In this document: positions 1-25,126 of the stretch, piece by piece
Layout: each line of letters opens with the position of its first letter
How positions within the stretch are numbered: the stretch's first letter is position 1
DNA from: a virus
DNA: 25,126 nucleotides
Reading direction: 5' to 3' (one strand)
IMG/VR virus record: IMGVR_UViG_3300045240_000006
Span: 1-25,126 of that record
The notes under the pieces: model-generated
The model's input: only the letters and a program-made list of their open reading frames with translations
Told to the model about the DNA's origin: nothing
The model's database searches: none
Position numbers and translations under genes: made by a program

Positions 1-2
1 TG

Positions 3-335
3 CCGCCAGTTGGTACGGTGTGTGAGCACCACAAGCTTGGCGGCGTTGTTTCTGATGGAGCCTCATGGACTACCGTCAAAATAGTTGCACATATCATTGA
101 CGACAAACGAATCAGCCCGGTTGCCGTATACATGCCATGTGCGGGCAGCCCTCCCTATGTGGGTCAGGGAACGGCAGATGCATTCCGCCCCATCCGCACG
201 CCAGAGCAGATCGCGGCGGAAGAACGTGAAATTCGAATATCTGAAATCAGATCGGTGCTGAGCGTTGTTGATCCGTGTGGAGATCCTGCTATTGCTCTTG
301 AGGCGGCCGGTTACCGCAAGCAGGTGACAAAATGA
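3..335 (+). CDS. Hypothetical phage protein, 5' end outside window
   Basis: The reading frame is open from position 3 and ends in TGA at 333-335, so the gene is cut by the window edge. A GTG at position 18 could start it, but the frame is open upstream and the residues before it (PPVGTV) look like the start of the domain, so I treat the true start as lying outside. The centre (SWTTVKIVAHI) reads like a short beta-rich domain. The motif FRPIRTPEQIAAEERE near residue 60 and a helical tail recall small hypothetical proteins common in Pseudomonas phages and prophages, usually in replication or accessory regions. No catalytic motif is seen. Its stop overlaps the next start as ATGA, which suggests coupled translation. 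Confidence 0.75.
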   Translation, partial: PPVGTVCEHHKLGGVVSDGASWTTVKIVAHIIDDKRISPVAVYMPCAGSPPYVGQGTADAFRPIRTPEQIAAEEREIRISEIRSVLSVVDPCGDPAIALEAAGYRKQVTK

Positions 336-397
336 TCATCCCAATATTCGCGCTGCTGTTTATGGCTCAGCATATCTATCGGGGACCACGCCGATGA
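332..397 (+). CDS. 21-aa coupled micro-ORF, hydrophobic
   Basis: This tiny ORF starts at ATG 332, overlapping the previous stop as ATGA. It ends in TGA at 395-397, overlapping the next start (394) as ATGA. An AGGTG-like ribosome site lies about 7 nt before the start. The peptide begins MIIPIFALLFMAQ and ends in basic residues, so it could be a very short membrane peptide or simply a coupling leader that carries ribosomes between its neighbours. The two symmetrical overlaps are the main support; the function is unknown. Confidence 0.5.
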   Translation: MIIPIFALLFMAQHIYRGPRR

Positions 398-630
398 CAA
401 GACACAGCGGAGTAATTCACGGGAGCAACCTTGATCTGCTGTATCGATGCGACATATGCCATAAGGTTCGTAGTCGAGGCAACCACCATAAGTGCAGAAA
501 AATCAGGCAAGAGAAGCACGCACAAGCGATACTGAACGAAGAGTTCGACCGGCTGCTGATGTTCGACAAGAAGGAGAAACCTGATGATCCGCCAGTACTC
601 GTACCGCCAGCTTATGTTTATTCTCACTAG
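394..630 (+). CDS. Small protein with putative zinc-binding Cys/His cluster
   Basis: This 78-aa protein starts at an ATG that overlaps the upstream stop, with GGGGA about 8 nt before it. Residues 19-34 carry C-x2-C, then HH-x-C (C19, C22, H31/H32, C34), a spacing that could hold one zinc ion. A basic stretch (RKIRQEKH) and an acidic C-terminal half follow. Such small zinc-finger-like proteins are common in phage early or accessory operons, where some bind nucleic acid, but the role here is inferred only from the cluster. Its last 47 nt overlap a 36-aa ORF that has a strong ribosome site inside this gene. Confidence 0.65.
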   Translation: MTRHSGVIHGSNLDLLYRCDICHKVRSRGNHHKCRKIRQEKHAQAILNEEFDRLLMFDKKEKPDDPPVLVPPAYVYSH

Positions 631-694
631 CGAAAAGTGGTTCGTTATGAAAGGGCATGGAGAGCGGTATTTCTTCGCGCAGATAGTTAATTAA
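584..694 (+). CDS. 36-aa hypothetical phage protein with strong RBS
   Basis: ATG 584 is preceded by AAGGAG at 571-576 with a spacer of about 7 nt, the best ribosome site in the plus-strand cluster. The ORF runs to TAA at 692-694 and overlaps the end of the 78-aa gene in another frame. The product is basic and aromatic (MIRQYSYRQL, then EKWFVMKGHGERYFF). It is too short for a fold assignment by eye and I do not recognise it. The Shine-Dalgarno match and the position in a packed operon support real translation. Confidence 0.6.
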   Translation: MIRQYSYRQLMFILTSEKWFVMKGHGERYFFAQIVN

Positions 695-709
695 TAACTG
701 GAGACGACC

Positions 710-871
710 ATGAAAGATTTATTCGGAGGGATGCTAATTGCGCTACTGACGTGGCTGATTATCACGCTCTTGTGGTATCTGCAGCTCGCATTGGTGGTCA
801 GCGATTGCGACAAATACGGGATGATTATGACGCCCGGTAAAATCTACGAATGCAGGGCCATCGAAAAGTAA
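710..871 (+). CDS. 53-aa single-pass membrane protein
   Basis: ATG 710 has TGGAGA about 6 nt upstream, and the ORF ends in TAA at 869-871. Residues 8-31 form one strong transmembrane segment (MLIALLTWLIITLLWYLQLALVV). A short polar tail follows with two cysteines (SDCDKYG and YECRAI) that could form a disulfide if the tail is periplasmic. Small proteins of this shape are frequent at the ends of Pseudomonas phage operons. Function is unknown. It is the last gene before the terminator at 878-902, facing the lysis genes on the opposite strand. Confidence 0.65.
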   Translation: MKDLFGGMLIALLTWLIITLLWYLQLALVVSDCDKYGMIMTPGKIYECRAIEK

Positions 872-877
872 AGGAAC

Positions 878-902
878 AGGCCGGCGCAATGCCGGCCTTT
901 TC
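878..902 (+). terminator. Intrinsic terminator between convergent operons
   Basis: AGGCCGGC (878-885), a 5-nt loop and GCCGGCCT (891-898) form a perfect 8-bp GC-rich stem. It is followed on the plus strand by a TTTTCT tract that runs to the end of the minus-strand Rz1-like gene. Read from the minus strand the same hairpin has only a weaker T-rich tail (GTTCCTTT), so it acts mainly on plus-strand transcripts and perhaps less well on the lysis transcript. Confidence 0.85.
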
Positions 903-1102
903 TATTTCATGCATTGCTTCTTGTACAGCCGGTTGTGTGCCGCCAGCTGCTGGGCCAGCTCATCGGCCATCACCTCCCGGTCAGCCTTGTTCGTGTAGAT
1001 CGGCCTCACCCAACTGCATCCAACGTCAATCGGGACGGGAGAACTCCGACAACTCGCGATCAAGATCATCGCGGGGAGTAGCAGCAATTTTCGTTTCAAC
1101 AT
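902..1102 (-). CDS. Rz1: Rz1-like outer-membrane spanin lipoprotein
   Basis: The frame is open further upstream, but the start is set at ATG 1102 because GGAGAGG lies just before it and a lipoprotein signal follows. The 66-aa product opens with KRK, a hydrophobic stretch and the lipobox IASC (Cys18), so it should be lipidated and sorted to the outer membrane. The mature part carries the CSWVRPIY and AAHN motifs seen in many phage Rz1-like proteins. It starts inside the Rz-like gene in another frame (77-nt overlap), the classic embedded Rz/Rz1 layout. In that system the outer- and inner-membrane spanins bridge the periplasm and fuse the membranes in the last step of lysis. Confidence 0.85.
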   Translation of the reverse strand: MLKRKLLLLPAMILIASCRSSPVPIDVGCSWVRPIYTNKADREVMADELAQQLAAHNRLYKKQCMK

Positions 1103-1280
1103 CGTTCCTCTCCTGCACGGCATGCACCGTGGCTTTGGCTTGAATGATTTCCTGCTGCTGGATGGCCTCTGTGGCGCCCTCCTTGCGTCCTGATGACTTC
1201 CCAAGGCCGTGACCAGCCATACCGCCGAACAAGGCCGCCACGGCGCCGATGATTAGCATCAGGATTGCAGTTATCGACAT
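1026..1280 (-). CDS. Rz: Rz-like inner-membrane spanin
   Basis: This 84-aa protein has one N-terminal transmembrane anchor (about residues 3-25, Ala/Gly-rich) and a polar helical stretch (RKEGATEAIQQQEIIQAKA). It ends in ATPRDDLDRELSEFSRPD, a tail typical of phage Rz-like proteins. It is shorter than lambda Rz. The start follows the endolysin stop after 3 nt, with GAGG inside the endolysin end. The outer-membrane spanin partner is embedded in its 3' half. Position, topology and the embedded lipoprotein together make the assignment firm even though the sequence is short. Confidence 0.82.
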   Translation of the reverse strand: MSITAILMLIIGAVAALFGGMAGHGLGKSSGRKEGATEAIQQQEIIQAKATVHAVQERNDVETKIAATPRDDLDRELSEFSRPD

Positions 1281-1283
1281 GGC

Positions 1284-1763
1284 TCAATCCTCGATCAGGT
1301 TGGTGGCAATGCGGGACGCCCAGCCGCGGGCAAAGGTTGGCCAGACTTTCAGCTCAGCCATGAAGCGCAACCGGTAGCCGCTCACGCGCTTATCCAACAG
1401 CTGCGGATCCATGGCCTTTACCGCACGGATCGTCAACGGACCAAGGCGCCCATCCTCCGCTACGCCGGTAGCCCGTTGCAGAAAGCGAATGGCTTGCCCA
1501 GGCCCAGAGTTAACCGAGGCATCGAACACGTCGAAACGGATGGCATCGGGCAATTCATCGGAGCGCACCGTATCCCAATAGGCCTGCTTGTAGATCTGCT
1601 TGGCGGTAGCCAGTGGCAACTCACGCATGGAGCCGGCATAGCCATTGGCGAGCGCCACGGCTTTGGTTATACCAAACATCGTCTCGCCACCCGTATCGGC
1701 CGGATTATTCGAATAGCCTCCCTCATGACCAATGAGCTTGTCGAATGCCGCATCGAAGTTCAT
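1284..1763 (-). CDS. Endolysin, GH108-type muramidase
   Basis: This 159-aa protein shows the glycosyl hydrolase 108 signature near its N-terminus (GHEGGYSNNPADTGGETMFG). Glu14 in HEGGY is the expected catalytic acid. The C-terminal half (VNSGPGQAIRFLQRATG, then DGRLGPLT) is the peptidoglycan-binding type 3 domain usually paired with it. It should cleave the glycan strand of peptidoglycan. No signal peptide or SAR anchor is present, so release depends on the holin. The start overlaps the holin stop as ATGA, and the spanin genes follow directly, completing a holin-endolysin-Rz/Rz1 cassette. Confidence 0.93.
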   Translation of the reverse strand: MNFDAAFDKLIGHEGGYSNNPADTGGETMFGITKAVALANGYAGSMRELPLATAKQIYKQAYWDTVRSDELPDAIRFDVFDASVNSGPGQAIRFLQRATGVAEDGRLGPLTIRAVKAMDPQLLDKRVSGYRLRFMAELKVWPTFARGWASRIATNLIED

Positions 1764-1981
1764 GGCTTACCCCCGGCCAGCGACTTCTGCGGGATGTGCA
1801 GCGCGACGAAGGTCAGCAGCGACAACCCCAGCATGATCGCCTTATAGCGGTCCTCAGGGATGTACTGCTGAATCGACGGCATAAAACCGGTCAGATCGTT
1901 CAGGCTTAGCCCGGCGATCAGAGATAGAAGCCACGTACTCCAGCGCTTCCACCATAGTTTCCATTGCGGTATCAATTTCAT
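1760..1981 (-). CDS. Putative holin, two membrane segments
   Basis: I chose ATG 1981 because GGAGGA lies immediately upstream; the longer frame would use a TTG made of those same bases. The 73-aa product has a basic, Trp-rich N-terminus (PQWKLWWKRW), a first hydrophobic segment (about 18-33) and a second (about 50-66), and a short basic end. This matches small two-segment holin-like proteins common in Pseudomonas phages. A holin forms inner-membrane holes that let the cytoplasmic endolysin out. Assignment rests on topology and on the ATGA overlap with the endolysin gene. An antiholin role is less likely because no other holin is visible. Confidence 0.78.
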   Translation of the reverse strand: MKLIPQWKLWWKRWSTWLLSLIAGLSLNDLTGFMPSIQQYIPEDRYKAIMLGLSLLTFVALHIPQKSLAGGKP

Positions 1982-1993
1982 AAGTCCTCCCAA

Positions 1994-3739
1994 TTATTGC
2001 CAGCCAGTACTTTCACTAATCATCAGCCAACCGCCTACAGAGGTTCGGTAGATGAAACGAAGAGTTTTGTTTTTGTTACGAATTGCAATGCCGCCAGTAA
2101 CATCAACAGAATAACCGAGAACCATAATGGCGCCAGTCGTATATGACGAATTGGGGCGCAATGAAACCATGGCCTCGCGACCATCAACAGGAGAAGTTGC
2201 AGTAATAACCACTCCGCCGTCCGGAACTGTCTTCTGATAAGTTGAGATTGGCGAGTTCATATCCAAAACCAGACCACTAAGTGATCGGAAGTTTGAAATA
2301 TTTTGAACATAGTTCAACCCGCTTAGATCGCCAGGCGTTGAAAGCATAGTCGAGTTCAAGGTCGGCGAATCAAGGCGAATATCAATATCAAGACTTACAA
2401 GAAAGTTACTTGTATCGACTTGAAAGAAGCCAGATTGTCTAACTCCGGCAGTGATAGGCTTGTAGATAGTTACACCCAGAGTATTTCTGAGCTTTATCCC
2501 AACAGATGTAAGACCTACGTTATTTCCGCGCATCTCAGGCGCAAAGATCATCAGGTTTTTATCGCCATCAGAATCTATATCGAACGTGTTGTTTTCGAAG
2601 TGGACAGAGTCGATAACTACAGCGTCTGTATTTCTCAGTTTTATACCTACATCGTTACTCTGGCAAACCCCTCCGCGAATAGAGATCCGGTTTAAGATAT
2701 CTGCATCGCCACCAACGAATGCTGCGTCGAATCCAACACCGCAATCAAGTGCAACGCATTGCAGAAGATCCATGACAGCAGCTGCGTTTCTGAACCGAAA
2801 GCCGGTCAGGCAGCTTTCTACTTGGACGCCAAGAGTGCGTGTCATCCAGTTGAGTTTTGGCCAGGAAACCCCAACCCAGTTATTAGCGCGCCCACCTCCA
2901 TTGATGTAGCAATCATTAATTAGAACGTCACGCCTAGCTTGTGGGAAATTGAACACAGTTACATCTGTTTTTAATTCAGTATTGCGAACGATCAAGCCAG
3001 AGATAGAGAATTCTCGAGCGGTTACGACGTCATCATCGCAATAAAACATGGTAATGCCAGATGATACCGGCAAGAATGTTGCTGATCTATCAGAGATAAT
3101 CTGCCGACCTGCATACATTCGAATATTTTGGACGTGGTAGGTAGTTGGGCCTGGGCAATATACTGATCCATTACTAGCAAGCGCCCCATTTAACGCCGGG
3201 GAAAAATCCCATGTCGTTGGATCCGTTGGATTTGGCTTGTTAGTAATTAAATCTACAAATTCCCAGATATTAACCATCGATCCATCAAGAGCTTTATGGA
3301 CTGTCGTAATATCAGACTTGATTGGTGCTCTCGTCCATCCAACTAAGTCGGAACCTTTTGCTGGATCCGTGAAGTTTTTCAGATCGGCTATTGGAACTGC
3401 ATAACTTTGTAAGTAGCTTAGCGAGACAGCAGAATCGTTACCGATCATCAGGAAATCGGGAACGTAATAAATCTGCCGATGGTTTTTATCTTCTACCCGA
3501 ATGCTGTAGTTGCCGTCGATGTACAGAAATGTCGGCGTGCCGTTACGAACGATATAGCCATTCGAAGTGCGCAGAGGCATAGCGGCCGGAATTGTCAGGG
3601 CTGCATCATAAAATGCCGTTATCGGATATTGGCGAGGATCAAGATTAGGCTGTCCAATCCAGATATAGCCAGCATCAAGCGCATCGCCGGCCGTATCGGT
3701 GAAGAAGTCAAATGGGTTGATCTGCATGACTATGGACAT
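1994..3739 (-). CDS. Tailspike with P22-type head-binding domain
   Basis: Residues 1 to about 105 match the P22 tailspike head-binding domain in pattern: NPFDFFTDTAGDALDAGYIW, a strand-rich middle, then YSIRVED and QIYYVPDF. After a linker (DPTTWDFSPALNGALASNG), roughly residues 180-440 look like a right-handed parallel beta-helix of the pectate-lyase type, with repeated short strands and stacked Asn/Asp turns (LINDCYINGGG, VVIDSVHFENN). The C-terminal part is beta-rich. Such proteins sit on the tail as trimers, bind surface polysaccharide and often cleave it; no catalytic residues can be assigned by eye. At 581 aa it is somewhat shorter than P22 gp9. Its base composition is visibly more AT-rich than the genes around it. 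The start overlaps the previous stop (TAATG). Confidence 0.9.
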   Translation of the reverse strand: MSIVMQINPFDFFTDTAGDALDAGYIWIGQPNLDPRQYPITAFYDAALTIPAAMPLRTSNGYIVRNGTPTFLYIDGNYSIRVEDKNHRQIYYVPDFLMIGNDSAVSLSYLQSYAVPIADLKNFTDPAKGSDLVGWTRAPIKSDITTVHKALDGSMVNIWEFVDLITNKPNPTDPTTWDFSPALNGALASNGSVYCPGPTTYHVQNIRMYAGRQIISDRSATFLPVSSGITMFYCDDDVVTAREFSISGLIVRNTELKTDVTVFNFPQARRDVLINDCYINGGGRANNWVGVSWPKLNWMTRTLGVQVESCLTGFRFRNAAAVMDLLQCVALDCGVGFDAAFVGGDADILNRISIRGGVCQSNDVGIKLRNTDAVVIDSVHFENNTFDIDSDGDKNLMIFAPEMRGNNVGLTSVGIKLRNTLGVTIYKPITAGVRQSGFFQVDTSNFLVSLDIDIRLDSPTLNSTMLSTPGDLSGLNYVQNISNFRSLSGLVLDMNSPISTYQKTVPDGGVVITATSPVDGREAMVSLRPNSSYTTGAIMVLGYSVDVTGGIAIRNKNKTLRFIYRTSVGGWLMISESTGWQ

Positions 3740-3858
3740 TATTCGGATTCCTTGCTGATGACGCTGATAGCCTTTTTAGCTACAGCAATGATTGACGAAG
3801 AAATTACATGGCCGCCAAGAATAGCGACGACAATCCAGAAGCCATCAATGAATGACAT
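3739..3858 (-). CDS. 39-aa membrane ORF between gp16-like and tailspike
   Basis: The frame extends to 3927, but ATG 3858 is preferred: AAGGGGG lies about 5 nt before it and the extension would lie wholly inside the gp16-like gene. The peptide (MSFIDGFWIVVAILGG...) has one membrane segment at about residues 6-29 and a short Lys/Glu tail. It starts 14 nt inside the upstream gene and ends in TAA fused to the tailspike ATG, so it is tightly coupled to both. In P22 the interval between gene 16 and gene 9 holds immunity and superinfection-exclusion genes; a link to that role is speculation. It could also serve only as a coupling ORF. Confidence 0.55.
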   Translation of the reverse strand: MSFIDGFWIVVAILGGHVISSSIIAVAKKAISVISKESE

Positions 3859-6118
3859 AGCCGCCCCCTTGATTACCCTGCTGGCTTTCCGAAAGAAATA
3901 ACCCAGCCAGCCAATGCTCCACATCATTCAGTTCTGGCGGATTATTTAAAGCTTTTTTGAACGAGATCATTGCCTTTGATTTTGCCAATGTTTTAACAGC
4001 CGCTGGCTTCAATGGCTCTCCTTTCGCGGACGCTTTGGCCATTGCAATAAATGTAGGATCAGAGATCAGCCGATCAGCCGCTTTCATTACTTCAGGCTTG
4101 CCTTTCATCAGCGCCGAGGTGATGCCCGAGGCCAGGCCTACGCCAGGGGCCCCTACGCTGCTTGTGGCTGCCTCTGCCGCCATAATCCCGGCCGACTTCT
4201 TGGCTACATCATAGATACGCTGTATTGCAGTATCAGATCCTTCTAGCTCCTTGGTAATGGCATTCAGGCGGCCCGTAACGATGCGTTCTTTGCTGGATGC
4301 GGCAATCCCTTTGGAGACTCGATATAGATCAGCAAGATTCTGCCTTGCCTCCTTCGGCAGGTTGGCCATCAGTGCGGCTTTAGCCTGTTTGTTTTTCTCA
4401 AGGCCTTCATACCATCGGGCGAAGGTGTTGAAGTTCAGCGAACCATTTTGCGTGGCCTTTCCAAACGCATAATTCAAGGCCGATGCAGCCACATCCTGGC
4501 GCATGTTCTGCGGAACAGCAGTGATTAGCTTGACGAACTTACTGGTGTCGCCTTTGCCCAGCGCAGCAGTACCGCCCGCCAGATTCCCAACGATCGAATT
4601 GCCCAGATTCTTTCCGAATAACGACACGGTGTCGTCTTCCAGTCCTTTGCGAGTCCTGACTGCAGCCTTAGCCGCATCAATGATCTCAGTCATGCCCAGC
4701 GGCTTTACCGCGGCTTCCTGATCGGAGGTGATCAGCTCATAGAGTTTCTTCGCTAGGCCAGTATCGGCATCTTTGAAAGGTCCGCCCATGCGCGCCGCCT
4801 GTCCCACGGTCTTACGCACATCGTCAATCAGGCCATACAGCGGCTGAACTTCCGATTGCGTCTTAACGATCGATGGCGATGTGATTCCGACTTGCCCAGG
4901 ATTTTTCTCAGTAGTAGTGACCTGTTTTGGGCTCAGCTTTTTGACGATGGATTTTTCCAGGGGGCTGAGATTTTCTCGGCCACCAAGAGTTTGAATGCGC
5001 TCATCGATGAATTTCAAAGTGTCGGGGGCTGCTGCGCGAGTTCCTGCCGGAATGTTCTGGCGGATCTGCGCGTACAGGTCGTCGGCCTTCTTTTCCAGTT
5101 CATCGCCGGTCTTCAGCATTTGCCCTTTGATGTTGTCGGACAGGGTACTGAGATCCTTGGTTCCGCCCAATTCGGTCATCAGATCATCGGCGCGTCGGCC
5201 AACTGCTTGCAGGCCTTCCATCTCCTGCGAGCGAGCCGCACTGCCCGGCATCGATTTAACCGCCTGGGACAGCTCCCTGAACGATTGATTGGTACTGACG
5301 TGATCGGCCTGAAGATTGTCATCGATGCCCAGACGTTTAGCGGCGGCGATGGTTTCGGCATCAGGCGCGGCTTGACCGGCCAGAATCTGCTGAGCCTTAG
5401 TCTGCGAACGGCCAGTGCCCGTGGCCGCCTCTTTGGTGGCTGCAGACAGTTCGGGGGACGTCAACGGAGCAACTGCGGACTTAGTAGCTGCTTGTGCCGG
5501 CGGAGCGATTGGTTCTCCTGCAACTGGCGGAACTTCAGCAGCGCCTGGCTTGAGCGTCTGGGCTACCTTCTGGATTGCTCCGCTGACCGCCGGGGCTGCG
5601 CGCTCAGCCGTGGCTAAGACGGCCGGCGCCGCGGTCCTGGCGCCTTGAGCGATAGCACCTAGCTCGCCAGTCATCGGCGCAATGGCCGCCAAGGGCGCCA
5701 AGGCTTCGCCTACGGCTTGAGTCTGCTCTTGGCCTGCCTGTGTGCGCGGCGCATAGGTCAGCGCTTGCTGGCCTTGGGTGGCGGCCTGCTCGACAGCATC
5801 AGCTGCTTGTTGCGTGCCGAACTGACCAGATAGCAACTGCGCAGCCAACCCTTTCAGCGTGCCGCCGATCATCCCGATGGTGCCGCCTGTAGCGCCCGTA
5901 CCGAGAGCCAGCGCGGTTTCGCCGGTGCCGATAGCCTGCTGGCCTAATGTCAGCTCAGGAGGCTGCTGAACAGTCTCTGGCACTTGAGTGTCTGGCACTT
6001 GATTCATCTGGTCTTGGCGTGCGCGCCCAAGTACTGCGGCGATCTGTCGCGCGGCATCCTGGTCGCCGGCCGCATCGGCATTCACCAAGGCCGTTTCAAG
6101 CTGCTGGAGAGTTGCCAT
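3845..6118 (-). CDS. DNA ejection protein, P22 gp16-like position
   Basis: This 757-aa protein is rich in Ala, Gln, Gly and Lys. It opens with a helical segment (LQQLETALVNADAAGDQDAA), then a Gly-rich hydrophobic zone (about 60-115), an Ala-rich zone to about residue 200, and a long helical region with charged stretches. Position and composition match the largest ejection protein of P22-like phages (P22 gp16, 609 aa). These proteins are packed in the capsid and enter the host envelope to form a DNA channel. Sequence similarity to gp16 is not obvious by eye, so the call rests on order (gp7-gp20-gp16) and composition. GAGG lies 8 nt before the ATG. Confidence 0.75.
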   Translation of the reverse strand: MATLQQLETALVNADAAGDQDAARQIAAVLGRARQDQMNQVPDTQVPETVQQPPELTLGQQAIGTGETALALGTGATGGTIGMIGGTLKGLAAQLLSGQFGTQQAADAVEQAATQGQQALTYAPRTQAGQEQTQAVGEALAPLAAIAPMTGELGAIAQGARTAAPAVLATAERAAPAVSGAIQKVAQTLKPGAAEVPPVAGEPIAPPAQAATKSAVAPLTSPELSAATKEAATGTGRSQTKAQQILAGQAAPDAETIAAAKRLGIDDNLQADHVSTNQSFRELSQAVKSMPGSAARSQEMEGLQAVGRRADDLMTELGGTKDLSTLSDNIKGQMLKTGDELEKKADDLYAQIRQNIPAGTRAAAPDTLKFIDERIQTLGGRENLSPLEKSIVKKLSPKQVTTTEKNPGQVGITSPSIVKTQSEVQPLYGLIDDVRKTVGQAARMGGPFKDADTGLAKKLYELITSDQEAAVKPLGMTEIIDAAKAAVRTRKGLEDDTVSLFGKNLGNSIVGNLAGGTAALGKGDTSKFVKLITAVPQNMRQDVAASALNYAFGKATQNGSLNFNTFARWYEGLEKNKQAKAALMANLPKEARQNLADLYRVSKGIAASSKERIVTGRLNAITKELEGSDTAIQRIYDVAKKSAGIMAAEAATSSVGAPGVGLASGITSALMKGKPEVMKAADRLISDPTFIAMAKASAKGEPLKPAAVKTLAKSKAMISFKKALNNPPELNDVEHWLAGLFLSESQQGNQGGGYVIH

Positions 6119-6367
6119 TTAGGAAACCTCGATTTTGTAAGTGCGCCGACGTTTGCGCGTAGGCAGGGGGAATGAAAAAGTGAAGTTCTTGAGCAGGAGT
6201 GCGCCGCCACTAATTCCGCGCCGGAAATGGAAACTCCAAATGCGCAATCGCCCAGGCAGAAATGAATACCTGAAGAAAGGCATGAATACACGAGCACAGA
6301 AATCGCTATTCATCGGGAGGTTTGCATATTTATTTGAACCGAAGTCCAAATGGAATTTGTGAGCCAT
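6119..6367 (-). CDS. 82-aa cationic aromatic orphan among ejection genes
   Basis: The start ATG overlaps the gp20-like stop as TAATG, and the stop TAA abuts the gp16-like ATG, so the ORF exactly fills the interval. The protein is strongly basic and aromatic (FRYSFLPGRLRIWSFHFRRG, then PLPTRKRRRTYKIEV) with few acidic residues, unlike the Ala/Gln-rich ejection proteins on either side. I recognise no family. The exact fit makes real translation likely. It might bind DNA or membranes, or assist packaging of the ejection proteins, but none of this is shown. P22 has no counterpart at this site. Confidence 0.65.
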   Translation of the reverse strand: MAHKFHLDFGSNKYANLPMNSDFCARVFMPFFRYSFLPGRLRIWSFHFRRGISGGALLLKNFTFSFPLPTRKRRRTYKIEVS

Positions 6368-7641
6368 TATTGACCACCATATTTTTTAAGTAATTCATCG
6401 ATATTAGTTGGCGACGGCGCAGCAGCTGGAGTATCTGGAGTTACATCTGGAATGCCATATTTTGTGGACAGATTTTGCCGGCTCTTAAGGATCAAGCGCT
6501 GCGCCTCTTTAACGTTTTGCATCAGGCGCTCGGGCGACTGCCGAAGACTCAGGTTTTGCAGTGACGTTTGCAGTTTGTCGCCTTCCTTCTCCGACAGCGA
6601 GCCCATGCTCTTCATGTTCGGTATCTGAGCTAGGAACGCCTGCGATCCCAAGGTTCCGATAAGTTCTTGAAAATCAGCCGTATCCTGCCTCAGCGTTGGC
6701 GTGTACTGATCAAATGGGCCGGTAGCTTTATCAATAGTATCCGGGTCGGTCTGCAATACGCGATCAGCCGTATTCAGGAAATTATCCATGCTGCCACGCG
6801 CTGTCGTGACTTCGGCGGCTTTCTGGTGTACCGCCTGATCACGCGCCGTGAGCTTGTCCTGAAGCTTCAAGTTCAGCTCCTGAAGCCTGATATCGTTGCC
6901 TTTGGTTTTGATGTCATTGGCCAAGCGTGCGGTCTGCGCATTCATCGCGGCGATTTGCGAGTTCTGGCGCGAGATCCCGATATCGTTCTGGAGTTTGTTG
7001 ATCTCCCATCCGCCTTTTTGAAGATCCTGAGCGGCTTTCGATTCGGCAAACTTAGCCGTTGTGGCCGCAGATGCTGCTTTTGATTCGGCTAGAGATTGCT
7101 CAGCTGGGGCTTTAGCCGCAGAGCGCTGTTCGCTGGCAATCTGGCTCCAGGCCGGAGGGTTCAACGATGACATTGTGAGCGCCAGGCCAGCTGCGGCGCC
7201 TTTCGGATTTTGTTGAATGGATTGCTTCAAGCTCTCCAAATCTTTGGTATCTTGGCCAGAGTTCTCAGCGGCTTTGATCCTTTCATCAAGAATGTTCATG
7301 GCTATTTCAGGTTTGCCATTCTGGATCGCGCTATAGGCTTGTGTGCCAGCTTTGAAAATTTCTTCTTTTTGACCTTTGTTGTAAACATCGAAACTTGCAG
7401 CCATGGCCTTCTGCGATTCTGGATATTTCGCCATCATCGCCGCGGCGCCTTGCGCTGTAGGATTCTGCAAATAGCTCTGTAAATCATCGGAATATTGGAT
7501 ATGCCGCTGTTGCTGCATCTGTGCTTGCTGCTGAGCAATTTGAGATTGCTGAAGCTGTTGGCCGGCTTGAATTCCGCCGATCAAAGAGCCTGCAATATCT
7601 GGCTGCTGAAGTTGAGATATGTAATCATTTGGATTGGCCAT
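6367..7641 (-). CDS. DNA ejection protein, P22 gp20-like
   Basis: This 424-aa protein starts directly after the gp7-like stop. Its N-terminus has long Gln/Ala runs (GQQLQQSQIAQQQAQMQQQR). A helical middle follows with coiled-coil character at about residues 165-275 (NSQIAAMNAQTARLAND). The C-terminal third has NTADRVLQTDPDTIDKATGP and SEKEGDKLQTSLQNLS, as in phage ejection proteins of this class; P22 gp20 is 471 aa. It should be packaged inside the head and ejected ahead of the DNA with the gp7- and gp16-like partners. Order and low-complexity composition carry the call. Confidence 0.8.
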   Translation of the reverse strand: MANPNDYISQLQQPDIAGSLIGGIQAGQQLQQSQIAQQQAQMQQQRHIQYSDDLQSYLQNPTAQGAAAMMAKYPESQKAMAASFDVYNKGQKEEIFKAGTQAYSAIQNGKPEIAMNILDERIKAAENSGQDTKDLESLKQSIQQNPKGAAAGLALTMSSLNPPAWSQIASEQRSAAKAPAEQSLAESKAASAATTAKFAESKAAQDLQKGGWEINKLQNDIGISRQNSQIAAMNAQTARLANDIKTKGNDIRLQELNLKLQDKLTARDQAVHQKAAEVTTARGSMDNFLNTADRVLQTDPDTIDKATGPFDQYTPTLRQDTADFQELIGTLGSQAFLAQIPNMKSMGSLSEKEGDKLQTSLQNLSLRQSPERLMQNVKEAQRLILKSRQNLSTKYGIPDVTPDTPAAAPSPTNIDELLKKYGGQ

Positions 7642-8271
7642 TTAAAATGCTCCAGAGCCAAGAGCCATACCACCAAACTTAGTGATATCGCCAAGAAATT
7701 GATTTTTAGCAGCTGCCTGGCCTAGATATCCTCCGGCTTGAGCCTGCCCCTGCTGCCCAAGAAGATTGCCTATGCTATTGGCCGAGTTCATGCCTTGAGT
7801 AGCCTGGCCTGCTGCTGCGGACTGTCCGAGCTGAGTTATTCCGCCAAGATTCTGATATTGCTGCTGGACAAGCTGATTCAAAAGTTGTGGACGGAATTGC
7901 CCAAGAGCGCCCTGCACGTTGCCGCCCCGAAGGCCACCCGTGGCAGATGCGTTCTGCAGGATCGCATTCTCTCCTTGCTTGGCCGCAGCCTGGAAGTAAG
8001 GAGAGTTTTGAATGCCATTGATAGCTTGCTGTTGGGCGCCGCTTCCATTCAGCCCAAGAATATTCTGCTGCCCTTTAAGCGCGCCTTGGCCCGCATTGGA
8101 ATATGGGGAAAGTAACTGAACCATTTTATCGAACTGGCGACGCTGCTCATCTATTCCCTGCTGGGCAGATTCAGATTGAGCTTCCGCAGCCTTCCCTGCT
8201 GCCTTCGCGCTATTTTTTGAGGCCATATAGGACGCCCCTACAGACACTGCTGCTACTGCTGCCGCTGGCAT
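7642..8271 (-). CDS. DNA ejection protein, P22 gp7-like
   Basis: This 209-aa protein has an Ala-rich, mildly hydrophobic N-terminus (AAAVAAVSVGASYMASKNSA) and a helical Gln-rich segment. It then has a block widely shared by gp7-like transfer proteins: LSPYSNAGQGAL, QNASATGGLRGGN, then LLNQLVQQQYQNLGG. P22 gp7 is 229 aa. The family member is stored in the virion and delivered first to the host outer membrane and periplasm to help DNA entry. The gene lies between gp14-like and gp20-like genes, as in P22. Its stop is directly followed by the gp20-like ATG. Confidence 0.87.
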   Translation of the reverse strand: MPAAAVAAVSVGASYMASKNSAKAAGKAAEAQSESAQQGIDEQRRQFDKMVQLLSPYSNAGQGALKGQQNILGLNGSGAQQQAINGIQNSPYFQAAAKQGENAILQNASATGGLRGGNVQGALGQFRPQLLNQLVQQQYQNLGGITQLGQSAAAGQATQGMNSANSIGNLLGQQGQAQAGGYLGQAAAKNQFLGDITKFGGMALGSGAF

Positions 8272-8273
8272 GA

Positions 8274-8732
8274 TTACCCCTTGCTGATTCCCAGCATGTG
8301 TTGATCGAGAAGGATTCCATTTTTCAGGAAGCTTTTAGGATTTGTGCCGAACTTAATCATCCCGACAGACGCAGCCAAGCGTGCGGCGAGAGGATTGTTT
8401 GAAGGGATGTTGGTAATTAGGCGCTGGCATTCGGTATTTCCGAACACCCATTCAATGCATTCAGCGGCGAAGACCGGCGCACTGCCCCAAGCGCTTGGCA
8501 GAAGACAGGTATGGACTTCCCAGCAGATAGAGTTGTGCGGATGCAGCATGAACAAGCCGTGGAACTTTCCAAAAGCGAACATGCCGAGATAGATCACGGC
8601 ATCGGAAATAATCGGCTCAAAGTCTTCAGGAAAAGGACTCGCATCGTCAGAAACGCTAGGCCATATGCGCGGATGGCGAATGGTCTCGGCGATCAGTTCA
8701 ATGTCATAGATGGGCTTTGCAACAACGTCCAT
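8274..8732 (-). CDS. P22 gp14-like head assembly protein, GNAT-like
   Basis: A start at 8744 is possible, but ATG 8732 has GGAG about 7 nt upstream and gives a normal N-terminus (MDVVAKPIYD). The 152-aa product carries RHPRIWP near the start, then GLFMLHPH and HTCLLPSAWG, and ends with NNPLAARLAASVGMIKFGTN and PKSFLKNG. This fits the gp14 family of P22-like phages (DUF2824-type), minor proteins tied to head assembly. The C-terminal half also reads like a GNAT acetyltransferase fold (Asn followed by a helix, then a Gly-containing strand). Whether it binds acetyl-CoA is unknown. The gene sits upstream of the gp7-like gene, as in P22. Confidence 0.82.
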   Translation of the reverse strand: MDVVAKPIYDIELIAETIRHPRIWPSVSDDASPFPEDFEPIISDAVIYLGMFAFGKFHGLFMLHPHNSICWEVHTCLLPSAWGSAPVFAAECIEWVFGNTECQRLITNIPSNNPLAARLAASVGMIKFGTNPKSFLKNGILLDQHMLGISKG

Positions 8733-8807
8733 GCGGCTCTCCATTTCTGGGTTCGCGAGCCGCTGGGCGCTCTGGTATCTCAGCTGGTTTGAATCATAGC
8801 GGATTGA

Positions 8808-9143
8808 TCAGGTAATTTCGCGGCCCGAGATCCGAAGCGTCAGAGATGTCGCAGCCCCGGCGATGGTCGAAATGAAATCGCCTGGCTGCAACACCTGGCC
8901 AACCAATTCTGGCAGCGCATAGGTTTCTTTCGGAGCAATCGAGCGAAGGTTTACCACCAAGTTAGCCGCACCAGCCGCACCAGCCACCGTCACAAGGTTG
9001 GCGCTGAACGTCACGTTGCCGGCCGTTGTATTGGTCACGGTCGCTTTATCGATATAGGCCGTGCAGTTGACAGCCGTATATTGCGTGGTCTGGGCGTTCT
9101 CTGCCTGCTTGGATCCGACGAGAGTAATGGATCGAACGGTCAT
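8808..9143 (-). CDS. Small beta-rich structural protein, hypothetical
   Basis: This 111-aa protein is made almost entirely of predicted strands: SITLVGSKQ, then AYIDKATVTNTTAGNVTFSA and ETYALPELVGQVLQPGDFIS, ending in LTLRISGRE. Proteins with this pattern recur in structural regions of many phages and are presumed minor virion or decoration proteins. The start ATG overlaps the needle-position gene's stop as TAATG. A 63-nt gap with no clear signal separates it from the gp14-like gene. No enzymatic motif is visible. Confidence 0.8.
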   Translation of the reverse strand: MTVRSITLVGSKQAENAQTTQYTAVNCTAYIDKATVTNTTAGNVTFSANLVTVAGAAGAANLVVNLRSIAPKETYALPELVGQVLQPGDFISTIAGAATSLTLRISGREIT

Positions 9144-10537
9144 TATTGTTGCTCCTGTGTAACTGTGAGGATGGCTGCTGGCGCCGCAGGGGCGAATGCT
9201 GTGGCGGCGATATTGTCCAAGGTGATGTTAGTGCTGTCTGAGGCCAGCATCAGCTCAATATAATCGCCAGCGGCCATTGAGAAGAACAGGCTGCGGGATG
9301 GTGCGCGAATGGCCGTGCCACTATCCAGCGAAGTAATGAGTGAAGTATTGGCCACATCAACGCCATTCTTCCTAAACCAGAACCAGACGTTTTTCACGCT
9401 AGCACTGCTTGAAGTCAGCTGAAAAGACGCCGAGAAGTTATAGAGCCCGGCGCTGGTACAGATGATCCGCGAAGTTGGGGCGCCGATAGCCACGCCATTA
9501 GCGATAAGCGCACTGTCCCAGGTGATCGCGTAGGCGGTGTTGGCCGCAGCGGGAACTTGATCCGAAGTCTTCACAAAGGAGCCATAGAACAACTGTTGTT
9601 CTATAGTCGGGCGCACGGCGATAATTCCCGTCGTGGCATTGACGGTGATGACCTGGGCGATTGGCATGCTCAGATTGGGCGCAGTAGGCTTGACGCTGGT
9701 AAACCCCCCTGCGATGGTCGGAGACACATACAGGATTTGCCCTGCGGTCCAGACTTCCCCAAATGGTGCCCCGGATGTATTCAGGTCATGTACGCGACCC
9801 CAGACCGTGATACGGCCAGCCGCCCCATTGGGGATATCCTGAGTGGATACACCCACAATCGTGATGGGCGATAGGGTTCCATTCGCAGTGAATAGGACAA
9901 AAGAATTCGTCGCCGGATTGATCCCTAGGCACGAGCCGTTTGGAATGGTCGCCCCGGTATTGTTCACGATGCGACCAAAGAGTTCCTGGCCAACCTGCTG
10001 CGTTACTCCACCGCTGTGCTGAATATCCAGAGTGTCATCGCCAGCATTCCATGCCAGCCGGCCGATCTGCTGCGACACGTCGGTGGGCGCAGCCTGATTG
10101 AAGTCGATGTAGTCGATCGGGAATGAGTTGGGCATCTGGAAGCGTGGCGTAGTTGCCGAGGCTTCCAGTTCGCGAGAAAGCGCAACAAGCAAGCTATTCA
10201 GTCGATTGGCATTGGCATCTGCGGTCCCGATGTATTCGCTGACGGCCTGCATTAATTGGCTGAGCGCATCGATTCTCGACAGATCTGGCGCCGGCGCGGA
10301 TGTCAGAAGCTCAACATCGCGAGCCAAGGCTGCTAACGAATCGTTGGCCAAGACGCCTTTACTATCGGCATTTACGATATCAATCGACAGCTCCTGAATG
10401 ATCTTGAAAATGAAGTCGATGTTGGCTGGCGTCGTGACGTTGGCTTCATTGAAAAGCTTTTCGAATCTGCGAATGGTGTCATTGTCCGGAAGGAAGGCTG
10501 CCAGGCGGTCACGAGCAATCAGGAAGTTATCGACCAT
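9143..10537 (-). CDS. Needle-position tail protein with C1q/TNF-like knob
   Basis: This 464-aa protein follows the gp10-like gene, where P22 has the tail needle (gp26). Residues 1-35 (MVDNFLIARDRLAAFLPDND) form a helical N-terminus seen in other phage structural proteins. Residues 40-125 are helical with heptad-like spacing and could be a trimeric coiled coil. Residues about 150-320 form a beta-rich middle (HSGGVTQQVGQELFGRIVNN, then GRITVWGRVHDL). The last 145 residues resemble a C1q/TNF jelly roll: GSFVKTSDQVPAAANTAY, AGLYNFSASFQL, VWFWFRKNGVDV. The needle of phage Sf6 also ends in a TNF-like knob. The canonical P22 needle plug motif is not evident, so a fibre role remains possible. Confidence 0.68.
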   Translation of the reverse strand: MVDNFLIARDRLAAFLPDNDTIRRFEKLFNEANVTTPANIDFIFKIIQELSIDIVNADSKGVLANDSLAALARDVELLTSAPAPDLSRIDALSQLMQAVSEYIGTADANANRLNSLLVALSRELEASATTPRFQMPNSFPIDYIDFNQAAPTDVSQQIGRLAWNAGDDTLDIQHSGGVTQQVGQELFGRIVNNTGATIPNGSCLGINPATNSFVLFTANGTLSPITIVGVSTQDIPNGAAGRITVWGRVHDLNTSGAPFGEVWTAGQILYVSPTIAGGFTSVKPTAPNLSMPIAQVITVNATTGIIAVRPTIEQQLFYGSFVKTSDQVPAAANTAYAITWDSALIANGVAIGAPTSRIICTSAGLYNFSASFQLTSSSASVKNVWFWFRKNGVDVANTSLITSLDSGTAIRAPSRSLFFSMAAGDYIELMLASDSTNITLDNIAATAFAPAAPAAILTVTQEQQ

Positions 10538-10538
10538 G

Positions 10539-11942
10539 TCAGACCGCCAACGGCTCTAGCTGAGCCTCCAGCCTAGCGATGGATATGTGACTATCGCTGT
10601 TGCCCTTGAAGCGCTGGATGCGCCAGTTACGCATGATGCCCTGGCGGCGCCATGCGATGCGCTTGGCTCGCTCGCCAATGCCGCCAACGATGACGAACTT
10701 CTCTTGGCTCCACATTTCGCCATCGATCGAGTAAGAGGTACTGATCGTTGGGTTTATGCCCAGTGCGACATGGCCAGTCAGGCAGACCAATTCCAGTTCA
10801 TGAAAGACTGCGCCCATGCTTTCGTTGTAGATGATGGTCGTGCCGAATTCCCAGCGGGCCATGTCGCCATACTGGGTCGATAGGCTGGAATCCAGATAAC
10901 CCAGTTTGCTCGATGTAGGGTCGCCGCATTTCCATTGATCAAATACCCACACAAGGTTTTTGGCGCGGTATTGAGAGAAGTCGACTATAGAGCTGGTCAT
11001 GTAGAACCAAAGCGGCTCCTGCACCGCAGCAGATCCCGCCAGGTCGTATACAACAACCCTGTCAGGCAGATGAACCCATAGATGCTGATGGCCTTTGTCT
11101 ACGCGCTTCTCAAGCACCACGAGAGCCAGCTGAGCTTCTGTGTATGTAGTCAGGATCTGATCAATCTCACGAGTGGAGATCTTGGTCGCAGAGCCGTTGG
11201 CGCCAATGTAAATGGCCGGAGCCTCATTGCGGCCACTTCCAAGGAACGCCAGGGCATCAGTAAGCTCGCAAACCGCATGAGTTCCTACCGCGCCTTTCTG
11301 GATCAATGCGCCCGCAATACGCTGGAATGGGAATAGGCTGCCTCCAATGTTGTCGAAGATTTCCACGGTATAGCGGTTGACGGCATAGACCTCGTTACGG
11401 ATTTTCTTAAGGGCTTTCACCGGATCTGGATCGGCTTCTGAGCTTCCGTATTTCAGTGGGTTTACTGCGAATGGATCGTTCAGCTCGGTGACCACGAGTG
11501 ATGTCCCATCCGTGGTCATGAAGTAACCATCAACCCAGATCACGTCGAGAACAGTGCCGAGATCCGGATCCGTTACCCTGGTCAGAGTTGAGCCTTGCAG
11601 GTAGTACAGGCTGCCGCCCGAGGCAATGGCCAAGCGGTCGAAGGAGTAATCCAAAGACACTTCCGTGGAGCCGCCCACATCGCCCAGCACATTAACCGTG
11701 CCGCTGCTAGTGATGTTCACGAGCTTTGTGCCCATGACCCGATAGTAAGAGCCATTCCAATTGATGCCTCCGCGATCAATGCCAGGCCCTTCGCCCTGCT
11801 GAATGATCCCCTCAGCCGGCCGCAGATAACCCTTGGCAATGCCATTGTCTTTCGGCACTGGAATCAGATTCACCGGATAAGACGACCTGAAGTCCGCATC
11901 CGAATCAGTGTAGGTTCCGTTTAATACTGGAATCTGGGTCAT
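10539..11942 (-). CDS. P22 gp10-like packaged-DNA stabilisation protein
   Basis: This 467-aa protein (P22 gp10 has 472) has the family look: an N-terminus on target (IPVLNGTYTDSDADFRSSYP), a series of beta-propeller-like strands (DYSFDRLAIASGGSLYYL, then VIWVDGYFMTTDGT), and a conserved centre with LNDPFAVNPLKYGSSEADPD. It belongs to the tail-hub factor of P22-like phages, which binds below gp4 and closes the head after packaging. The start overlaps the previous stop as TAATG. The order gp4, gp10, needle is kept, but a repeat-bearing fibre-like gene is inserted between gp4 and gp10. Confidence 0.9.
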   Translation of the reverse strand: MTQIPVLNGTYTDSDADFRSSYPVNLIPVPKDNGIAKGYLRPAEGIIQQGEGPGIDRGGINWNGSYYRVMGTKLVNITSSGTVNVLGDVGGSTEVSLDYSFDRLAIASGGSLYYLQGSTLTRVTDPDLGTVLDVIWVDGYFMTTDGTSLVVTELNDPFAVNPLKYGSSEADPDPVKALKKIRNEVYAVNRYTVEIFDNIGGSLFPFQRIAGALIQKGAVGTHAVCELTDALAFLGSGRNEAPAIYIGANGSATKISTREIDQILTTYTEAQLALVVLEKRVDKGHQHLWVHLPDRVVVYDLAGSAAVQEPLWFYMTSSIVDFSQYRAKNLVWVFDQWKCGDPTSSKLGYLDSSLSTQYGDMARWEFGTTIIYNESMGAVFHELELVCLTGHVALGINPTISTSYSIDGEMWSQEKFVIVGGIGERAKRIAWRRQGIMRNWRIQRFKGNSDSHISIARLEAQLEPLAV

Positions 11943-13342
11943 TAGTTGCCTGCCATGATGATCCAGTTAGTGCCGTCGCTCACCAGCGTGGCGTACTTGC
12001 CAGCAGTAGCGGCCAAGATAGCGGTCCCAGCAGCCCCGCCAACGAGCGGAACGACATTCGATGATGCAGACACTACAGTTTGGGCCGCAATCGTCTTGAT
12101 CATGATCTCAAGGCCGATGTTAGGTGCTGCTGCGGTTGGAAGTGTCACCGTGATCGAGCCGGCGCCATTGCAGATGGTCCAGTTGTCTGTTGGCTGCAGC
12201 GTAAAGCTTGTGGTCCGGGTTACTGGAGCTCCGCGCTTGAGCGAATCGGCAGATGCAGCGCCAATGCTTGGAGTGATGAATGCAGGGCTTGTATTGAATA
12301 CCAGCGCGCCGCCGCCAGTCTCATCTGTCACGGCTGCCGCCAGGGTTGCCGACGTTGGGTTGGCGAGGAATGCGGCGACGTTAGCGCCAAGACCGGAAAC
12401 GCCTGTTGTCACTGGCAGTCCAGTGCAGTTCGTTAAAACCCCGGATGTCGGAGTCCCAAGCAACGGGGTTACTAATGTCGGGCTTGTGGCGAATACGTTC
12501 TGACCTGTGCCTGTCTCATCAGTCATGGCCGCTATCAGATTCGCCGACGAAGGCGTTGCCAAGAAGGCTGCCACGTTCGCAGCCATGCCCGATACGCCAG
12601 TAGTGACAGGAAGACCGGTGCAGTTAGTCAGGACTCCAGACGTGGGCGTTCCCAGGAGTGGCGTGGTAAGCGTTGGGCTTGTGGCGAATACCAATAGGCC
12701 GCTGCCGGTTTCGTTGGTCACTGCGGCCAATAGGTTGGCTGATGTCGGAGTGCCAAGGAAGGTGGCGATCCCAGCAGCCAGTCCAGAGATGCCCGTTCCG
12801 ACCGGCAAGCCGGTGCAGTTGGTCAGATTCCCAGAGGATGGGGTGCCAAGCGGGCCGCCCGTCGCCAGGGGGAGCTGAACACTGTTGTCGATCATGTACC
12901 AGGTGAACGAAGCCGAATCGTATTTCAGGATGAACGTTTGATTGGTTACCAGGCTCGTTGGAGCACCAATCAATGCCGCCCCGTTTGGACTGACCGTTAA
13001 CGCGGCAAGTGGCTGTGTGATCGTCACCATAATCTGCTGGCCTTCGATCAGATTGGCCGCCAATGGCAGCACGACTGTCCCGGCTGCAAATGAACCAGTC
13101 GGCGAGATGATCAGGTGCGTGTTGGCCGAAGTGTTGTTGACTTGAATGCTGAACCCGGTAGCGGCCGGCAATGCGTATTGGGTTACAAAGTCGCTGCCGG
13201 TCAATTCGATAGTGCTCAAAACGAACTGAGCAATAACGGACATCGCCGCGCCTCGAGCATCGCCCTGATTCTGCACATAAACCGGGACCACATCACCGGC
13301 GGTCACGGAATCAGTTCTGGTCAGTTTATTGATAGTTGTCAT
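11942..13342 (-). CDS. Fibre-like structural protein with three 65-aa repeats
   Basis: The 466-aa product has an N-terminal beta-rich part (residues 1-160), three tandem 65-residue repeats (165-229, 230-294, 295-359) and a beta-rich C-terminal part ending in LVSDGTNWIIMAGN. Each repeat contains LGTPTSGVLTNCTGLPV, a Gly/Ala-rich helix-like piece (ANVAAFLATPSSANLIAA), and FATSPTLVTP. Repeats of this type are widespread in phage tail fibres, where they probably build elongated trimeric shafts. It lies between gp4- and gp10-like genes, where P22 has nothing. GAGG overlapping the gp4-like stop serves as the ribosome site. It is probably an extra tail fibre or adaptor, not an enzyme. Confidence 0.78.
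   Translation of the reverse strand: MTTINKLTRTDSVTAGDVVPVYVQNQGDARGAAMSVIAQFVLSTIELTGSDFVTQYALPAATGFSIQVNNTSANTHLIISPTGSFAAGTVVLPLAANLIEGQQIMVTITQPLAALTVSPNGAALIGAPTSLVTNQTFILKYDSASFTWYMIDNSVQLPLATGGPLGTPSSGNLTNCTGLPVGTGISGLAAGIATFLGTPTSANLLAAVTNETGSGLLVFATSPTLTTPLLGTPTSGVLTNCTGLPVTTGVSGMAANVAAFLATPSSANLIAAMTDETGTGQNVFATSPTLVTPLLGTPTSGVLTNCTGLPVTTGVSGLGANVAAFLANPTSATLAAAVTDETGGGALVFNTSPAFITPSIGAASADSLKRGAPVTRTTSFTLQPTDNWTICNGAGSITVTLPTAAAPNIGLEIMIKTIAAQTVVSASSNVVPLVGGAAGTAILAATAGKYATLVSDGTNWIIMAGN
12266..12850 (-). repeat. Three tandem 195-bp coding repeats
   Basis: Units lie at 12656-12850, 12461-12655 and 12266-12460, each 195 bp or 65 codons. The protein repeats are very similar, but the DNA copies differ at many third codon positions. 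The longest identical run that I saw is about 16 bp, at the unit boundaries around 12480-12496 and 12675-12691. The repeat is in phase with the reading frame. There are no spacers or palindromes, so this is an internal gene duplication and not a regulatory or CRISPR array. Confidence 0.9.
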
Positions 13343-13350
13343 GGTTAGCC

Positions 13351-13833
13351 TCAGTCGAATTCGATTTCACTATCAGGGCCAGCATCAAGCGCATCGCGAT
13401 CACGCCGAATGAATGGATCTTGGTTGTAGCGCCAAGGCTTGTTGCCAGCGCCAGCAGGAAGGGTGTGCGGGAATTGCTTCTCGATCGGTGCGGCGGCAAT
13501 AGACAGCAGCTGATCGTAGGCCTGCTTAGCAAAGAACTTGGTTTCTCCGGCTACTGTCTTGCCAAAGCTTGGACCGATACGAACAGCCAGGCCGCAATAG
13601 ATCGCCTCATTGGCCGCATCAGTGATCTCCGTCGCGTCGTCAAGGTCCGAACCGCTTGGGCTGCTTGGCATTGGCCAGCCCAGTCTGATGCCCTTGGCGT
13701 TCCAGGCAGCCATCATTGAATCAAGCTGACGAAGCGCCGTGCTTAGTTCTTCGGGGGTGATATCGAAGATGTAGCCAGCCAATCCGATTTCGGTGAAGGC
13801 CTGTTCGATGTACTCGCGCTTCGTGAGCCCCAT
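13351..13833 (-). CDS. P22 gp4-like tail accessory (head completion) factor
   Basis: This 160-aa protein (P22 gp4 has 166) begins with the family's helical segment (TKREYIEQAFTEIGLAGYIF). It continues with LSTALRQLDSMMAAWNAKGI, AANEAIYCGLAVRIGPSFGK, and the ending LPAGAGNKPWRYNQDPFI. In P22, gp4 is the first factor to bind the portal after DNA packaging and forms the ring on which gp10 assembles; some homologues have muramidase activity, for which I see no clear site here. It begins 2 nt after the upstream stop (TAACCATG). Confidence 0.87.
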   Translation of the reverse strand: MGLTKREYIEQAFTEIGLAGYIFDITPEELSTALRQLDSMMAAWNAKGIRLGWPMPSSPSGSDLDDATEITDAANEAIYCGLAVRIGPSFGKTVAGETKFFAKQAYDQLLSIAAAPIEKQFPHTLPAGAGNKPWRYNQDPFIRRDRDALDAGPDSEIEFD

Positions 13834-13835
13834 GG

Positions 13836-14135
13836 TTATGCCCCTTGTTCGCTGAGCATGTATTCGATCTTCTCGGCCAGGCTCTTGTCAGTGGTGCGGC
13901 CATCGAACTTGATGCCCAGCTCTACAGCTTTGACTTCCAGCTCTTCGCGAGTCGGCGCCGAGTCATCTGCCGGCTCTTCATTCTTTCCGGCGATAGCTTC
14001 TGGCAATGTCAAAAACCAGCCTTCAGCGCGCAAGGCCTCCAGCTGGCCAAGGGTGTCTGCACCGCGGTAATCGTAAGTGCCAGTTGAGGCGAAGTGCGTG
14101 CCCGGGGTTCTGTATACAAGTGTTGGTAAATTCAT
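13836..14135 (-). CDS. Small protein with C-terminal HeH/LEM-like domain
   Basis: This 99-aa protein has an N-terminal part (LVYRTPGTHFASTGTYDYRG, then LEALRAEGWFLTLPEA). A flexible acidic linker (about 53-62) follows, then a C-terminal helix-extended loop-helix module (PTREELEVKAVELGIKFDGR, then LAEKIEYML). That module, related to LEM/SAP-like and Rho N-terminal folds, is frequent in phage head-region proteins and may bind DNA or protein. The role is unproven. The start overlaps the stop of the 64-aa gene as ATGA; the gp4-like gene starts 2 nt downstream. Confidence 0.78.
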   Translation of the reverse strand: MNLPTLVYRTPGTHFASTGTYDYRGADTLGQLEALRAEGWFLTLPEAIAGKNEEPADDSAPTREELEVKAVELGIKFDGRTTDKSLAEKIEYMLSEQGA

Positions 14136-14326
14136 TGATGGCTACCTATTTCGATGCTGCTGACGGCTAAGTCGATGGCTTCGCGGATCGATGGCGCCTC
14201 GACGCTTTTTTCGATCCCAAAATGACAAATCCAGCGATAGCACCACTCGCCACCCGTGCGCTCTGAGATCTGCGCAATACAGAGCCCGTGAATGGATAGT
14301 GCATCTAGTCGCTCGGTATCGTTCAT
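14132..14326 (-). CDS. 64-aa hypothetical protein
   Basis: The frame extends upstream, but ATG 14326 is the better start: it lies one nucleotide after the stop of the preceding gene (TGACATG), and the longer form would overlap that gene. The product (MNDTERLDALSIHGLCIAQI, then GGEWCYRWICHFG) has a beta-hairpin core rich in Trp and Cys and a C-terminal helix (SIREAIDLAVSS). This recalls small phage proteins of the form 'sheet then helix' with unknown function. The stop overlaps the next start as ATGA, so it is translated as part of the head-tail operon. Confidence 0.72.
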   Translation of the reverse strand: MNDTERLDALSIHGLCIAQISERTGGEWCYRWICHFGIEKSVEAPSIREAIDLAVSSIEIGSHQ

Positions 14327-14327
14327 G

Positions 14328-14909
14328 TCAGCCAATCCTGTAAGTGATGAATGTGTTTGCTGCAGTCTTCCGGGTTCTGAACTCACCAGATGAACCAGAT
14401 CCGACTGTCGCGGCGCCGACGATGGTATGCCCTGCCGATGCTCCAACCGTGAACCCGAATAGTCCTACCGCCATCACAGACCAATCAAAAGAGTCATCCA
14501 TGCGGAAATCACTGACTGCATCCATGGCTGTTCCAGTTGGAAGAGTGCAGGTTATCCCGAGTAGAGAATTGGAAGAGATCAGGCCATTGGCCAGGGCGCT
14601 TTCAGGAATGGTGCCAGCTGCGTTGATCGCGATTGGTGCACGCTGCACTCGATGGCCGATCATTTCACGCAAGACCGGAGAGGATCCGGTCGCATAAATC
14701 GCTGATAAGGCGCCTGCATCGATAACGATGGTTGCGCCCGATACAAATGGGCCAAACATTTGTTGCGAAGCTGTCACTGTGCCAAGTGGAGTTATGACGC
14801 CAGATACATCCTGTGAAACGACAGCAGCATCTTGAGTGAATACGGTAATGGAGTGGCCAGAAAGGACAGTAATCCTTGCGCTCGATCTAGCCATTACGAT
14901 ATTTGCCAT
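14328..14909 (-). CDS. Beta-rich structural protein, paralogue A
   Basis: This 193-aa protein has AGGAG about 6 nt before its ATG, the strongest ribosome site in the region. It is strand-rich and has no catalytic motifs. It is homologous along its whole length to the 199-aa gene upstream: both share PIA(I/L)NA at about residue 95-100, TLPTG at about 122-132, DSFDWSV at about 140-150, HTIVG, and an ending FRT-x-KTAA-x-TF-x-TYR. Placement just after the coat gene suggests a head decoration or other virion surface protein, but this is inference. Two cysteine/methionine-rich spots set it apart from its partner. Confidence 0.8.
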   Translation of the reverse strand: MANIVMARSSARITVLSGHSITVFTQDAAVVSQDVSGVITPLGTVTASQQMFGPFVSGATIVIDAGALSAIYATGSSPVLREMIGHRVQRAPIAINAAGTIPESALANGLISSNSLLGITCTLPTGTAMDAVSDFRMDDSFDWSVMAVGLFGFTVGASAGHTIVGAATVGSGSSGEFRTRKTAANTFITYRIG

Positions 14910-14924
14910 GACTAGCTCCTTAAA

Positions 14925-14945
14925 TGGGGCGGAATAACCGCCCCA
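14925..14945 (-). promoter_or_regulatory. Intercistronic hairpin between paralogues
   Basis: TGGGGCGG (14925-14932), a 5-nt loop and CCGCCCCA (14938-14945) form a perfect 8-bp stem just upstream of the ribosome site of the 193-aa gene. The minus-strand tail after it is ATTTAAG, too weak for an efficient terminator. It may be a partial attenuator, or a stabiliser or processing site that tunes the ratio of the two paralogous proteins. Confidence 0.6.
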
Positions 14946-14951
14946 GATGCA

Positions 14952-15551
14952 TCAGGACAAGCGATAGGTTACGAATGTACCAGCAGCTGTCTTCACGGTA
15001 CGGAACAGCCCAGACGTTACGGTGGCCACAACTGCGGTGCCGACGATCGTATGGTTTGCGGCAGCGGTTACGGTGAAGGCGTTGGCGCCGGTAGCGATCA
15101 CGGACCAATCGAACGAATCGCCGATAGCCAGGGTTGATGCAGCATCAAGCACTGCACCAGTTGGCAACGTGCCGGCAACAGCTGCGGCCGTGGTCGATGT
15201 GACGATACCGCCGAGGATCATCGCGGAAGTCAGCGCGCCAGTTGCGTTCAATGCAATTGGGGTTGGCTGGACTTGAGCTGCAAGTAGCTCGGTGATCGCC
15301 GGAGCGGTGCCGATCGAGTAGTAGGTCTCGCCTGCACTACCGCTGATCTCCAGGGTTGTTGCGTTGGTGAATGGACCGAGGGTCAGCGATACACCGCCGA
15401 GTGCAGTGCCAATCACGCCATACGATGGCGGCTGGTTCGGAGTGACTACCAATTGCTTGATGATTGCTTGGTCTCGGGTATAGACCGAAACACTACCGCC
15501 AGCAGGAACAAGAACGACTGCGGTGCCTTGGTTGTAGATGATGCTCGACAT
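14952..15551 (-). CDS. Beta-rich structural protein, paralogue B
   Basis: This 199-aa protein starts at ATG 15551 with AGAGG upstream. It is strand-rich: VLVPAGGSVSVYTRDQAI near the N-terminus, then GPFTNATTLEIS, and the C-terminal block NHTIVGTAVV, FRTVKTAAGTFVTYRL. The C-terminal third is nearly the same pattern as in the 193-aa gene that follows, so the two arose by tandem duplication. It lies directly after the coat gene and its terminator. A decoration, fibre or head-surface role is plausible; the P22 genome has no such pair at this position. Confidence 0.8.
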   Translation of the reverse strand: MSSIIYNQGTAVVLVPAGGSVSVYTRDQAIIKQLVVTPNQPPSYGVIGTALGGVSLTLGPFTNATTLEISGSAGETYYSIGTAPAITELLAAQVQPTPIALNATGALTSAMILGGIVTSTTAAAVAGTLPTGAVLDAASTLAIGDSFDWSVIATGANAFTVTAAANHTIVGTAVVATVTSGLFRTVKTAAGTFVTYRLS

Positions 15552-15579
15552 GATGAAAGCCTCTGAATTCTGGAGTTAA

Positions 15580-15600
15580 GACAAAGGGGCCGAAGCCCCT
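15580..15600 (-). terminator. UUCG-loop terminator after coat gene
   Basis: On the minus strand AGGGGC, a UUCG tetraloop closed by C-G, and GCCCCT (15585-15600) are followed by TTGTCTT. This is a compact, very stable intrinsic terminator shape with a short U-tract. It would lower transcription from the coat gene into the tail genes and so keep coat protein in excess. Confidence 0.75.
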
Positions 15601-15612
15601 GAATCGTTGAGA

Positions 15613-16884
15613 TTAGGTCTGACTGAAGAGGATCAGGCCGGCCATCTCAGGCTGTGTGCACACAACACCGAAGAGGGTATCGACGCGGTACTTGGTCTTC
15701 AGGGTGTTGATGTCGAACTGCTTGGTGAAGACCAGTTCGATACCCTGCTCAGTGCTGCCGCGCATCACTGCCGCGCCAGTACCTTCTGGAACCGAGTAGC
15801 GGCCCGGCAGGATCTCGAATGCATCCTTGTGCCAGAACGGGTTCACGTAGGCTGATACGGTGTTCAGGAACACGATGGCCGCCGTCGCAGAAGGAACGAT
15901 GGTGACGTTCTGATACTGCTTCTCAGCGTCAGTGCCGCCCTGAGCAGAGATGATTGGCGGGCTGATGGTCATGGTGGTTGCTGAGTCAACCGAGATAACC
16001 CGGAAGGTCTTCAGCTGGCCGGTATCCACTTTGGTGATGTGGTGGACAGCGTTTACGCCGGCAACGGTGAACGAATCGCCCGCGACCACGTTAGTGGTGC
16101 TGGAGATGGTGATCCGCTGATAACGGTTATCGACGTTGGACATCTCGCCAGTGGCGGCTACCGAAGTCGCCTTCGGAATCCAGTAGTTGACGGCTGCGGT
16201 CAGGGTGCTGACGGTCAGAGCGCCGCCGCCTGCTGCTGCTGCGATGCGGTTTGTGTAGTCGAGCTTGTAGGTTTCGAAGCTTGCAACCTGGCCAACGAAG
16301 GCTTTCTCATAAGCCGAGTCAGTTTTCTTGTTGCCGAACGAGCGGGAAGCAATCGACAGGTTGTTGGCCATGCCGTTGTAATCGCGAGTCGACAGAGCCA
16401 GGTAACGGTCGAGACCGCTAATGCCCTGCTCGTTCATGATGGCCTCACACTGGGCAACGTCATCGAAACCGGCTGCGGCTGCGGTGCGCTTCACGACCAG
16501 GGTGCCTTGCTGAACGGCAACGTTCATGACTGCAACGTTGATGTCACTGGCCAGCTTGTCTTTGGCTGCTTTGCCCAGGCGGTTCTCTTGCAGCGCATCA
16601 CGCAGTTGCTTGGCGTCCATGATCCATGGCGAAGAGCGACTGAAGCCGATGGTAGCCGGAACGGAGAGCTGAGTCTGGTCTACGAAGTTTGAAGTTTGAT
16701 CCATACCGCTGAACGACTGGGCGATGTACGGCATCGGACGCCAGATGGTGTCGTTGCTGCGCTCCATGGATTGTTGATCGGTGTTAAACGTGGAGACGTT
16801 ACGCGACAAAACCAACTGGTCTTCGAAGCCTTCCAGAAGATTTTCGAACGCTACAACTTCTTCTTTTGAGAAACTGTTAGACAT
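15613..16884 (-). CDS. Major coat protein, P22 gp5-like
   Basis: This 423-aa protein (P22 coat has 430) carries the family pattern: an N-terminal helix (EEVVAFENLLEGFEDQLVLS), DTIWRPMPYI, and the long spine segment with LGKAAKDKLASDINVAVMNV. The middle I-domain-like beta region spans about residues 225-340 (NYWIPKATSV, VVAGDSFTVAGVNAV). A C-terminal part follows with SVPEGTGAAVMRGSTEQGIE and FGVVCTQPEMAGLILF. It builds the icosahedral shell with an HK97-type fold. It sits after the scaffold gene behind a 244-nt structured leader and is followed by an intrinsic terminator, which fits a gene needing its own expression level. Confidence 0.93.
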   Translation of the reverse strand: MSNSFSKEEVVAFENLLEGFEDQLVLSRNVSTFNTDQQSMERSNDTIWRPMPYIAQSFSGMDQTSNFVDQTQLSVPATIGFSRSSPWIMDAKQLRDALQENRLGKAAKDKLASDINVAVMNVAVQQGTLVVKRTAAAAGFDDVAQCEAIMNEQGISGLDRYLALSTRDYNGMANNLSIASRSFGNKKTDSAYEKAFVGQVASFETYKLDYTNRIAAAAGGGALTVSTLTAAVNYWIPKATSVAATGEMSNVDNRYQRITISSTTNVVAGDSFTVAGVNAVHHITKVDTGQLKTFRVISVDSATTMTISPPIISAQGGTDAEKQYQNVTIVPSATAAIVFLNTVSAYVNPFWHKDAFEILPGRYSVPEGTGAAVMRGSTEQGIELVFTKQFDINTLKTKYRVDTLFGVVCTQPEMAGLILFSQT

Positions 16885-17128
16885 GATAAAGCCCTTTGAA
16901 TTGATGAGAAATTGAGTGCGGAATGCACTGTCTTAACTCATCCATTGGGGCTGGATGGTGGCCTTTCGTGGAGCGCTGCCGGTGGGATGGCGAGTCCTTT
17001 AATTGCTTAAAACTGAAGCCGTGCGGGGCATCACTCCCGCGTCTCCCCGGTTATTTCCGGGTTGATCCTTCTGATCCAACAACTTCAATACGGTGAAACT
17101 ATACAGCGCAGCTGAATTAAATCAAATT
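16885..17128 (-). promoter_or_regulatory. Structured leader RNA candidate before coat gene
   Basis: These 244 nt contain no plausible ORF but at least four hairpins when read toward the coat gene: CCCGG/CCGGG (17046-17061, 6-nt loop), GCGGG/CCCGC (17023-17040, 8-nt loop), CATCCA/TGGATG (16939-16957, 7-nt loop) and AGTGC/GCACT (16915-16929, 5-nt loop). No hairpin has a proper U-tract, so they are not plain terminators. GGATCA also occurs twice near 17062-17077. The segment is by far the longest non-coding stretch in an operon where other genes overlap. It may be an autoregulatory 5' leader, an RNA processing site or a promoter region. Confidence 0.55.
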
Positions 17129-18025
17129 TCAGCTCTTCTGCTTGCGCTTCTGTTCGCGCTTGTACTGCATAACCTTGGACATATCGCCGGTCTTCTCGGC
17201 TTCAGCGCGCAGTCGCTCAAGAGTTGAGTCAGTCGATCCCGCCACTCGGCCCGTCCCGGTGATGGTCTTCTCTGGCGGCGGTGCAGACTTCTTGTTTTGA
17301 ACTTTCAATTGAGTCTCCAGTTTCGCGATGGCGAAGGCGAATTTAACAGCGTCTTTGATTCCCGCAAGTTCTGCGGCCTTCTTGGGGTTCTTGCCGAGAG
17401 CGTAAACAACCAATGCCGAGTTGTCGGCGCCTTGAATGATGATCCCTTGCTGGGTGACATCCAATAGGTTGCGGACGTTCTCTTCAGCGTCTTCGAAGTC
17501 CTTAACTTTGAGCCCGGTCTTGGCCGTGTTGTAGGTGTTCAGCCGGCCTTCCCACTCGGTCTTCTGCTGCTGCTCGGCCTGCTGCTGTTGATGCTGGTGC
17601 TGTTCGATATCGCGCTTGCGGTCGTGCCACTCAGTCAGGCGCTGCTCGAACTTCTCGGCGTCCCAATCAATGTCGTCGTCTTCCATGCTCGGTTTCTTGC
17701 CCAGCACCGGAACATTGGCGGCCTGCTCAGGCTTCTTCAGTTGTGCCTGGAGCTCACGGATAGTCTTCTGGGCTTCGCGGTGCTGTTTGCGTAGATCCTT
17801 CACCCAAGTTGGCGCAGAGGCCTGCTCTTCCTCTTCTTCTGGCTGCTTTTCGCCGGCGATGGTTACAACAACATCGTCTTCGTCGGATTCCTCTTCCTGC
17901 TCTTCTTGTTCCTCTTCGCACTCTTCTTCTAGCTGCTCTTCCTGCTCGCCGCCCAGGTCATTACCTTCGCCATCAGTGATGCCCATCAGGAAATGGTGAA
18001 GGGTGCGGTGTACAAATTGATTCAT
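17129..18025 (-). CDS. Scaffolding protein, P22 gp8-like
   Basis: I use ATG 18025, which has GGAGAG about 6 nt upstream; the frame extends 9 codons more without a ribosome site. The 298-aa protein (P22 scaffold has 303) has a very acidic N-terminal zone (about 30-70, long Glu runs), a helical middle with a Gln/His run at about residues 140-155, and a C-terminal helix pair ending in MSKVMQYKREQKRKQKS. That basic end matches the coat-binding helix-turn-helix of P22 scaffold in position and charge. The protein directs procapsid assembly and leaves before or during packaging. The gene lies between portal and coat, as in P22. Confidence 0.9.
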   Translation of the reverse strand: MNQFVHRTLHHFLMGITDGEGNDLGGEQEEQLEEECEEEQEEQEEESDEDDVVVTIAGEKQPEEEEEQASAPTWVKDLRKQHREAQKTIRELQAQLKKPEQAANVPVLGKKPSMEDDDIDWDAEKFEQRLTEWHDRKRDIEQHQHQQQQAEQQQKTEWEGRLNTYNTAKTGLKVKDFEDAEENVRNLLDVTQQGIIIQGADNSALVVYALGKNPKKAAELAGIKDAVKFAFAIAKLETQLKVQNKKSAPPPEKTITGTGRVAGSTDSTLERLRAEAEKTGDMSKVMQYKREQKRKQKS

Positions 18026-18070
18026 GGTTCTCTCCATTGCTCGGGCACTCAATGGCGGCCCGGTTGCCGG

Positions 18071-20164
18071 TTATTGTTGCACTGGTGCTGGTGCTACTGG
18101 TTCTTGTGCTGGCTGAGGTCCTGCAGCTACTTGCGGAGCGGTTGATAGTCCCTGCTCAAACTTGTCGATCAGTTGTAGTGCTTGCTCTTGGTGAGTCTGA
18201 TCAGTCTGCGTAATGATCTGCATGGTTTGAGCTTTGGTCTTCTCTGCTGTAGCAATAGATCCGATTGTATCAGCTCGGTACTTGACTGCCTTGGCTTCTG
18301 CTTCTGCGGCGGCCGCTTGAAGATAAGTTGCATTTGGATCTGGCTGAGCATTGGCTTGCTCTTCGGCCATTTGCTTCTGCTCTTCTTCGGTCGGCTCAAC
18401 AACACCCATTCGAACCAGCTTCTTGCGGAAGAAGCCGCGCACATCGGAGATACCTTCGCCTTCCATGTTCATCATGCTCATGGCGCTAAGCACCTGAAGC
18501 GTTTCTGGATCCTGGGTGATGGTCATCATGCCAGTGAGGGCGCGCACAGTCGCGGCACGCTTGCTGATCGATGACGGGCCTACATCCACTGCCACATCGA
18601 ACTTTGCGTTACTCAGATCATTCTCAAGCTCTGGCCCAGATTCACCCATCACGGGCTTGCGCAGTTCAACTGATCCAGGCGAACCGTCAGAAGCCAATGT
18701 CTTCATCTTGCGACCATCCTCGACCAGGATGTCTTTGGCCATCGATAGCCAGATCTCTCCGCATCGCTTCACGGCCTTGGCCATGTTGCTCATGTAGATG
18801 AACACCTGCATATCAAGGCGTTGTTGAACAAGCTCTACGGCCTTGCCCGACATGTTCGGCTGCATCTGTTCGCCGGCCTGCTGATTGCCAAGAAGATCTT
18901 GCATGTCTGTCTCGGTGATCTGAAGCAGTGCGCCCATTGCTGGTGGTATTTGAGGCGATCGAGTGTAGCCAAGGGCATCAGACGGAATCATCTGGCCATT
19001 CGCGTCAGTGATTGGATTCAGAAGCAAATATGGGTAGTTCTTGATGTTGTCTTCAGCCCACATCAGCTGATGACCGGCGACTTGCTCAGGCATCAGGATT
19101 GGCTTCTCTACGGAACTCAGGGCGCTGATCTCGCCTAGCTTGCTGAGCTGCATATTCTTCAGGCGCTGAACGTCTTTGGCCAAGCGTACATGGCCCATGC
19201 AGCGCTCTACGTTGTCCACAAACCAGCGCTTGCCGTACATGGGAACGATAGGGATGCACTTGCCAGGGAGATAGCCGCAATCTTCAAGAACCTTGGCGCC
19301 GGACAGGATGTACTTGCGAACTTTGATGCACTTGACAGGCTTGGTCCGAACCATCCGGCTTCCGATTGCTTCGAGCGTCGCCAGCTGTTCGGGATCATCT
19401 TTGAAGTCAGATTCTTTGTATTTGGTTTCTGTGCCGTCGAGGCTCCTCCAGACTTGGACGGTCTCCTTCACCTTCTCCACGCAGTAATACTCGGCCACGA
19501 AAACAACATCAGGCGTTGCCCAATCGAACTGTGTGTCTTGGATATCTTTCGGCCACGACGCAGGGCTGTCGTCGTATTCATGCTGGTAGGCATCATGCGA
19601 CATCGAGGTCAGAACAAAGCAATGCTTGGCGTCGGCCTTATCTTGGCGCTTGGCATCCAGGTCGAAGAACACGCAGCTATCGGCGTCGAAGATTGGTTCA
19701 ATGCAGATTCGCTGCTTGTCATCGTCTTCGTCTTCTTCATCCTCATACTTTGCACGCAGACGCCAGGCACCAAAGCCACCGCCGACAGCCTCTTCGAAGG
19801 CGTTGTCGTAGGCTTCCTCGGCGCCGCTATCCTGTTCATCCGCGCGATATAGGCCATCGCATGTGTCGGCCAGCTTATCGTTCTCGCTGCCGTCCTTGCT
19901 TACGAAGTCAACAGTGATCCGATTGTTCCGGTATTCGTTGATGATCCGAATAACGGACAAGTGCACCTTATTCACTTCAAACTTTGGCTTATTGGCGAAT
20001 TGTTCCCGTAACGGACCTTCCCACTGCGCACCGGCAATGGAATAGAACCGACGATCTTGCAGGCATTGCATACGCTCATCACGTATCGCGCCCTGGATGT
20101 TGTCGAACTGGATCATCGCTTGCGAATGTATGTCCCGTTCCCGTTCTGCTTTCGTGCGAGCCAT
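18071..20164 (-). CDS. Portal protein, P22-type
   Basis: The start is set at ATG 20164: it lies 2 nt after the terminase stop with AGGAAAT upstream, and the 25-codon extension lies inside the terminase gene. The 697-aa protein (P22 portal has 725) has the family features: RDERMQCLQDRRFYSIAGAQ near the N-terminus, the conserved VIRIINEYRNNRITVDFVS, and an acidic insert at about 140-150. The wing and stem region has YLPGKCIPIVPMYGKRWFVD. The C-terminal helical, Ala/Gln-rich barrel-like segment lies from about residue 610 on. It forms the 12-subunit ring through which DNA is packaged and ejected. Confidence 0.93.
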   Translation of the reverse strand: MARTKAERERDIHSQAMIQFDNIQGAIRDERMQCLQDRRFYSIAGAQWEGPLREQFANKPKFEVNKVHLSVIRIINEYRNNRITVDFVSKDGSENDKLADTCDGLYRADEQDSGAEEAYDNAFEEAVGGGFGAWRLRAKYEDEEDEDDDKQRICIEPIFDADSCVFFDLDAKRQDKADAKHCFVLTSMSHDAYQHEYDDSPASWPKDIQDTQFDWATPDVVFVAEYYCVEKVKETVQVWRSLDGTETKYKESDFKDDPEQLATLEAIGSRMVRTKPVKCIKVRKYILSGAKVLEDCGYLPGKCIPIVPMYGKRWFVDNVERCMGHVRLAKDVQRLKNMQLSKLGEISALSSVEKPILMPEQVAGHQLMWAEDNIKNYPYLLLNPITDANGQMIPSDALGYTRSPQIPPAMGALLQITETDMQDLLGNQQAGEQMQPNMSGKAVELVQQRLDMQVFIYMSNMAKAVKRCGEIWLSMAKDILVEDGRKMKTLASDGSPGSVELRKPVMGESGPELENDLSNAKFDVAVDVGPSSISKRAATVRALTGMMTITQDPETLQVLSAMSMMNMEGEGISDVRGFFRKKLVRMGVVEPTEEEQKQMAEEQANAQPDPNATYLQAAAAEAEAKAVKYRADTIGSIATAEKTKAQTMQIITQTDQTHQEQALQLIDKFEQGLSTAPQVAAGPQPAQEPVAPAPVQQ

Positions 20165-20166
20165 GT

Positions 20167-21516
20167 TTATTTCCTGCCGTAATGGTTGATAGTTGGGACC
20201 GGAACGACCTTGACTTCCTTCTTGAAGAGAATCGGCCATTCGACGTCAATACAATATCCGATTGCCGTCGTGATGTGCTGGTACTGGTTTGTCTGGTCTT
20301 CTTGGAAGGTCGAGCCCTTCTGAAGCTGTACGGTGGCCAGCCCTTTGTCGCAATACTTCGCGGTCACCGGATTTACGTAAAGACTGATTACGTTGTCAGC
20401 AGTGCAGATCTTTGCACGCACGGCGTTCTGTCTGTCCTTGATGGCCGGAGCAGCATTCTTCACCTTCCTTTCGAATGTCCACCCATTGGCTCTCAGAACG
20501 TTCTCGATGTCGGTGTAATCGGATGCGTGACCGTGCTTCTCGCCTGCTCGTCCGGCTGGATCGCCGTAAATGATGACGTGCTTGTTGAAGTGATCCTTGA
20601 ACTTATCGACGAACTCAACAGCCGATTGCTTCGATACAGCGCTGATCAGAACTATCTCATCCAGCAAGTACAGATCTTTCCCCTCGTTGCGCCTGACGCC
20701 GATAGCGGACGATAGCGGTGTGAAGTTTTGGTCATGCATCCACATCAGCTGTTCGTGCGCCTGAATGGTCTCATTGGTGTGGTTGGCCTTGTTGTAGTCC
20801 TCATAGATGCGCCCGGTGGCGCCCACGAAGTCGGCCTCGTATTCCTGTTGGTATTGCTTCTTCGACATCTGGCGCTTGGCTGCGGCGATGGTCTCGGCCG
20901 GCAGAATTTCAGAGGACTTCCAGTGGAAGCATTCCCACTCTGGATCGTTGGCGTTCTCAGCGTACTGAGCCATCTCGTAATAGTGGTTCAAGCCGTCAGG
21001 CACGCCAATCAACCAGCACCAGGCTTTGTAACCTGGCCGCGTCGGATTGAAGGTGTCTAGTGCTGGACGGATGTTCGCCTCCCAAGCCTCTGGCTTGATG
21101 TCTGCGATCTCATCAATACCACCGCCAGACCAGAACGTACCCTCGATACGCTGAGGCTTATCCAAGCCAATCAGGCGTATCTGCGTGCCGTTGTTTAGGT
21201 AGATGGTCAGGCGCGTTTCGGATGGTGGACGCTTGCAGATGCTGGCGAAGCAGAGAAGCTTCATGTCTTCCCAGTAGATCGTACGCACTTGGTCGCGGGT
21301 TGGCGCGCCAATGAAATAGATCTCGCCAGGGTTCGCCATGCCGGTCTTTGCCATGAACCGCTTGAACCGTTCGGTCTTGCCGGAGCGACGGCCAGCAGGC
21401 ACTACAGGGAAGCGCACGCCGCGCCCTACAGCGCCTACCAAGGACAATTGAACCGGATGGTCAATGAGCGGATACCAGCGATCCATCTCGCGCTTGGTTA
21501 TGGTTGAAACAGCCAT
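20167..21516 (-). CDS. terL: Terminase large subunit
   Basis: This 449-aa protein has an N-terminal ATPase with Walker A GRRSGKT (residues 42-48) and Walker B-type GGGIDE (131-136, with D135 and the catalytic E136). The C-terminal nuclease half has candidate metal ligands: D262 in HDQNF, the acidic pair in LLDEI (D286/E287), and D319 in YGDPAG. It should pump DNA into the procapsid and cut it; the P22-like context suggests headful packaging from a pac site, which I cannot locate by eye. The start overlaps the small subunit's stop as TAATG. Confidence 0.93.
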   Translation of the reverse strand: MAVSTITKREMDRWYPLIDHPVQLSLVGAVGRGVRFPVVPAGRRSGKTERFKRFMAKTGMANPGEIYFIGAPTRDQVRTIYWEDMKLLCFASICKRPPSETRLTIYLNNGTQIRLIGLDKPQRIEGTFWSGGGIDEIADIKPEAWEANIRPALDTFNPTRPGYKAWCWLIGVPDGLNHYYEMAQYAENANDPEWECFHWKSSEILPAETIAAAKRQMSKKQYQQEYEADFVGATGRIYEDYNKANHTNETIQAHEQLMWMHDQNFTPLSSAIGVRRNEGKDLYLLDEIVLISAVSKQSAVEFVDKFKDHFNKHVIIYGDPAGRAGEKHGHASDYTDIENVLRANGWTFERKVKNAAPAIKDRQNAVRAKICTADNVISLYVNPVTAKYCDKGLATVQLQKGSTFQEDQTNQYQHITTAIGYCIDVEWPILFKKEVKVVPVPTINHYGRK

Positions 21517-22034
21517 TAGTTGGGCAACCTCTTCGCGATCTCAGCCAGGAACTCGTGCTGGTCATCCTCGGTCTCTGTATCGGTCTCAGCGGCGATCATC
21601 TTCGCCAGCTCGAACTTGACTCGCTCCAGCTCAACCAGCTTGATCTGCGCCTCGACAGACAGGTCGCGGTCGCGTCGATCATTCCAAAGCTCGGGGTGAC
21701 GGTTCTTCAGGATGAAGATCTGAGCTGTTGTGTCGGGCGCGTATTTCTTGGTGTAGATGGTCTGAACAACCTTGCCGGCTATCACGCGAATGTCTATCTC
21801 TTGCTGGCTGAAGCCGACTGCTCGCTGGTAGAGACTCTTTGCCACCTTGGCATCGGCTGCCATCTTGCCGGTCTTCAGGGCCGCTCTAAGCTCCGGGGTC
21901 TTTCTCTTCCAGTTATCGAACGTGGTCTTGCTCACCTCAAAGAATGCAGCTATTTCGAGGTCTGTGGCGCCGAGTAAACATAGGTTCTTCGCCTGCTCGA
22001 CAAACTCAGGCTTCCATAGCGATTTACGCGCCAT
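21516..22034 (-). CDS. terS: Terminase small subunit
   Basis: This 172-aa protein has an N-terminal helix-turn-helix (about residues 18-48, LLGATDLEIAAFFEVSKTTF). A helical oligomerisation region with KVAKSLYQRAVGFSQQEIDI follows, then the common small-terminase motif FILKNRHPELWNDRRDRDL, then an acidic-basic helical tail. It should recognise the packaging site on phage DNA and activate the large subunit. The pac site of P22 lies within the small terminase gene; a similar internal site is possible here. It starts 2 nt after the previous stop and overlaps the large-subunit start. Confidence 0.92.
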   Translation of the reverse strand: MARKSLWKPEFVEQAKNLCLLGATDLEIAAFFEVSKTTFDNWKRKTPELRAALKTGKMAADAKVAKSLYQRAVGFSQQEIDIRVIAGKVVQTIYTKKYAPDTTAQIFILKNRHPELWNDRRDRDLSVEAQIKLVELERVKFELAKMIAAETDTETEDDQHEFLAEIAKRLPN

Positions 22035-22036
22035 GG

Positions 22037-22351
22037 TTACAAGAACTTTTGCCAGTTAGTCCCGACAACCGCTGCGATGGCGGCGAACATTGTCATCCAC
22101 TGCCGGCGAAGCATGGCCCCGGCAATGTCCATGATCATCTTGTTGCCGGCGTTCTCCAGCTGTATCGAGCGAACCTGTTTTTCTGCATCACCCATGCGCA
22201 TATTGATTGCGTCATAGTTCTTTTGAGTGTGGCGCAACTCAGATACCAGCACGCGCACCTCACCGCAAACATCCGTCATTTTCGTCATCAGATCGACGTG
22301 GGCAAGTCGCTGTGTTCTTAATTCTTCCAGAATGTGCTGAGAGTCGCTCAT
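22037..22351 (-). CDS. Coiled-coil protein with C-terminal membrane segment
   Basis: I choose ATG 22351 (AGAGG about 7 nt upstream), not the ATG at 22378. The 104-aa product is a long amphipathic helix (SQHILEELRTQRLAHVDLMT through DAEKQVRSIQ) and ends with a short hydrophobic stretch (MTMFAAIAAVVG). This topology resembles XhlA-type small phage proteins, where a coil is followed by a membrane anchor, but there is no clear sequence match. It precedes the terminase small subunit by 2 nt. Its function is unknown; a second lysis or membrane role is only a guess. Confidence 0.68.
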   Translation of the reverse strand: MSDSQHILEELRTQRLAHVDLMTKMTDVCGEVRVLVSELRHTQKNYDAINMRMGDAEKQVRSIQLENAGNKMIMDIAGAMLRRQWMTMFAAIAAVVGTNWQKFL

Positions 22352-22451
22352 GTCGTAGCCTCTTGAGTTTATTGCCATCCCTGATGTGCAAGGACACTAA
22401 CAGGGTGAACAGGATAAGGATCAGTAGCGACCATATTTTCCATGTGTCCAA
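22260..22451 (-). CDS. 63-aa overlapping membrane ORF with TTG start
   Basis: TTG 22451 is preceded by AGGGAG with an 8-nt spacer inside the end of the 125-aa gene. The ORF covers the 69-nt gap up to the coiled-coil gene and then overlaps that gene by 92 nt in another frame. The product begins with one clear membrane segment (DTWKIWSLLILILFTLLVSL) and goes on to a basic, polar tail. The signal-anchor topology and good ribosome site support it; the TTG start and the overlap weaken it. If real, it adds to a cluster of small membrane proteins before the terminase. Confidence 0.42.
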   Translation of the reverse strand: MDTWKIWSLLILILFTLLVSLHIRDGNKLKRLRHERLSAHSGRIKNTATCPRRSDDENDGCLR

Positions 22452-22798
22452 TTTAGATACTCCCTAGCCAAGACACCGGCAATGGCCGCGTTAACGGCAA
22501 CTGAAAGGTATGTGACATGACTAAGAAGCCAGTCCATATTCATGATTGATTCAAGACAGAGTAGAGCTGAAGCGAATGCACTGATGAGCAGGACTTTCCG
22601 ACCTGCCGCCATGAACAGAATGGTGTCCATGGCAGCTAGGAGGGCGAACAGGATGGCGAGAAGTGAACTATCGAATGCCTCATAGCCCAGCAGCGCCAGG
22701 TTCGCGACAGCGAATATGAAGTAATGCACGGCAATGCTCCGAGATACCGGAAATGCCAGCAGCATCAGAGCAATGCACAGCGCAAGTTCGACGGTCAT
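22421..22798 (-). CDS. 125-aa polytopic membrane protein, unknown
   Basis: The protein has about four hydrophobic segments: residues 3-20, 23-43, 46-66 and 68-84, with a possible fifth at 94-112. It ends in a polar tail (EYLNWTHGKYGRY). No catalytic or transport motif is seen. The start overlaps the stop of the 35-aa Lys-rich gene as TGATG. Its place right before the packaging genes is unusual for P22-like phages. It might be a holin-like, exclusion or moron protein, but nothing in the sequence decides this. Confidence 0.7.
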   Translation of the reverse strand: MTVELALCIALMLLAFPVSRSIAVHYFIFAVANLALLGYEAFDSSLLAILFALLAAMDTILFMAAGRKVLLISAFASALLCLESIMNMDWLLSHVTYLSVAVNAAIAGVLAREYLNWTHGKYGRY

Positions 22799-22905
22799 CA
22801 GTAGGAACCGAGACCGTTCTTTTTGGTCGATTTAACTTTCGGGAAAAAGTCGGACTTCTTCGGGGCAGGCTTCTTCTTTGCAGCAGGTTTCTTTGTGGTA
22901 GCCAT
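22798..22905 (-). CDS. 35-aa Lys/Pro/Ala-rich basic protein
   Basis: The ORF runs from ATG 22905 to a TGA fused with the next start (TGATG). About a third of the residues are lysine (TTKKPAAKKKPAPKK, then KVKSTKKNGLGSY), a histone-tail-like composition that suggests nucleic-acid or acidic-surface binding. The ribosome site (GAGA) is weak. It is the first gene after the strong terminator at 22962-22987, so the packaging operon may begin near here. Function is unknown. Confidence 0.6.
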   Translation of the reverse strand: MATTKKPAAKKKPAPKKSDFFPKVKSTKKNGLGSY

Positions 22906-22961
22906 GGGTAGGTTCTCGGTCAGTTAGGATGGTGGTCGGATCCAAGTCTAATCCGTCGCCC

Positions 22962-22987
22962 ACAAAAAAGCCCGCAACAGCGGGCTT
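22962..22987 (-). terminator. Strong intrinsic terminator
   Basis: Read on the minus strand, AAGCCCGC, a TGTT loop and GCGGGCTT form a perfect 8-bp stem followed by a run of Ts through 22963. It ends the transcript of the LamG-containing block (23004-24715) and separates it from the 35-aa, membrane and terminase genes. It is the best terminator in the right half of the window. Confidence 0.9.
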
Positions 22988-23003
22988 AAGAATTCTAACT
23001 AGG

Positions 23004-23279
23004 TCATTGACCGCTATTGTCTGGCTCAAACAGCTCATAGAATTCTTCACGGTTTTGCACCGAAACAGTGCCAGAAGCGACACTCACAACCTTTCCAGAA
23101 CCGATCACGACGGTAGTGCCGCCATCCATTACGGTGAACGTTGCAGTATTGGCGATGATATCTACAATGAATGCCGATGCTCCGATCAGAGTCGCTATGT
23201 CCGCAGCCTGAGCAATTGGCGATGAAACTTCGATAGCTTGAATCGTCTGCACTTTCAATTTATATCGGGAAACCATCAT
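23004..23279 (-). CDS. Small phage protein, PGDYG-like pattern
   Basis: A start at ATG 23309, which overlaps the previous stop, is possible. I prefer ATG 23279 because GAGG lies 5-8 nt before it and the tandem ATG that follows. The 91-aa product has a strand pattern like that of small phage proteins with a PGDYG-type ending: YKLKVQTIQAIEV near the start and GTVSVQNREEFYELFEPDN at the end, where those families have a 'GDyIvk...GefYpl.pd.F' pattern. The usual Gly-Asp is replaced here. No catalytic role is known for the family. It is the last gene before the strong terminator. Confidence 0.65.
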   Translation of the reverse strand: MMVSRYKLKVQTIQAIEVSSPIAQAADIATLIGASAFIVDIIANTATFTVMDGGTTVVIGSGKVVSVASGTVSVQNREEFYELFEPDNSGQ

Positions 23280-23305
23280 ATTTTCCTCACTTTTGGGTAT
23301 TTGAA

Positions 23306-23608
23306 TCATGGTGCCAGGGTAACGCCGTTCGCTGCCAGCGCACCTGACCAGTTTGTGTAAGCGTTCCCACCATCAACGGCGGATATGATCATAGTGTTAA
23401 GCAGGACGGATGCCTGATTCGCCTGTAGATAGTTCAGAAATGCTTGATTACACCAGATGTGGCAGCCAAACCACGACGAAGAGTCGGAGGTTTTCTTCAG
23501 CCCAACACTGAGGTTGTCCGGCCCGAATCCATAGCTATTGATTAATGCATTGGCAGTGCTGCGCATCGCCGCCGGAATAAGCAGGACGCAAGAGAATGTA
23601 TAAGTCAT
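23306..23608 (-). CDS. 100-aa hypothetical protein paired with LamG gene
   Basis: The start overlaps the LamG-like gene's stop as ATGA. The protein starts with strands (YTFSCVLLIPAAMRSTANAL), has SYGFGPDNLSVGLKKTSD and a Trp/Cys-containing centre (SSWFGCHIWCNQAFLNYL), and ends VDGGNAYTNWSGALAANGV. The pattern is that of small phage proteins found in structural neighbourhoods, but I cannot name a family. No signal peptide or membrane segment is clear. It is probably expressed with the LamG-like protein. Confidence 0.7.
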   Translation of the reverse strand: MTYTFSCVLLIPAAMRSTANALINSYGFGPDNLSVGLKKTSDSSSWFGCHIWCNQAFLNYLQANQASVLLNTMIISAVDGGNAYTNWSGALAANGVTLAP

Positions 23609-24414
23609 AGCACCACTCCTGATTTTGCAGCCATGTAGGACTCAGCACCGGAGATAGTCAGCCCATTACTTGCGGCTCCGCGCCCGATAAGCCCATACAT
23701 ATTCCCTGAGAATGGCGAGGATGTTCCGGCTCTTCGCCCAATGTACAGCGGGTTGTTGCTGAAGTTTCCAGTCCCCAGCGCGCCACCTTGGACAATCCCC
23801 GCGGAGCTACCGTTGATCCGCATTGTAACCACCGCCCCAGAGATGTCAGCGGTAGACGAAAGCACGGACGTATTCGGTGCCGGAAGTGATCCGATATTCG
23901 CGGTCGCTACCGTTGATCCGCTCCAGTTCATCTGATAGTCAGGCGTTGCTCCATTGGGCGCCCTCACAGTGAAGGTGCCTGGGTTTGTTGAAAGGTTGAT
24001 GCTCAGCTCTGCGAACAGCCCGAACGCCGCGTCACTGATCTTACGCAGCCCAGCAAACAGCGACATCTTGTCGGTAGCGGTAAAGTTGATGGTTGCTGTC
24101 ACAAGAAAATCATCTACCCCGTCGAACTCAAGCCACCATAAATTACCGGTGTTGCGCAAGATCGGCTTGCTTGCAGCTGATGCCTGACTTGCGTGGTTGC
24201 TGCGCCCTGACTTGTCTAGGATAAGCCCGACGACTTGCCCAGCTGCAGTGACTGGCGTTATCCCGGCTGAGTCCTGAAACATCGTTGCTAGGTCGCTTGG
24301 GTCATACCATACCCCTTGCTCGCCAGCAGCAAATAACGTTGAAGGCTGGAACCCGCCAGCACCGCCGATGCCGTCCGTATTCCTCGGCCGAAGCCGGCTA
24401 TGTTGGCGGTTCAT
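23605..24414 (-). CDS. LamG/concanavalin-like phage protein
   Basis: The frame extends to 24597, but ATG 24414 lies one nucleotide after the previous stop (TGACATG), and the longer N-terminus is antisense-like, Arg/Pro-rich translation inside the neighbour. The 269-aa product has a linker, then FAAGEQGVWYDPSDLATMF, GLILDKSGRSNHASQ, LEFDGVDDFLV and a run of beta strands ending in YIGRRAGTSSPFSGNMYGLI. This is the LamG/concanavalin A-like jelly roll found in many phage proteins. It probably binds glycans or sits on the virion surface. It lies upstream of the terminase, not in the tail module, which is unusual. Confidence 0.85.
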   Translation of the reverse strand: MNRQHSRLRPRNTDGIGGAGGFQPSTLFAAGEQGVWYDPSDLATMFQDSAGITPVTAAGQVVGLILDKSGRSNHASQASAASKPILRNTGNLWWLEFDGVDDFLVTATINFTATDKMSLFAGLRKISDAAFGLFAELSINLSTNPGTFTVRAPNGATPDYQMNWSGSTVATANIGSLPAPNTSVLSSTADISGAVVTMRINGSSAGIVQGGALGTGNFSNNPLYIGRRAGTSSPFSGNMYGLIGRGAASNGLTISGAESYMAAKSGVVL

Positions 24415-24415
24415 G

Positions 24416-24715
24416 TCAGAAGCCCTCACCGGGGATGATGTGTAGCGAGGCAGTCCCGGACGCCGTGATGTACGAAACAATCCCGTCATCCTGAGGCTTC
24501 GAGATCGACACCTGGGCGCCGGCCGGCACAGGATAGTCGGCAGTCGTGGCGCTGGCCGCAACGCTCGATACGCGCACATAACACACGACAGTGCCAAGGT
24601 TAGTCAGGCAAAGCGTCTTGCTGCCCGCGCCGATAGTGGTCGAGGTGCTGGCAACGCCTGGAGCGACGGTAACGCCCTTGGTGTACGACGGAGCAAATGT
24701 AACGACTATGGTCAT
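24416..24715 (-). CDS. Small beta-rich phage protein
   Basis: This 99-aa protein consists of short strands (SKTLCLTNLGTVVCYVRVSS, DYPVPAGAQVSISKPQDDGI) ending in TASLHIIPGEGF. Similar proteins accompany phage structural genes and may be decoration-like. GAGG lies 8 nt before the ATG. It is the first gene of the four-gene block bounded by terminators, with a candidate promoter 29-37 nt upstream. The next gene starts one nucleotide after its stop. Confidence 0.78.
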   Translation of the reverse strand: MTIVVTFAPSYTKGVTVAPGVASTSTTIGAGSKTLCLTNLGTVVCYVRVSSVAASATTADYPVPAGAQVSISKPQDDGIVSYITASGTASLHIIPGEGF

Positions 24716-24743
24716 GATGGGATCCTCGATTGATGGTGTGCGA

Positions 24744-24752
24744 TTTATACCA
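24744..24752 (-). promoter_or_regulatory. Candidate extended -10 promoter
   Basis: On the minus strand TGGTATAAA fits an extended -10 element (TGnTATAAT) with one mismatch. It lies between the terminator at 24759-24782 and the 99-aa gene. No good -35 hexamer is seen 17 nt upstream, which extended -10 promoters tolerate. It would start a separate transcript for the LamG block. Confidence 0.4.
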
Positions 24753-24758
24753 GATATG

Positions 24759-24782
24759 AAAAAGCCCCGCTAAATGCAGGGC
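24759..24782 (-). terminator. Intrinsic terminator after basic-protein gene
   Basis: On the minus strand GCCCTGC, an ATTTA loop and GCGGGGC (24764-24782) form a 7-bp stem with one G-U pair, followed by TTTTT. The wobble pairs only in minus-strand RNA, which supports that direction. It closes the transcript carrying the 73-aa basic protein. Confidence 0.82.
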
Positions 24783-24801
24783 CCTTAGTCGGTGTGCTCT
24801 G

Positions 24802-25023
24802 TTACTTCTTTGCCTTCTTCTTGCCTTTGGCCAGCACCTTGTTGGCCTTGGCGTCGATCTTCGACTTTGCTGATGGTGATAGCTTGCCAGCTTCTTCCAT
24901 CTGCGTGGCGCGGGCCTTGGCGTTGGCAGCGTGAGATTTATCAGGTACCGGGTAGCTGTCGCCCGGACCAGCAAAGTCTTTCTTTGGAAGTTTCTTGCGT
25001 TTTGCGGCTGTTAGCTTGGCCAT
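24802..25023 (-). CDS. Small basic phage protein, DUF6582-like
   Basis: ATG 25023 has GAGG 8 nt upstream; the frame extends further but through the terminator and promoter region. The 73-aa product (MAKLTAAKRKKLPKKDFAGP, then SYPVPDKSHAANAKARATQM, ending in KANKVLAKGKKKAKK) fits a widespread family of small basic phage and prophage proteins with the PKKDFAGPG-x-SYPVPD motif, often placed near structural genes and sometimes fused to them. The molecular role is unknown. It stands alone between two terminators, so it is probably transcribed from its own promoter. Confidence 0.85.
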   Translation of the reverse strand: MAKLTAAKRKKLPKKDFAGPGDSYPVPDKSHAANAKARATQMEEAGKLSPSAKSKIDAKANKVLAKGKKKAKK

Positions 25024-25078
25024 GTTGCGAACCTCAGTAGTTTTGGTTGTGAGGCTTTGAGAATAGAGCGCAGGCATG

Positions 25079-25108
25079 AAAAAGCCCACCGCTTTTAGGG
25101 GTGGGCTG
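25079..25108 (-). terminator. Intrinsic terminator of upstream operon
   Basis: On the minus strand AGCCCACC, a 9-nt loop and GGTGGGCT (25084-25108) form an 8-bp stem followed by TTTTTCAT. It ends a transcript arriving from beyond the right edge of the window, upstream of the 73-aa basic-protein gene. Confidence 0.85.
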
Positions 25109-25126
25109 TGCAGGCCTGGAGAGCTG

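Follow-up and report, generated by a model that had tools for sequence, protein, structure and literature searches.

What fills the space between the scaffold and coat genes of a phage when it holds no gene of its own? The question is raised by a 25,126-nt stretch of viral DNA (positions 1 to 25,126 of IMG/VR virus record IMGVR_UViG_3300045240_000006; hereafter, the window), in which the scaffold stop at 17129 and the coat start at 16884, both on the minus strand, leave the 244-nt gap that had been described in an initial annotation of the letters alone. That annotation saw no plausible ORF in the gap, and the sense strand indeed holds no closed ORF of more than 29 codons; an open ATG frame close to the end of the gap is out of frame with coat. 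The four short stems that it listed are all present where it had placed them (stems a to d, Table 1), and none of them is followed by a U-tract terminator. A terminator of the coat gene's own had also been claimed, and a hairpin does stand behind the gene, with the reservation that such sites are no commoner in the scan than chance predicts (10 versus 8.1 expected, sd 3.2).

The folding energy of the leader is mildly unusual (z = -1.93, with 3 of 200 shuffles as good), and because nested folding of a single sequence gives so mild a signal (z about -2), the case for structure rests on comparison. The region of stem c covaries across many phages; the two 5' stems, a and b, occur in the window and one relative and are supported by the compensating changes in that relative.

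Table 1. Coordinates of the coat and scaffold leaders and of flanking features in the window
Feature	Coordinates	Strand	Sequence or basis
Terminator-like hairpin after coat	15585..15600	-	terminator scan
Coat gene, P22 type	15613..16884	-	phrog_283, E 4.8e-77 (PHROG profile)
Shine-Dalgarno-like AAAGGG of coat	16892..16897	-	sequence; coat ATG at 16884
P3 helix	16903..16942	-	GATGAG (16942-16937)/CTCATC (16908-16903), round hairpin AGTGC/GCACT 16929-16915
Pseudoknot 2 (PK2)	16937..16963	-	GGC-CAC-CATCC-A-GCC-CCAAT-GGATG-AG; covarying helices and strict grammar match
Pseudoknot 1 (PK1)	16976..16997	-	GGA-CTC-GCC-A-TCC-CACC-GGC-AG; two covarying helices
5' domain	17015..17086	-	closing stem GAAGTTGT/ACGGCTTC round hairpins 17076-17064, 17061-17046, 17040-17023
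Stem a of the initial annotation	17061-17046	-	CCCGG/CCGGG
Stem b of the initial annotation	17040-17023	-	GCGGG/CCCGC
Stem c of the initial annotation	16957-16939	-	CATCC/GGATG
Stem d of the initial annotation	16929-16915	-	AGTGC/GCACT
Sigma70-like promoter of coat unit	17098..17125	-	TTGATT 17125-17120, 16-nt spacer, TATAGT 17103-17098
Scaffold gene	17129..18025	-	phrog_648, E 4e-63; ATG 18025 probable start, SD GGAGAG 18035-18030
Scaffold-leader pseudoknot	18040..18068	-	GGC-AAC-CGGGC-C-GCC-ATTGAGT-GCCCG-AG, right behind portal stop; strict grammar match

Conserved core of the coat leader

As judged from the sequences, the coat leader is a 5' UTR headed by a likely promoter, and what is conserved in it is a core of two tandem H-type pseudoknots. 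Its parts follow one another in the order likely promoter, 5' domain, PK1, PK2, a helix competing with PK2 (P3), Shine-Dalgarno (SD) sequence and coat ATG. PK1 and PK2 share a plan, with an L1 ending in C, a one-base L2 and AG behind the second helix, and the core of the long leaders can be written as GGnTTCGCCAnCC...GGCAG...GGyNGCCATCCrGCC...GGATGAG...hairpin...CTCATyC, then SD and ATG. The earlier picture of four simple hairpins has to be replaced: the conserved part is formed by the two pseudoknots and the competing helix, PK1 had been missed, stem c is the S2 helix of PK2, and stems a and b fall in the 5' domain.

Covariation was assessed in 25 divergent leaders aligned by MAFFT, with shuffles and with partners slid by 1-3 columns as controls. 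In the four helices of the pseudoknots, taken together with the base of P3, 97.5% of cells are paired versus 27-47% when slid, and the observed covariation is reached by 0 of 500 shuffles. Two-sided changes are found in six pairs and both pseudoknots covary; the third S2 pair of PK1 is seen as C-G, G-C, U-A and A-U, and PK2 S1 is flipped from GGC/GCC to GCC/GGC in three loci (L003, L097, L152). P3 shares GATG with PK2 and would therefore compete with it; it is paired in 96% of cells of the same 25 leaders, and, being conserved and complementary but showing no pair with a two-sided change, it is plausible rather than proven by covariation. SD accessibility with PK2 occupied went up in 16 of 17 leaders and slightly down in the window, a result that was dropped as evidence because blocking some bases trivially frees others.

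The suggestion of a structured RNA with compensatory changes outside Rfam was borne out by the changes in both pseudoknots and by the database itself: among the Rfam 15 covariance models none matches the leader of the window with E allowed up to 10, a tRNA elsewhere is all that reaches the gathering score in the 12 member loci, L003 gives nothing and L199 sub-threshold noise only. The element is described neither in Rfam nor in the literature searched, a coverage outside which most subscription journals lie. We regard it as highly probable that the conserved RNA element is real. Two pseudoknots of the same plan in tandem look like the tandem aptamers of a small-molecule riboswitch, for which the lack of an Rfam match would also speak, but few loop bases are fixed, S2 is free to vary, a typical expression platform is absent and the associated genes encode structural proteins only, which makes such a switch very improbable.

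A likely promoter and lineage-specific 5' additions

The promoter-like site of the window has 9/12 consensus matches and, taken alone, is not above chance. Its TTGATT and TATAGT are retained with differing spacers in four other loci (L001, L002, L003, L145), and promoter-like sites between scaffold and coat are enriched across the leader set (combined p ~5e-10 versus windows of the same loci, with kin loci counted as independent), although no recognisable promoter was found in the leaders of L099, L103, L164, L167 and L200. The recurrence of such a site after the scaffold stop in relatives supports the earlier idea of a separately controlled coat unit. It had also been proposed that the gap is a promoter region, and of this the promoter-like site stands. 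That there is nothing more than a promoter with incidental hairpins, as the z of just -1.9 in single-sequence folding might suggest, is contradicted by the covariation at both the coat and the scaffold leader, by conservation downstream of the promoter and by the five leaders without one, and is hardly credible.

The 5' part of the leader varies by lineage. The most conserved stretch of the window's 5' domain recurs in L002 alone among 2.9 million viral contigs, and between the two the stems change in a compensatory manner (GATC/GATC to GATA/TATC; CCCGG/CCGGG to CCCGC/GCGGG). L003 (3645-3890) and L199 (2840-2965) have another structured insert between promoter and PK1, with compensations of its own (GTGAGTG/CACTCAC to GTGGGTG/CACCCAC; GCGCA/TGCGC to CCGGA/TCCGG). 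These 5' inserts are modular additions. In L145, at ~11640-11680 (+), an attenuator-like element, the intrinsic-terminator-like hairpin GGCCCGG...CCGGGCC TTTT, is located between the coat promoter and PK1. Attenuation, considered because of a hairpin and U-run in L099 and L145, was rejected as a general explanation, since the window, like others, lacks an adequate U-tract.

Spread among relatives

The comparison drew on 80 IMG/VR loci whose coat gene is related (69-91% identical); in most of them the gap between scaffold and coat is 9-27 nt and in a minority 146-350 nt. At E below 0.01, a covariance model recognises the core in the window and in 16 members of this set of 80; about 39 other viral loci, counted with duplicate contigs, were recognised as well. 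Further leader loci came from pattern scans of viral contigs. The core is present in about 48 IMG/VR loci (some of them duplicate contigs), with a P22-type coat gene in each, and the coats behind it diverge to 34% (L193) and 49% (L200) identity. As to the doubt expressed in the initial annotation, that related phages might lack the stems or their covariation, most close coat relatives do lack the coat leader, whereas those that bear it show covariation. This patchy distribution requires 11 changes on the coat tree, at least seven of them forced by well supported branches, and fits either an old element that was often lost or one that moved.

Other searches returned little. BLASTN of the leader alone against phages gave chance matches only, and of 99 loci that were taken from a genome-wide DNA pattern scan and searched with the model, none was clearly above chance; the pattern of that scan is not strict enough where genomes are rich in GC. 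A search for prophages in 300 genomes from the genus to which the Pseudomonas baetica locus (L207) belongs yielded 12 with phrog_283 coats; the nine with the strongest coat matches (L399-L407) are without an R1 match, and the five that were inspected by eye have a different layout.

Three of these Pseudomonas-genus prophages (L399, L400, L403), with a phrog_283 coat of ~385 aa, carry, before scaffold, CCGGATGG- and GGCCGGATGGCC-type hairpins that recur and have GGAT in the loop; in L399 and L400 they stand before the coat gene too. These are possibly another shared operator or CsrA/RsmA-like sites. In two separate lineages (L191:1402, minus strand; L198:2255, plus strand) the coats seem to bear a hydrophobic N-terminal extension of ~35-50 residues, with the leader still directly in front. 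In phage IME_EC2 the coat-leader model matches marginally (E 0.031) at L397:805-922, ahead of a small gene that directly follows portal.

A pseudoknot before the scaffold gene

The matches that rank next in the covariance search are partial and weak, and they cluster ~930-1000 nt upstream of coat, i.e., just before scaffold. In the scaffold leader there is one pseudoknot, built on the PK2 plan, which adjoins the ribosome-binding site and ends 5-15 nt ahead of the SD. By a simple grammar it is found in 45 of 51 non-redundant related loci, against null rates of 5.5% for random windows and 2.8% for shuffles, and most of the coat relatives, though lacking the coat leader, keep it. In an independent MAFFT alignment, with three differently placed rows kept, 97.2% of cells pair and S2 covaries, its variants being CGGGC/GCCCG, CGGGG/CCCCG, CATCC/GGATG, CACCC/GGGTG, CGCCC/GGGCG, CGTGC/GCACG and CAGCG/CGCTG. 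Over the 80 loci a strict grammar gives 98 sense versus 8 antisense matches. On the minus strand of the window it marks three sites, the scaffold knot, PK2 and a site inside a tail gene (5603-5630), the last of which is taken as chance (0.4 expected per strand).

Within one phage the scaffold and coat copies differ in S2 sequence and have in common the fold, an L1 ending in C and the trailing AG. A CsrA/RsmA site at GGATG was ruled out, as scaffold copies have GCCCG, GGGTG, GGGCG or GCACG there, with compensation, and a reading of the window's scaffold knot as GGGC/GCCC plus CATTG/CAATG was dropped for the parse common to relatives. The longest scaffold ORF opens at TTG 18052 (-), inside the knot; from the positions of the SD and the pseudoknot, the start is probably the SD-led ATG of Table 1. 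The original observation is thus confirmed and is larger than first noted, the same pseudoknot standing before scaffold almost everywhere in these phages, and this part, which lies outside the gap to which attention had been drawn, is the most informative one.

The knot extends well beyond the close relatives. It occupies the scaffold position in 10 of 10 distant phages outside the P22 group (PfAn1, MW202867, MW202475, CUS-3, Lumpael, C130_2, Aeromonas 4_4512, PVA1, Vibrio 1.036 and Sphingopyxis VSN-002; p 0.007-0.017 each), and where, as in several of them, genes are inserted between portal and scaffold, it stays with scaffold. In Sphingopyxis phage VSN-002, the 120-nt scaffold-coat gap (L384:2943-3061) contains a further candidate knot, CAGC-GAC-CTCC-G-GCTG-AAAC-GGGAG-AG, that the model missed. 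A phrog_648 scaffold is encoded by the window, by P22 and by every distant phage examined. The grammar finds the knot in 0 of 4 members of the P22 group (P22, IME10, AH02, Vibrio 1.275), and a weak candidate in P22 was rejected because IME10 breaks the pairing. These four stand together on the coat tree, apart from the rest, so the presence of the knot follows the tree.

A candidate operator for capsid synthesis

The structures described above are well supported, and from them we infer a ligand and an effect on coat, the latter of either sign. The scaffold and coat copies share a fold and few fixed bases, S2 not among them, which suits recognition of shape by one protein. The scaffold protein of P22 (gene 8) represses its own synthesis post-transcriptionally when unassembled, and this, taken together with the location of the sites at genes of assembly partners, makes free scaffold the leading candidate. 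With moderate confidence, we propose that the knot acts in cis as an operator through which capsid synthesis is controlled autogenously, with the scaffolding protein as its most likely ligand, so that the earlier suggestion of a leader bound by coat or scaffold protein is retained as plausible. To a broader statement we would give even chances: a new RNA family, a pseudoknot operator reading free scaffold, would stand before scaffold in most non-P22 members of the P22-like capsid lineage, with a tandem copy before coat, and one assembly protein would control both shell components by shape-specific RNA binding.

Unassembled scaffold, as it accumulates, would bind the knot beside its own SD and scaffold translation would fall; since the knot abuts the SD, simple occlusion would suffice there. 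The coat-leader knots are ~50-115 nt ahead of the start codon, where simple occlusion is less obvious, and for this reason we propose that they act through the choice between PK2 and P3 and/or by shielding the coat mRNA at its 5' end. Where a phage has the coat leader, its additional pair of knots would allow the same protein to adjust coat synthesis, up or down, and coat, made as a separate promoter-led unit, would be kept in step with scaffold.

Against scaffold as the ligand stands P22 itself, where scaffold autoregulation was described and no supported knot is present. Scaffold and coat genes always co-occur in the loci examined, so their presence cannot tell the two ligands apart, and free coat might bind the same cis-regulatory pseudoknot, its build-up shutting off scaffold, and coat as well in phages with the leader. 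The presence of both genes fits this equally well, the tandem knots precede coat itself, and RNA phages use their coat proteins as repressors of translation; the universal site is, however, at scaffold and not at coat, most of the phages regulate coat without a knot, and the P22 precedent is a scaffold protein, which leaves coat an unlikely ligand. Another possibility is that the knots bind a host factor, such as a ribosomal or other RNA-binding protein, or that they need no protein and serve the abundant capsid mRNAs by enhancing translation, as a standby site for ribosomes or by stabilising the 5' end. In many leaders PK1 follows the likely start of transcription at a short distance, as 5' stabilisers do, and the widely differing hosts would suit a conserved host factor. 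We nonetheless find this explanation rather doubtful: that the knots of these loci are restricted to the scaffold gene and the coat gene, and that the P22 clade lacks a knot despite common enteric hosts, both point to a phage ligand.

Comparison with known systems

In T7, the coat gene forms a unit with its own promoter and a terminator behind it (phi10 - gene 10 - Tphi). The coat unit described here may resemble it, with a promoter-like site before coat and a terminator-like hairpin after, and differs in that the site is sigma70-like and not a phage promoter, in the pseudoknot leader and in that terminator sites are not above chance. Autoregulation of the P22 scaffold has been known for decades; to our knowledge, its RNA target has not been defined. 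Gene 8 of P22 shares with the scaffold genes studied here the family (phrog_648), the place in the operon and, as we propose, post-transcriptional control by unassembled scaffold; unlike them, P22 and its group have no supported knot.

An autoregulatory pseudoknot operator has been described for gene 32 of T4, T2 and RB69, and the same work mentions one in S15/rpsO, a ribosomal protein gene (PMC3014915). As in gene 32, an H-type pseudoknot is found in the 5' UTR of the gene of an abundant phage protein, with autogenous translational control proposed. The sequence is unrelated, the genes encode scaffold and coat instead of a ssDNA-binding protein, and the scaffold knot is directly at the SD with tandem copies at coat. 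The gene 32 type, a 5' UTR pseudoknot near the ribosome-binding site, is matched by the scaffold knot, the coat knots lying farther off; we claim a likeness in working and no membership of that class, binding of the gene product being a proposal here. Ribosomal protein operators such as that of S15/rpsO are similar in having a pseudoknot at the translational operator of the protein's own gene, as we propose here, and different in that the genes in question are phage assembly genes.

Meaning for the P22-like capsid lineage

Large DNA phages have to keep their output of coat and scaffold in the correct proportion. The knots described here probably act as a switch that matches the production of capsid proteins to capsid assembly, a compact and widely conserved RNA element being found at a fitting place in relatives. 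Binding of the knot by scaffold, if it occurs, would give a capsid-assembly protein a new activity, that of binding RNA.
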